50,779 nucleotides of DNA from Candidatus Lokiarchaeota archaeon (GTDB taxonomy: Archaea > Asgardarchaeota > Thorarchaeia > Thorarchaeales > Thorarchaeaceae). The position numbers and the translations under genes are program-made. Under the pieces are notes generated by a model. It saw only the letters and a program-made list of their open reading frames with translations. It did not search any database and was not told where the DNA came from. The stretch lies in contig WJIL01000060.1 of NCBI GenBank assembly GCA_014730275.1, forward strand, positions 1 to 50,779. The letters run 5' to 3'. Below are positions 1 to 50,779 of the stretch, one piece after another. The number at the start of each line of letters is the position of its first letter. Within the stretch, counting starts at the first letter, position 1.

Positions 1-223
1 CGATGGCTGCAAGCGTGACTCTGCCTCCTCGGTCAGCTACGTGATTCCAGAATTTCATTGCGTGCTCATATTCTTCTTCAGCTTGAACCTTTAGCCAGTT
101 GGCCATTCCGTTAAGGTTCTGCTCTTCCATATATGTGGCCATGCTCAGGTAGATGTACCCACTGTATAGCTCGTAGTTGATTTGATCATTAAGCGCATCT
201 GTTAGTTTTTGGCTAATTTCCAT
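1..223 (-). CDS. Ferritin, N-terminal part (runs off the window start)
   Basis: Reading the minus strand from ATG at 223 gives 74 codons before the window edge. The protein opens with a ferritin helix A (MEISQKLTDALNDQINYELY) and continues through YIYLSMATYMEEQNLNGMANW into helix B with EEEYEHAMKFWNHV, which contains the E-x-x-H ferroxidase-centre pattern. Ferritins oxidise Fe(II) and store it as a mineral core in a 24-subunit shell in the cytoplasm. A GGTGAAG ribosome-binding site lies just upstream of the ATG. The next bases upstream carry a symmetric GTTAA-N6-TTAAC element similar to one in front of feoB in this window. Only the first two helices are visible, so the exact subfamily (ferritin, or bacterioferritin without haem) is not settled, but the family call is strong. 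Confidence 0.9.
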   Translation of the reverse strand, partial: MEISQKLTDALNDQINYELYSGYIYLSMATYMEEQNLNGMANWLKVQAEEEYEHAMKFWNHVADRGGRVTLAAI

Positions 224-245
224 CTGCTTCACCTATGTAATTTGA

Positions 246-261
246 GTTAACAATAATTAAC
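246..261. promoter_or_regulatory. Candidate iron operator upstream of ferritin
   Basis: GTTAACAATAATTAAC forms a dyad with 5-bp arms (GTTAA/TTAAC) around 6 bp, ending 22 bp before the ferritin ATG at 223. Read on the minus strand it overlaps the best TATA-like sequence (TTAATTATT). The feoB promoter at 44959-44974 has GTTAG-N6-CTAAC at almost the same distance from its start codon. The shape resembles DtxR/IdeR-type operators; the link to such a regulator is inference. The arms are short and AT-rich, so chance is possible. Confidence 0.45.
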
Positions 262-401
262 ACGCCTCTAAAGCATTATGGTAAGGTCGTTGCTTGGCAA
301 AAAGACCTAATGTTCTCTGTATCGCTGAGTCAATCCAACTAACCTTTATCACTAGGATACTACTAGATGGATGTCCTAGTAGTCAATGGAGCCGTTTGTC
401 A

Positions 402-3065
402 ATGGTAAGCATCACGCCGCTAACAATCCTAGTTGAATTCATTCCCGCGCTCATCGTTGCTCTCTTCTACCTGGTGTTTTTCAGAGAACGACGCAACCGA
501 TTGATTGAAGCTTTTGTCATAATTATGGCAGTCAAGGTGTTTACGTTCTTTCTTCTCAACATTTGGCTTGCTCCGAACTCAGGGCTTCCAACCTATTTTA
601 CTCCGGTTGTGAATTCCGGGGATTTATACTGGATACTACTTACCGACTTTGTATTCCAATTTACCTACGCCTTGCAGGATTTCTTGACGTGGATTATGGT
701 TTCTTTCGTGGCTGCCCTTTTTGGACAGCTCGTGTTGATAGTGAAACTGTCATTGCAGGATCCTATGAAACGCAGGTTTAGTAATCTCATCAAACGGTTG
801 ACAGGAAAAGAGCCGGAGACAGATGAATACTCAGGCCTTGGTGACAGACTAGATCATATTCATTTTGAAGGTGTCGAGCCTCAGCCTCTTGATCCTAAGA
901 TTCAAGAAAAAGCTTGGCGGGAATCATGGAAGGATTATCTCATTATTGGTCTGGTTACCATTCTGCCTTCTATTCCCGTGTACATGAATCCAGGCGGAAC
1001 TATTGGCCCCTATGTTCAGGGTGTTCTGATTTTTCTAACATGGATATACAGGTTCGGATATCCAGGTTCAAATCGCATTGCTAAGGGTGCCGGTCTGAGG
1101 CTTGGTGATCGGGATTTGGGTGAAGAGATGATGCAAGGTGTACTTGGATGGTTCTTCCGTCTCAATCTGATATGGTCTCTATTCACTATTGGTCTTGATG
1201 TTATTCGCGGCATTCAAACTGGTACATTAGGTGGTTTGATTGGGTATTATGGGATCGGACTAGCTCTTGCCTTCCCACCTATTCTGTTTGTTATTCTAAT
1301 ATTCCCGTTGGCAGAGGACTTCTCTGTTCTTCTTTACAAGCGGATTTTTGATTCAATACGGAGTTTTAGAGAAAAAGCAAAGGCATTTGACTGGAGCAAT
1401 GCGATAAAGAATACGCTTTCTGCTGTTGCTAGTGGTGGATTAGTCACAGGTGCATTCGTTGGCGCTGTCATGATGGTGTGTCTTCATTTCTCATTTACTC
1501 AGATGGGCGTATTCGGTCTGCTTCCTAGCATGGTTGATAGTGTAGTGGTGTCTCTGTTGAACAACGCTCCCAAAAATGGAGTACTTATCGCTCCGACAAT
1601 TTGGGCTCTGATGATGCTGCTTATTCCATTTGCGAGCATGATTCTCCTCGGTGTGTTGGGACGGTACATATTGCGTCGGACTGGATATGGGAAGGAAGGC
1701 TTTGCTTTCTTCTCTGCTCTTACTGTTGCAATAGCTGTTTGGTTCTTGCTTCCTGGAATGGATTATCTGCTGCTTGTGAGTCCAACTCCTGCAACGGTGG
1801 CGTCACGCGTCTTCTTTCGATTACGCCCAATACTCTCTCCGCCGGTAGAAGCAGCTTATCTCCTACGAGTTGCATACCAATTCATTGTGTTTGTTCCCAT
1901 TTACATTGCCACTGTGCTCTTCATTCTATACTTCTTTGAATTTCGCGAGAAGTGGCGGATTTCCCAGGGTGAGAAAACTGGTCCCCTGCTAAGTGTTCAT
2001 CAAAAGGATGTGACAGACACTATCGCCATGTTTTTTGGTGGTATTTTTGTGTCTTTGATTGGAGTGTATTTGATTGGAGCTGTGCTGGATCCTGGCTTGC
2101 TGGAGGGTTACATTCTTACGCTCTTTAACGAAATTGGGGCTGCTGATGGACTAGAAGCGGTTCTAGAAGCATTCGTCTTAAGCAGTAGCGGCAGTATATT
2201 CCCAATAATTGCAGAACACAACGTAATTCGGACTCTGCTTATGTTGCTACTTGGTCCAGTATTCTGGTCGGCCATACTATGGCTCGTCGCCCTTGAGAAG
2301 GAATCCAATGAACGAAAAATCGGTATTGCTAGCATAGTCGGTATTTTTGTGGGTGCAGTTATAGCATATCTGTGGACTTTCAGGGATGCTTCTTTGGGAC
2401 TCTTCCAACCAAATTCATGGCCATGGGGCTTTGCTGCACAACTCGGTCTAAGGGCTGGAATCATCTATGCTGTTCTATTGGCAATATACTTGCTTGCCTT
2501 TGTGGTCCGAGGTTTCTATGGTGCTGAAGGTTCGGTGTGGTGGGTTCCACTAACTGCTACCCTGATTGCAATGGAGTACTTCATTTATGATGATCAGTTC
2601 GTACTCATTGCATTGATTGTCCTCCCCCTCATACTCACAGCTGGCTACATGATTGCGACGAAGAACCCTGGTGACCCGCTACTGAACTATATACGATTCA
2701 GCTTGATGTCTCTAGCCATATCTGAGGTGCTGTCAACAGCTCTCATTCTAGGTGGTCTCAGTGCCATCTATCTGAATGCTCCAAATGGTGGTCTAATCGT
2801 ATTCCTCGCCAGCATCCTTCCTCATGCAATAATAGAAATTCCTGCCTTTCTCCTTGCTGCAGCAATATCTATTCGTATTGCTCGTAATTTGTCCCCGTTA
2901 GTTATGCAGGAGAATTGGGAAGAGTTTCCTTCTAAGACACGTGAATTGTTGGGAGATATGAGAACATGGCGCAGCTATGTTCTGATTGTTTTCTTCCTGC
3001 TTCTCGCCTCTGTAATCGAAGCATACGTAACACCTATTGTGGTAATGATGGCTAGGACTTTATGA
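402..3065 (+). CDS. Many-pass membrane protein with SpoIIM-like C-terminal region
   Basis: The open frame extends upstream to a TTG at 294, but that segment is polar and unlike the rest. I chose ATG at 402, which gives 888 residues starting MVSITPLTILVEFIPALIV and leading straight into a membrane helix. The protein has roughly twenty hydrophobic segments, with a short soluble, charged stretch after the third or fourth one (around residues 125-170 from this start). Near the C-terminus, helices with the pattern ILPHAIIEIPAFLLAAAIS resemble the SpoIIM/DUF95 family, where an H-x-x-x-E-x-P-A pattern is typical. The function of that family in archaea is not established. It stands alone on the plus strand and is followed by a clear hairpin terminator. 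The rest of the protein is not recognised; transport or membrane remodelling would be guesses. Confidence 0.7.
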   Translation: MVSITPLTILVEFIPALIVALFYLVFFRERRNRLIEAFVIIMAVKVFTFFLLNIWLAPNSGLPTYFTPVVNSGDLYWILLTDFVFQFTYALQDFLTWIMVSFVAALFGQLVLIVKLSLQDPMKRRFSNLIKRLTGKEPETDEYSGLGDRLDHIHFEGVEPQPLDPKIQEKAWRESWKDYLIIGLVTILPSIPVYMNPGGTIGPYVQGVLIFLTWIYRFGYPGSNRIAKGAGLRLGDRDLGEEMMQGVLGWFFRLNLIWSLFTIGLDVIRGIQTGTLGGLIGYYGIGLALAFPPILFVILIFPLAEDFSVLLYKRIFDSIRSFREKAKAFDWSNAIKNTLSAVASGGLVTGAFVGAVMMVCLHFSFTQMGVFGLLPSMVDSVVVSLLNNAPKNGVLIAPTIWALMMLLIPFASMILLGVLGRYILRRTGYGKEGFAFFSALTVAIAVWFLLPGMDYLLLVSPTPATVASRVFFRLRPILSPPVEAAYLLRVAYQFIVFVPIYIATVLFILYFFEFREKWRISQGEKTGPLLSVHQKDVTDTIAMFFGGIFVSLIGVYLIGAVLDPGLLEGYILTLFNEIGAADGLEAVLEAFVLSSSGSIFPIIAEHNVIRTLLMLLLGPVFWSAILWLVALEKESNERKIGIASIVGIFVGAVIAYLWTFRDASLGLFQPNSWPWGFAAQLGLRAGIIYAVLLAIYLLAFVVRGFYGAEGSVWWVPLTATLIAMEYFIYDDQFVLIALIVLPLILTAGYMIATKNPGDPLLNYIRFSLMSLAISEVLSTALILGGLSAIYLNAPNGGLIVFLASILPHAIIEIPAFLLAAAISIRIARNLSPLVMQENWEEFPSKTRELLGDMRTWRSYVLIVFFLLLASVIEAYVTPIVVMMARTL

Positions 3066-3104
3066 ATTGGTGTGGATGTAATTCTCCACCTTAGAATACT
3101 AGAG

Positions 3105-3131
3105 AACCCCCTCACTCAATCAGAGGGGGTT
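3105..3131 (+). terminator. Hairpin terminator after the SpoIIM-like gene
   Basis: A perfect 9-bp stem AACCCCCTC / GAGGGGGTT encloses a 9-base loop, 40 bp after the stop at 3065. It is followed by TAG and a moderately T-rich stretch. The position between two plus-strand genes supports a terminator or mRNA 3'-end structure. Confidence 0.6.
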
Positions 3132-3348
3132 TAGCTCAGATTTTGGCAGACGCGGTCGATAGATGCTTGCTTTTCTTCGGCATTTATGCAAGCTTGTTTT
3201 ATATTATGCGAATAAGAAAGTGACTATAGAATGAATAATGCCGCGCTGCGCCATGCGTCAATCTAGGCTTTTGCTGCCTTATGCTTGAACGTACGCAAGC
3301 TTACACAGATTGAATGCCCATGGGAAAGCGTAGGGGATCTAGATCAAT

Positions 3349-6300
3349 ATGCAACACAAGAACAGAACACATATACTACTTTCTACACTTGCTATTGTCT
3401 TGTTCATGGTATCATTTGCTTATGCTGGTTCAAGTATGACTAGAATTCCATCTGGTCAACCTGATTCTCCGGTAACCTATACATTCTCTCAGGATGATCC
3501 TGGGGAGAATGAGAGTTATCCAGAACAGCCTAACAATGGTACCTATGTCCACTGGGATAGCGACAAGAATAGCACAAGCGACGAATGGACATGGGAACAT
3601 CAGAATTGGCTTTTCGGACCAAGTCCGGAGTTCAAGATTTTCCACGAAAATGGAAGCGAAGTTGCTGAAGACAGCTATGCTGAGATTGGAGAGGTTCTAA
3701 CCTTTCAGGCAACAATTCCCAAAAATATCTTCACAGAAGGGCAGAATCTCAGCGAAGTGAGGATTAATGGCTGGTACATGACACCTGACTGGAACTTCTC
3801 AGCCGATTTCGGGATGTCCTTCCGTGCAGAAGGTTGGGGAGATACTTGGTCTGCGTACAGCAGCCAGTACAACCAGAGCGAAGAAGAAGGCGGGATGCTG
3901 CCATCATTCATCGATTTAGTCGTTGATGACTGTTCCAATCATAGTGATGCAAGCGCATACTACGTCAATTTCGCTGTGAAGTTCACTGTTGATGCCCCAT
4001 TGGGACTCTACGAACTCCATATGGACGTCATGGATACCGACTACAACAATATCGGCTCCTATGGATATGCTTCTGGATATGAATTCCAAGGCATTGCTGT
4101 AGGTATGCCTCCTTCCGAAGCTTGGAGTTGGTCCAAAGGTGGTTCTTATACTTTAGAGAAGGTTGACTTGGAAGGCGATTCACTCTATTCCGTAAGTCGA
4201 CAAAAGGACTTCATCATGCGTTTCAATATTACCGGCGATACCCCAAGCTACGTTCAGCTTGGGTTCAAAATGCCTAGTGGTATTGATACTTGGGTAAACG
4301 CCACCGGATGGCATCAAGAAGTCATTACTGAATATGGTGGCTGGACATATGATGAAGCACTAGGAACCTATGTTTGGAATGATAGCCTTGAGGTGACATA
4401 TATCGACGATGTCTATGGTGAGTACAAGAAGCGTAAGTGGGTTGAATTTGGAACTCACGACCACGTAAACGTCACTTGGCTCAATGAGACATGGCACGAA
4501 GATACCCAGACTTGGACACAAGAGGTAGTCAACGAAAGCCGCTGGGTGGAACGACAGCTCTTCTTTGTCTACAACGAGACAAACGGTGGAACCTGGGAGT
4601 CCTACTATGGCTATAGCTATTGGGGTTACCCATACGATCACTATGTTGAGGGTGAATACAACCGGGAGATAACTGTCCACGAGCCTATGCCAGAGGACCT
4701 ACCAATATTATATGAACTGAACACATCTTTGTGCACTACGAGGCAGACTGACACAGCACTCAGTGTTGATTTCGTGGGTCATTTCACCGAAAAGATGCCC
4801 AAGACTGATCAATACTCAGGCTTCCGTTTCAAAGATATGGTTATGGGGCCTGAAGGCAATCGCTATTGGGCAGATACTTACGGAGAGACTGCCCGTCAGA
4901 CTTTGCAAGAATATCAGATGGCCAAAGAAATAACCATTGAAAGTCCTGTTACACTTGCAAAGGTTCTGACAGCTGATGGGCGCTCACCTGGCGACTATAT
5001 GTTTGCTGTTGAGAAAGGACAAGACTTCATGGTTAAGGGTCGACTTCAGGGTGGTGGCTCTATAGCTGATGACATAGATGGCGCACAATTCAGTCTAGAG
5101 GCTGGTGATGGTTACTGGACTGAAAATGAGTCACGCTGGTCACGGCTGATTTACACAATTGACTATGATGTCAACGGCACTCCAACATTTACTGCATTCA
5201 ATTTCACAGAGAAACAGAATTACACATATGGAACATACGAGGACTACGTGAGGGTTAACGTCACAGGTTGGCATTATGTCTACAATTCAACAACTGACAC
5301 CTGGGACTGGGTATACGGGAACTATACCGAGTGGCAATGGAAAGAGGTGGCGGGTTGGCACTGGGCCTGGTGGTACTACAACCAGAAAACCGGGCAGTGG
5401 CAGGAAGAGTACATCAACCATCGCAGCTCAGCCACAAAGGTGAATTCTAATTTCTGTACGACCTCAAACTTCACAAAATGGACGGATGGAGGTGACCTCT
5501 ACGTCTCATGGTTGGTAAACATGTCTGAGATTGTTCCAGAAACCAACTACTGGTGGAACTTCGCTTTCATGAATGATACTTGGTATGAGGATTATTCCAG
5601 TGACTATGGCCAACATAAGGTCAAGAGCTGGGATCGTGAATGGGTCTACTCCTTTGACCATCAGGGTGAACGCGTATACATGGATAAGCCTCAGCCACAG
5701 CTGGCTTTCAAGAACGACACACTCTGTAACCAGACTGGCGATGAATTCCTCATGGGACGCAGCTCACCATATATCATGGTTGACGGTCAGAAACTACCTA
5801 TTGAAGTTCATGAAACCTATGATTCATGGAGCGGCGAGACATATGAGAACATTCTCATGTATGACCACTACGACCCTGAGAACAACAGGGATGTGTATAC
5901 CTACGAACTCGTCAATGGAACGATGGTCTATGTGACATATGATGAGACCATACACATCTACAATGTCACGCTTGGCACTGGCGAATCCTTCCTCACCGCA
6001 ATGCAATATCATCACGGTTGGGACTATGGAGGCAACTACTACTACAGTTGGATCGATATTGATGGTGTGCTTCATCAAGGTACCAGCTGGGAAGACTATG
6101 CAGACTATAGCGGCAATGTCCAGATTGAGTACTACGACAAAGTCGAATTCGACCGTGATAGCAAAGGTTGGATTGTGCGATATGGCGCAGGAAATGTACT
6201 CGAGCTTGCAGAGGATTGGAGATGGGATAGCAGAACCAGTTCCTACTTCATGACAGACATCGACGGGAATCTATACAATCTTCAATACAATAACAGTGAT

Positions 6301-9228
6301 GGCTACTACTACACCACAATAGATGGACAGTGGCATCGAGTTTCGTGGCCTAAACGCTACTTTGAGACTGAATATGGGGGCTCAACTGCCAAATTGTTGA
6401 CTTGGGACACTCACAGGTTCTGGTTTACTGAAATTGCCGGAGTCAAATATGAGATGCCTTATCCCGGTGCTAATGCTGATTATCACTATCAGCTGAACGA
6501 GAAGGTGGGTTCTGGTGGGATGGTACCTACCACGAAATCCGTATTGGTTGATGATACCTGGTATCCTGTGTACAATGTTTCCTACGACTACTTCGTGGAC
6601 ATAGGCAGTGACACCTATGAACTGATACGTTATGACCCAATGCATACAACTGCAAACGGTACCCACATTTGGAATCCAACAACAGCTGGTTGGAGCGCTC
6701 CAATGGGCACATATAACGGCAGTATGCGTTTCGAGCAGACGGGTCTTGTGAACTACACAACTGAATCAGGTGATTATTGGCCTAGTATTTACAGCGATTC
6801 TCAGGGTGATTACGAGTACATCACTCTTACCAACGGGACAACCTGGATTCTCAATTGGACTACAATCCTCCAAATCTATGAGTATGATTACTATGGAGAT
6901 GTATTCTACTCACTTAATGAATGGCCTGTGTGGTATGAGCACGAAAACGAAACATACCATTACTACGAGGCTTTGAATGGTTCACAGATAGTGTTGGATG
7001 GCTATGAGGAGCTACCAGTGCTTGATACCCACTTGGTTATGGTCTACTACAATGAGACTACGGCCACAGATAACTACGATTTCTTGGGCGAGACCTATCT
7101 ATTTGAGTGGGAAGGTTACTGGAAAGACGTCTACTATGTCCATAATGCAACATACAGCAGTGATCTCTATGTAGAGATTTGTAGTGCACATTCGATGTAC
7201 AATTTCTCCTATGATGGTTCTAACGTAACAGCGTATGCCACCAAGGAGAACATCTACAGGATGCGAGAACGCTGGGGTTTCGACCTAGTCTATGGTCCTC
7301 AGCCAATCGAAAGTGCTGTCTACAAGAACATCTATGATATCGTCATTGGTACACCCGAGTGGGGCATGTGGGGCGTCCAGAAATGGACCACGAACCCCGA
7401 GAACGGTGCAGTAGACTTGGACGGTAACCTTGACACATCTGATGACCAATATTACGTAAGAGAGGAGTATTGTTCCACCGATTCCTGGACTCACGAATAT
7501 GAGAAGATGTGGGTCGGTGTCGACTGGGAGCCTAATGCAACCCAGTATGGCGATGAGATGCATCTACAATCCTGGATGGGTCTGGATACCTTCACGTGGA
7601 GTTACGAGTGGAACCAGACGTTCTACTGGTATGATGCTGACACCATGGAACTGGTCAATCAGACCGAGTGGGACAACATCAACAGCACACTTCGAACAGA
7701 CGAAGGTGAACCTAAGCCTGGCTACTGGGATATTGCTTGGATGGCCAAGAATGTCACTTGGGCCGATATCGTTGCTGAGGCTGAAGAGAAAGGGTACGAT
7801 TGGATTGATTCCAACGAGCAGACCTGGACTTGGCTATCCTTTGGCGTTGGTCAAGACTACGGTGTCTCGACAGTTGAAGATGATGTAGAGCACTACCTCA
7901 ACATCGGCATGCACTATGAATACAGCGGCCTCCTAATCTGGGAGGATGCCAACAACAACAGTGAGATGGACGTCGACCTTACTAACGCTGGTAGCGGTGA
8001 ACTCAGCCACTATTTGATGCCCAAATCTGTCGCCAACGTATCATTTGTCAAACCTGGTGAGAGATTCGGTAATTTCAATGACTCTGGTGACATGCGTGTG
8101 AACCTCACCGATGAGGTAACATGGGGTGTTACTTTCGAGGACATCAATGGAACAGTCTATCCCTACACAATGGAAGGCTATTGGGGTTGGTATAGCGACG
8201 TTCAGCAGGGTTCAGACTATCGGACCTTCGATGAGCGACCGACCAAGGTAACGGTCGAAGAACTTTCCTTCCTGGTACACTTCCAAGGCCATGTCAATGA
8301 GACAGCTGGTGCAACCAACAACTGGGCCGATCTTAAGGTGGATAACACAGTTGGTGATTGGTCTGTCGATATGATTGGCGGACGAGATAATCTTGAGAAC
8401 AAGTCCCTAGGTTTGAATTACTTCGCTGAAGTATCGATGACCGATTTCGCATTCAAGGCGAATGGAACTCTCTCAGACAACGAACAGACGGTTAGCTCTG
8501 AGACCTTCGAGTTTGAGACATCGGGTGCACGCTTTGCGGAGATGATTATGGGTGGCGTCACTTACGATTGGAGTAAGAACACAACTGCTCCATACGAGGT
8601 GGTCAGCCATACAACCCCGCTTGGAACATTCCGATCCGCATTCGAGTCGAGCTCGGGCCGTTCAGCCACAGCATGGACATTCAGTTCCAATATGTACTAT
8701 GTGACGATTGGCTTCCCCGAGTGGGAGGGCTACAGCGTCTATCAAGACCCTGTCTTCGTCAGCTATGTATCCAATTCTGGAACCTCTGCTCAGCCTGGCG
8801 GTGTTCAGTTTGGCTCTCTAACCGTATCTCCAGATGTACCACAACCAAACGAATCTGTGAGAGTGGGAGTGGACATCTACAGCGAGGAGCAGATTGACAA
8901 TGTCCAGATTCAATTTGGCACCAGTGGAGATGACCTAACTACCTCCTCTGGTATGTGGGAAGAGTCCACCAATCATTATGTGGGGGATATTCCTGGCTAT
9001 CCTGAAGACACAGAGGTTTTCTTCCAGGTTGTGGTCTATACCTCCTCAGGCGAGGCTAGAACCTCTGTTATCTCCTATATTGTAGGTCAAGGATTGGTAA
9101 CAACTACTACCACAACACGACCTACTGGACCTGGAGGCGGACTTGAGCCAGATGTTCTGGTATTGATTGCTGGCAGTGCAGTTGCACTAGTAGTGATCAT
9201 TGTACTTGTCAAGCGTCGAAAGAATTAG
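3349..9228 (+). CDS. Giant Trp/Tyr-rich secreted surface protein with C-terminal membrane anchor
   Basis: The product is 1959 residues. Residues 1-26 form a signal peptide (basic start, LLSTLAIVLFMVSFAYA, small residues before the cut). The body is extremely rich in Trp, Tyr, Asp, Asn and Gly and carries dozens of N-x-S/T sequons, suggesting heavy N-glycosylation. Short units of the type DG-x-x-Y-x-x-x-x-x-G recur through the middle, for example around residues 950-1100. Residues about 1810-1905 look like an Ig-like beta sandwich. A Thr-rich linker (TTTTTTRPTGPGGG) then leads to one membrane helix (LIAGSAVALVVIIVLV) and a basic KRRKN tail. This is the architecture of archaeal S-layer or adhesin proteins; an S-layer role is inference. 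No catalytic motif was recognised. It is transcribed alone, between a 283-bp upstream gap and a strong terminator. Confidence 0.75.
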   Translation: MQHKNRTHILLSTLAIVLFMVSFAYAGSSMTRIPSGQPDSPVTYTFSQDDPGENESYPEQPNNGTYVHWDSDKNSTSDEWTWEHQNWLFGPSPEFKIFHENGSEVAEDSYAEIGEVLTFQATIPKNIFTEGQNLSEVRINGWYMTPDWNFSADFGMSFRAEGWGDTWSAYSSQYNQSEEEGGMLPSFIDLVVDDCSNHSDASAYYVNFAVKFTVDAPLGLYELHMDVMDTDYNNIGSYGYASGYEFQGIAVGMPPSEAWSWSKGGSYTLEKVDLEGDSLYSVSRQKDFIMRFNITGDTPSYVQLGFKMPSGIDTWVNATGWHQEVITEYGGWTYDEALGTYVWNDSLEVTYIDDVYGEYKKRKWVEFGTHDHVNVTWLNETWHEDTQTWTQEVVNESRWVERQLFFVYNETNGGTWESYYGYSYWGYPYDHYVEGEYNREITVHEPMPEDLPILYELNTSLCTTRQTDTALSVDFVGHFTEKMPKTDQYSGFRFKDMVMGPEGNRYWADTYGETARQTLQEYQMAKEITIESPVTLAKVLTADGRSPGDYMFAVEKGQDFMVKGRLQGGGSIADDIDGAQFSLEAGDGYWTENESRWSRLIYTIDYDVNGTPTFTAFNFTEKQNYTYGTYEDYVRVNVTGWHYVYNSTTDTWDWVYGNYTEWQWKEVAGWHWAWWYYNQKTGQWQEEYINHRSSATKVNSNFCTTSNFTKWTDGGDLYVSWLVNMSEIVPETNYWWNFAFMNDTWYEDYSSDYGQHKVKSWDREWVYSFDHQGERVYMDKPQPQLAFKNDTLCNQTGDEFLMGRSSPYIMVDGQKLPIEVHETYDSWSGETYENILMYDHYDPENNRDVYTYELVNGTMVYVTYDETIHIYNVTLGTGESFLTAMQYHHGWDYGGNYYYSWIDIDGVLHQGTSWEDYADYSGNVQIEYYDKVEFDRDSKGWIVRYGAGNVLELAEDWRWDSRTSSYFMTDIDGNLYNLQYNNSDGYYYTTIDGQWHRVSWPKRYFETEYGGSTAKLLTWDTHRFWFTEIAGVKYEMPYPGANADYHYQLNEKVGSGGMVPTTKSVLVDDTWYPVYNVSYDYFVDIGSDTYELIRYDPMHTTANGTHIWNPTTAGWSAPMGTYNGSMRFEQTGLVNYTTESGDYWPSIYSDSQGDYEYITLTNGTTWILNWTTILQIYEYDYYGDVFYSLNEWPVWYEHENETYHYYEALNGSQIVLDGYEELPVLDTHLVMVYYNETTATDNYDFLGETYLFEWEGYWKDVYYVHNATYSSDLYVEICSAHSMYNFSYDGSNVTAYATKENIYRMRERWGFDLVYGPQPIESAVYKNIYDIVIGTPEWGMWGVQKWTTNPENGAVDLDGNLDTSDDQYYVREEYCSTDSWTHEYEKMWVGVDWEPNATQYGDEMHLQSWMGLDTFTWSYEWNQTFYWYDADTMELVNQTEWDNINSTLRTDEGEPKPGYWDIAWMAKNVTWADIVAEAEEKGYDWIDSNEQTWTWLSFGVGQDYGVSTVEDDVEHYLNIGMHYEYSGLLIWEDANNNSEMDVDLTNAGSGELSHYLMPKSVANVSFVKPGERFGNFNDSGDMRVNLTDEVTWGVTFEDINGTVYPYTMEGYWGWYSDVQQGSDYRTFDERPTKVTVEELSFLVHFQGHVNETAGATNNWADLKVDNTVGDWSVDMIGGRDNLENKSLGLNYFAEVSMTDFAFKANGTLSDNEQTVSSETFEFETSGARFAEMIMGGVTYDWSKNTTAPYEVVSHTTPLGTFRSAFESSSGRSATAWTFSSNMYYVTIGFPEWEGYSVYQDPVFVSYVSNSGTSAQPGGVQFGSLTVSPDVPQPNESVRVGVDIYSEEQIDNVQIQFGTSGDDLTTSSGMWEESTNHYVGDIPGYPEDTEVFFQVVVYTSSGEARTSVISYIVGQGLVTTTTTTRPTGPGGGLEPDVLVLIAGSAVALVVIIVLVKRRKN

Positions 9229-9237
9229 AACAAATGC

Positions 9238-9268
9238 GGGGGGATTCCCCCCTTCTCTTCTTTTTTTT
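9238..9268 (+). terminator. GC hairpin plus oligo-T terminator after the surface protein
   Basis: Six G (9238-9243), the bases ATT and six C (9247-9252) form a compact stem, directly followed by a pyrimidine run TTCTCTTCTTTTTTTT. It begins 10 bp after the stop codon. Hairpin plus oligo-T is a convincing 3' end for a highly expressed monocistronic gene. Confidence 0.75.
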
Positions 9269-9312
9269 GGATTTTTCTGTCTGCTCGGTTTTTTAATCGA
9301 GTTCATGTTTCG

Positions 9313-9717
9313 CTAATTTTCTATATCTCGTAGAAGCTCTTCCTTGAAGAATTCTACACCAACGAGATGTGCTTTGTATATGGAATTGAAAGAATCGAAG
9401 CTGATGCCTGTTACTGGAATTACGTTGCGAATCATCAGATAGCCCTTCTTGTCAACGCCAAAATTCACTTCTGCTAGGTTGGCGTTTGCTTTCAGAAGTC
9501 GCTCAAAAAATGTGAGACGCTTATTCTCGTCAAGACCTGACAAATCAGCTAATCTGGTAGTTAGTGTTATCCACTGTTTGCCCGGAAAGACCTCAATTTC
9601 TTGTGTTTCCGTGCGAGTGGATGGAAATAGACTGAATGTCTTCTTACCGTGTTCTTCGAAGTTGATTTCTAACCTCTTCAGGTATTCCTTAGCTATCCAC
9701 CAGGTTGTGCCGGCCAT
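9313..9717 (-). CDS. Small YbjN / type III chaperone-like fold protein
   Basis: This 134-residue protein starts MAGTTWWIAKEYLKRLEI. It has alternating strands and helices: a hydrophobic strand WITLTTRLADL, a helix ERLLKANANLAEVNFGV, a strand KGYLMIRNVIP and a long final helix SFDSFNSIYKAHLVGVEFFKEELLRDI. This order resembles the YbjN / type III secretion chaperone-like fold, in which an alpha helix packs on a small sheet. Proteins of that family are proposed regulators or chaperones, and no specific partner can be named here. It lies 123 bp downstream of mutL on the same strand and may be read from the same transcript. The family assignment is by pattern only and moderate. Confidence 0.6.
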   Translation of the reverse strand: MAGTTWWIAKEYLKRLEINFEEHGKKTFSLFPSTRTETQEIEVFPGKQWITLTTRLADLSGLDENKRLTFFERLLKANANLAEVNFGVDKKGYLMIRNVIPVTGISFDSFNSIYKAHLVGVEFFKEELLRDIEN

Positions 9718-9840
9718 TTCATCCTGTCTCCGTTGACCAGATACATGTCAAACAAGAAACGTCTAGTTCAGCAATTAAGAACATTCTATCTAGTAAAAGT
9801 CTTCGCTTTTTTTTCTCTCTAGGTTGAACAACAACCAATT

Positions 9841-11646
9841 TCATTCCGGTTTTACACCGTGTCGTGCCATATATCGTAGAACTGCTTCAGGTCCCTTTCT
9901 CCCAATTGCTTTGTCAAGGGTGGCTTTTGAGAGAAGCATCATGGAAGGCCTGCCATGACAACAATTGTACTTGTTTTTCGAATTCAGAAGATTGAGCAGT
10001 AAATCCTTGGCTTCTTTCTTGTCTAGATATTCTCCTGCGCGAATTGCCGAATGACAAGCCGTAATCTTGAGTAGTGCATCCTCAAAGTTTTCGGCTCCGT
10101 ATTTTTCATCTATATCAAGAATTCTATCAACAAGGGATACTAATTCTTCCTTTGAAGCTCTTTTCCCTAAAATCTCAGGAACAGTTGAGACAAGAATCTC
10201 CCTTTCCCCAAAGCGTTCCAAGCAATAGCCTAGGGTGTCAAGAGCCTCTTTCCGTTCCAGTATCACATCGATGTCTTCCTTGCTCATTTCCAAAACAATG
10301 GGTTCTAGGAGTTGCTGTACCGAACTTGGTCCTGCTCTCACTTGCTTTCGCATTTGCTCATACAAGATTCGTTCATGAGCGGCATGTTGATCTACTATGA
10401 GAAGCCCGTCTTCCACCTCGAAGAGAAGGTAGAGTTGGTGAATCTGTCCAAGGACTTTGAACACGCCAGCTACTACTTCCTTTGCTTCGGATGGTGACTC
10501 ATCAAGAGGTTCCAATGACATCTGTTCAAGAAGAGGCACTGCCCTTGCAAGATTCAGCTGTTTCTCAGCTTCTTCAGATTCACTATCGGAGATAATCTTT
10601 GACTGAGTAGAATCAGTAACCTGTATCTCTTTCTGTGCTGTTGGAACAGTTGTGCTCTCTTTCTTATCGAGAGCTATTTGTACCGCCTTTCGAACCACTT
10701 TGAGAACTGCTGTGGCATTCCAGATTTTGACTTCACGTTTGTTTGGGTGAATGTTTTCGTCTACTTGATGCGGTTCCAAGTCTATGTTTATGTTACAAAT
10801 TGGATATCTGCCCTTCATCAATCGATTTCCATAAGCAGATTCAATTGCGGAAGCAAGCTTCTCACTATTCACAGGTCTTCTTCTTACTGATATATATTCC
10901 CTTCCTCTATTCCCCCTTGCGTGTGGTGGGTGAACTACAAAACCAGTGATTTGGATATCGTTCTCAGAAAACTCTACTTCGGTGCTTGCTGCAGCTACTT
11001 CTGATCCCAGAAGGCATAATACTCGATCCTTCGTGGTTTGATTTGGAGGACAATCCAGTATAGTGTTGCCGTCCCTAAGCAGCTTGAATCCAACATCATT
11101 TCTGATAATTGCATGTTGTCTTACGACATCGGTCACTTTCCGACTTTCAGCTCTGATTCCATCAAGATGTTTTCTCCTGGCTGGCACTCTTTGAAAGAGA
11201 TTGCTCACATTTACTGTTGTCCCAACAGGTCTACTTGTTGTTCGTATTTCGGAGATTCTATTCTTATTCGCTGAAATCTCGTAGGCCAATTCCTGTCCAG
11301 CACGTTTCGTTTTGATATCCACATCTGCCACGGCAACGATACTTGAAAGAGCTTCTCCCCGGAATCCGTATGTTGATATTGCTTCCAAGTCTTCTTCGTT
11401 TCTTATTTTGCTGGTAGAGTATCGCTCCAAGCAACGGGGCAGGTCTTCTCTCAGAATACCAATACCGTTATCAGAAACCCGAATCCTATCAACTCCACCC
11501 GTCTCTATTTCTACGGTTATCCTATCCGCTTCTGCATCAAGTGAGTTCTCGATTAGCTCTTTTACAACCGAAGCGGGACTTTCGATAACCTCTCCCGCAG
11601 CAATAAGCGAAACGGTATCCTCGCTTAAGACCCGAATCTCGCCCAT
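9841..11646 (-). CDS. mutL: DNA mismatch repair protein MutL (endonuclease type)
   Basis: I chose ATG at 11646 (601 residues, MGEIRVLSED) because GGAAGGGG sits 7 bp upstream. A GTG at 11667 would add seven residues. The GHKL ATPase domain is complete: IAAGEVIESPASVVKELIEN with the catalytic Glu and Asn, DNGIGI, and GFRGEALSS. The C-terminal dimerisation domain keeps the DQHA-x2-E-x4-E motif (DQHAAHERILYE), ACHSAIRAGE and CCHGRPSM, which mark MutL proteins with a metal-dependent nicking endonuclease. No mutH-like gene was seen in the window, so strand incision would be done by MutL itself. Residues about 340-395 form a variable acidic linker. Upstream, the amidohydrolase stop lies just ahead of the start; mutS is in the same gene block about 7 kb upstream. 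Most archaea lack MutS/MutL, so ancient transfer from bacteria is likely. Confidence 0.95.
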   Translation of the reverse strand: MGEIRVLSEDTVSLIAAGEVIESPASVVKELIENSLDAEADRITVEIETGGVDRIRVSDNGIGILREDLPRCLERYSTSKIRNEEDLEAISTYGFRGEALSSIVAVADVDIKTKRAGQELAYEISANKNRISEIRTTSRPVGTTVNVSNLFQRVPARRKHLDGIRAESRKVTDVVRQHAIIRNDVGFKLLRDGNTILDCPPNQTTKDRVLCLLGSEVAAASTEVEFSENDIQITGFVVHPPHARGNRGREYISVRRRPVNSEKLASAIESAYGNRLMKGRYPICNINIDLEPHQVDENIHPNKREVKIWNATAVLKVVRKAVQIALDKKESTTVPTAQKEIQVTDSTQSKIISDSESEEAEKQLNLARAVPLLEQMSLEPLDESPSEAKEVVAGVFKVLGQIHQLYLLFEVEDGLLIVDQHAAHERILYEQMRKQVRAGPSSVQQLLEPIVLEMSKEDIDVILERKEALDTLGYCLERFGEREILVSTVPEILGKRASKEELVSLVDRILDIDEKYGAENFEDALLKITACHSAIRAGEYLDKKEAKDLLLNLLNSKNKYNCCHGRPSMMLLSKATLDKAIGRKGPEAVLRYMARHGVKPE

Positions 11647-11663
11647 TGATTTTCCCCTTCCTT

Positions 11664-13223
11664 TCACCCTACAGCTTTTGGATTACTATATTCGACCTTT
11701 CCGCCTAGTATTGTCCTTTCCACTTCAATATCACATATTTCGTTGGGTGGTACTTCTAGGATATTATCTGACAGAACCGCGAAATCAGCTCTTTTTCCCT
11801 CTTTTAGGCTGCCTACGATATTCTCAACAAAGGATGAATATGCTCCCTCCATTGTGTAACACCTTAGTGCTTCTTCTACATTTAGCTGCACTTTGGGATT
11901 GTGATGTGATACCGCAGACCATATGCCATATATCGGGCCCAAGGGCATTCCATCAGAACCGAAACACAACCGAGCTCCATTGTCAAGGGCAGCTTTGAAC
12001 ATGTTCATGGTCATAACCCGCTCTTCTCCAAGTCGGTCCATATACAGCCCTTCTTTCTGCTGCCATCTGCCAACGAAGTTGGGTTGCATTGACAAAATCA
12101 GACCCAAGCTTGCCGCTCGGCGAATCTGATCAAGGCTAATCAGCTCGGCATGCTCAATTCTATGTCTTTGGTTTCGTATTTTACTTGTATAACTGGATTC
12201 CTCAAATGATGAAATAACCATCTCGATAGCTCGGTCCCCGATTGCATGCGTAACAGTCTGTATGTCATTCTCCATAGCCTTTCGAATGATGCTGGAAAAA
12301 TCCTCCTTGTTCAATAGCATTTTGCCGGTGTTGTCTTTATCATCAGCATATGGTTCAGAAAGAGCAGCTGTTCTTGCACCAATGGAGCCATCTGTAAATA
12401 TTTTGGCTCCACCAATTCGAACCATTGCTCCTCCCATACCGGATGTGATACCTAGTTCTGTGAGGTGATCTATTTGGGTCACAGGTGGGTTGATAATCAT
12501 TCTGGCTGTGAGTTCATTTGTGCGTTCTGCTCTACGGAGTGATCGAAGATATCCGGCAGGTGCATTATCCACTGCTGTAGTAATACCCACTTCATTTGCG
12601 AGTCTATTTCCAGCAACAACCCCCTCATAGACATTCTTTTCACTGGGTTCGATGTTATCATAGAGTCCTTCTATGTCCTTCAGAACCCCCGTGGGTTTGC
12701 CTTTCTTATCTTTCTCCACGCCATCTTGGTCCAGATCGATATCGAGTTCTTCGAGTGCCATGCTATTTACTGATGCAAGATGTAGGTCGACGCGATCTAT
12801 GGCTATGGGATGCTCTTTGCTTATTTCATCTAGGTCATTTCTAGTGAGATACCGTTTCTCATCCCAGTTGCTTTCATCCCAACCAAAGCCCCTTATCCAC
12901 TGACCCTTCTCATGCTTGGGAACTTCCCTTTTCAGTCGTTTCTTGACTTCTTGTGGTGATTTAGCATCATGGAGATGAACATACGAAGACCGGATTCCCT
13001 TCTGTGTGAGATGACAATGAGCGTCGACAAAACCTGGAACGACCGTCTTGCCTCCAAGATCTATGACCCTCTTGGCTGTCGATACAAGGTCCATAGCCAT
13101 CTCATCGCTTCCTACTGCCAGAACCTTGTAGCTCTTGACTGCTAGAGCTGTTGCAGTAGGTTGCTCAGGATCCATAGTGATGATGTTACCATTGACGGCA
13201 ACAAGGTCAGCTTTGATTTCCAT
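11664..13223 (-). CDS. YtcJ-like metal-dependent amidohydrolase
   Basis: The frame also has a GTG at 13232. I prefer ATG at 13223 (519 residues), which is preceded by GTGATTGAG as a possible ribosome-binding site. The protein has the composite beta-sandwich N-terminus (ADLVAVNGNIITMD), then the metal-binding DAHCHL of the TIM barrel. Later metal or catalytic segments are HAIGDRAIE, RHRIEHAELIS and FGSDGMPLGP, matching the Amidohydro_3/YtcJ group. These enzymes hydrolyse C-N bonds such as N-acyl or formyl groups; the substrate cannot be read from sequence. The C-terminus (RADFAVLSDNI, then VERTILGGKVEY) closes the sandwich domain. The gene sits between the transaldolase and mutL with gaps of about 17 bp, consistent with cotranscription. 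Confidence 0.85.
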   Translation of the reverse strand: MEIKADLVAVNGNIITMDPEQPTATALAVKSYKVLAVGSDEMAMDLVSTAKRVIDLGGKTVVPGFVDAHCHLTQKGIRSSYVHLHDAKSPQEVKKRLKREVPKHEKGQWIRGFGWDESNWDEKRYLTRNDLDEISKEHPIAIDRVDLHLASVNSMALEELDIDLDQDGVEKDKKGKPTGVLKDIEGLYDNIEPSEKNVYEGVVAGNRLANEVGITTAVDNAPAGYLRSLRRAERTNELTARMIINPPVTQIDHLTELGITSGMGGAMVRIGGAKIFTDGSIGARTAALSEPYADDKDNTGKMLLNKEDFSSIIRKAMENDIQTVTHAIGDRAIEMVISSFEESSYTSKIRNQRHRIEHAELISLDQIRRAASLGLILSMQPNFVGRWQQKEGLYMDRLGEERVMTMNMFKAALDNGARLCFGSDGMPLGPIYGIWSAVSHHNPKVQLNVEEALRCYTMEGAYSSFVENIVGSLKEGKRADFAVLSDNILEVPPNEICDIEVERTILGGKVEYSNPKAVG

Positions 13224-13240
13224 CTCAATCACGGCTTGGG

Positions 13241-13885
13241 CTATTCTTCCATGCTTTCCCAGTCAGCAAGGAACCTCTCAATTCCAACATCGGTAAGCGG
13301 ATGGTTTACCATCTTGTCGAGTACTGAGGGAGGAATGGTCGCTATGTCCGCGCCACTAAGGGCAGCTCGATATACATGATGTGGATGCCGAATACTAGCA
13401 ACAATAATCTCGGTATCGAAAGCGTAGTTATCATAGATTTCCTTGATATCGACCACAATGTCCATACCCGTATGACCGATATCATCCAATCGGCCTATGA
13501 AAGGCGAAACGAATGTTGCGCCTGCCTTTGCAGCAAGGAGAGCTTGATTTGGACTAAAACATAGTGTCACATTGGTATTAATGCCTTCTTCAGAGAGCAC
13601 TCGAACAGCCGTGAGACCTTCCCATGTCATAGGTATCTTGATTGCAGCATTGTCAATCCATGTATCAAGTTCACGCGCCTCTTCAATCATCCCATCAGCA
13701 TCTTCGCTGATAACTTCTAGGCTTATAGGGCCGTCAACAAAGGAGGCTATCTCGTCAACAATCTCCCGAAAATCTCTTCCTTCTCTAGCTACAAGCGTTG
13801 GGTTTGTTGTTACTCCATCAACCATGCCCCGTTCGTGGGCTTTCCTGATTGCTTCTGTATCGGCTGTGTCAATAAAGAACTTCAT
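13241..13885 (-). CDS. tal: Short transaldolase / fructose-6-phosphate aldolase-type enzyme
   Basis: The frame is open upstream to 13972, but ATG at 13885 ([15 protein letters not shown]) matches the usual start of the TalC/short-transaldolase family. It has a GGAGAG site nearby, giving 214 residues, the usual size. The Schiff-base lysine lies in [12 protein letters not shown] (Lys83). Other family segments are [43 protein letters not shown] (read in parts) and ASIRHPHHV. The enzyme transfers a dihydroxyacetone unit between sugar phosphates, or cleaves fructose 6-phosphate. Sequence alone does not separate the two activities. With ribulose-phosphate 3-epimerase nearby on the same strand it probably supplies pentose or erythrose phosphates for nucleotide and aromatic synthesis. 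Confidence 0.9.
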
Positions 13886-14001
13886 ATGCTGTCTCTCCGT
13901 TTTCAATCTCGGTGGTATCTCAGCAACAATGAATTCCGTCGCTGTTTCTGCTACGACCTTTCTCTCAGACAATAAAAAGCATTACCATAGACGTTGAGTT
14001 C

Positions 14002-14877
14002 TCACACCCATTCGGAGGATCGGAGGTCTATCGAATTTATGTGATGGACTCTATCTATTCTTCGCGTTTTGAGAGGATCTGTTTTTCCAGTTATGATTTC
14101 TACGCCTTCGTCTACAGCCAAGGTATGAAGATAGTTGCAGTACTTGAGTGGCCGTATATCTAGCTCCTCAAGCTTGTTTCTGCCCAGATTCAAGACTCGA
14201 AGTTTCACACAATGTTTGATTGGCACAAGGTCTATGCTCTTGAGGTTGTTTCTACCGAGAGATAGGGTATGCAAATGAGTACAGTGACTCAGTGGTCCGA
14301 GATTAATCTCACTGATTCTGTTGTCGTTGAGATATAGTGTCCTCAGTTCTGATTTCCTTCTCAACGGGTTTAAATCCATGGATCTAAGTTTACAGTGAGA
14401 AATCATCAGATTCTCAAGCTGGTGACTAGCAGAAAGCGGCTCCAAATCAATGGATTTCAGTGGATTACCTGTCAAGTCGATGTCTGCTAGTTTCTCTAGG
14501 TTTTTTAATGGGTTTAGATCCACTTCTTCCAATTCATTTTCAGAAACGTCAATTCTCACCAAATCTTGGCAAAGCGACAGTGCTGAAGAGTCAATAGATT
14601 TCAACTGGTTGTTGCTGAGAATCAAGTTGCGTAGGTTAGGACAATCAGAGAGAGCTTCGAAACCGACTGTTTTCAGATTGGTTCCAGTTATCTCAAGCTC
14701 TATGAGCTGCTTGCATTCTCTCAACGATTCTAGACTTAGTGAATCCGTATCACAATCAATAATCCGCAGCTCTTGAAGATCACTATGGTCAAGATTTTCG
14801 ATTAACTCTTGAGGATTCCTTTCTCTTTCGATAACTATGCTTCTGCCTTGCGATAGCATTCTATCCGTTGCATTCAC
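14002..14877 (-). CDS. Leucine-rich-repeat protein
   Basis: The 291 residues are almost entirely about nine 24-residue leucine-rich repeats. The consensus is L-x-x-L-x-L-x-x-N-x-L-x-S-I-D-L-x-P-L-x-x-C-x-x. Clear examples are LRNLILSNNQLKSIDSSAL and LRVLNLGRNKLEELDIRPL. There is no signal peptide and no membrane segment, so it is probably a cytosolic protein-interaction solenoid. The N-terminus before the repeats is only about 30 residues and the C-terminus ends with a charged tail. LRR proteins of this simple type are frequent in Asgard archaea and eukaryotes and less so in other archaea. The binding partner is unknown. It lies between rpe and the transaldolase gene but is separated from both by about 120 bp, so it may have its own promoter. 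Confidence 0.85.
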   Translation of the reverse strand: MNATDRMLSQGRSIVIERERNPQELIENLDHSDLQELRIIDCDTDSLSLESLRECKQLIELEITGTNLKTVGFEALSDCPNLRNLILSNNQLKSIDSSALSLCQDLVRIDVSENELEEVDLNPLKNLEKLADIDLTGNPLKSIDLEPLSASHQLENLMISHCKLRSMDLNPLRRKSELRTLYLNDNRISEINLGPLSHCTHLHTLSLGRNNLKSIDLVPIKHCVKLRVLNLGRNKLEELDIRPLKYCNYLHTLAVDEGVEIITGKTDPLKTRRIDRVHHINSIDLRSSEWV

Positions 14878-14997
14878 TTCCTGATAGCAGTAAAATTCAC
14901 GACTAAACAGATTGGTAGATTAAGAGGGCTTAAGAGAATATTGGTAACTCATGCATATCTTCATTCAATTTAGTTTTTGAAATGTGCACGATTCAAT

Positions 14998-15660
14998 CTA
15001 AGTGCCTTTTGCAGCTTCTCGAAGCTGAATAATTGCGTTGTCAATCTCCTTTGCTTTGAAAATCGCTGAGCCAGCTATGAAGAATTCTGCTCCTGCAGCA
15101 TGAAGCTCACCTATGTTTGATACTCCCACTCCCCCATCAACTGCTATCTTGACTTCGGGTTTGTGATCATCAAGAATCTTTCTCAATTCTCTAATGCGTG
15201 GGATAGAGGAGCCGATGAATTCTTGTCCGCCAAAGCCTGGACAGACGCTCATAATCATGATGTAATCAATGAGATCAAGCAAAGGAATGACCTGATCTAC
15301 TCGTGTTCCTGGATTCAAGGTGATTCCGGCTGTTGCTCCGAGATCCACAATTAGCTGAACGGTCCTATAGATGTCATAGGTGGCTTCGATCTGGGGATAG
15401 ATGATCTCCACACCAGCATCAATGAAATCTGGAATATACTTGTCTGGGTTCGTGATCATCAAATGTGCATCTAGTGGCTTGTCTGTTATTCTCTTCATTG
15501 TTTTGGCCATAATAGGACCATACGATATATTCGGTACGAAGTGGCCATCCATGATATCAAGGTGGAAATAGTCTGGATTTCCTCCTTCAGCTTTTCGAAT
15601 ATCTTCCTCAAGATGAGCGAAGTCGGCTGAGAGTATGGAAGGGGAGATTATTACGTCCAT
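14998..15660 (-). CDS. rpe: Ribulose-phosphate 3-epimerase
   Basis: This 220-residue TIM barrel interconverts ribulose 5-phosphate and xylulose 5-phosphate. It starts MDVIISPSILSADFAHLEEDI, as is usual. The metal and catalytic segments HLDIMDGHFVPN, LDAHLMI and IAVDGGV are all present, and phosphate is bound by GVSN and AGSAIFK. Two family segments deviate. SVCPGFGGQEF has Cys where Asn is usual (SVNPGFGGQ), and YPQIEA has Gln where His is usual. Both could be lineage variation and do not remove the two catalytic aspartates. A TATA-like box about 45 bp upstream suggests its own promoter. Confidence 0.9.
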   Translation of the reverse strand: MDVIISPSILSADFAHLEEDIRKAEGGNPDYFHLDIMDGHFVPNISYGPIMAKTMKRITDKPLDAHLMITNPDKYIPDFIDAGVEIIYPQIEATYDIYRTVQLIVDLGATAGITLNPGTRVDQVIPLLDLIDYIMIMSVCPGFGGQEFIGSSIPRIRELRKILDDHKPEVKIAVDGGVGVSNIGELHAAGAEFFIAGSAIFKAKEIDNAIIQLREAAKGT

Positions 15661-15702
15661 TCTTTGGTACGCCTCTCTGGGTGGAACTACTTACTTCCCT
15701 AC

Positions 15703-15712
15703 GTATATATGA
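15703..15712 (-). promoter_or_regulatory. TATA-like box for rpe
   Basis: On the minus strand the sequence CATATATACG lies about 45 bp upstream of the rpe ATG at 15660. A start site about 25 bp downstream would leave a leader of about 20 bases. It is an isolated strong TA-rich match in a gap of about 100 bp; the assignment is inference. Confidence 0.4.
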
Positions 15713-15756
15713 TTCGTTGCAAATCCTGTAATGCATACTAGTTTCCAGGTGAGCAT

Positions 15757-16890
15757 TCAAAGATTGATTGGTCGATGTTCTTCTGATGATTTGTAACAAG
15801 CTTCAACGATTTCATGTGAACGTTTGGAATCCTCAAGTGATGCCGTTAGCGGATGTGGTTCTCTTCTAACCACCGATTCAAGAAACAAAAGCGTCTCGTA
15901 GCCATAATTCTTCAACCAAATGCTGGGAGCATCTCCATACCCAATTGCTTCTCGGTATTCTTTGTCAAGCTTGTCTTGGTCGAACTCAATGTTATCCTGA
16001 CCCTCGATTTCCAAGAATCCGCTGAAATCAAGCAACGAATACTTGATCTCCAAATGGGCGTTTTCCCAGAAAACTTCAATGTGCCTGGCGTCACGGTGGA
16101 TGTTATGCCATACCGCGGTGAGTGCTAAAGTTGCCCCTATACCCCCCTCTTTGTGTGTCATCTGAGCTAGGACTCCTACTGAGTCTTCGATACCGTCAGC
16201 TTCGAAAAAATACTTGGCATTGGCAAAAACCTCTCCAAATCTGTACCTGTCACCAAACCAGTATCTCAGCATGTCGAAATCATGAATCGAGTGCTCATAC
16301 AATGTTCCTGCATGTGCCTTTTCCTTGTCGCGTCGCCATGTAGATGGGTGAAATCCTGCACCAGTGTACGGCTTCTCTTGGTCGGATCTGAAATGCACAT
16401 TGAACAGCTGCCCCATTTTTGCTTGATATTCTTCATCACGACAGATACGACGAACTCCCCAGAAGCCCGGATGATTGCGGAGACTATGTCCAACTTGAAC
16501 AATGATGTCATTTCTATCTCTGGCTTGGATCATGTCTTGAATATCCTCTGCCGTAAATGCTAGAGGCTTCTGCACGAAGATGTGCTTTCCTGCATTAGCT
16601 GCATCTACGAAAATGTCTCTATGAGAATAGGTTGGTGTAGCGATGTACACCGTATTGATTTCGTCGAGTGCTAGCAAGTCATTCCAATCAGTGAATGCAT
16701 GGGGTACATCCCATTGTTCTGCATACTCGAGCACATGATCCTCCCGTGTATCGCAAACTGCTTCTAAGCTGATAGCAATGTCGTCACCAAAATAGGGTCC
16801 TCTTGCGATTGTCTGAATTGCTTGATTGTGTATGTTTCCAAGCAGCCCAACTCCGATGATGCCAATCCGGAAATCTTTGATCTTCTCCAT
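15757..16890 (-). CDS. Gfo/Idh/MocA-family NAD(P)-dependent dehydrogenase
   Basis: The 377 residues begin with a Rossmann fold: FRIGIIGVGLLGNIHNQAI holds the G-x-G-x-x-G dinucleotide motif. The family motif usually written EKP appears as VQKPLAF, keeping the Lys-Pro that touches substrate and cofactor. The C-terminal alpha/beta domain carries HSIHDFDMLRYWFGD, where the first His is the usual proton-transfer residue. Enzymes of this family oxidise or reduce a hydroxyl on sugars, inositols or amino sugars; the substrate is not predictable here. ATG at 16890 has GGGTGA upstream. It lies between rpe and the phosphodiesterase-like gene with short gaps, so it may belong to a sugar-phosphate or polyol pathway. 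Confidence 0.88.
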   Translation of the reverse strand: MEKIKDFRIGIIGVGLLGNIHNQAIQTIARGPYFGDDIAISLEAVCDTREDHVLEYAEQWDVPHAFTDWNDLLALDEINTVYIATPTYSHRDIFVDAANAGKHIFVQKPLAFTAEDIQDMIQARDRNDIIVQVGHSLRNHPGFWGVRRICRDEEYQAKMGQLFNVHFRSDQEKPYTGAGFHPSTWRRDKEKAHAGTLYEHSIHDFDMLRYWFGDRYRFGEVFANAKYFFEADGIEDSVGVLAQMTHKEGGIGATLALTAVWHNIHRDARHIEVFWENAHLEIKYSLLDFSGFLEIEGQDNIEFDQDKLDKEYREAIGYGDAPSIWLKNYGYETLLFLESVVRREPHPLTASLEDSKRSHEIVEACYKSSEEHRPINL

Positions 16891-16930
16891 TAGTTTTCAC
16901 CCTTCTTTCAATTGTCACGAGAATGTATGC

Positions 16931-18757
16931 CTACTTACCTCTGCAGCTGAATCCTTCGATGATTTCATGAAGTATCCTCCCCTGTGAGTCCTTTGGCCTT
17001 CGAACACCCAAGAGATATGCCAATGTGGGTGCAATATCAACCAAATTGAAGGAATTCTTCAATTCTGTGTTACTTTTGATTCCTGGACCTGCCAATACAA
17101 CTGGAACATCTATGCTATAGGGTCCAAAACGAGTAGTTGGTAGGTAGTAGGCATGGGCACCAAAGCATTCGGTAGCTGGGAATGCCAGCTTTCTTTCGAG
17201 GAATTCAGGTTGGATTGACGTTACGTCAAGTTGTTCTGCATTTCCATCAAATAACTCGTATGGTGGGTTCAACGCAAAAACTACATCACCCACACGCTTG
17301 CTATTCTGACCCAGAAAATCAGCTTCTTCTCTCCGCAAGGCAATTCTTACGATTCTCTCTCCACTCTCAGGATCACGCATCGATTCGAGTGTATCAATTA
17401 TCGCTTGCCTAACAGTCTCATATTCGCTATCTTGGACGATACCGTGTGGATCACGTCCAGCTTTGTTTACCCAAACATATGGCGGTTCCAGATACGGGAA
17501 CACCTTTGTTTTGCTCCAATCAACGGTTTTTGTTTTGCCATCGCCCTCGCATTCTTTGTAAACTAGCAATCCAGCATCAGCCAATGCCTTCGGAATATTT
17601 GCCACTTTCCATGCAGGTATCGCCCCGTGGTCGGAAAGTAAGGCAACTACTGTGTCATCATCGACTACCGAATCTAGAAGCATACCCAGCAAGTCATCGA
17701 TCAGTCCGTATGCCTTTCGAATATTCTCAAGTGCAGATTTGGAGGCCTCTTCCTCATACAGAGGCGACTCCTCATGGAGATATGCAAGTTCCTTGTGATT
17801 GACGCTATCAAGGAAATGAATATGGAATATGCAGACTTGCCAATCATGTTTCTGCTTGGCATACTTGATTGCGCGTCCGACCAACCGTGCTTCCTGTTCC
17901 GCCTCCTCTAGATAATCGGCAGTTGAACCTTGGAACCAATATTCAACATCTTCGTCCATTCCAGCTATAAGCTCCGGCTCCATCACATTGGGGATTAGTT
18001 CCTGACTAAACGAATCAGGGTTCGCCCAACCGGTAAGGCTGTATACCGTCCCTCTTCGTATGATTGCTTTATCATTCTCTATACCCTCTAATTTGACCTT
18101 ACAAGTGCAGGGTACAACTTCAGAATCTGTTTTCATCTCAGATTCAAGCCATGAACTCCATTCGCCTATCTCAATTTTCTCGCTTCTCTCAAGTATGAGA
18201 ATGCCATGCTGATCCCCATCGTCAGATTCAACCAGTCGTGCAGATATGCCTTCTACTAGTTCAAATCCTGATAGCGCTGATTCAATCTGGACATGTTTGA
18301 TATTGGCTTGAGACAGAATGCGTGGGCGCGGATCTGGGATTTCCCATACCAGTCGACTCATAATTCCATTCTCAAGAGCACTTGGCCAGCCAGCTGGATA
18401 GTTTACAATAAAGGAACGGATTCCAACTTGATCAATGACATCCCAAAAGAATTCTGCTGTAGCGTATTTCCTCAGCTGGGTTCTTGACCTGTTTTCCTTT
18501 CTAAGTCCTTTTTCAAACGGTTCCCCTGGTTTGTGAAGATAGAAACTTGTGGCACCATGTTTTTCGACATTTGCACCAGTTGCCACAGTAGCCCAGTTCG
18601 TGGGGGTATCAGGCGGAAAACAGGATAGTGCTCTGCCTTTTGCTCCTCGCTCTATCAGTTTCGCAAGGTTTGGCATCGTGCCCTCTTCAACGAATCTATC
18701 AATGAGGCAGGGTATTGCTTGATCCACTCCCATAAGGAGCAATTTCTTCTGTGCCAT
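16931..18757 (-). CDS. Alkaline phosphatase / type I phosphodiesterase superfamily protein
   Basis: The 608 residues match the nucleotide pyrophosphatase/phosphodiesterase branch of the alkaline phosphatase superfamily. Metal ligand Asp12 is in LLLMGVDQAIP, and the nucleophile is probably Thr51 in PPDTPTNWATVATG. Further metal ligands are in FLDSVNH, LLSDHGA and ECFGAHAY. There is no signal peptide, so it should act in the cytoplasm or on the inner membrane face. A variable insertion (about residues 150-250) shows no recognised motif. Such enzymes hydrolyse phosphodiesters or phosphomonoesters of nucleotides, lipids or phosphonates; archaeal members of this size are mostly uncharacterised. 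The gene is 69 bp downstream of mutS and about 40 bp upstream of the Gfo/Idh/MocA gene. Confidence 0.8.
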   Translation of the reverse strand: MAQKKLLLMGVDQAIPCLIDRFVEEGTMPNLAKLIERGAKGRALSCFPPDTPTNWATVATGANVEKHGATSFYLHKPGEPFEKGLRKENRSRTQLRKYATAEFFWDVIDQVGIRSFIVNYPAGWPSALENGIMSRLVWEIPDPRPRILSQANIKHVQIESALSGFELVEGISARLVESDDGDQHGILILERSEKIEIGEWSSWLESEMKTDSEVVPCTCKVKLEGIENDKAIIRRGTVYSLTGWANPDSFSQELIPNVMEPELIAGMDEDVEYWFQGSTADYLEEAEQEARLVGRAIKYAKQKHDWQVCIFHIHFLDSVNHKELAYLHEESPLYEEEASKSALENIRKAYGLIDDLLGMLLDSVVDDDTVVALLSDHGAIPAWKVANIPKALADAGLLVYKECEGDGKTKTVDWSKTKVFPYLEPPYVWVNKAGRDPHGIVQDSEYETVRQAIIDTLESMRDPESGERIVRIALRREEADFLGQNSKRVGDVVFALNPPYELFDGNAEQLDVTSIQPEFLERKLAFPATECFGAHAYYLPTTRFGPYSIDVPVVLAGPGIKSNTELKNSFNLVDIAPTLAYLLGVRRPKDSQGRILHEIIEGFSCRGK

Positions 18758-18825
18758 ATTTGATTCAGTTCCGTTCAGGTGATTAAAGCCTTAGCACATA
18801 CTCAACGGAGATTTCGATTCGTGCT

Positions 18826-21423
18826 TTATTCCCTGTCACGAATTCTTTCTTGAAATTCCCGTAGAGCAAGAAGCGAATCTATGGGTGTTGTTCTGTCTAA
18901 ATCCATATGCTTGATTTCTTCTAGAATCGGATCTTCCACAGTCAATGGTTCGAGACTCATCTGCTTCACAACAGGTTCTTCGCTTGATTCTCCGGTCACT
19001 GCTACGGGTTTTTCATTCTCAAATCTTACCAGCATTTCTGCTGCTCTGCTTACTACAGGCTCAGGTACTCCTGCCAAGGATGCCACATGTACACCATAGC
19101 TTTCGTCAGTAGGCCCTCCAACTACCTTGTAGAGAAAAACAATATCGTCGCCCGCTTCTTTTGCTAGGGTATGTACGTTCTTGATACCATGATAGTCTTC
19201 AGCCATCTGAGTAAGATGATGATAATGGGTGGCAAAGAGTGTTCGTGTCTTCATCTTGGCAATCTCTTCAGCTACTGCCCATGCAAGAGCCATACCGTCA
19301 TAGGTACTTGTACCGCGACCAACTTCGTCGAGAATAACGAGGCTCCGTTCGGTGGCATTGTTGAGGATGTTCGCGGTTTCGATCATCTCCACCATGAACG
19401 TGGATTGGCTGGCTGTCAAGTCGTCAAAAGCGCCCACCCTTGTGAAGATTCTGTCAACCAGTCCTACCGTGGCTCTCTTGGCAGGAACAAAGGATCCCAT
19501 TTGAGCAAGGAGGACAATGAGTGCATTCTGTCGCATATACGTGCTCTTCCCTCCCATGTTAGGCCCTGTTAAAATCAACAGCGTAGTTCCGTCTTCGCCC
19601 ATTGATAGGCTGTTTGGGACGAATTCGTTTCTACCCAGTGCCACTTCCATTGCCGGGTGTCTGCCTTCTACTACCCGGATTGTCTTATCCTCGACAATCT
19701 TCGGTCGGTTGTATCCTCTCTTGACTGCAACTTCTGCTAATGAAACAATGACATCTGCAAGAGCAATAGCCTGTGAATTCCTTCGTAGCGGTTTGACCAC
19801 TTCCTTCACTTCTGCTCTCAAATCCTCATAAAGCTCATATTCCAGATGATTGATTTTCTCCTCTCCAGCAAGAACAGTGGCTTCCTTCTCTTTTAGCTCT
19901 GGAGTGATATATCGCTCCGAATTGGTTAGTGTTTGTTTCCGTTCATACTCGGGCGGAACCTTGTCAGTATTGGTGTTTGTTACTTCAAGGTAGTATCCGA
20001 AGACTTTGTTGTATCCAACTTTCAGCGATTTTATTCCAGTTCTTTTTCGCTCCTTGCCCTGCAAAGATCTAATCCATTCCTTGTCTGCCGCTATCTCTGA
20101 TTTCATGGAGTCTAGTTGTTCATCATAGCCATCTTTGATTATCCCTCCTTCTTTCACAGTGGCAGGGGGATCATCAACAACTGCTTCCTCCAGTGTGTTC
20201 CTCAAATCCTCAAGTGCATCAATGGAGTCAGCAGCTGATTGCAGAATCGAACAATCACAGCTCTGGAGAATCTCTCGTATTTCGGGAATCTTGGCAAGAA
20301 CAGTTCTCAAAGAGACCAAGTCTCGGGCATTGGCTGTACCAAATGCAATCCTGCTCACAAGACGCTCAAAATCTCCGGTCTTGTCGAGCTTCTCTGCAAT
20401 ATTCTTTCTGACCAGTGCAGATCTCGCAATTTCTTCAACCGCATCAAGTCGCTCATTGATACTGCTACTGTCCATGAGGGGTTGAAGCATCCACTGTTTG
20501 AGTTTTCTTCGACCCATGGGAGTACTTGTTTCAGAAAGGACGGAAAGAAGGGTGCCGCGGGTAGACCCGTCTCTAGCATTCTTGACTAGTTCAAGATTGC
20601 GCTGGGTAATCGCATCAATTGTCATATGGTCCTGAATAGAGTATGTGCTGATTCCGGTCAAGGCCGCCTTCTGTCCTCTATGTACCTCGGAGAGATACGC
20701 CAAGATAGCACCGACAGCTCCGAGTGCAACGGGCTTATCAGCGAGGCCATATCCGTCAAGAGTTGTTACACCAAATTGCTCCTTGACAGCCCTTTCTGCT
20801 GATCTGGCTGAGAAATCCAAATCCTCTCTGAAATCTACCTTCTTTACGCCCTCTCGCAAATCCTGGACAATTTTCTCTCCGGCCATGGACTCAGGTAACA
20901 GAAGCTCAGACGGATTCAACCTAGCGAGCTCACTCATGACCTCCTCACTATCAGGTTCAGCTTCAAACTCGGTTGCTATGAACTCTCCTGTAGATATATC
21001 AACTGCGGCAAGCCCTATCATTTCTTCGTGGACAACCATGGCGGTCAAGTAGTTGTTTGCATTACTTTCAAGCATCGAGCTCTCAAGCACGGTACCTGGA
21101 GTGATTACTCGTACCACCTCTCTCCGGACCAGTCCTTTTGCTTCTGAAGAATCCTCTACTTGATCTGCTAGGGCAACCGTATGTCCGGCTTCAAGCAGCT
21201 CTGCTATATACTGCTCTACTGAATGATATGGGACACCACACATTGGCCAGCTGTCTACACCTTCACCTCGGGATGTCAAGACAATATCTAGGATTTCTGA
21301 GGCGATTTCAGCGTCTTCATTAAACAGCTCGTAAAAGTCGCCTAAGCGGAACAACAACAAACAATCCTTATGCTGTCTTTTGAGCTCTAGATACTGTCTC
21401 TGCATAGGTGTGAGTTTCTTCAA
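18826..21423 (-). CDS. mutS: DNA mismatch repair protein MutS
   Basis: The product is 865 residues. The start is a TTG at 21423 with GGAG 7 bp upstream (KKLTPMQRQYLELK follows). ATG at 21405 would cut into the conserved LTPM segment. Domain I has the mismatch-reading loop GDFYELFNEDA (Phe-x-Glu). The clamp and lever region is followed by the ATPase with Walker A GPNMGGKST (about residue 620), Walker B LVILDEVGRGTSTYDG and FATHYHHLT. It is a full-length MutS1 and should recognise mismatches and recruit MutL, which is encoded in the same block. The two VIT1-like genes lie immediately upstream (52 bp). Presence of both mutS and mutL is uncommon in archaea. Confidence 0.97.
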   Translation of the reverse strand: MKKLTPMQRQYLELKRQHKDCLLLFRLGDFYELFNEDAEIASEILDIVLTSRGEGVDSWPMCGVPYHSVEQYIAELLEAGHTVALADQVEDSSEAKGLVRREVVRVITPGTVLESSMLESNANNYLTAMVVHEEMIGLAAVDISTGEFIATEFEAEPDSEEVMSELARLNPSELLLPESMAGEKIVQDLREGVKKVDFREDLDFSARSAERAVKEQFGVTTLDGYGLADKPVALGAVGAILAYLSEVHRGQKAALTGISTYSIQDHMTIDAITQRNLELVKNARDGSTRGTLLSVLSETSTPMGRRKLKQWMLQPLMDSSSINERLDAVEEIARSALVRKNIAEKLDKTGDFERLVSRIAFGTANARDLVSLRTVLAKIPEIREILQSCDCSILQSAADSIDALEDLRNTLEEAVVDDPPATVKEGGIIKDGYDEQLDSMKSEIAADKEWIRSLQGKERKRTGIKSLKVGYNKVFGYYLEVTNTNTDKVPPEYERKQTLTNSERYITPELKEKEATVLAGEEKINHLEYELYEDLRAEVKEVVKPLRRNSQAIALADVIVSLAEVAVKRGYNRPKIVEDKTIRVVEGRHPAMEVALGRNEFVPNSLSMGEDGTTLLILTGPNMGGKSTYMRQNALIVLLAQMGSFVPAKRATVGLVDRIFTRVGAFDDLTASQSTFMVEMIETANILNNATERSLVILDEVGRGTSTYDGMALAWAVAEEIAKMKTRTLFATHYHHLTQMAEDYHGIKNVHTLAKEAGDDIVFLYKVVGGPTDESYGVHVASLAGVPEPVVSRAAEMLVRFENEKPVAVTGESSEEPVVKQMSLEPLTVEDPILEEIKHMDLDRTTPIDSLLALREFQERIRDRE

Positions 21424-21474
21424 GATGAGTCTCCAATTCAGAGGTCCGAGGTTTGCAAGAAATACATTTTGGAT

Positions 21475-22137
21475 TCAATGTGGCGGAGCGCCAGTAAGAC
21501 TTGAGACGATATATGTAATGAGTAGCGTCAGTCCTCCTGCTGCAAGCGTTTTCATTCCGTAGATGAGGATATTTGTTTTGGACATCCAGCCCAGGAATCC
21601 ACCCAACAAGAACAACAACAGAAGTCCAATGGCCAATGACGCATAGAATGCATGTAGTGGCTGTAACCATCCCGGAAAAACAAGGAATAATGGAGTTATG
21701 CAAATCAGGATTGCAATCGATGGTGTCAGCCCGTCAACAAGAGAAACGACCAGCGCACTTTCTCTTTCTGCCTTCACCAAGAACTTGTGACTGTATTGCT
21801 TCGATTTGGAGGCCTCTAGTTCTTCCAAAATAATCTTCCCTTCAGCTTCTTCAGTTAGATATGATGCGCTGAATCCTGCAATGAACATCGCCACACTTGT
21901 ACCGAGTGAAGCAAGAAGAATCGGTTCGAAGGCAAAGAATGCAGGCTCAAAATGTAAAGATACAATCCCTGCCATTATGATGCCGAGGATTGGGAGTATG
22001 CCCTCGAACACTTCAAGCCCGATATGTCTGCGGATGACTTGAACGCGATCAGTTAGCTCGAGTTCCTCTTCAATACGTTTGATTAGATTGTTTTCATCAC
22101 AGCCTATGTCGCAGGATTCCTCCTCTGACAATACCAT
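21475..22137 (-). CDS. VIT1/CCC1-like integral membrane protein A
   Basis: This 220-residue protein has a soluble N-terminus with an amphipathic helix (LTDRVQVIRRHIGLEVFEGILP) followed by five membrane helices. The segment FEGILPILGIIMAGIV and the later SASYLTEEAEGK resemble the DGIL-P and S-x-Y-L patterns of the VIT1/CCC1 family. That family moves Fe(II) or Mn(II) out of the cytosol. The canonical DG of the first helix is EG here. It is 52 bp upstream of mutS and shares fold and order of motifs with the next gene, so the pair is a tandem duplication that has diverged. Metal export or storage is inference from the family and from ferritin and feo genes elsewhere in the window. Confidence 0.7.
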   Translation of the reverse strand: MVLSEEESCDIGCDENNLIKRIEEELELTDRVQVIRRHIGLEVFEGILPILGIIMAGIVSLHFEPAFFAFEPILLASLGTSVAMFIAGFSASYLTEEAEGKIILEELEASKSKQYSHKFLVKAERESALVVSLVDGLTPSIAILICITPLFLVFPGWLQPLHAFYASLAIGLLLLFLLGGFLGWMSKTNILIYGMKTLAAGGLTLLITYIVSSLTGAPPH

Positions 22138-22215
22138 CGCCGAGCATGTAGCATGTAGAATGGCTTATCAAATGTTGCGATGAAGAGAGCCGCTATTCAT
22201 ACTGGAACTGATTTC

Positions 22216-22908
22216 TCAGGTTGAAGTGAATATTTGAATAACCAGCATCATCAGAACTGTGAGAAAACCAGCTGATAGCGTTTTCAATCCTGATATCCAT
22301 ATATTCACCTTGGATATTTTCCCCAAGAATAAGCCCAAAGAGAATAGCAGAATCAAGCCAGCTATTATTGAAAGATACATTGCAATTACGGGGTCAAGTA
22401 TGCCAAGAGCAGACAAGAACATTGGAGAAATAGTTCCCAATGCTGCCAAAGTCGGAGAAATACCGTTTATAACTGATACAATAAGTGTTGTCGTTCTACT
22501 AGCCTCTGCATAGATTGTATGACTCATATCCGCGAGCATTGATTTCCCGAGCTCCTTCACAGCTCTTTTTCTTTCAGCTTGTTCTGTCAGATAGGAACTG
22601 GATATCCCCGAAATAAACATGGCTATAGCTGTTCCAATTGAGCCCAGTAAGACCGTCGCAAAAACGAATCGCGGTTCTTGGTTGACTAGCGATATGAATC
22701 CACCCATGATGATTCCCACTACGGGCAGTATACCATCGAATGCATTCATCGCAAAATAGCGGCGCGCAATCTCGGTTCCTTCGGTTAATTGAAGATGATG
22801 CATCATTCTATCAAAAAATGACGCATCCTCCTCATTTGGAATAATAGCTATGTCCCTTTCGTCCTTTTCAGAATCGGCCAAGGTGTTTCCCCATTTGATT
22901 TGACCCAT
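22216..22908 (-). CDS. VIT1/CCC1-like integral membrane protein B
   Basis: The 230 residues include a polar N-terminus of about 35 residues, then EIARRYFAMNAFDGILPVVGIIMGGFISL, which keeps the canonical DGILP of the VIT1/CCC1 family. Further family-like segments are SGISSSYLTEQAERKRA and VSVINGISPTLAALG, with five membrane helices in all. It is the paralogue of the gene immediately downstream. A strong TATA-like stretch (TATATATAG, about 22917-22925) lies only about 10 bp upstream of the ATG at 22908. The true start may therefore be further in, with part of the polar N-terminus not translated. The likely role is Fe(II) or Mn(II) efflux or storage, by family only. Confidence 0.7.
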   Translation of the reverse strand: MGQIKWGNTLADSEKDERDIAIIPNEEDASFFDRMMHHLQLTEGTEIARRYFAMNAFDGILPVVGIIMGGFISLVNQEPRFVFATVLLGSIGTAIAMFISGISSSYLTEQAERKRAVKELGKSMLADMSHTIYAEASRTTTLIVSVINGISPTLAALGTISPMFLSALGILDPVIAMYLSIIAGLILLFSLGLFLGKISKVNIWISGLKTLSAGFLTVLMMLVIQIFTST

Positions 22909-22992
22909 GATTCTAGCTATATATACTGTATCAAAGACACATCGAAAACACTTTCAAATTGCGGATTTCTTCTGCCAACTAGTGATTAGTGT

Positions 22993-23343
22993 ATGATTCT
23001 CCGAAACAGCAGTGGTTCGACTCTCGCATACATAGAAGATGACGAGGTTCGTGATTCCTCAAGAAGCACACTCTGCGAATTTTCCTCAGAGAGAGTTTTT
23101 GACAATTCTGGAAGAACTCTTGGAACCATCGAAGGAGGCAGTGTTCGAGATAGTTCCGGCAGTACATTGGCAAGATACAATGATGCAGCTGTCATGAGTT
23201 CCTCTGGTTCTACAAAATTCCGTTTTGGTAGTTCCTCTATTCTAGATTCGGCCGGTTCGACTCTATTCCGTCTTGATGGGGATCCAACTGATCTCCTAGA
23301 GCCAATAGTGGCGTGGCTTGTGTTTTTCTCTGAAGAATGGTGA
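22993..23343 (+). CDS. Six-repeat beta-flower-like small protein
   Basis: This 116-residue protein is the only plus-strand gene between two minus-strand blocks. Residues 2-97 are six tandem 16-residue units. The consensus is V-x-D-S-S-G-S-T-L-x-x-[FIY]-x-x-x-x, for example VRDSSGSTLARYNDAA and VFDNSGRTLGTIEGGS. A final helix (LLEPIVAWLVFFSEEW) follows. Short Asp/Ser/Gly-rich beta repeats with an aromatic C-terminal tail are typical of the four-fold beta-flower family, whose function is unknown. The repeat regularity shows that the frame is truly coding. No signal peptide is visible, so a cytosolic location is most likely. Confidence 0.75.
   Translation: MILRNSSGSTLAYIEDDEVRDSSRSTLCEFSSERVFDNSGRTLGTIEGGSVRDSSGSTLARYNDAAVMSSSGSTKFRFGSSSILDSAGSTLFRLDGDPTDLLEPIVAWLVFFSEEW
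22996..23283 (+). repeat. Six tandem 48-bp coding repeats
   Basis: Six in-frame 48-bp units encode the 16-residue beta repeats. Units 2 to 4 are the best conserved; units 1, 5 and 6 are more diverged. The DNA has diverged more than the protein, so these are old repeats under protein-level selection, not a recent expansion. Confidence 0.7.
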
Positions 23344-23374
23344 TCTCTTAAGATCCTGTTAGCATCGAGTTCCC

Positions 23375-24766
23375 TTAGGCGGACCTACCTGCAAGCAACG
23401 TTGACAGGGCAATTGCCCCTCTTTCAGGGCTTGCAAAGGTCGAAATTCCACCTGCTTCAAGTATCTTCTTTCCCTGAGGAATACGGCTACGTGGGGCATT
23501 CAGAACGCTAACCACCGGCTTATTCCCATTCTTCTTCGCTTCTACTACTGCTTCTGCCGGCATGCCTCCTCCTATACCCTCTTGAAAATTGGGGCTGAAA
23601 ACAGTCAGAATCGCATCAAAGGCATCATCATCGAGTACTATTTCAAACGCCTTCGCGAATACATCTGGTTCAGCCCACCCTTTTGCAAGCAAATCCACCG
23701 GATTGGAGACTGGGATTTCAACCGGCATATCTAGAAGATTTCTAACTGCAGTCACTGTTTTCTTTGAAGGCTCTGGAAGGTGCATTCCATGTTGTTCGAG
23801 TGTTTGTGCCGCTATGAGGGCGATGCCCAAACTGTGAGTTATCACAGCCACTCTTTTTCCTTCTGCTTTGATTTTTTGTGCGGAGAGTACTTTCGCAGAA
23901 TCCATCATCTCTTGGATGCTACCAACTTCAATAGCCCCTGCCTGCTTAAGAGCTGCAGAATAGAGCATAGCGTTTCCTGCGAGGCTTCCTGTATGGCTCA
24001 ATGCGGCTTTTTTGGATGCAGGGGTTTTTCCGACCTTGTACACAACGACATCTTTGTTTGGTGTTATCTTTTTGGTCTCTTCGTACATGAGCCGTGCATC
24101 CCCGGTACCTTCAACAAACATGCAGATTACCTCTGTTTCAGAATCATCGTTGAAGTAGCACAGAAGATCGTTGAAGTCAACATTCACCCTGTTCCCTACG
24201 CTGGCAAACTTGGAAATTCCCACACCTGATTCTGAAGCTCTGTACAACATCAGACCTGAGACACCTCCTGATTGGCTAATCACCGAGACGCTCCCTTTAT
24301 CGAGTGGGGCAGGATGGGGAAAGAAAGTCGCATTTATATCCTTGCGAACATTGCCTGCGCCTAGGCAATTCGGGCCTATGACTGCTATCTTCCCGTTGTT
24401 GGCTACCTTCTTGAGATTCTTCTGTAATTCAGTGCCTTTTCCTCCAAGCTCCTTGAAACCGGCAGCGAAAATGATTGCTGATTTAACACCTTTTTCAGCG
24501 CACTCCTTCATCACTCCCAAGACATGTGGCGCGCCCAGTGCCAATATGGCAAGATCGACGTTATACGGAATATCCAGAATAGAAGCATAACATTTCATAT
24601 CATCAATGTTATCATGGCCTGGATTGACTGGGTACTTCTTGCCTCTATACTTGTCCAAAGCTGTGAATGTTAGAGCACCAAGGCTTTCTGGTCTTGGTGA
24701 AGCCCCAACTACAGCGATACTCTCCGGATTGAACAATCTATCAATTGATTCTTGTTTCCAGCTCAA
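23375..24766 (-). CDS. acdA: ADP-forming acyl-CoA synthetase, alpha subunit
   Basis: The 463 residues start MSWKQESIDRLFNPESIAVVGAS. They contain a CoA-binding domain (VVGASPRPESLG, YPVNPGHDNI), then two succinyl-CoA-synthetase-like domains with IGPNCLG and SQSGGVSG. The phospho-relay histidine is in ALSHTGSLAGN. This is the alpha subunit of the NDP-forming acetate/acyl-CoA ligase. It converts acyl-CoA, ADP and phosphate to acid, CoA and ATP, the main substrate-level ATP step of fermenting archaea. The beta subunit with the ATP-grasp domain is not in the window, so it must be encoded elsewhere. The gene is divergent from a ferredoxin gene across a 119-bp promoter gap. Confidence 0.92.
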   Translation of the reverse strand: MSWKQESIDRLFNPESIAVVGASPRPESLGALTFTALDKYRGKKYPVNPGHDNIDDMKCYASILDIPYNVDLAILALGAPHVLGVMKECAEKGVKSAIIFAAGFKELGGKGTELQKNLKKVANNGKIAVIGPNCLGAGNVRKDINATFFPHPAPLDKGSVSVISQSGGVSGLMLYRASESGVGISKFASVGNRVNVDFNDLLCYFNDDSETEVICMFVEGTGDARLMYEETKKITPNKDVVVYKVGKTPASKKAALSHTGSLAGNAMLYSAALKQAGAIEVGSIQEMMDSAKVLSAQKIKAEGKRVAVITHSLGIALIAAQTLEQHGMHLPEPSKKTVTAVRNLLDMPVEIPVSNPVDLLAKGWAEPDVFAKAFEIVLDDDAFDAILTVFSPNFQEGIGGGMPAEAVVEAKKNGNKPVVSVLNAPRSRIPQGKKILEAGGISTFASPERGAIALSTLLAGRSA

Positions 24767-24837
24767 CTGTCGTTTCTCCTTGGTTCTTGATGGTCCTCAT
24801 GTCGTGAAGTCGTCGCAAGAGTAGCCGTATACTCCAT

Positions 24838-24847
24838 GCTTATAAGA
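24838..24847 (+). promoter_or_regulatory. TATA-like box for the ferredoxin gene
   Basis: GCTTATAAGA lies about 40 bp upstream of the ferredoxin GTG at 24886. A start site 25 to 28 bp downstream leaves a short leader of about 15 bases, which would contain the GGATGTG ribosome-binding site (24873-24879). Confidence 0.45.
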
Positions 24848-24885
24848 GACCCTGAAAGTCTGGAAGTTGCTTGGATGTGTAAAAA

Positions 24886-25101
24886 GTGCCGGTCTACGAA
24901 TCTGAAGAGCTTGGTATTGAAATCGAAATCGATCACGACAAGTGCGTGGGAGCGGCTGTCTGTGTTGACGTTTGTCCCACAGCAGTCTTTGAACTCAACG
25001 ACGATGACAAAGCAGAAGCACCCCTTGTAGATGAATGCATTGAGTGCTGCGCTTGTGTGGAAAATTGTCCCGAAATGGCAATCACACACAGCTCATGCTA
25101 G
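24886..25101 (+). CDS. Ferredoxin with one incomplete cluster site
   Basis: This 71-residue 2x[4Fe-4S]-type ferredoxin starts at a GTG with GGATGTG six bases upstream; no in-frame ATG precedes it. The second site is complete: Cys51, 54, 57 and 61 in ECIECCACVENCP. The first site reads KCVGAAVCVDVCP, with Cys20, 26 and 30 but Ala23 in place of the second Cys. That site can hold a [3Fe-4S] cluster at most, or needs an outside ligand. It should carry electrons for oxidoreductases such as those feeding the ADP-forming acyl-CoA synthetase pathway, whose alpha subunit is divergently encoded next door. The neighbour link is inference. Confidence 0.9.
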   Translation: MPVYESEELGIEIEIDHDKCVGAAVCVDVCPTAVFELNDDDKAEAPLVDECIECCACVENCPEMAITHSSC

Positions 25102-25144
25102 AAGACAAACAATCACTGTTTGATGTAAAACAACCACGCAAATA

Positions 25145-25191
25145 AGCGGCTTTGGATTGTTCTTAATCAGAGAACACTGATCCAAGCCGCT
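25145..25191. terminator. Bidirectional hairpin between ferredoxin and kinase-like genes
   Basis: The outer arms, 25145-25157 and 25180-25191, pair as AGCGGCTTTGGAT with ATCCAAGCCGCT, leaving one bulged T. An inner stem TGTTCT / AGAACA (25158-25163, 25171-25176) extends it. It fills the gap between two convergent genes and abuts the stop codon of the minus-strand gene. The downstream plus strand is T-rich. A shared terminator is the simplest reading. Confidence 0.65.
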
Positions 25192-26127
25192 CTATTTCTC
25201 TATTTTCTTATTGCTGTAATTTGCATCTATGGTTTCTATTTTTTCATAGAGAAGATTCACAAGCTCTCGAGTGGCCTTTTCGAAATCCGTGAAATTGACT
25301 ATTGGCACGTCGTTTTCTTTGGCTTGCTCTTTCATGTAATCATGTATCTTTCTAGTAGCAAGGAATTCCCGTTCACGTTTGGTGCTCTCCTTGTCTACAG
25401 TCCTTAGCTTTTCAGTCACCCCTTTACTGATGAACATCTGTCGATGGATTTCTTTTTCGGGATCAATGAACACCTCAATGATACTACTTGAGAGCTTCTT
25501 CAATTGTCCAGGTATGATGTGAACTCCCTCAACTAGTCCGGATGCTCCTTCTCTGATTATTCGTTGAATCAATCCGGTGATTTCGGTTCTCATGATACTG
25601 CATTGAGCCAAATAACCACGTATGATCTTGTCAAGAGAACTAGGCCCCACACGTTTGTATTTATGAGCTTGATATGTATGACAAAAGAGCTCGGGATGTT
25701 GGTTCTTGTCAGTCTGCTGGCGCATCAGCTGGCGAATTGTATCTGTGCCAATGATTCTGGTGATTACTAAAATTGAAGTGAGTTCTAATGACAGTATGGA
25801 CTTGCCGGTTCCAGATGCCCCTTCAAGAGCGACAAACAACGGAGGTATCTCTGGGATTTCTCGTCGCATTTCATGGTATCTCGTGATTGTATCGAACCGC
25901 TTTTTGGTTTCAGCTGTAAGTCTATTTCTGAGCATTTCGAAAAGCCTCCCCTCAGAGATATATTCTTCTTCAGGAAGGCTCTCCAGAATCTGCTCCATTA
26001 TCATTTCGGTTGTTTTGCGACCGAGTCCGCTGAGCCTGAGTCTTCCTCTAATTGCAATTTCTGGATAAAGAGTGGGATAGCCTTCGACTTTGATTCGCAG
26101 CAGTTGCACCCAAGCTATGAAATTCAT
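25192..26127 (-). CDS. 2-phosphoglycerate kinase-like P-loop protein
   Basis: The 311 residues have an N-terminal region resembling an ATP-cone (residues about 15-85) followed by a P-loop kinase domain. The Walker A motif is GASGTGKS (103-110). Later segments include IGTDTIRQLMR and LVEGVHIIPGQL, the latter a usual substrate-loop pattern of the 2-phosphoglycerate kinase family. In methanogens that enzyme makes 2,3-bisphosphoglycerate, the precursor of the cyclic thermoprotectant. Whether this protein has the same substrate is not certain, as related kinases exist in other archaea. The gene has the stop codon inside the end of the shared hairpin and an OB-fold gene 37 bp upstream on the same strand. 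Confidence 0.65.
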   Translation of the reverse strand: MNFIAWVQLLRIKVEGYPTLYPEIAIRGRLRLSGLGRKTTEMIMEQILESLPEEEYISEGRLFEMLRNRLTAETKKRFDTITRYHEMRREIPEIPPLFVALEGASGTGKSILSLELTSILVITRIIGTDTIRQLMRQQTDKNQHPELFCHTYQAHKYKRVGPSSLDKIIRGYLAQCSIMRTEITGLIQRIIREGASGLVEGVHIIPGQLKKLSSSIIEVFIDPEKEIHRQMFISKGVTEKLRTVDKESTKREREFLATRKIHDYMKEQAKENDVPIVNFTDFEKATRELVNLLYEKIETIDANYSNKKIEK

Positions 26128-26164
26128 ACAACCTCAAAAGGTATTCTGATAGCGACCGTTTACC

Positions 26165-26653
26165 TTAGAATTCCTTCCAAGAACAATAACCTTTCTCTTC
26201 TGGGGTTTTTTCGCCTGAGAAAGTGCGAGCGGCTCGCTCTGTTCCTTTCTTTGTGTTCTTCCATGCAAATGGTTTACTCATGTCTTTCTTCAAGTTGGTT
26301 TCTAATGTTATATCCGAACATAGTGACAATACACTTCTCTGAGTTTTGAGAACTCTCATTGAACAATCGTATACACGGATTCTTGCATTACGAAGAACAA
26401 AGACTTGATCACATTCTATCTTCACTCTTTTGTCCCAAAGAGCAAACAGGATTTTGGCCGTTGAATCCGCAATGACAATTTCTGTAAGGTGATGGTGATG
26501 GCCTGTGCGAGCCGAGATAATCTTTCTTTCCGGAAGAATCTTAACTACGCGAAAGATGATATCGACGTTATGAGAATCTGGCTGGAGTTGGACTATTCGA
26601 GTCACCTTTCCCGTGTAGCCACTTGGTAAGCCGTCAGATATCTCCAAGTTCAA
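26165..26653 (-). CDS. OB-fold nucleic-acid-binding protein (SSB/RPA-like)
   Basis: In the 162 residues, positions about 20-110 form one OB fold. It has the strand pattern VDIIFRVVKILPERKIISAR, then LTEIVIADSTAKILFALWDKRV and FVLRNARIRVYDCSMRV. The D-x-T-x-x-I and W-D segments are typical of archaeal single-strand-binding and tRNA-anticodon-type OB proteins. The C-terminal 50 residues are basic, low in order and unlike a zinc ribbon. It probably binds single-stranded DNA or RNA in the cytoplasm. It is next to the kinase-like gene in the same orientation; no functional link is evident. Confidence 0.75.
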   Translation of the reverse strand: MNLEISDGLPSGYTGKVTRIVQLQPDSHNVDIIFRVVKILPERKIISARTGHHHHLTEIVIADSTAKILFALWDKRVKIECDQVFVLRNARIRVYDCSMRVLKTQRSVLSLCSDITLETNLKKDMSKPFAWKNTKKGTERAARTFSGEKTPEEKGYCSWKEF

Positions 26654-26743
26654 TCATCCAATGGTTACCTTGCGTGACTCATATTAAGGCCCACAAATGT
26701 GATTGGAATACTGGAAGTAATAGCAGGATTCTGTCTATGCAAT

Positions 26744-27832
26744 CTATCCATATAGATCCTTGAGCGCCTTTTCTAGGCGATTAAGCCCTTCAATGAGCTC
26801 TTCTTTTTCGCCGCCGAATCCTATTCTCAGATGTTTATCCATTTCAAGGCCATAGCCTGGTACCGTAAATGTGCGGTACTTCTTGACCAGTAGTTGACAT
26901 AGCTTCTTGGTTGATTCCCCATTGGCAAGCCAAGGTGCACAGACCATGCCGCCTTCTGGTTCAACCCATTCAAGCCAGCTCTGCTCTTCCATCCAATCCT
27001 TGAGTATGGCATAATTTTGAGAAAGCATGGTTTCCATTTCACCAAGTATGGCATCTCTTTGCCTCAATACTTCAATTGCAATAGCTTCACCAAGAGCAGA
27101 ATTGCATATGGTAATTTGTTCCCGCACTGTGCGTATTGCTTGAATGACTGGTTCTTCCGCAATCGCCCATCCTATGCGAATGCCTGGTAGACCGTAGACT
27201 TTGGACATACTCGTTATGCTGATGGCGGAAAGGCTTAGTGTAGCGGCCTGTCGTGGTGGTTCTCTGAACGTGAGATCTCTATAGGTTTCGTCTACCATTA
27301 GATGCGCATCCATGTCTTCTGCTATTTCTATTGCTCTCTTGATTTGGCTTTCATCAATCATCGAACCAGTGGGGTTATTCGGATGTGTAAGAGAAATGAG
27401 GGTTGTTTCAGGCTTGACGATTTGGTCAAGCTCATCCAAATCTGGCTTGAAGTTGTTTTCCCGTCTCAGATGAAATAGAGTCAAGTCGCGTTCCAGCGAT
27501 CTGGGAACTTGATAGAGCGAGGGATAAGTAGGATGTTCAACGACAACATGATCATTCTTACCCACGAGGTGCGATATAATCGAGAAATTCGCTTCGCTGG
27601 CACCCGTCGTTACCGCTACATTGTCCATTGTGATTCCTTCATACTGATTCGCTATTAATTGGCGGAGCTCAGGGCATCCAAGGTGATATCCATAACGGAG
27701 CTCGACATTCTCTAAGTCAATATCCATTTCTTCGAGGGTTAGAAATTTCATACCGCTCTCGCCAATGTCATAGTCGACCTCATACTGCCATTTATCAAAC
27801 CAGTATTCGAGTGGCATGCGTTCAAAAACCAT
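26744..27832 (-). CDS. PLP-dependent class I/II aminotransferase
   Basis: The 362 residues have the fold-type I aminotransferase motifs. VTTGASEANFSI binds the phosphate end of PLP, LTHPNNPTGS contains the conserved Asn, MVDETYRDL contains the Asp that contacts the pyridine N, and SMSKVYGLPGIRIGW contains the Schiff-base Lys. The C-terminal Arg is probably in HLRIGFGGE. Members transfer amino groups between amino acids and 2-oxo acids (aspartate, alanine or similar). The substrate cannot be fixed by eye. It stands just upstream of, and divergent from, the hydrogenase operon across a 205-bp region full of regulatory signals. Confidence 0.9.
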   Translation of the reverse strand: MVFERMPLEYWFDKWQYEVDYDIGESGMKFLTLEEMDIDLENVELRYGYHLGCPELRQLIANQYEGITMDNVAVTTGASEANFSIISHLVGKNDHVVVEHPTYPSLYQVPRSLERDLTLFHLRRENNFKPDLDELDQIVKPETTLISLTHPNNPTGSMIDESQIKRAIEIAEDMDAHLMVDETYRDLTFREPPRQAATLSLSAISITSMSKVYGLPGIRIGWAIAEEPVIQAIRTVREQITICNSALGEAIAIEVLRQRDAILGEMETMLSQNYAILKDWMEEQSWLEWVEPEGGMVCAPWLANGESTKKLCQLLVKKYRTFTVPGYGLEMDKHLRIGFGGEKEELIEGLNRLEKALKDLYG

Positions 27833-27950
27833 AGAGTCTCACAGGAAAACCGGGTGCCTCTCTGTACGATAAAAGGCTTTTTAGAACGGCACATTCTGAA
27901 GGATGTTATTTTAGCAAAGATTCACCGATGAATAGTTTAGGATTCAAACG

Positions 27951-27980
27951 ATTTTTCGATATTTTTCGACGCTTTTCGTA
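27951..27980. promoter_or_regulatory. Three phased 10-bp repeats upstream of the hydrogenase operon
   Basis: ATTTTTCGAT, ATTTTTCGAC and GCTTTTCGTA follow each other without gaps. The core TTTTCG therefore recurs exactly every 10 bp, close to one helical turn. They lie just upstream of a TATA-like stretch (about 27988-27996). This is a plausible site for cooperative binding on one face of DNA, or intrinsic A-tract bending. The binding factor is unknown. Confidence 0.5.
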
Positions 27981-28007
27981 TGATTAACCTTAATACAGGA
28001 ATTGGGA

Positions 28008-28024
28008 GGTTACACATTGTAACC
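28008..28024. promoter_or_regulatory. Palindromic operator candidate for the hydrogenase operon
   Basis: GGTTACACATTGTAACC is a perfect 7-bp inverted repeat around 3 bp, ending 13 bp before the hydB ATG at 28038. If CTTAATAC just upstream acts as the TATA box, the palindrome covers the start site, which suits a repressor. The same site could act on the mRNA leader as a small hairpin. The regulator is not identified. Confidence 0.55.
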
Positions 28025-28037
28025 ATAAACCACTGGA

Positions 28038-29111
28038 ATGGTGATTATGCAAAACTATGTCATAAAGAAAGAGGACTTGAATAAGCTTGTTGAGCGGGCT
28101 TTAGATGATTATGATGTCTATGCCCCCGTGCAAAAAAAGAGCATTCATGTCTACGATCAGATTTCGGATCCTGCCTCAATGGATTTGAATTATGGTCAAA
28201 CGATGACTTCTGCTAAGAAGTTGTTCAATCCACCTGTTGAGAATATGATGACCTTTGATTTTGATAAAAAGGAAATCAAGGATAGACTTGAGGACACTAT
28301 ACCCGAAACTCCGTCGCTGATTGTGGGATTGCACGCCTGCGATATTAACGGCCTGCTCTTTTTGGATCGGGTCTATGGCGGAGAATACGATGACCTCTAC
28401 TACCAGAAGAGACGAGAAAAAACCACCATCATCGGTTTGAATTGCCTTGAATCGTGTGAGAGTGGGTTCTGCCGCTCAGTTAACACGCATATAGTGCTTG
28501 AAGGTTATGATCTCTTCCTGACTCCTATTGAGGATGAGCGGTACTATGTCAATGTCGGGTCACCAAAGGGTGATCGACTCATCACTCTTGCTCCTGATCT
28601 TTTCGAGGAGGCAACCGAAGATGATGTTGATGCCTTTCGTAAATCGCTTCAAAAGAAGCATGAATCATTGCCAGTGGAATTCCATCTTGATAACTTGACG
28701 GAAACGCTTGATATGGCATGGGATGATCCAATCTGGGAAGAGATTGGGGAAGACTGCATGAACTGCGGTTCATGCGCTTTGGTCTGTCCTACTTGTTACT
28801 GCTTCGACGTTGTAGACGAGGTAGGGCTGGATTTGAAAGAAAGCACTCGCAAGCGAAAATGGGATACTTGTTTGTATTATGACTTTGCTCTAGTGGCTGG
28901 CAATCACAACTTCAGAGAAGAGCCAGAAGCACGACTCAAGTATCGTTTCTATCACAAGATGAGAGGAGCAGTGCACGACCAAGGTATCATCGCCTGTACT
29001 GGTTGTGGAAGATGCATAGATGCATGCCCTGCTGGTATCAGCTTCTTAGATGTGCTAGCTCAATTACAGAAAAACTGGGCAAGTGCACCTACTATAGAGG
29101 GAGGGAACTAG
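28038..29111 (+). CDS. hydB: [NiFe] hydrogenase (group 3b type) beta subunit, iron-sulfur protein
   Basis: The 357 residues match the HydB/AsrA family that relays electrons between the hydrogenase module and the flavin subunit. Two ferredoxin sites are in the C-terminal half: CMNCGSCALVCP (about residues 238-249) and CTGCGRCIDACP (about 318-329). Other cysteines near residues 138-148 (NCLESCESGFC) are also conserved in the family. The ATG at 28038 and an in-frame ATG at 28047 (MQNYVIKKEDL) are both possible; the second matches the family start. It is the first gene of a four-gene operon and abuts the next gene. Expression is probably controlled by the palindrome and repeats just upstream. Confidence 0.93.
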   Translation: MVIMQNYVIKKEDLNKLVERALDDYDVYAPVQKKSIHVYDQISDPASMDLNYGQTMTSAKKLFNPPVENMMTFDFDKKEIKDRLEDTIPETPSLIVGLHACDINGLLFLDRVYGGEYDDLYYQKRREKTTIIGLNCLESCESGFCRSVNTHIVLEGYDLFLTPIEDERYYVNVGSPKGDRLITLAPDLFEEATEDDVDAFRKSLQKKHESLPVEFHLDNLTETLDMAWDDPIWEEIGEDCMNCGSCALVCPTCYCFDVVDEVGLDLKESTRKRKWDTCLYYDFALVAGNHNFREEPEARLKYRFYHKMRGAVHDQGIIACTGCGRCIDACPAGISFLDVLAQLQKNWASAPTIEGGN

Positions 29112-29960
29112 ATGCAAGTAGAAGTTAAGCGTGAAAATGAATACATTCCTAATCTAGCCGTTTTGAAAAACAGAACAGACATGACAGAGTTGGAGACGCT
29201 TTTCGAGTTCGAATTCAAGGATAAGGACCTCCAAGATCATTTCTCTTACAAACCTGGTCAATTCATTCAGTTGAGTATGTTTGGTATTGGAGAAGCTCCT
29301 TTTTCAATCAGTTCCACACCAACAAGACCCGGTACCATTGAGCTAGGTATTCGGCGAGCTGGCGATGTAACTGAAGCTATTCACAGGTTAGAACCAGGTG
29401 ATGTTGTCGGTCTTCGCGGACCTTACGGAAACGGCTTTCCCCTCGAAAAGATGAAAGGCAAAGACATACTCATTGTCGCCGGTGGGATTGGCCTCGTTCC
29501 ACTTCGCTCAGTCATCAACTATATCATTGATGAACGTGATGACTTTGGGCACATGACACTGTTTTACGGAGCTTGTCTTCCGGAAGAACGGATATTCGTG
29601 GATGAACTTGAGAATGATTGGCCATCTGCACCTGATGTTGATGTATTGCAGACTGTTGATGAATGTCATGACACATGGATGGGCAATGTTGGTGTCGTAA
29701 CTACGCTGTTTGACAAGTACGAAGTTGATTCGGAAAATACTGTCGCTCTAATCTGCGGTCCTCCTGTCATGTATCGCTTCGTTGTAAAAGAGCTCCTGGA
29801 CCTAGACTTCCGGAGAGACGAGATATACATGTCATTGGAGCGCAGAATGAAGTGCGGTGTAGGCAAATGTGCACACTGCCAAGTAGGCCATAAGCTAGTA
29901 TGCAAAGACGGCCCCGTATTTACCTACTTCGAAGTGCAGCGACTACAGGAGGCAATCTAG
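29112..29960 (+). CDS. hydG: [NiFe] hydrogenase gamma subunit, FAD/NAD(P)-binding
   Basis: This 282-residue ferredoxin-NADP reductase-like subunit has an FAD domain with APFSISSTPT and LRGPYGNGFP. A nucleotide domain follows with VAGGIGLVPLRSV and LICGPPVMYRFV. The C-terminal cysteine cluster in MKCGVGKCAHCQVGHKLVCKDGP binds a [2Fe-2S] centre, as in HydG/AsrB and dihydroorotate dehydrogenase electron-transfer subunits. It exchanges electrons with NAD(P)H. The ATG follows the hydB stop directly, with GGAGGG in the end of hydB as ribosome-binding site, so translation is coupled. The gene symbol follows the Pyrococcus sulfhydrogenase naming and is unrelated to the HydG maturase of [FeFe] hydrogenases. 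Confidence 0.93.
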   Translation: MQVEVKRENEYIPNLAVLKNRTDMTELETLFEFEFKDKDLQDHFSYKPGQFIQLSMFGIGEAPFSISSTPTRPGTIELGIRRAGDVTEAIHRLEPGDVVGLRGPYGNGFPLEKMKGKDILIVAGGIGLVPLRSVINYIIDERDDFGHMTLFYGACLPEERIFVDELENDWPSAPDVDVLQTVDECHDTWMGNVGVVTTLFDKYEVDSENTVALICGPPVMYRFVVKELLDLDFRRDEIYMSLERRMKCGVGKCAHCQVGHKLVCKDGPVFTYFEVQRLQEAI

Positions 29961-29972
29961 GAGGTTAACAAG

Positions 29973-30746
29973 ATGAGTGATAATGGTAAACCGAAAGTTG
30001 GCATATTTGGATTGACCGGATGTGCTGGATGCCAGCTGAACATACTGAATATAGAAGATCACCTGCTAGATATTCTTGGTCTCGTTGACATTACGACCTG
30101 GGTCATGGCTAAGCAAGAGAATTCCGATGGCCCTTGGGACATTGCGTTTGTTGAAGGATCAGTTGCAAAGGAATCAGAAGTTGAGCGGGTCAAGAAGATC
30201 CGTGAAAAGTCTGATGTGCTTATTGCCATCGGTGCATGTGCCACCCATGGTGGTCTCCCCGCAATTCGTAACATGCGGGATATTGAAGAAATGAAAGAAA
30301 CGGTGTACGGAGAACAAACGTCGCATTTGGATGTAATTCCAATCAAACCAGTCTCGCATTATGTGGACGTTGATGCAGAATTACCAGGCTGTCCAATGGA
30401 TAAGATGGAATTTGTCCGCGCAGTGATGGCACTAGCTATGAAGAAGACACCACAGGTACCCAACTATTCAGTATGCTATGAGTGTCGGGTGAATGAAAAC
30501 CCATGTCTTCTCGATGAAGGGAAATTCTGTATGGGGCCCGTTACCCAGGCAGGTTGTGATTCGTTGTGCCCCTCCTATGGTGCTGCCTGTGAAGGCTGTA
30601 GAGGTCCCATTGCTCAGGTGAATTGGGGTGCAGAGGTAAAAATCCTCAAAGAAATGGGTGCAACAGCCGATCAGATACGTAGGAAGTTCCTCAAGTATTG
30701 CCCGTCAACAGCTGATATGGAAGACTTCCAGGAGTTGACTTTGTGA
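29973..30746 (+). CDS. hydD: [NiFe] hydrogenase delta (small) subunit
   Basis: This 257-residue small subunit contains the proximal-cluster motif GLTGCAGCQLNILN at the N-terminus, then IGACATHGGLPAIRN and LPGCPMDKMEF. The C-terminal part (CYECRVNENPCLL through AACEGCRGP) carries many further cysteines for additional clusters, as in group 3 enzymes. There is no twin-arginine signal, so the enzyme is cytoplasmic. A GGAGG site lies 8 bases before the ATG, in a 12-bp gap after hydG. The stop overlaps the start of the large-subunit gene, so both halves of the catalytic dimer are made together. Confidence 0.95.
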   Translation: MSDNGKPKVGIFGLTGCAGCQLNILNIEDHLLDILGLVDITTWVMAKQENSDGPWDIAFVEGSVAKESEVERVKKIREKSDVLIAIGACATHGGLPAIRNMRDIEEMKETVYGEQTSHLDVIPIKPVSHYVDVDAELPGCPMDKMEFVRAVMALAMKKTPQVPNYSVCYECRVNENPCLLDEGKFCMGPVTQAGCDSLCPSYGAACEGCRGPIAQVNWGAEVKILKEMGATADQIRRKFLKYCPSTADMEDFQELTL

Positions 30747-32026
30747 TGACAACCGAAAATATTGATATCAAGCATATTGCCCGAGTTGAAGGGCATGGCT
30801 CATTGTATGTGACTACTAAAGACAAGGAACTCGTCGATGTTAAAATGTCAGTCGATGAAGGAGCCAGGCTTTTTGAAGCCTTTCTGAAAGGCCGAGAATT
30901 CACAGAAGTACCCGAAATAGCCTGTAGGATTTGTGCAATTTGTAGCGCATCACACAGAGTAGTTTCAACCAAAGCCGTAGAAAAGGCGATAGGCATCGAG
31001 GTGAACGAAGATGTTGTAGATCTTCGACGGCTTCTGGTCTGGGGTGAGTATATTGAAAGCCACATTTTACACGCACTGTACTTGGCTTTGCCAGACTACA
31101 TCGGTCATGAAAGCGTGATTTCTGCAGCTGGCGAATATCCTGATGTTGTCAAGATTGCGCTCAAGCTGAAGAAGCTAGGAAACGACCTTCAAATTCTTGC
31201 GGGCGGCCGTGAGGTTCATCAAGTAACTCCTATGGTTGGAGGTTTCAGTAGCTACCCAACAAAGGACCGTTTGAGAGAATTGAAGCAAGAGATTCTTGAC
31301 GCACGCGAGGATCTGCAAACTTGTGTCGACCTCTGGGCTACACTAGAAGAGCCTGAGTTCGAACGAGAAACAGACTATCTCGCAATCAGAAGAGATGATG
31401 AATACGCTCTGGTCGATGGTGACTTGGCAACTCTAGATGGACTTCGAGCACCTGTCGAGGACTACAAGAAACACATCCAAGAGCGTGTACCCGACTACAG
31501 CTATGCAAAAGCTGGTGTTCGCAACAGCCATGGTTTCTTCGTCGGTGCTTTAGCTAGACTGAACATAAATGAGGAACATTTGTTGCCCTTTGCGAAGTCT
31601 GCTTTGGAGACCTTGGAAATTGACCTACCGAGCTACAACACGTTTCTGAACAACGCGGCTCAACTGGTGGAAACTGCACAAGTATTCGAAATGGCCGAGA
31701 ATACCATCGACAAGCTTCTTGAAAGCGATATGGAATGGTACGAACCTGAAGTAGAACCCAAAGCAGGAACTGGAACTCATATCACCGAGGCACCGAGAGG
31801 TACTTTGGTTCATTCCTATGAGTTCGATGAGGATGGTCTTTTGACTTACGCTGATATCATCACGCCAACTGCTATGAACTACACCAATCTAGAGGAAGAC
31901 GTGCGGGAGCTCTACCCCTCTATCAACAATCAGGACCGTTCTGGTATAGAATTCATGCTGAACCGCCTCATTCGGGCATATGATCCCTGCATCAGTTGCT
32001 CTTGCCATCTCTCAACAGTAGACTAG
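30743..32026 (+). CDS. hydA: [NiFe] hydrogenase alpha (large) subunit
   Basis: The 427-residue catalytic subunit has both nickel-binding motifs: RICAICSASH (Cys64, Cys67) and DPCISCSCH near the C-terminus (Cys416, Cys419). Only five residues (LSTVD) follow the final His, so the peptide removed at maturation would be very short. The proximal EGHGSLYV segment is typical. GTG at 30743 overlaps the hydD stop and has GGAG at good spacing; ATG at 30746 is an alternative. The four subunits together match the soluble, NAD(P)-linked group 3b bidirectional hydrogenases, which evolve or take up H2 and can reduce sulfur in some archaea. No maturation protease or Hyp gene is in the window. Confidence 0.95.
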   Translation: MMTTENIDIKHIARVEGHGSLYVTTKDKELVDVKMSVDEGARLFEAFLKGREFTEVPEIACRICAICSASHRVVSTKAVEKAIGIEVNEDVVDLRRLLVWGEYIESHILHALYLALPDYIGHESVISAAGEYPDVVKIALKLKKLGNDLQILAGGREVHQVTPMVGGFSSYPTKDRLRELKQEILDAREDLQTCVDLWATLEEPEFERETDYLAIRRDDEYALVDGDLATLDGLRAPVEDYKKHIQERVPDYSYAKAGVRNSHGFFVGALARLNINEEHLLPFAKSALETLEIDLPSYNTFLNNAAQLVETAQVFEMAENTIDKLLESDMEWYEPEVEPKAGTGTHITEAPRGTLVHSYEFDEDGLLTYADIITPTAMNYTNLEEDVRELYPSINNQDRSGIEFMLNRLIRAYDPCISCSCHLSTVD

Positions 32027-32131
32027 CTAGAGGGCACTCGTAAACTGCAGTAAGTGCGGTGACATTCATAAGTGAATAGTGTATTCCATGACACAGGAAC
32101 TAGGCCTACTGTTTGGCAAGAGTGCAAAGTG

Positions 32132-32518
32132 ATGAAAATGGTAAAGCGCGTCATGGTAGTAGATGATGAACCCGCCGTGCCCTCAGTTGTGGAAACGTAT
32201 CTACGAACCTATCTTGATGATTTTCAGTTGATTCCGGCTACAGATGGACATGAAGCCATTAGAGCAACTGAAGATCTCCTGGATGAAGGCAATTCACCAG
32301 ATGTTGTGCTTATGGATTTGAAAATGCATCCTATGAACGGTATTGAGTGTACCAAGGCCCTTGTGGAAAAAGGAATTGAGGATATCTATATCCTTACCGC
32401 ATACGTTGACTCCGATATGATTTCTGAGGCTTTGGATGCAGGCGCAAAGGGCATCATGAACAAGGCTGATGGCTACCGTGATATCGCACGCAGAGCCGCT
32501 GATATCGTCCGTGGTTAG
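32132..32518 (+). CDS. Stand-alone response regulator receiver domain
   Basis: The open frame reaches back to 32072, but ATG at 32132 (MKMVKRVMVVDDEPAV) fits the receiver fold, giving 128 residues. The acidic pair is Asp11 and Asp12, the phospho-acceptor is Asp62 in VVLMDLKM, the switch Thr is Thr89 in ILTAY and the conserved Lys is Lys111 in IMNKADG. No output domain follows. It is therefore a CheY-like single-domain regulator that must act by protein contact. It lies 105 bp downstream of hydA on the same strand and may be cotranscribed. No histidine kinase is in the window. Confidence 0.9.
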   Translation: MKMVKRVMVVDDEPAVPSVVETYLRTYLDDFQLIPATDGHEAIRATEDLLDEGNSPDVVLMDLKMHPMNGIECTKALVEKGIEDIYILTAYVDSDMISEALDAGAKGIMNKADGYRDIARRAADIVRG

Positions 32519-32619
32519 CTCAATGTCTAGCGCGTCTTTGTCAATAGGGCAAAGGCTTTTCAACTATGAGAGTCTAGATGGTTGTCTGACGACTTTATGA
32601 CAGGAGAGAGAATCTGCAG

Positions 32620-34173
32620 ATGAGATATCCTTCACTACGACTGTTCTTCCTCTGTACAGTACTTGCCTTGGCTGTAGTTTCGTTTTCAACACCAGTAGCA
32701 GAAGCCCAAGACTTCGATGATTCCTTTGTCGGCGATGATCGCCTGCATATTCTTCTCAAACTTGATGGCAGACCAATTACTGAAGCAACAGATGAGAATC
32801 CTATTGTGGTTGACTTGGAGGAGCCTATGCGGCTTTTCCTACAGGTTAACGTTACCAATGACCAACCAATCAACATGAGCGGAAACATATGGTTCTACTA
32901 CATGGATATAGCACTCTTTCCGGTTGAAGTACGCAACCCTACCACAAATACTAGTTGGGTTGTATTGCCCTACGATGAACCTGTGGATCCCGTTGAGGCG
33001 GACATAGATTTCGGAGAGATGATAGATGCTGGCCCCGTTGACCTAGCAACTGGTCTTTTCCGCGCCTCATTGAATTTCACCTATAATGAACTAGGCGAAT
33101 CGGAGACTCATTCAATTGGAGCGACATTCTATCTCAAAATCCCCGCAGAACCAATGGCCGTAGTTACGTCTGCAGCTGGAATCGCAGCATCCGTGGCAAC
33201 GGTGAGCGCGGTGTATGGGATAGGCAGTGGCATTGGTACCATAATCGAGGGCCTCAAGACCGCTGCTAAACTGAGAGGCATTCACAAGAAGATGTCTGAG
33301 ATCAGGTCGCTACCAAATCTCGCAGTCCTTGGAGCTCTTCCGGCCCTATTCTTAATGGTTGCTGGTATGACGTCGAAGATACGACGGAAGAGCGATGATG
33401 AGGAAGAAGAGGGGACGGGAACTGCTGTCAGCGAATTTGTTGTGAAACAGCGACTTCGAGAAGTGGCTCCTGATGCGTGGCCAATGAACAAATGTCCAAG
33501 TTGTTTGAAGGATTGGGATGAGAAAAGAGACGCTTGCAAGAAATGTGGCATATCCACAGAAGAAGCCAAGCTGAAGTATGCTGATGTACTTGTGGACAAA
33601 GTTGAGCCCGCCCTCAAGGTCTTGGACAAACACAAGTCTGTATCCGTTCGAAAGCTTGCGAAAAAGACTGATTCGAATAACTACAATGCAGGTGTTGTTG
33701 CAGCTGCGCTTGTTGACACTGAAGTCACAGAGATTGAGAAAATTGAAACGCCACTACGGAGCTTCGTTATGAATCTAGCAGGTATTGCATTCCTTTTCCT
33801 GACATGGCAACAACTCTTTGGAGCTTCAGCTAGTGACTGGCAGACTGCTCTCACTCTTGTTGGAGCGGCACTCTCCGTTGGCGTTGTTATTGCCCTCTAT
33901 GTGCGAAGAAAGACGCAGATTGAAGAACTGCAGGAGAAAGGATCTGACGCCGGAGCCATTGTTCCAGGTGTAAGACCTCAAGAAGACACGGAAGAGACTT
34001 CACTGCCTGAGGACGAGGAGGTATCGGTTTCTGAACAAGATGAACCCATACCTGAACCTTCGGAAATCGACATGAAACCTGATGACGAAGGGGCAGAAGT
34101 TGAGAGTTCAGAACAGGACTCTATCGATTCGGATTCGCTGACACCTGAAGAGCTTGAAAAAGAGAGAAAGTAG
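32620..34173 (+). CDS. Membrane protein with signal peptide and cytoplasmic zinc ribbon
   Basis: The 517 residues carry a signal peptide (cut near residue 29, after PVAEA) and an outside beta-rich domain of about 150 residues. Two membrane helices follow at about 178-205 and 229-247. A soluble segment then has CPSC and CKKC (about residues 291-308, with 12-13 residues between pairs), forming a zinc ribbon, and a helical part with VSVRKLAKKTDSNNYNAG that could be a winged-helix-like fold. Two more helices (about 383-402 and 405-426) precede a very acidic tail of about 75 residues. The family is not recognised. The topology, an outside sensor-like domain plus an inside zinc ribbon, suggests signalling or assembly, but that is inference. 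Confidence 0.65.
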   Translation: MRYPSLRLFFLCTVLALAVVSFSTPVAEAQDFDDSFVGDDRLHILLKLDGRPITEATDENPIVVDLEEPMRLFLQVNVTNDQPINMSGNIWFYYMDIALFPVEVRNPTTNTSWVVLPYDEPVDPVEADIDFGEMIDAGPVDLATGLFRASLNFTYNELGESETHSIGATFYLKIPAEPMAVVTSAAGIAASVATVSAVYGIGSGIGTIIEGLKTAAKLRGIHKKMSEIRSLPNLAVLGALPALFLMVAGMTSKIRRKSDDEEEEGTGTAVSEFVVKQRLREVAPDAWPMNKCPSCLKDWDEKRDACKKCGISTEEAKLKYADVLVDKVEPALKVLDKHKSVSVRKLAKKTDSNNYNAGVVAAALVDTEVTEIEKIETPLRSFVMNLAGIAFLFLTWQQLFGASASDWQTALTLVGAALSVGVVIALYVRRKTQIEELQEKGSDAGAIVPGVRPQEDTEETSLPEDEEVSVSEQDEPIPEPSEIDMKPDDEGAEVESSEQDSIDSDSLTPEELEKERK

Positions 34174-34667
34174 GATAGCCTTTCTTTTCTTCTCGGCGTT
34201 GTTACGGGTTCATCAAATGATTTTTCGTTCTTCTACGAGCCGCAGAAAGAAACTGGAATTGAAATCAAAAAGAAAAAGCGAAAGGTCAAGATTCGGAGTT
34301 TCCTTTTACCGGATTGAGGTTAGTGGATTTGGAGGGCCTATCTATTCGGCAATCAGATGTGAAGGTTGTAGCATGGCATATCTTCTGCAAAAAACCGTCA
34401 TGAAAAGTTAATCTGGATTTTGTCAAGTATCATCTATGCTTGACCTAGCCCCACTTTTCACACTCCGAACCTGCTTGTCTCGTCTTGGAATTTAGAACAC
34501 GTGTTCCAAATTTCCGCATTCGCTTGATATCGAATCTGGCTCTGATGCATGCAAAGATCTGAACGAGAAATAGAAACCCCGATACCTGCCTTTCCCAAAG
34601 ATTGAAGTTATAGTGATGACGCCGAATATGTGCAGCAGAGATTCAATTCTGCAGTGGAGAATTGCTT
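34174..34667. other. Intergenic region with a long palindrome
   Basis: This 494-bp gap has no convincing gene. It begins with a T-rich stretch (about 34179-34195) that could end the upstream transcript. It contains an imperfect palindrome at 34487-34515, described separately, and the ribosome-binding site GGAGA (34656-34660) of the next gene. One short open frame (34154-34411) is basic and low in order and is not supported. Confidence 0.5.
34487..34515. promoter_or_regulatory. Imperfect palindrome upstream of the flavoprotein gene
   Basis: The left arm GGAATTTAGAACAC and right arm GTGTTCCAAATTTCC meet at a perfect 12-bp core GAACACGTGTTC. One mismatch and one extra T break the outer arms. 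It lies about 150 bp upstream of the CoA-disulfide-reductase-like gene, too far for a core promoter element but suitable for an operator or RNA hairpin. Confidence 0.45.
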
Positions 34668-36029
34668 ATGGTTGATCATATTGCCATTATTGGTTGCGGT
34701 GCAGCTGGAGCAACTGCGGCCATGCAGGCCCGGAAAGAGAATCGCAAAATCCCAATTACGCTATTCAACAGAGAGCCTTACTCTCAATACTCAAGGTGCG
34801 GTTTACCATACACCATCTCAGGAAAAGTTCGAGAGTTTGAAGATCTTATCCTGATGAAGGAAGACAATTGGTCTGCTCTGAAAGTGGATGCGAAGCTTGG
34901 GACTGATGTTACTTCTGTTGATATGGAGTCCAAGACACTTGAATACAAGGGAGAAGACGAAGAAGGCTCCCTAGAGTTCAGCAAACTGATTCTAGCTACA
35001 GGAGCCGAGAATGTGGACCCGCCCATTGAGGGTTTGGACAAAGACAGGGTTTACGGATTGAGGACCATAGACGATGCCAAGCAACTCGTTAAGGAAGCTG
35101 ATAGGGCAGAAAAAGTGGTCGTTATTGGTGGAGGCCTGGTCGGGATGGAAACAGCTGAAGCTTTTCACGAAAGAGGTCTTGATGTGACTGTGGTGGAGTT
35201 CCTCCCGAATATCCTTCTTGCCATGGTTGACCCCGATATGGCAGAGATAGTGGAAGAACAGTGCAAGGAACATGGACTGAAGATTCTGTGTAATACCGCC
35301 GCCCAAGAGATTACCGGAACTGACGAACCAGAGACTGTAGTTGTGCAGGACAGAGAAACAGAAGAAACCTCCGAGATTGATGCCGATATTGTTGTAGTTG
35401 CTACAGGAGTTCGAGCAACCACTGATTTGGCAGAAGAACTCGGTGTAGAGATTGGACCAACTGGAGGTATCGTTGCGGACGATACAATGATGACCAGTCT
35501 CGAAAATGTCTATGCTTGCGGTGACTGTGTGGAACACAAGGACTTCATCACGGGTAATCCTATGGCCGGTGGTCTTGGTACTATCGCGGTTCGACAAGGT
35601 CGGGTAGCAGGCATCAATGCAGCCGGTGGAGATGCAAGTTTTCCAGGCATAGTCGGAGCAAAGGTAACCAAGCTATTTGGTATCGAGATAGCAAGTACCG
35701 GTCTTACAGAGCATATGGCTGATGAATTCGATGTGAACGTAAAGAAAGGATCCATCAAGGGGGAGACCAAACCACCTTACTATGTTGGTGGAAAAGACAT
35801 CAAGGTCAAGACCTACTACACGAAATCGGAAGGGAAGCTCGTAGGCGGTCAACTCGTTGGACCTGAAGATGCTGCGATGAGACTCAATGTGATAACCCTT
35901 GGTATCCAACAGGAAATCGATGCTGTGGAATTCTTCGATTTCGAGAATTGCTATGCTCCTGCAATATGCGATACCTGGGACCCCTTGGTCAAATCGGCTA
36001 GTGTTGCAAGGCGCAGACTGAGAATGTAA
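34668..36029 (+). CDS. CoA-disulfide reductase / NADH oxidase-type flavoprotein
   Basis: I chose ATG at 34668, with GGAGA seven bases upstream, giving 453 residues; a TTG two codons earlier is possible. The protein has the FAD motif HIAIIGCGAAGATAA, then the single active-site Cys44 in SRCGLPYTISG. A second nucleotide motif is VVVIGGGLVGMETAEAF, and the flavin-contact segment is NVYACGDCVE. The C-terminal dimer segment ENCYAPAICDTWDPL is typical. This is the single-cysteine branch that includes CoA-disulfide reductases, NADH oxidases and NAD(P)H sulfur reductases. In sulfur-using archaea such enzymes reduce CoA-polysulfide. It is preceded by a palindrome in a long gap. No rhodanese domain is fused. 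Confidence 0.88.
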   Translation: MVDHIAIIGCGAAGATAAMQARKENRKIPITLFNREPYSQYSRCGLPYTISGKVREFEDLILMKEDNWSALKVDAKLGTDVTSVDMESKTLEYKGEDEEGSLEFSKLILATGAENVDPPIEGLDKDRVYGLRTIDDAKQLVKEADRAEKVVVIGGGLVGMETAEAFHERGLDVTVVEFLPNILLAMVDPDMAEIVEEQCKEHGLKILCNTAAQEITGTDEPETVVVQDRETEETSEIDADIVVVATGVRATTDLAEELGVEIGPTGGIVADDTMMTSLENVYACGDCVEHKDFITGNPMAGGLGTIAVRQGRVAGINAAGGDASFPGIVGAKVTKLFGIEIASTGLTEHMADEFDVNVKKGSIKGETKPPYYVGGKDIKVKTYYTKSEGKLVGGQLVGPEDAAMRLNVITLGIQQEIDAVEFFDFENCYAPAICDTWDPLVKSASVARRRLRM

Positions 36030-36101
36030 CTGAAAGAGGGTTTGTGTGTAACATCAGGTAGGTGTGGGGGCTCCTGTTTCTGAATGAGAAGTGTCCCACA
36101 A

Positions 36102-36995
36102 TCAGTCAGGCATCACTTCTAATTCACTTATCTTCTCAGCTATCTTGTCCAAATCTTCAATTGCATCCTTTTTGTCACATTCTCGCCAAGTACGGATTCG
36201 AGGATCTAGACCCAGCTTATGGATAGGTCCATTTTCGGACAAGAGATATCGCACTGTCGCATGCGAGAGATCAGAGCCATGCGACTCACTAACGTACCTT
36301 CTCACCTTGTTTGTGAGATTCACTCGTCTTCCTCTTGCAGCTTCTTTCAGTACTCCTATGAGGTAGAGAGATATGTCTTTGAGAACTGGGAAATGCTCAC
36401 CATCCCAATCAAACCAACGATCATCGCTTAGTGTCCAAGCGTCATTCTCTCTCTCAAGTATATCCTGGTATTGTCCATAGAGTGGACGAAATACCACGAA
36501 TCCTGTGATTGCTGAAGCCGCTATAGCAAGAACCGAGAACAATGCATGTACTGAAAAAACCAAGTATGTGCTTACAATTCCTATCATTGCTAAGAGCGCA
36601 ATGGCTAGACCGTAGAAGAAATAGAGCAACACACCCAGCGGTCCCCAGTCAACACCGTAGATATGCCTTAGTGGAACAGTAGATCCAGGAGCTGATTCTT
36701 GCAGTTTCTCCTCCACCTTCAACAGGAATATGACACGTTTGACTGTCGCTTTGCGCAGATACTGGATTGTATAGAGCGTAATCGCAACAAAACAAAATGC
36801 GAATATCAGGATTGGCAGCCAAGCTATTGACGCGAGGGAGAACTCGATTTGCATGCTGGTTAGGAATACGTTGACGCTAAGAGTGACAATGGTTAAACAT
36901 AGAGCGGATACCTGCCACATACTTGACGTATAGCCGCGGATATCGTCCCAAGCCTGGCTCATCTGCTCGACCGTGATTCCGGGGTGCTCATTCAT
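36102..36995 (-). CDS. Four-pass membrane protein with soluble C-terminal domain
   Basis: The 297 residues begin with a short soluble part, then four membrane helices: two near residues 25-80 and two near 122-175. A loop between the pairs contains a short charged helix (KRVIFLLKVEEKLQES). A soluble C-terminal domain of about 120 residues follows, which is helical and charged. No known motif is seen. It faces the flavoprotein gene tail to tail, with 72 bp between the stop codons. The family is unknown to me; the helix pairs resemble small sensory or scaffold membrane proteins, which is weak inference. Confidence 0.6.
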   Translation of the reverse strand: MNEHPGITVEQMSQAWDDIRGYTSSMWQVSALCLTIVTLSVNVFLTSMQIEFSLASIAWLPILIFAFCFVAITLYTIQYLRKATVKRVIFLLKVEEKLQESAPGSTVPLRHIYGVDWGPLGVLLYFFYGLAIALLAMIGIVSTYLVFSVHALFSVLAIAASAITGFVVFRPLYGQYQDILERENDAWTLSDDRWFDWDGEHFPVLKDISLYLIGVLKEAARGRRVNLTNKVRRYVSESHGSDLSHATVRYLLSENGPIHKLGLDPRIRTWRECDKKDAIEDLDKIAEKISELEVMPD

Positions 36996-37221
36996 AGGTT
37001 GGCTTCCTGTGGTGGTCTGCTGTGTTTACGAGACAATCCTGGATAATAAGCGTTCTGAGCATTGGTTGCCTAGAAATTCTGGTTGAAGACTCACACACTA
37101 GGAACAACTAGTCTCAAGCATAGCCCCGCAATGCTCGAATCTATCTTCAAAAACCCACGGGTCAACTACGCAACCAAACCTCTTCACAGCTACCAGCAGC
37201 AGTCTGACCGTTCCTTGGTAT

Positions 37222-37740
37222 TTATTCTTCTGAGAATAGAAGCCTTGTGTTGTTAAGCGTATACTGAAACGAGCTGATTTGAACATCAGTTCCAGCGATA
37301 ACAACGACCCCTTTAACAGAGGTTCCCTGTTGAGCAGCCTGATATATGGCATTGGTAATTTCTTCCGCTACTTCCCATGAAGGTACCCCTACAGCTTCTA
37401 GTCCTGCTGTGAAGAACATCACAGTTGGAAACTGTTCTTCGGCAGCCTTCATAAGAGCTTCATCTGCTGTTCTGCGAATTGGTTGCCTACGATTCCGATC
37501 ACGTATACTGAGCGGCGGCCAGAAGATGGCTTCCTCTGCAGATTCATCTTGGATAGCAACTGACTTTCCGCTCATTTCCCCCTGTGGGGAGCGATTCAAG
37601 AATGGTCCAAAAAGGGGAATTTCTTTGCTCTTTACTGCTAAACCCGATTCGATATCTTCAGGTTCTGATAATCCAAGCGTAACAGCTATTGCATGGATTT
37701 TCCAGGTTTCCAACTGGTCATTGCTCCAGCGACTTGACAT
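37222..37740 (-). CDS. Divergent macrodomain-like protein
   Basis: Starting at ATG 37740 (MSSRWSNDQLETWKIHAIAV) gives 172 residues that overlap the macrodomain gene by 23 bp. The frame is open 13 codons further upstream. The C-terminal half, with EEQFPTVMFFTAGLEAVGVPSWEVAEEITNAI, lines up with the macrodomain segment SIAIPAIGAGVGGLNYDESTSAI, so it looks like a diverged relative of its neighbour. The N-terminal ligand loop (NAANS) is not evident, so ADP-ribose binding is doubtful. The overlap implies cotranslation and probably a joint function. An alternative is an unrelated alpha/beta protein. Confidence 0.55.
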   Translation of the reverse strand: MSSRWSNDQLETWKIHAIAVTLGLSEPEDIESGLAVKSKEIPLFGPFLNRSPQGEMSGKSVAIQDESAEEAIFWPPLSIRDRNRRQPIRRTADEALMKAAEEQFPTVMFFTAGLEAVGVPSWEVAEEITNAIYQAAQQGTSVKGVVVIAGTDVQISSFQYTLNNTRLLFSEE

Positions 37741-38245
37741 GTTTTTCAAAGACTTCTTTGGCATCATCCCCATAAGCAACTAGGATGATTTCCTCGAGTG
37801 ACTGCGAGCGGTCTTCAAACCTAGATACGCCCTCCAGTATTGCAGAAGTAGATTCATCATAGTTCAATCCCCCGACTCCTGCTCCTATGGCCGGAATGGC
37901 TATCGAAGTTACCCCTTTCTTGTCTGCAAGCTCTAGTCCTTGTTCAACTGAAGAAGCAACATTTTCTGCAGTTGCCTTCCCACTTGGTGGCATACCCGCG
38001 CAGTGCACAACGAATTTCGCCTTGAGTTTGCCACCACTTGTTATCACTGCTTGTCCCGGATTTATGGGGCCTTTTACCATGGCTTCTTCTTCTATTATCG
38101 TTCCGCCTTTGCTTTTGATGGCACCGGCAACTCCTGCTCCCATCCATAAATGGGAGTTTGCAGCGTTGACAATCGCATCGGTTTCGGACTCACTAATGTC
38201 TCCCTTCACTACAGTTATCTCGAGCGAGCCTAGTCTTCTCTTCAA
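37718..38245 (-). CDS. Macrodomain protein (ADP-ribose binding or hydrolase)
   Basis: This single 175-residue macrodomain has the adenine- and ribose-contact segment GDISESETDAIVNAANS, the phosphate loop GAGVAGAIKSKGG, and the second loop IPAIGAGVGGLNYDES. Macrodomains bind ADP-ribose and many remove it from proteins, nucleic acids or O-acetyl-ADP-ribose. It has no signal peptide. It overlaps the divergent macrodomain-like gene downstream and lies about 2 kb from a Nudix hydrolase that could cut free ADP-ribose. The linked pathway is inference. Confidence 0.9.
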   Translation of the reverse strand: MKRRLGSLEITVVKGDISESETDAIVNAANSHLWMGAGVAGAIKSKGGTIIEEEAMVKGPINPGQAVITSGGKLKAKFVVHCAGMPPSGKATAENVASSVEQGLELADKKGVTSIAIPAIGAGVGGLNYDESTSAILEGVSRFEDRSQSLEEIILVAYGDDAKEVFEKHVKSLEQ

Positions 38246-38368
38246 GTGTGTAACCTCAACAATAGCGGATATACATGGGTGTGATTGTGTAAAAGGTTAT
38301 GGAAATCATACTGCTCCTCACGCCAGTGGAGTTTCTGTGCCTTTTGCCTGAATTCTACAAACAGACGC

Positions 38369-38378
38369 TGTTAAATAC
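38369..38378 (+). promoter_or_regulatory. TATA-like box, leaderless start of the deaminase gene
   Basis: TGTTAAATAC is centred about 27 bp upstream of the ATG at 38400, and no ribosome-binding site at usual spacing is present. This is the arrangement expected for a leaderless archaeal transcript that begins at or next to the start codon. Confidence 0.45.
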
Positions 38379-38399
38379 AGGAAGGCGACAGAAACCTTC

Positions 38400-38807
38400 A
38401 TGGTAACTAACTCACAGCTCATCAAAGAAGCAGCTTCTGTTATCAGTACGAAGCAGGTTGGGGAGTTCACGATTGGGAACGTCGGAAGTGCACTGATTAC
38501 TGCAAAAGGGTCCATCTACAGGGGTGTTTGCATCGACACAAGCTCAAGCATGGGATTCTGTGCTGAGCATAACGCCATCGGATCTATGATTACTGCAGGC
38601 GAATACCGTATCGCGAAAATTGTTGCAGTTTACCAGGATGAGCAGGGTGGAGTGTACATTCTTTCTCCATGTGGCCGCTGTCGAGAATTCATGTATCAAA
38701 TCGACAAAGAAAATCTCGAAACCCAAGTTGTTCTCGATGCGGAGTCTGTAGTCCCACTGAGAGAATTATTACCATATCATGACTGGTACAAGAAAATCGA
38801 ACCATGA
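38400..38807 (+). CDS. Cytidine-deaminase-like zinc enzyme
   Basis: The 135 residues contain both zinc motifs of the cytidine deaminase fold: CAEHNAI (Cys54, catalytic Glu56) and PCGRCREF (Cys91, Cys94). The length fits tetrameric cytidine deaminases and the related blasticidin-S deaminase group. The usual role is conversion of cytidine or deoxycytidine to the uridine form in pyrimidine salvage. The N-terminal substrate motif F-x-V-G-A is only weakly kept (FTIGNVGSAL), so a different base or nucleoside is possible. It is divergent from the macrodomain gene. Confidence 0.85.
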   Translation: MVTNSQLIKEAASVISTKQVGEFTIGNVGSALITAKGSIYRGVCIDTSSSMGFCAEHNAIGSMITAGEYRIAKIVAVYQDEQGGVYILSPCGRCREFMYQIDKENLETQVVLDAESVVPLRELLPYHDWYKKIEP

Positions 38808-38877
38808 GCTGGGCAGGATAGTTCTATCTCAAGTAAAACGAGATACTGTTCTAGGGATATCAATGCCAATTGCTGAA

Positions 38878-38913
38878 CTAGCCTTTCATCCGAATCTTCA
38901 ATTCGTCAACTAG
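38878..38913 (-). pseudogene. Possible remnant of a TFB 3' end
   Basis: Reading the minus strand, a 12-residue piece TRLVDELKIRMKG-like ends in a stop at 38878. It matches the last residues of the adjacent TFB (ELVDELNIRMTP) at eight of nine core positions (LVDEL-x-IRM), with about 20 of 27 matching bases. The similarity stops upstream of it. It lies about 190 bp beyond the TFB stop and could be the stump of a deleted or moved third copy. The match is short, so chance cannot be excluded. Confidence 0.3.
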
Positions 38914-39104
38914 TCTGGTCCCGAATTTCGATTGTATCTACCAAGTTGGCCATGGACTGAAGACATGGTAACTTTCGACGTCCGGCTGCTTCGTATGAAG
39001 ACTATCCTATAGAATCAAGTCACAATGCTGGTGTACTGATATTGCATGAAAAATAAGAAAGGAATGGTCGCAGGGATGCTGCAACCAATCACTGTATTGT
39101 TATT

Positions 39105-40058
39105 CTATGGCGTCATTCTAATGTTCAGCTCATCAACGAGTTCCTTGTACCTATTCCGAACAGTCACTTCAGTCACGCCAGCAGCAGAGGCGATATCTCG
39201 TTGCGTTACACGGTTATCGGTGACGATTGAAGCGATGTAGATCGCTGCAGCCGCCAACCCTCGTGGGTCACGTCCTGTGATAAGCCGCTTCTTCTGTTGT
39301 GCTGCGTTAAGGATTTCGAGAACCTTCTCCTGCACATGTCCGGGTAAGTCAAGCTCGGTGATAAACCGCGGGACATAATTAGAGGGCGTGGATATGGGCA
39401 TCTTGAGTTTGAGTTTCCTAACCAATAGACGATAGTGCTTTCCGATTTTCTTCTTGCTGACACGTGAATGGTCCGAAATCTCCTCAAGCGACCGTGGTGC
39501 CTCTCTCAATCTACAGGCTGCGTAGATTGCAGCTCCAACCATGGCGTCGATAGACCTGCTCCTCACGAGCCGTTTCACGATAAGCTTCCTGTACAGGAGC
39601 GCCGCAAGCTCTTTGATGCTTTTCTTGAGACCAAGCTGTGAAGTTAGCCTATCAAGCTCGGTCATAGCCTGGGCAAGGTTTCGGTCCACTGAGCTGTGTA
39701 CTCTGGTCCGGATCTGCCATTTCCTGAGCCTGTAGATCTGCGCTCGTTTCTTGGCTGAGAACCGTTTTCCTGAGGAATCACGGTCGCGCCAGTCAATCAT
39801 CGTGCTGAGCCCTTTGTCGTGTATTGTGTAGTTCGTGGGAGCTCCAGCCCGTGCTCTGGCGTTCCGTTCTTCTGTAGTGAAAGCTCGCCAGTCCGGGCCC
39901 TTGTCAATTCTATGATCGCTGACTACAAGGCCGCATGTTGCGCAAATACGTTCACCTTTCTCTAAGTCCTGCACCACATCATGTCCTCCACACTCTGGAC
40001 AGGTGAATTCAGCTGACCTCTTTCTTCTCTCTTCTGCTGATTTGGTATTGGATGCCAT
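39105..40058 (-). CDS. tfb: Transcription initiation factor TFB (TFIIB-like), copy 1
   Basis: The 317 residues have an N-terminal zinc ribbon (FTCPECGGHDVV, then ICATCGLVV), a B-finger/linker (KGPDWRAFTTEERNARARAGAP) and two cyclin folds (about residues 100-210 and 215-312). The second fold ends with the DNA-reading helix-turn-helix VTQRDIASAAGVTEVTVRNRYKEL. TFB bridges TBP bound to the TATA box and RNA polymerase. It is a close paralogue of copy 2 about 2 kb away. Two TFB genes let many archaea change promoter choice with conditions. The start ATG directly follows AGGAG, an unusual zero spacing. Confidence 0.95.
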   Translation of the reverse strand: MASNTKSAEERRKRSAEFTCPECGGHDVVQDLEKGERICATCGLVVSDHRIDKGPDWRAFTTEERNARARAGAPTNYTIHDKGLSTMIDWRDRDSSGKRFSAKKRAQIYRLRKWQIRTRVHSSVDRNLAQAMTELDRLTSQLGLKKSIKELAALLYRKLIVKRLVRSRSIDAMVGAAIYAACRLREAPRSLEEISDHSRVSKKKIGKHYRLLVRKLKLKMPISTPSNYVPRFITELDLPGHVQEKVLEILNAAQQKKRLITGRDPRGLAAAAIYIASIVTDNRVTQRDIASAAGVTEVTVRNRYKELVDELNIRMTP

Positions 40059-40412
40059 CTCCTAATATCTCTCCATTGTCAGGTTTGTCTGGTATCCTAT
40101 CTCCAGATAGCTCTAACACAGTAGAAATCCAGTTAGCAGTGGCGCTAGTGTGTAGAACGGTTGGAGCAGACCCTCAGACTTTTACCGTTACACTTATATG
40201 CATGGAATCTACACTAATAAATCTTTCGATAAAAAGTGGTCATTTGGAAACTTACCTATAGTTTTCCGCTTCCTACACCACATAGTAAGAGAGTAAACCA
40301 ATTTAAGATTATCGCTGGTTTAACATCTGCTAGAAAGAATAAAAAACGGTTAATTTCATCCCCTCGGTTATTTTCCTTACCCTAAAATCTTTCTAGTAGT
40401 GGGCTTTACACC
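40059..40412. promoter_or_regulatory. Divergent promoter region between tfb and the Nudix gene
   Basis: This 354-bp AT-rich region has no gene. It holds two inverted repeats. TAAACCA (40294-40300) pairs with TGGTTTA (40316-40322). CTAGAAAGA (40330-40338) pairs with TCTTTCTAG (40388-40396). Inside the second pair are two direct copies of CGGTTA, 18 bp apart (40347 and 40365). TA-rich stretches near 40190-40225 may serve as the tfb promoter. Confidence 0.45.
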
Positions 40413-41009
40413 ATGAATATGGACCATCAATCCAGCCCCACATTTGAGGATCAGGTCGAGGAACTGAAGGCGAAATTCGGTAAGCCGCAGGTATTTACAT
40501 TTTCAGCCGATTTCCTGAATTTTGAGTGCGACCTCGTAAAACGAAGTGCTGCAAAAGGACGAAACCATGACATCACCTGTTTCATTCGAAAGGATGGTCA
40601 ATACGTGGTGATTCAGAAACACCAATATGCTCAGACCGGCATATATCGTGCTCCTTCTGGTGGGGCCTATCCCGATGAGGATTTGGAGGATGCTGCAGAA
40701 CGAGAGATGTATGAAGAGACCGGGCTCCAAGTAGATCTTAAGAAGTTCGTCATGGATGTCCGGCTCGAAGTCAGATGCCCGGATGAAACAATTCCTTGGC
40801 GTTCTTTGGTCTTCTTAGCAGAAGCCGTCAACGGCGATTTACATATCATTGACGATTATGAAATCTATAATGTGCGTCTTATGTCGAGGGAGGAAATGCT
40901 TGGATCTGTTGATGAGCTTATGGTGGAGAGCGGGTGGGGTGGGTTTGAATATCGCTCTTTCCTTACACGATCTTTCTTTGAGACCTTGGATGAACTGGAT
41001 GACGGTTGA
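40413..41009 (+). CDS. Nudix hydrolase
   Basis: The 198 residues contain a perfect Nudix box, G-x5-E-x7-R-E-x-x-E-E-x-G-L (GGAYPDEDLEDAAEREMYEE then TGL, about residues 85-107). ATG at 40413 and the in-frame ATG at 40419 are both possible. Residues before the box (ITCFIRKDGQYVVIQKHQYAQTG, read in parts) form the usual beta strands. Nudix enzymes cut nucleoside diphosphates linked to another group; ADP-ribose, NADH or damaged nucleotides are candidates. It lies between two TFB genes and about 2 kb from a macrodomain gene, which makes ADP-ribose a reasonable but unproved substrate. Confidence 0.9.
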   Translation: MNMDHQSSPTFEDQVEELKAKFGKPQVFTFSADFLNFECDLVKRSAAKGRNHDITCFIRKDGQYVVIQKHQYAQTGIYRAPSGGAYPDEDLEDAAEREMYEETGLQVDLKKFVMDVRLEVRCPDETIPWRSLVFLAEAVNGDLHIIDDYEIYNVRLMSREEMLGSVDELMVESGWGGFEYRSFLTRSFFETLDELDDG

Positions 41010-41020
41010 GCCATTTTTTG

Positions 41021-41968
41021 TTACGGGTTTAGAGTTATGTTGAGCTTATCTACGAGTTCCTTGTATCTATTTCGAACAGTGACTTCTGTTACTCCGGCCG
41101 CCGCCGCGATTTCTCGTTGGGTAGCTTTGTCGCCCACGATAATAGAAGCTATGTAAATTGCTGCAGCAGCCAAACCTCTGGGATCTTTTCCTGTTACAAG
41201 ACTGTGTTTTTTCTTCGCGGCTTCTAGAATTTCCATGACCTTCTCATGAACCGTGCCTGGGAGATTCAACTCGGCTATCAATCGCGGAACATAATTCATC
41301 GGGTCACTTATGGGCATACGCAAGTTAAGCTTCTCGACTAAGAGACGATAATGCCGTCCGATTTTCTTCCTACTGATTCGTGATTCTCTTGCAATTTCAT
41401 CCAGCGAGCGTGGAGCTTCTCTGAGTCTACACGCGGCATAGGCGGCAGCTGCTACCATGGCCTCAATGGACCTGCTTCTGATTAGTTTCTGTATAATTAG
41501 CTTCCTGTAAAGGACGGCGGCTAGTTCCTTTATACCACTGCTAAGCTTTAGCTGTGATGCAAGTCTATCAAGCTCGCTCATTGCTTGAGCTAGGTTTCGT
41601 TCTACGGAGCTGTGTACCCGTGTGCGAATCTGCCATCTTCGAAGCCTGTAAATTTCCGAGCGTCTCTTTGCTGAGAAGCCTTTCCCCTGCGCATCACGGT
41701 TTCTCCAGTCAATTAACGTGGAAAGACCCTTGTCATGCTTGGTATAATCAGCTGGTGCCCCTGCCCGTGCGCGGCTCTCTCTTTCTTCAGAAGTAAATGC
41801 TCGCCAATCAGGGCCTCTATCCATGTGATGCTCACTTATTACAAGGCCACAAGATGCGCAGATTTTTTCGCCTTTCTGGATGTCCTCTACCAGCTCATGC
41901 CCGCCGCACTCAGGACATGTGAACTCCTCTTCGGATTTCTTCTTGTCTTTTTTCTTACTTTGGCCCAT
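41021..41968 (-). CDS. tfb: Transcription initiation factor TFB (TFIIB-like), copy 2
   Basis: The frame is open back to 42040, but ATG at 41968 (MGQSKKKDKKKSEEEFTCPECGG) aligns with the start of copy 1 and gives 315 residues. The zinc ribbon (CPECGG, ICASCG), B-finger region DRGPDWRAFTSEERESRARAGAP and two cyclin folds are complete. The second fold ends ATQREIAAAAGVTEVTVRNRYKELVDKL. It differs from copy 1 mainly in the N-terminal 20 residues and scattered surface positions, so both are probably active. It ends 11 bp from the Nudix gene stop (convergent) and lies downstream of the feo operon on the same strand. Confidence 0.95.
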   Translation of the reverse strand: MGQSKKKDKKKSEEEFTCPECGGHELVEDIQKGEKICASCGLVISEHHMDRGPDWRAFTSEERESRARAGAPADYTKHDKGLSTLIDWRNRDAQGKGFSAKRRSEIYRLRRWQIRTRVHSSVERNLAQAMSELDRLASQLKLSSGIKELAAVLYRKLIIQKLIRSRSIEAMVAAAAYAACRLREAPRSLDEIARESRISRKKIGRHYRLLVEKLNLRMPISDPMNYVPRLIAELNLPGTVHEKVMEILEAAKKKHSLVTGKDPRGLAAAAIYIASIIVGDKATQREIAAAAGVTEVTVRNRYKELVDKLNITLNP

Positions 41969-42075
41969 TTGGATAGGCTCCCATTGTGCCTTGTATATTA
42001 TGTGATTGGTTTCTGATAAATCTGTAAGGAAGCTATCCACTAGTACCTCAATAAAAATCTACCACATTTGCTGAT

Positions 42076-42342
42076 CTAGGATTTGACGAAATGCTTTCCG
42101 CCTTCTGTGACATAGTATTCCTCGGTGACCAGCTTTTTCTGCTGACAACTCTCAGCCATAGGACATGTGGGACAAGTAACGTCCGGCTCACAATTGCATT
42201 CGCCAAATCTGAGGTATCCATTCTCCAAGAGGATACTAAGCATATCCTCCAGTGTGGACATCTGAACTCCCAGTTCCTTGGCAATCTCTTTTTTGTGAGC
42301 AACTTTCTCTTCAAGAATGAGACGCAATATACGTTTGAGCAA
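42076..42342 (-). CDS. FeoC-like winged-helix protein with cysteine cluster
   Basis: The 88 residues start with a TTG; GGAAGTGA upstream overlaps the end of the preceding gene. The N-terminal winged helix (ILRLILEEKVAHKKEIAKEL, then LEDMLSILLENGYLR) is followed by Cys49, 51, 57, 60 and 66 in GECNCEPDVTCPTCPMAESC. This matches FeoC-like regulators, in which a small HTH with four or more cysteines may bind an iron-sulfur cluster and sense iron or oxygen. It is the last gene of the feo operon, directly after the small membrane protein. Binding to DNA or to FeoB are both possible roles. Confidence 0.75.
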   Translation of the reverse strand: MLKRILRLILEEKVAHKKEIAKELGVQMSTLEDMLSILLENGYLRFGECNCEPDVTCPTCPMAESCQQKKLVTEEYYVTEGGKHFVKS

Positions 42343-42783
42343 CTATTTCACTTCCTTTGGCTTCTTCATAACCTGTTTCGAGAACGGATACATCGCAACA
42401 AGCAAAGGAACTACAGCTGGAAAAATCCAAATGGCCTGAGTGAAGTCAGAAGCGATTTGCCAGTTGGTCCAACCCTCAAGTGCAAGTAACCACCCTAGTG
42501 CATTTGAAAATAGAATAACGATTTGTAGTCCTGCAATTACCCCGGCCAGCAATATTCCGACCATGAGAAACGGGATGGCATCAGAAACTGATTTTCTCAA
42601 CTCCTTTGCACCTTCAATGAAAACGATGCCAACAATCAATATCATAATCCCTGTGAGCACATCCGCGGAGAAGGGGGCAACAGATACCACCCCAAAGAAG
42701 GTGAGTAGTGTGAGTATCCCCGAGACTGTGTAAACAACTGCTGAAATCAAACCCAGCAACATGAAAGTGGTTCTTTGTTCCAT
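42343..42783 (-). CDS. Small membrane protein in the feo operon
   Basis: ATG at 42783 (MEQRTTFMLLGLISAVVYTV) is preceded by GGAGTGAT and gives 146 residues; ATG at 42792 would be three residues longer. Four membrane helices are visible, and the end is charged (MKKPKEVK). No motif is recognised. It starts 14 bp after the feoB gate gene and abuts the FeoC-like gene, so it is probably a partner in ferrous iron uptake. I know of no standard Feo subunit of this shape, so its job is open. Confidence 0.65.
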   Translation of the reverse strand: MEQRTTFMLLGLISAVVYTVSGILTLLTFFGVVSVAPFSADVLTGIMILIVGIVFIEGAKELRKSVSDAIPFLMVGILLAGVIAGLQIVILFSNALGWLLALEGWTNWQIASDFTQAIWIFPAVVPLLVAMYPFSKQVMKKPKEVK

Positions 42784-42797
42784 GATTCTCATCACTC

Positions 42798-44117
42798 CTA
42801 GCTGAAAAGGAAACCTCCTACGAGTACCGTAAGTAACGCCAAGCCGTAGGCGAGCAAGAATTGATACGCGACCGAGAATGCGGCCCATTTCGTTGATCCT
42901 GTTTCTTTCTTGATTGCACCAATAGTGGCTATGCAGGGTGTATAAAGCAGTACAAAAATCATGAAGGCAACTGCTGATACTGGACTTAGTACTGATGTCA
43001 AGGCAGCACCGATTCCCCCTTGGCCTTGCACTGCAAAAATCACACCAAGGAAACCTACAACCACTTCTTTTGCAAGAATTCCAAACACCAGCGCTGCAAC
43101 GATTTCCCAGGTGAAGCCTAGTGGTCTGAATACTGGTTCAAGGATCTTCCCTAATATACTGACGAATGATTCCGTCGCTGGAACTCCAAATCCTGCTGGA
43201 CCAAAAGATGATGCGAACCATAGAATGATAGACCCCAAAAGAAGATACGTGCCTGCTTTCTTCAGGAACAGCACTGTTCTTTCCCAAGTCTGTATGGATG
43301 TATCTCGCAAGGTTGGCATCTGATACATTGGAAGCTCCATCAGGAGTGGTGAGGCGCGCTGTTGGAAAAGGGTCCTCTTGAAAATGAGTGCCATTATAAC
43401 CGCCATAACAATGCCAAGCATGTACATTGAAAACACGACCGTGCCTGAAATCATTGGAAAGAAGACACCTGCCACAAGCACATAAACGGGCAATCTCGCT
43501 GCGCATGACATAAGCGGGCTTATGAGGATGGTAGTGAATCTGTTTGATTTACCCTCAATTGTTCGTGATGCCATGACTGCAGGTACAGTGCAGCCGAAAC
43601 CCAGTAGTAACGGTATGAACGACTTTCCGTGAAGCCCCATTTTTACCATGAGTCTATCCATTACGAATGCTGCACGTGCTAGGTATCCACTATTCTCTAA
43701 AAGTGCGATTGCAAAATACATGAAAAGAATGGGGGGCAGAAAGACAAGGATGAAACCGACTCCCCCAATAATGCCGTCCGTAACAAGTGATGCAACCCAT
43801 GGTATTGGTATTTGGCTGGTTAAACCACCGAGGTATGTGAATCCAGCTTCTATCATTGCCATGAAAACTTCAGACACCTGAAACGTAAACTCGAACATCG
43901 CCCACATAATTAGCAAGAATATGGGTAGACCAAGATACTTGTGCAAGAAGACCTCATCGAGCATGTCGCTAAGCAGCCACTTCTTCTGTCCTGGTTTGTA
44001 GACATCGTCCAGAATTTCGGAAATCAGCTCATACCGTTCATCAGCAAGAATTACCCTCGGATTGATTGCATCCCTGTATTCATTGTCCATATCTTGTTGA
44101 TTCGCGGACTCTGTCAT
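42798..44117 (-). CDS. feoB: FeoB membrane (gate) domain as a separate protein
   Basis: The 439 residues correspond to the membrane half of FeoB. A soluble N-terminus of about 70 residues is followed by the core with two Gate repeats. The key segments LLLGFGCTVPAVMASRT and LISPLMSCAARLPVYVLV hold the conserved Cys residues that line the Fe(II) path. At least eight membrane helices are present. Start and stop overlap the G-protein gene by ATGA, so the two halves are made in equal amounts. FeoB is usually one polypeptide of about 650-800 residues; here the G domain and channel are clearly separate genes and neither is truncated. Confidence 0.92.
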   Translation of the reverse strand: MTESANQQDMDNEYRDAINPRVILADERYELISEILDDVYKPGQKKWLLSDMLDEVFLHKYLGLPIFLLIMWAMFEFTFQVSEVFMAMIEAGFTYLGGLTSQIPIPWVASLVTDGIIGGVGFILVFLPPILFMYFAIALLENSGYLARAAFVMDRLMVKMGLHGKSFIPLLLGFGCTVPAVMASRTIEGKSNRFTTILISPLMSCAARLPVYVLVAGVFFPMISGTVVFSMYMLGIVMAVIMALIFKRTLFQQRASPLLMELPMYQMPTLRDTSIQTWERTVLFLKKAGTYLLLGSIILWFASSFGPAGFGVPATESFVSILGKILEPVFRPLGFTWEIVAALVFGILAKEVVVGFLGVIFAVQGQGGIGAALTSVLSPVSAVAFMIFVLLYTPCIATIGAIKKETGSTKWAAFSVAYQFLLAYGLALLTVLVGGFLFS

Positions 44118-44932
44118 GGCGTTATCTCCAGAATCTTCCTTTTCAATTCGGGATCCTCAATCATCCTCAGTATTTCTTCATCACGTTCGAAAAGGCGCAA
44201 AGCAAGCCATCGTGGCGGAAATCGCTCTCGTAAATCTTGCTTATCCTCTATCAACATCACTATCTTCTTGAGCTTCCTCTCCACTTTAGTGCTATATTTG
44301 ACCGCAGGCGGCGACAGTCGTTCGTACTCTCCATGATGGTGATGTCGTGGATGGTAGTGCAAATGGTCATCACGGTCAATGTCCCCGGGTAGATGCTCTT
44401 TCGCATTTCCTTCATGCGCTGTTGGCTCCGCTTGAAGATCTTCAGGAACCGCCTCTAGAATAGCGTCTTTGAGGTCTTCCATTCCTACCTTTTTGGTTGC
44501 AATTGTGGTGACAACTGGAGATCCCAACCGCTCAGACAGCTTCTCGATGTCTATTTTGTCTCCTCTAGATTCCACAACATCACTCATATTCAGCACAACT
44601 ACCAGATTGAGCTGCAATTCTATGAGTAGCAACGTCAGATACAGGTTCCGTTCAAGCTGGGCTGCGTTGACTATGTCAACCACTACTTCAGGTCTATAAT
44701 CAATGAGATATTGACGAGCAACTTTCTCATCCTCAGACCGAGCACTCAAGCTGTACACCCCTGGCAAATCCACAATCTTGAACTCGTAGCCCTTGTGTTC
44801 GAAGTATCCTTCCTTTCGCTCGACTGTTTTGCCCGGCCAGTTTCCAGTATGCTGTTTGCTCCCTGTTAGGTTGTTAAATATGACGCTTTTTCCTACATTG
44901 GGATTGCCTATGAGAGCTACTCGGATTGGCAC
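44114..44932 (-). CDS. feoB: FeoB G-protein domain with His-rich insertion
   Basis: The 272 residues begin at GTG 44932 with GAGGTG five bases upstream. G motifs are GNPNVGKS (9-16), DLPG (55-58) and NMSD (115-118), with the switch region HTGNWPGKT. A linker at about residues 165-205 holds a His-rich patch, His190, 192, 194 and 197-200, which can bind metal and is not a usual FeoB feature. The C-terminal helices (KVERKLKKIVMLIE) match the FeoB GDI-like region. GTP binding should gate Fe(II) uptake through the partner encoded by the overlapping next gene. No feoA gene is seen. Confidence 0.93.
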   Translation of the reverse strand: MPIRVALIGNPNVGKSVIFNNLTGSKQHTGNWPGKTVERKEGYFEHKGYEFKIVDLPGVYSLSARSEDEKVARQYLIDYRPEVVVDIVNAAQLERNLYLTLLLIELQLNLVVVLNMSDVVESRGDKIDIEKLSERLGSPVVTTIATKKVGMEDLKDAILEAVPEDLQAEPTAHEGNAKEHLPGDIDRDDHLHYHPRHHHHGEYERLSPPAVKYSTKVERKLKKIVMLIEDKQDLRERFPPRWLALRLFERDEEILRMIEDPELKRKILEITP

Positions 44933-44958
44933 TTCTTCACCTCTAATATCTTTGGAGA

Positions 44959-44984
44959 GTTAGATGCATCTAACACTTAATAAA
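44959..44984. promoter_or_regulatory. feoB promoter with perfect 16-bp palindrome
   Basis: GTTAGATGCATCTAAC (44959-44974) is a perfect palindrome, 26 bp before the feoB GTG. Reading the minus strand, the TATA-like TTTATTAAG (44975-44984) lies directly upstream, so the palindrome would sit between TATA and start site. This is a repressor position. The TTAG/CTAA arms resemble DtxR/IdeR operators; the regulator is not in the window. Confidence 0.6.
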
Positions 44985-45042
44985 AGCAATGAAATAACTA
45001 TTGCCATTCGAGGTTATATCCAGCGAATAGAGAATATATTCA

Positions 45043-45078
45043 ATCCCTAGCTGAAGAACAGCTGCCCTTATTAGGGAT
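45043..45078. repeat. Nested inverted repeat in the feoB / TPR divergent gap
   Basis: ATCCCTA (45043-45049) pairs with TAGGGAT (45072-45078), and AGCTG pairs with CAGCT inside it. It lies in the 322-bp gap between the feo operon and the divergent toroid/TPR genes. It could be an operator or form an RNA hairpin. The rest of the gap holds the feoB promoter and a short candidate gene. Confidence 0.4.
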
Positions 45079-45133
45079 ACAACATTCCATTTTCGCGGCT
45101 GTACATATTTCGTGTAGGAGAGGAGAAGACAGT

Positions 45134-45253
45134 ATGTATGGCCGAATGCTACCTACTGGTTTTGTATGGTATCAGTCTGGAAACCATTTGATCAACTATT
45201 GTTGCTTTTCCTGCTTTTCTGGATTGATATTTACCAACCATAGGTGCATGTAA
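45134..45253 (+). CDS. Candidate 39-residue leader ORF
   Basis: ATG at 45134 is preceded by the strong ribosome-binding stretch AGGAGAGGAGAAG. The frame runs 39 codons and ends one base before the start of the next gene. The peptide is Cys- and Phe-rich (CCFSCFSG). The arrangement fits translational coupling or a leader peptide, but no homologue is known to me and such short frames arise by chance. Confidence 0.25.
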   Translation: MYGRMLPTGFVWYQSGNHLINYCCFSCFSGLIFTNHRCM

Positions 45254-45254
45254 C

Positions 45255-47558
45255 ATGAACACAAAGTTTCACCCGAAGAGACTGTTGACTACGCTAGGTT
45301 TTCTCACACTGTTTCTCGTGGCAGGGCTTATTGCCACGGTTCCAGCTGAGTCAACGGAACATGAAGAAGATAACATCCCGATAGCTACCCTCATCGATCT
45401 ATCCTTCGATGATACTGGTATCGCTGACAGTGTATTTGCTGACAGTTCGACACTTGAGTCCACTGTCGATGCGCTTGAGCTCATTCAACTCCTCAAGCTC
45501 AAACATACCGCGTCCATAGGCCGGATGTATGACAAGCTTACAGACCACATTCTCTCTTTGCAGGACTCCGGGGGTGGCTTCAGGGTTAGCAATGATTCCG
45601 TACGACCTGATATCAAAACAACTGCATTGAGTCTGAAGGCCCTTAATCTGATGGGGCGATTGGATACTGAGACCAGAGCTAAAGCACACTTCTATCTTGG
45701 GAACTACTTCTCAAGCGGTCTCAATTTTGATGAATGGCTCACAAACGGTGTCTTCGAACCCAAGTACTGGGGACTGGTAGCGGCCAAGGAACTAGGCGGT
45801 GTCGGTGTTATAGACATGGACGAGTTATCGCTAGCGAATGTCCACCTTCTGCAGTCAAATGATGCCTCCGGTGTAGTGCTATTGTGGGATGATGTCTATT
45901 TCAAATCAAATAGTAGTGATCCATTCAACGATATGAGTATAGACAAACAGATTCAGGTCATAGACAGCTTCAGATTCATGATATCCGATGAGAAACATCG
46001 GCCAACCCTCCTGAACCTGCTGATAGATCCGACTTCAATGCTAAATACCCTCATGGATGGATACAACGAGACAACTGGATTGTTTGGGCCATCCGTTACT
46101 GAAACGTCTCTTGACTATTCTGAATCCGTATATCGGGTATTGTCCGAGCTGGGTGAACTCGGAAGGGTATTCGATAACGATAATGGTACAAGACGTCTAC
46201 AGGCTCTCTACAGTGCGATAGAAAACCACCTGAATATAGCCGAGAAGTCAGTAGAATCCCTAGATGCAGCCATATCTAAGATTCTCGCAGCATTGAGAAT
46301 ATCTGGGTATGTTCCATGTGAATTCAGTTCCTACCATACAGAATACATACCTGCCAAGGATGGTTCGACATTTCAGAGACAAAAGGTGTCGGATTATTCG
46401 CTGCAAGAACCAAAACGTGAAACCATCCACAATCAAATGCCGACATCAGATTTGGTTATGAACCTGGTTCTTATCTCATCTCTGGTCGGAATAGGGATTA
46501 TTTCTTCATTCCTGAAGGGTAAGTGGTTCCTTCTCCTTGTTACCTTGCTTATGGTATTCATGTTCTTGGTTCAGGTATTCATGTCCGTGGTCCAAATCAC
46601 CAATGCCGTACCAGAATTTCTGTCTCGCGTTTCTCCTCAGAGTGACGAAGACATACCACTGGATATGGGCTTGGCAAATATGATGTGGACCTCCCGGGTG
46701 GAAATTGAATCGGGTGGTTTTAGCGGTGAGCATGATCAAGATACCGAAGGGTCGATATCACCTGATTCCGAAGCAGCTACGGCAAGTGGACAGATTCCAA
46801 TAACTGGAACGCAAGGCGTTCAAGGTGTGGTAGGCATTGCTATTCCTGAATTTCCGATTCTTACTTCGATATCAGGTGCCGGTTTTGGGCCTATCATTGG
46901 TACAGATCTTAGTATGTATCTCGATTCAGTGCTTGGTGAAATCGAACATATCCAGTATGAATCCCAGTTGGAGGTCATGGAGGCATACCCCGAGATTGAA
47001 CCTGGGGAGACACTGGAACCTGACAGAATAGCAGAGATTCTCAAGACTTCATCAGACAAAATTTTGGAGGCTCAGAAGCTCATGCCGGATAACCCCGAAG
47101 TACACCACCTGTTGGGTAGGGCGTATTTCATTGCGTTCTCTGCATCGAACGCAAACGAGCATTTCAAGAGAGCTGTCGAGTTACAGCCCGACAACGCTAC
47201 CCTCTTGAAGGATTACGGGGAGTTCCTGAACGCGTGTGGTCTGTACAAGAAGGCTGAGGCTGTTCTCAGGCTTGCTGTTGAGGCTGACCCCTTCGACCAT
47301 CTGCCACTCGTTCATCTTGCCGAATCCATCATCGAACAGGTCAAGGAAGACAAAGGACCGGCTGAACGCGTTGATGAAGCCACCAAACTGCTCAACGATT
47401 CACTGTCCAGATATCCGGGCGAGGGTAAGACATGGCTCCTCTGGGGGATGATCTCCCTGATGCACAAAGACTGGGAATCTGTGGAGATGAACATGAAGGC
47501 GTGTATGATGTGTGACTATGACGACCCCCCGGGTCTACATGTTCATGTGTGCTGCTAA
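45255..47558 (+). CDS. Alpha-toroid / membrane / TPR protein, probably frameshifted near its end
   Basis: The 767 residues start with a signal-anchor (LLTTLGFLTLFLVAGLIATV). Residues about 70-360 resemble the alpha/alpha-toroid repeats of prenyltransferase and terpenoid-cyclase-like proteins (ILSLQDSGGGFRVSND). Two membrane helices follow near 400-450 (VLISSLVGIGIISSF, LLLVTLLMVFMFLVQVF). After a linker rich in Ser, Glu and Gly, TPR repeats begin (NPEVHHLLGRAYFIAFSASNANEHFKRAVELQPD, read in parts). The last residues (PPGLHVHVCC) break the TPR pattern. The next frame continues it to 47694. A single extra C in the run of six at 47525-47530 would explain this, giving 812 residues. No enzyme active site is seen in the toroid part. 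Confidence 0.7.
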   Translation: MNTKFHPKRLLTTLGFLTLFLVAGLIATVPAESTEHEEDNIPIATLIDLSFDDTGIADSVFADSSTLESTVDALELIQLLKLKHTASIGRMYDKLTDHILSLQDSGGGFRVSNDSVRPDIKTTALSLKALNLMGRLDTETRAKAHFYLGNYFSSGLNFDEWLTNGVFEPKYWGLVAAKELGGVGVIDMDELSLANVHLLQSNDASGVVLLWDDVYFKSNSSDPFNDMSIDKQIQVIDSFRFMISDEKHRPTLLNLLIDPTSMLNTLMDGYNETTGLFGPSVTETSLDYSESVYRVLSELGELGRVFDNDNGTRRLQALYSAIENHLNIAEKSVESLDAAISKILAALRISGYVPCEFSSYHTEYIPAKDGSTFQRQKVSDYSLQEPKRETIHNQMPTSDLVMNLVLISSLVGIGIISSFLKGKWFLLLVTLLMVFMFLVQVFMSVVQITNAVPEFLSRVSPQSDEDIPLDMGLANMMWTSRVEIESGGFSGEHDQDTEGSISPDSEAATASGQIPITGTQGVQGVVGIAIPEFPILTSISGAGFGPIIGTDLSMYLDSVLGEIEHIQYESQLEVMEAYPEIEPGETLEPDRIAEILKTSSDKILEAQKLMPDNPEVHHLLGRAYFIAFSASNANEHFKRAVELQPDNATLLKDYGEFLNACGLYKKAEAVLRLAVEADPFDHLPLVHLAESIIEQVKEDKGPAERVDEATKLLNDSLSRYPGEGKTWLLWGMISLMHKDWESVEMNMKACMMCDYDDPPGLHVHVCC

Positions 47559-47694
47559 AGGTGAGCTTGGAGACGAGGAAGAAGCAGAGCGGGTGTTCAA
47601 GAAATTCAAGCGGAAGAACAGGCTGGAACGAGCAAAATGGAAACAGATGGAGAGAAAGTACGAGGCATGGAAGCAGAAACGGGGGATTGCCTGA
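47525..47694 (+). pseudogene. Displaced C-terminus of the toroid/TPR protein
   Basis: In the +1 frame the sequence after the poly-C continues as a regular TPR (RVYMFMCAAKGELGDEEEAERVFKKF), then a basic tail (KWKQMERKYEAWKQKRG). It ends at a TGA that overlaps the next gene's ATG at 47694. The overlap argues that ribosomes normally reach this stop, so the break is recent, a sequencing error or a programmed +1 shift. Confidence 0.6.
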
Positions 47695-48665
47695 TGATAG
47701 AGCCGAAGCTGTACAAGAAAGCTGGTTTTCCGTTGCTCTTTGATGTGTACGAAAAGGAGCTGCGTGACCAGCCAGGCTTGCTTGCACATCTCAGGATGGT
47801 ACGAGACCATATCATGCAAGGACAGCTCAGCATAGCCGAGAGTCTGTGCCTCGACCTCGTACCGGACTATGACTTACCTGCAGTATGGTACATATTGTTC
47901 ATCGTCTACTGGTTTCAGAAGAATATTGAGGCAATCGAGAGGACGCTGAACCGTGCAGCCCGAACAGATGTGCATGATATTTTCTTCAATCTCATGAAGG
48001 CCGATGCCTTTGCTTGGTCGGAAGACCCACATCTTTCCCTTTCCATGTACACAGGGATTCTCTGCACCCGATACGAAACACCCTACGTATTCTGGATGGC
48101 GGGGCTTGTGCAGACCACCATCGGCTGGTTCTACAACGCAGTCGATATCATTAGGACTTGCCTGGACATGAATCCAGGTGCATCCGTTATGTGGGAGCGA
48201 TACGCGCTGGCTCTTACCAAGACCGGGAGAATCGACCAGGCGCGGCAGGAGCTGACAAGGGTGGCACAGGACAACCCCCACGAATGGATTATCTGGAGAG
48301 CACTCGGTCAAGTTCTTCTCTTGCAGGAAGAATGGGCTGAGGGCTTGAAGGTGTTCCGGAGACTCAACGAGATGATACCGGATGATGCCTTTGTCAGTGT
48401 GGGACTCGGCTCTTGTCTGAAAGGCACCGGTCACAAGGAAGCGTCACTGAAGCACTTCCGGAAGGCCACCCGGCGAAAGGGTCACGATTTCGATGCGTGG
48501 ATGAACCTTGGCGTGACACTGTCCGAGCTGGAGAGAGAGGAAGAAGCGATTGCAGCTCTCGAAAAGGCCCGTGCCATCAATCCGGAAAAGTTCGACGCCT
48601 CAGTATCCGACATCACCTATATGATTGAACACGCCATAAGGGACACCGTGGGTTCGGAGGCATGA
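47694..48665 (+). CDS. TPR-repeat protein 1
   Basis: ATG at 47694 overlaps the TGA of the displaced upstream frame. The product (MIEPKLYKKAGFPLLFDVYE) is 323 residues. It is a helical solenoid; clear TPR units are in the second half (WIIWRALGQVLLLQEEWAEGL, AWMNLGVTLSELEREEEAIAALEKA). There is no signal peptide or membrane helix, so it is cytoplasmic and probably a protein-interaction scaffold. Base composition is visibly richer in G and C than the neighbouring genes at 45-46 kb and after 49.5 kb. It is in a three-gene overlapping run with another TPR gene. Confidence 0.75.
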   Translation: MIEPKLYKKAGFPLLFDVYEKELRDQPGLLAHLRMVRDHIMQGQLSIAESLCLDLVPDYDLPAVWYILFIVYWFQKNIEAIERTLNRAARTDVHDIFFNLMKADAFAWSEDPHLSLSMYTGILCTRYETPYVFWMAGLVQTTIGWFYNAVDIIRTCLDMNPGASVMWERYALALTKTGRIDQARQELTRVAQDNPHEWIIWRALGQVLLLQEEWAEGLKVFRRLNEMIPDDAFVSVGLGSCLKGTGHKEASLKHFRKATRRKGHDFDAWMNLGVTLSELEREEEAIAALEKARAINPEKFDASVSDITYMIEHAIRDTVGSEA

Positions 48666-49261
48666 TGATCGTGACGGCAGTTAGCAAACCCGATCAGATT
48701 CGAGCTGAAGCAGAGACACTCTTGAAACAGGGGAAAATCCAGGCGGCCGCCGATATCCTGTGGGCGGCTGCTAAAACCCACAGCAAGGACGCGGCTACAT
48801 GGCACATGTTCGCTAATATCTATCGAGACCACAGTAACAGGTTCACGGACGGAGAACAGGCATACAAGAAAGTATTGGAGCTGGACTCCACTAACTCGAC
48901 CATTCATGCTGATTGTGGACTGCACTGCTTTAAGTTCAGAAGGCTTGACGAGGCGCAGTGGCACCTCAAACGAGCTATCAAACTGTCGAAGACTCCATGG
49001 TGGGCACACAGGACATACGGCTTGCTACTGAAACAACAACACAAGTACGATGAGGCCGAGGAAAGCCTTGCAATCGCCAAGTACCTGCAACCTGACGACT
49101 CGGTAACACTGTTCGGTCTTTGCACCCTGTACCTTTGCAAGGACGATACCGAGAAAGCGATGGAGAACCTTGAAGCATATCTGGGCACGGTTGACCTGTC
49201 AGACCATTTCAGCACCACCATGCGGACACTCGTCACGGAAGAATGTCCAGTTCATCAGTGA
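48662..49261 (+). CDS. TPR-repeat protein 2, 3' end replaced by transposase sequence
   Basis: ATG at 48662 overlaps the stop of the previous gene. The 199 residues contain about five TPR units (ATWHMFANIYRD, AHRTYGLLLKQQHKYDEAEESLAIA). The last six or seven residues (EECPVHQ) come from DNA that in another frame encodes the C-terminal part of a transposase. The original 3' end was therefore probably lost when the element inserted and decayed. The remaining part may still fold, since TPR arrays tolerate loss of terminal units. Confidence 0.65.
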   Translation: MMIVTAVSKPDQIRAEAETLLKQGKIQAAADILWAAAKTHSKDAATWHMFANIYRDHSNRFTDGEQAYKKVLELDSTNSTIHADCGLHCFKFRRLDEAQWHLKRAIKLSKTPWWAHRTYGLLLKQQHKYDEAEESLAIAKYLQPDDSVTLFGLCTLYLCKDDTEKAMENLEAYLGTVDLSDHFSTTMRTLVTEECPVHQ

Positions 49262-49553
49262 TGTCGGTGCATACCCGGCTATCGAACCGAAGGAGAATGC
49301 GTCACCCAGATCACGGGGAAGTCCTGCATACCGACAGCTGGTCCACGAATACCAGAAGGGAGCTGGGAAGTGGAAAGAACAACATCGGTATGGGCGACGG
49401 AGTCTGGTGGAGACTGTGTTCAGCATGCTGAAGCTGAGATTCGGAGGGAGTCTGAGCTCACGCGGCTACAGGGAACGACGAAGAGAGCTCCTGTTCAAGA
49501 TTGTGCTGCACAATATCGAGCGGCTCAACTTTCTAGAGTGTGACCGGAGGTGA
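49237..49553 (+). mobile_element. Remnant of an IS4/IS5-type DDE transposase gene
   Basis: The frame ending at 49553 encodes a transposase C-terminus: DVGAYPAIEPKE, then YGRRSLVETVFSMLK. This is an exact Y-(2)-R-(3)-E-(6)-K signature of the IS4-type DDE group, including the catalytic Glu. The final helix LLFKIVLHNIERL is also typical. The N-terminal and central parts with both catalytic Asp residues are absent, so the element is dead. The left edge falls within the end of the TPR 2 gene. No terminal inverted repeat was identified. Confidence 0.75.
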
Positions 49554-49586
49554 CTTTTTCCACAGAATGAAAATTGTAGCAATATT

Positions 49587-49604
49587 TATATATATATATA
49601 TATA
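49587..49604. repeat. (TA)9 dinucleotide tract
   Basis: Nine TA units lie between the transposase remnant and the next gene, about 40 bp before its start. The tract can act as a TATA element or melt easily; length variation would change spacing to the ribosome-binding site. Confidence 0.7.
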
Positions 49605-49645
49605 GTGATTATATCTTTTGAGCTCTCATTAGGAGGTCAAAAGAA

Positions 49646-50143
49646 ATGAAATCTAGAAAGGGATATTTGATTATTCTATTGGTTCTTTTCAGCTTTCCAG
49701 CATGGTTTATGCCCGTCCAAGCATTTACGGAACAAACCATGAAAGATACATCACCAACAGAATATGAAGGAACATGGAGTACCAAGAATAATTATGCTAG
49801 AGAAACGCTTGAGGGATCTGTTTACAGAATTAATATCATATTTGAATTCTATAATGTTCCCCAAGATGCAGATGATTATTGGTTTCATATAGACTACGAC
49901 GGCCTTTCTCATATTTGGCCATTTGGTGAACGCCTCGATGTGATGTACAGATGGAGTACAAGCGGTGGTTTCACCCATCTTGTATATTATGATCATTTTC
50001 TAAGTGATACAACCTGGGATATTACATCACCTTCATCAACAACCTTACAGCTGAAATTCAGAGGATGTGCAGAAGTAACAGATGGAATCCAACATACATG
50101 GTACTTCGGTGATGAACCAATTCTCCATATGTATTGGGAATAG
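49646..50143 (+). CDS. Small secreted protein
   Basis: The 165 residues begin with a clear signal peptide (MKSRKGYLIILLVLFSF, cut after VQA near residue 27). The mature part is beta-rich, aromatic and acidic (YWFHIDYDGLSHIW, WSTSGGFTHLVYYDHF), without cysteine pairs or known catalytic motifs. GGAGGTC lies eight bases before the ATG. The bases here are AT-rich, unlike the TPR genes upstream. No family is recognised; the aromatic, strand-rich composition recalls the giant surface protein, but no repeats are shared. Confidence 0.75.
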   Translation: MKSRKGYLIILLVLFSFPAWFMPVQAFTEQTMKDTSPTEYEGTWSTKNNYARETLEGSVYRINIIFEFYNVPQDADDYWFHIDYDGLSHIWPFGERLDVMYRWSTSGGFTHLVYYDHFLSDTTWDITSPSSTTLQLKFRGCAEVTDGIQHTWYFGDEPILHMYWE

Positions 50144-50380
50144 AACATCATACATCTTTCTCATCAATACTTTGAATATAGGGGGTTGATGGATTCCGTA
50201 AGGAAGTCGGTAAGATTGATGAACTCATCGATTCGCAATAAGGTGCCTTAATTCTGGCAATTGCGTCAAGGATTCCACCTGATTTGAAATCGTGGATAGG
50301 TTTATCTTTCAGGGTGAGAATACAGAAACAATGTGAATTTCGATTGATTTGACGCCATCAACGATGTGTGGGGGACAATA

Positions 50381-50779
50381 ATGACCAATGACTATGTCAT
50401 CTCAGTTACAGAGATTACCAAGACATTTGGGGATCTTAAAGCACTAGACAGTTTCTCATTGGATATAGAACCGGGTATCTTTGGGCTCATTGGTCCCAAT
50501 GGTGCTGGCAAGACAACACTACTCCGTATACTACTTGGACTGGCTAAGCCAGACAGAGGTTCTGCAGAGATCTTGGGAAACGATGTCTCAGATGATTCAT
50601 TGAACTACTTACCATACGTTGGAGTGTTACACGAGCACCCCTATTTTTCACCTTCAATGACTCCTCGACAATACTTAGAGGACATTGGTGCACTCTACTC
50701 CACGAGTGTACCTGCAGAGGACCTTCTCTCAATGGTAAAACTCCTAGATGCAGCAGACAGAAAGATTGGCCATCTCTCA
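50381..50779 (+). CDS. ABC transporter ATP-binding protein (runs off the window end)
   Basis: ATG at 50381 opens 133 codons without a stop to the window edge. Walker A is GPNGAGKT (residues 38-45) in LIGPNGAGKTTLLRILLGL, preceded by LKALDSFSLDIEPG. The segment VGVLHEHPYF occupies the Q-loop position, with His where Gln is usual. The frame ends at IGHLS, the start of the signature motif. This type (ABC-2 or drug/antibiotic exporters) usually has a membrane partner downstream. The 237-bp gap before it has no gene. Confidence 0.93.
   Translation, partial: MTNDYVISVTEITKTFGDLKALDSFSLDIEPGIFGLIGPNGAGKTTLLRILLGLAKPDRGSAEILGNDVSDDSLNYLPYVGVLHEHPYFSPSMTPRQYLEDIGALYSTSVPAEDLLSMVKLLDAADRKIGHLS

Follow-up and report, generated by a model that had tools for sequence, protein, structure and literature searches.

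A palindromic putative operator at a Thorarchaeota hydrogenase promoter recurs at redox-gene promoters of other Thorarchaeota

The window analysed here, a stretch of 50,779 nucleotides, is contig C60 of a 3.64-Mb Thorarchaeota (Asgard) genome (G000). It contains a hydrogenase operon (28047-32026) with the hydB-hydG-hydD-hydA layout of the group-3b, NAD(P)-linked NiFe enzymes (sulfhydrogenase type; Table 1). An earlier note on this DNA had recognised a four-gene hydrogenase operon, and this is borne out: the genes for the beta (Fe-S), gamma (FAD/NAD), delta (small) and alpha (large) subunits follow one another in this order, which is the arrangement expected of group 3b. The order is identical to that of Pyrococcus sulfhydrogenase 1, a group-3b enzyme that also has four subunits. 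The best family and structure matches of the operon proteins are sulfhydrogenase subunits (Pfam, NCBIfam and PDB), the solved chains nearest to HydA being sulfhydrogenase 1 alpha (9nez_D) and 5yxy_A, but the scores against the Thermococcales group-3b models are below the equivalog cut-offs.

Table 1. Genes and promoter features at the hydrogenase locus (positions in the window)
Feature	Position	Strand	Remark
Aminotransferase gene	26744..27832	-	Divergent from hydB; shares the intergenic region
Three TTTTCG units, 10-bp spacing	27951..27980	+	Starts 27953, 27963 and 27973; directly upstream of TATA
CTTAATA, probable TATA element (hydrogenase promoter)	27989..27995	+	Ortholog alignment; elements upstream of tRNA genes
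Putative palindromic operator GGTTACA-CAT-TGTAACC = GGTTACACATTGTAACC	28008..28024	.	Recurs at redox promoters of other Thorarchaeota
hydB, beta (Fe-S) subunit, group-3b hydrogenase	28047..29111	+	Conserved start ATG 28047
hydG, gamma (FAD/NAD(P)) subunit	29112..29960	+	
hydD, delta (NiFe small) subunit	29973..30746	+	
hydA, alpha (NiFe large) subunit	30743..32026	+	

The operon is separated from the aminotransferase gene by a divergent intergenic region of 205 nt (27833-28037). The aminotransferase, at 176 nt from the palindrome described below, could be a second gene under the putative operator. A single-domain response regulator is encoded immediately 3' of hydA (32072-32518, + strand). Further along the window there are two complete TFIIB (TFB) genes separated by about 1 kb (39105-40058 and 41021-42040, - strand) and a FeoB-type iron transporter split over two ORFs (44114-44932 and 42798-44117, - strand), the second of which alone was scanned. 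A small HTH-like ORF beside FeoB (42076-42342, - strand, within 42076-44932) has no NCBIfam match.

The start codon of hydB conserved in the ortholog alignment is ATG 28047, not ATG 28038. For the core promoter, our comparison was based on the regions upstream of tRNA genes in the window genome; motif discovery with 224 upstream regions of this genome did not yield a clean core-promoter motif. The earlier note had pointed to a 'TATA-like box', and the probable element does resemble those that precede tRNA genes of the same genome (for example, ATCTTAATAACC). In addition, a TTAT element conserved in the nine orthologous hydB promoters aligns with CCTTAATAC in the window. Since the centre of an archaeal TATA element lies about 27 nt upstream of the transcription start (PMC5316973), transcription of the hydrogenase operon should begin at about 28019. 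This is inside the palindrome, as the earlier note had supposed, and an alternative TATA element, TATGATTAA (27979-27987), would likewise place the start there. The palindrome begins 13 nt after the TATA element and covers approximately positions -11 to +6 relative to the predicted start. The hydB promoters of other genera (L007-L015) have in common, about 60 nt before hydB, the sequence ATTCCTCAA-N3-TTAT around the likely TATA element. The upstream half, ATTCCTCAA, is missing from the window genus. This composite was also tried as a regulon motif and gave only scattered single matches.

The palindrome has perfect arms of 7 nt and a spacer of 3 nt, exactly as first noticed, with the core GTTACA-N3-TGTAAC at 28009-28023. 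By itself it is unremarkable, since some 7-bp palindrome with a spacer of 0-8 nt occurs in 10% of dinucleotide shuffles of the 205-nt region and in 9.8% of the 224 upstream regions of the window genome (with a spacer of exactly 3 nt, the figure for the shuffles is 1.65%).

Copies elsewhere in Thorarchaeota are more informative. The exact form GGTTACA-N3-TGTAACC is present in six of 47 genomes of the family; 180 genomes from the rest of the phylum (Asgard) have no copy. Outside the window genus there are four exact copies, all of them intergenic and 18-22 nt before a start codon. A search of the 47 Thorarchaeota genomes that allowed a single mismatch to the 17-mer gave 31 sites in genera other than that of the window, and 27 of these were intergenic. 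The reversed pattern, a palindrome of equal composition, served as a control: only one of its 22 examined sites was intergenic and 21 were inside genes (Fisher p=8e-10). The bias is retained after collapsing orthologous promoters into groups made by hand (16/20 against 1/12, p=1.3e-4). Because total counts are not clearly above those of the control (33 against 25 with one mismatch, 33 against 20 for the exact 15-mer), the evidence is positional: the signal lies in where the copies are placed, not in their number.

The genes downstream of these copies are mostly redox genes and can be arranged in two classes. Class A includes a 122-aa membrane protein, DUF4386 proteins and zinc-type quinone oxidoreductases. 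Here the geometry is fixed in eight of nine cases, the site following a CTTATNAT TATA element by about 32-35 nt and preceding the start codon by about 18-22 nt; the ninth (L240) deviates. Class B includes MvhD (FlpD), after which come a molybdopterin formate-dehydrogenase-like subunit and an FrhB/FdhB subunit; HdrA, which is divergent from an aldehyde ferredoxin oxidoreductase; HdrC-HdrB; an HdrD-like protein; TusA; DUF1858; and Mrp/MinD-type ATPases (for these last, the name comes from the sequence alone). There are non-redox targets as well (fructose bisphosphatase, membrane proteins and proteins of unknown function). The distance from site to start codon varies from one target group to the next, and three MvhD promoters have the site upstream of the likely TATA element. 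The two classes may be sites of different proteins. In one genome (G006, L257:1397-1523) the HdrC-HdrB promoter includes three tandem 41-bp repeats, each containing the palindrome.

The MvhD-FdhA promoters were gathered with an MvhD protein search and not with the motif. Of the nine closest orthologs in other genera, seven have the core GTTACA-N3-TGTAAC with 0-1 mismatches in 12 positions; three of these loci (L314, L320 and L322) were known from the motif search and four were new. More distant MvhD copies (n=19) have at least three mismatches to the core. The expected rate of a core match is about 0.0007 per promoter, and each of 143 shuffled half-site palindromes was found in only 0-1 of the nine MvhD-FdhA promoters. 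A binomial value for this comparison takes no account of how the promoters are related and is not a true probability. A second conserved element, GAATNNTGATTCAT, together with TTTCCGNAGTAAATG, also recurs in MvhD-FdhA promoters, upstream of MvhD in L314-L319. These elements are probably the site of another regulator.

The hydrogenase site itself has no mismatch to the core or to the 17-mer; it is intergenic and lies close to where the core promoter of this redox operon is predicted. A large regulon is not obvious in the window genome, since a whole-genome search allowing two mismatches returned nine sites against 13 for the control. One of the nine, a degenerate intergenic copy (L287:1501-1517, that is, G000:C62:26403-26419; two mismatches over 14 positions), is found 25 nt upstream of a gene for a LarA-type lactate racemase. 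In the 447 kb of the window genome covered, one of the upstream matches that come closest, apart from the hydrogenase site, is at C9:86939 (two mismatches), before the ortholog of a membrane gene found beside TusA, and another is at C103:87032 (three mismatches), before the ortholog of a further target. The site is absent from the promoter of the window genome's own MvhD-FdhA ortholog and from that of its second hydrogenase.

The palindrome is probably an operator through which a regulator specific to Thorarchaeota acts on redox genes, with the hydrogenase as a genus-level member of the set. In more specific terms, we think it likely that a homodimeric regulator acts through this site at redox and energy promoters of Thorarchaeota and represses the hydrogenase in the window genus. 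A homodimeric helix-turn-helix protein would be expected because a perfect two-fold site of 17 bp is reused at many promoters. We infer that a single regulator would serve MvhD-FdhA (formate dehydrogenase), HdrABC-MvhD, aldehyde ferredoxin oxidoreductase, TusA, the quinone-oxidoreductase/membrane-protein operons and, in one genus, the hydrogenase. Archaeal repressors are known to block basal factors or polymerase at the core promoter (review, PMC12993045). As the site overlaps the predicted start, repression by this mechanism would be the likeliest effect at the hydrogenase promoter: a homodimer bound at about -11 to +6 would block RNA polymerase, and a redox or metabolite signal that abolishes binding would turn the operon on. 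The targets suggest that the signal may be redox state or an electron carrier. At the three MvhD promoters with the site upstream of the likely TATA element, activation is as likely as repression.

The family has ten further orthologs of hydB. One, in a sister species of the same genus (G001), is 99% identical; the other nine belong to other genera and are 55-63% identical. Alignment of the upstream regions shows both the palindrome and the TTTTCG triplet in the window genome and G001 only. The earlier note had proposed to look for both features in relatives that keep the operon; beyond the genus they fail this comparison, being absent from all nine orthologous promoters. Identity with G001 carries little weight, since hydB is unusually undiverged there: third positions differ by 1.7% in hydB, 12% in hydG and 17% in the aminotransferase gene. 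We therefore discarded it as support. The low-divergence block extends over approximately 27891-29100 relative to the sister-species locus (L006), so that the promoter and hydB are far closer than the flanking genes. This suggests a possible recent exchange of the block between the two sister species. Because the site is absent from the nine hydB orthologs, from the genome's own MvhD-FdhA promoter and from its second hydrogenase promoter, the putative control of hydrogenase through the palindrome is confined to one genus.

This distribution also gives substance to an alternative that we consider unlikely, namely that the palindrome is a genuine operator at other thorarchaeal promoters and that its presence at the hydrogenase is due to chance or is neutral, with no regulatory role. 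The nine promoters without it, the frequency of 7-bp palindromes in intergenic regions (about 10%) and the confounding of the G001 comparison by the low-divergence block are all compatible with such an origin. However, the full 14-base consensus is matched exactly, for which the chance is of the order of 1e-6 per 205-nt region (a rough estimate, and not a clean test, the motif having been derived from the same site). The match lies at the predicted start site, and by its function the hydrogenase operon falls into one class with the other targets.

SurR, a regulator of the Thermococcales, has sites at the promoter of the group 3b sulfhydrogenase and of other electron-flow operons (PMC12162507). 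The systems are alike in that SurR is an ArsR-like redox regulator of hydrogenase and sulfur genes, and the hydrogenase concerned is of the same kind as that of the window. The sites are different: SurR uses GTTn3AAC(n5GTT), whereas GTTACA-N3-TGTAAC was found, among the Asgard genomes searched, only in Thorarchaeota. It had been noted earlier that GTT-N3-AAC does not occur in the palindrome; it is missing from the whole intergenic region too (27833-28046, both strands). GTAACN4GTTAC, which we take to be an HcpR-like motif, is likewise absent from the hydrogenase promoter. RosR of Halobacterium salinarum, an archaeal oxidative-stress regulator, also has a palindromic putative site, but this is centred on TCG-N-CGA (PMC3443676) and is unlike GTTACA-N3-TGTAAC.

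A more specific version of the operator reading would name the regulator as a PadR-family repressor. These proteins (for example, PadR and LmrR) are dimeric winged-helix repressors that act on inverted repeats, and in one genome (G028) a PadR gene (L346:2071-2613, Pfam E=1.4e-12) is divergent from a palindrome promoter and starts about 180 nt from the palindrome. The class A targets (DUF4386 proteins and quinone oxidoreductases) also resemble detoxification operons. We nevertheless hold this identification to be quite improbable. The PadR consensus ATGT-N8-10-ACAT (PMC3506622) differs from the palindrome and is absent from 27833-28046. Moreover, a PadR gene is seen beside the site in that genome only: the gene families common to at least three site neighbourhoods are those of target enzymes and membrane proteins, plus a few that are unrelated, with neither PadR nor any other regulator family among them at the other fetched loci.

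The earlier note had read the promoter as an activator-plus-repressor layout, with an activator on the three phased TTTTCG repeats and a repressor on the palindrome. The palindrome survives from this proposal as a putative regulator site at the start, since the motif recurs at Thorarchaeota redox promoters; the repeats have not fared as well. The TTTTCG core does recur at exact 10-bp intervals, as had been described, in helical phase and immediately upstream of the TATA element (Tandem Repeats Finder reports the first two units as ATTTTTCGAT x1.9, 27951-27969). A 6-mer present three times at a period of 9-12 was not obtained in 2000 shuffles of the intergenic region and, among the 224 upstream regions, is found only in that of the hydrogenase. 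The 3.64-Mb genome has no second copy of the exact triple, and matches with three mismatches are not above control. The triplet is absent from the nine orthologous promoters of other genera, and TTTTCG flanks five of 25 other palindrome copies against 13% of background regions, so that an association with the palindrome is not clear. An activator site is one possible reading of the repeats, but DNA bending by phased T-tracts or a neutral duplication explains them as well, and one or two tandem duplications of a T-rich 10-mer could yield such units. The triplet is better regarded as a separate, genus-specific feature, unsupported as an activator site, and the combined layout seems very unlikely to us.

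Least probable of all is an action of the palindrome in RNA, as a 5'-leader hairpin controlling translation or stability: the 17-mer can fold into a 7-bp stem with a 3-nt loop and class A sites lie between the likely transcription start and the start codon, but a start at about 28019 would leave the upstream arm out of the hydrogenase mRNA, the folding z-score is just -1.0, the site precedes the likely TATA element in three MvhD-FdhA promoters and the arms are constant across genes instead of covarying (a weak argument, since the searches favour constancy).

The reading of the palindrome as an operator can be extended, tentatively and with rather less confidence, to the physiology of the lineage. 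A Thorarchaeota-specific redox regulator, with a motif unrelated to that of SurR, might coordinate hydrogen, formate and heterodisulfide electron flow through GTTACA-N3-TGTAAC. Its target sets would turn over fast, the hydrogenase having been recruited in one genus and formate dehydrogenase in others. We found no description of a regulon or an operator for any Asgard archaeon in the open-access literature. If the extended reading is true, it would possibly be the first outline of a redox regulon for an Asgard lineage. The defined 17-bp site provides a concrete bait for finding the regulator. The site is tied by its footprint to enzymes that these archaea are thought to use in exchanging hydrogen and formate with partner organisms, and would allow a test of whether the genes for Asgard syntrophy share one control.
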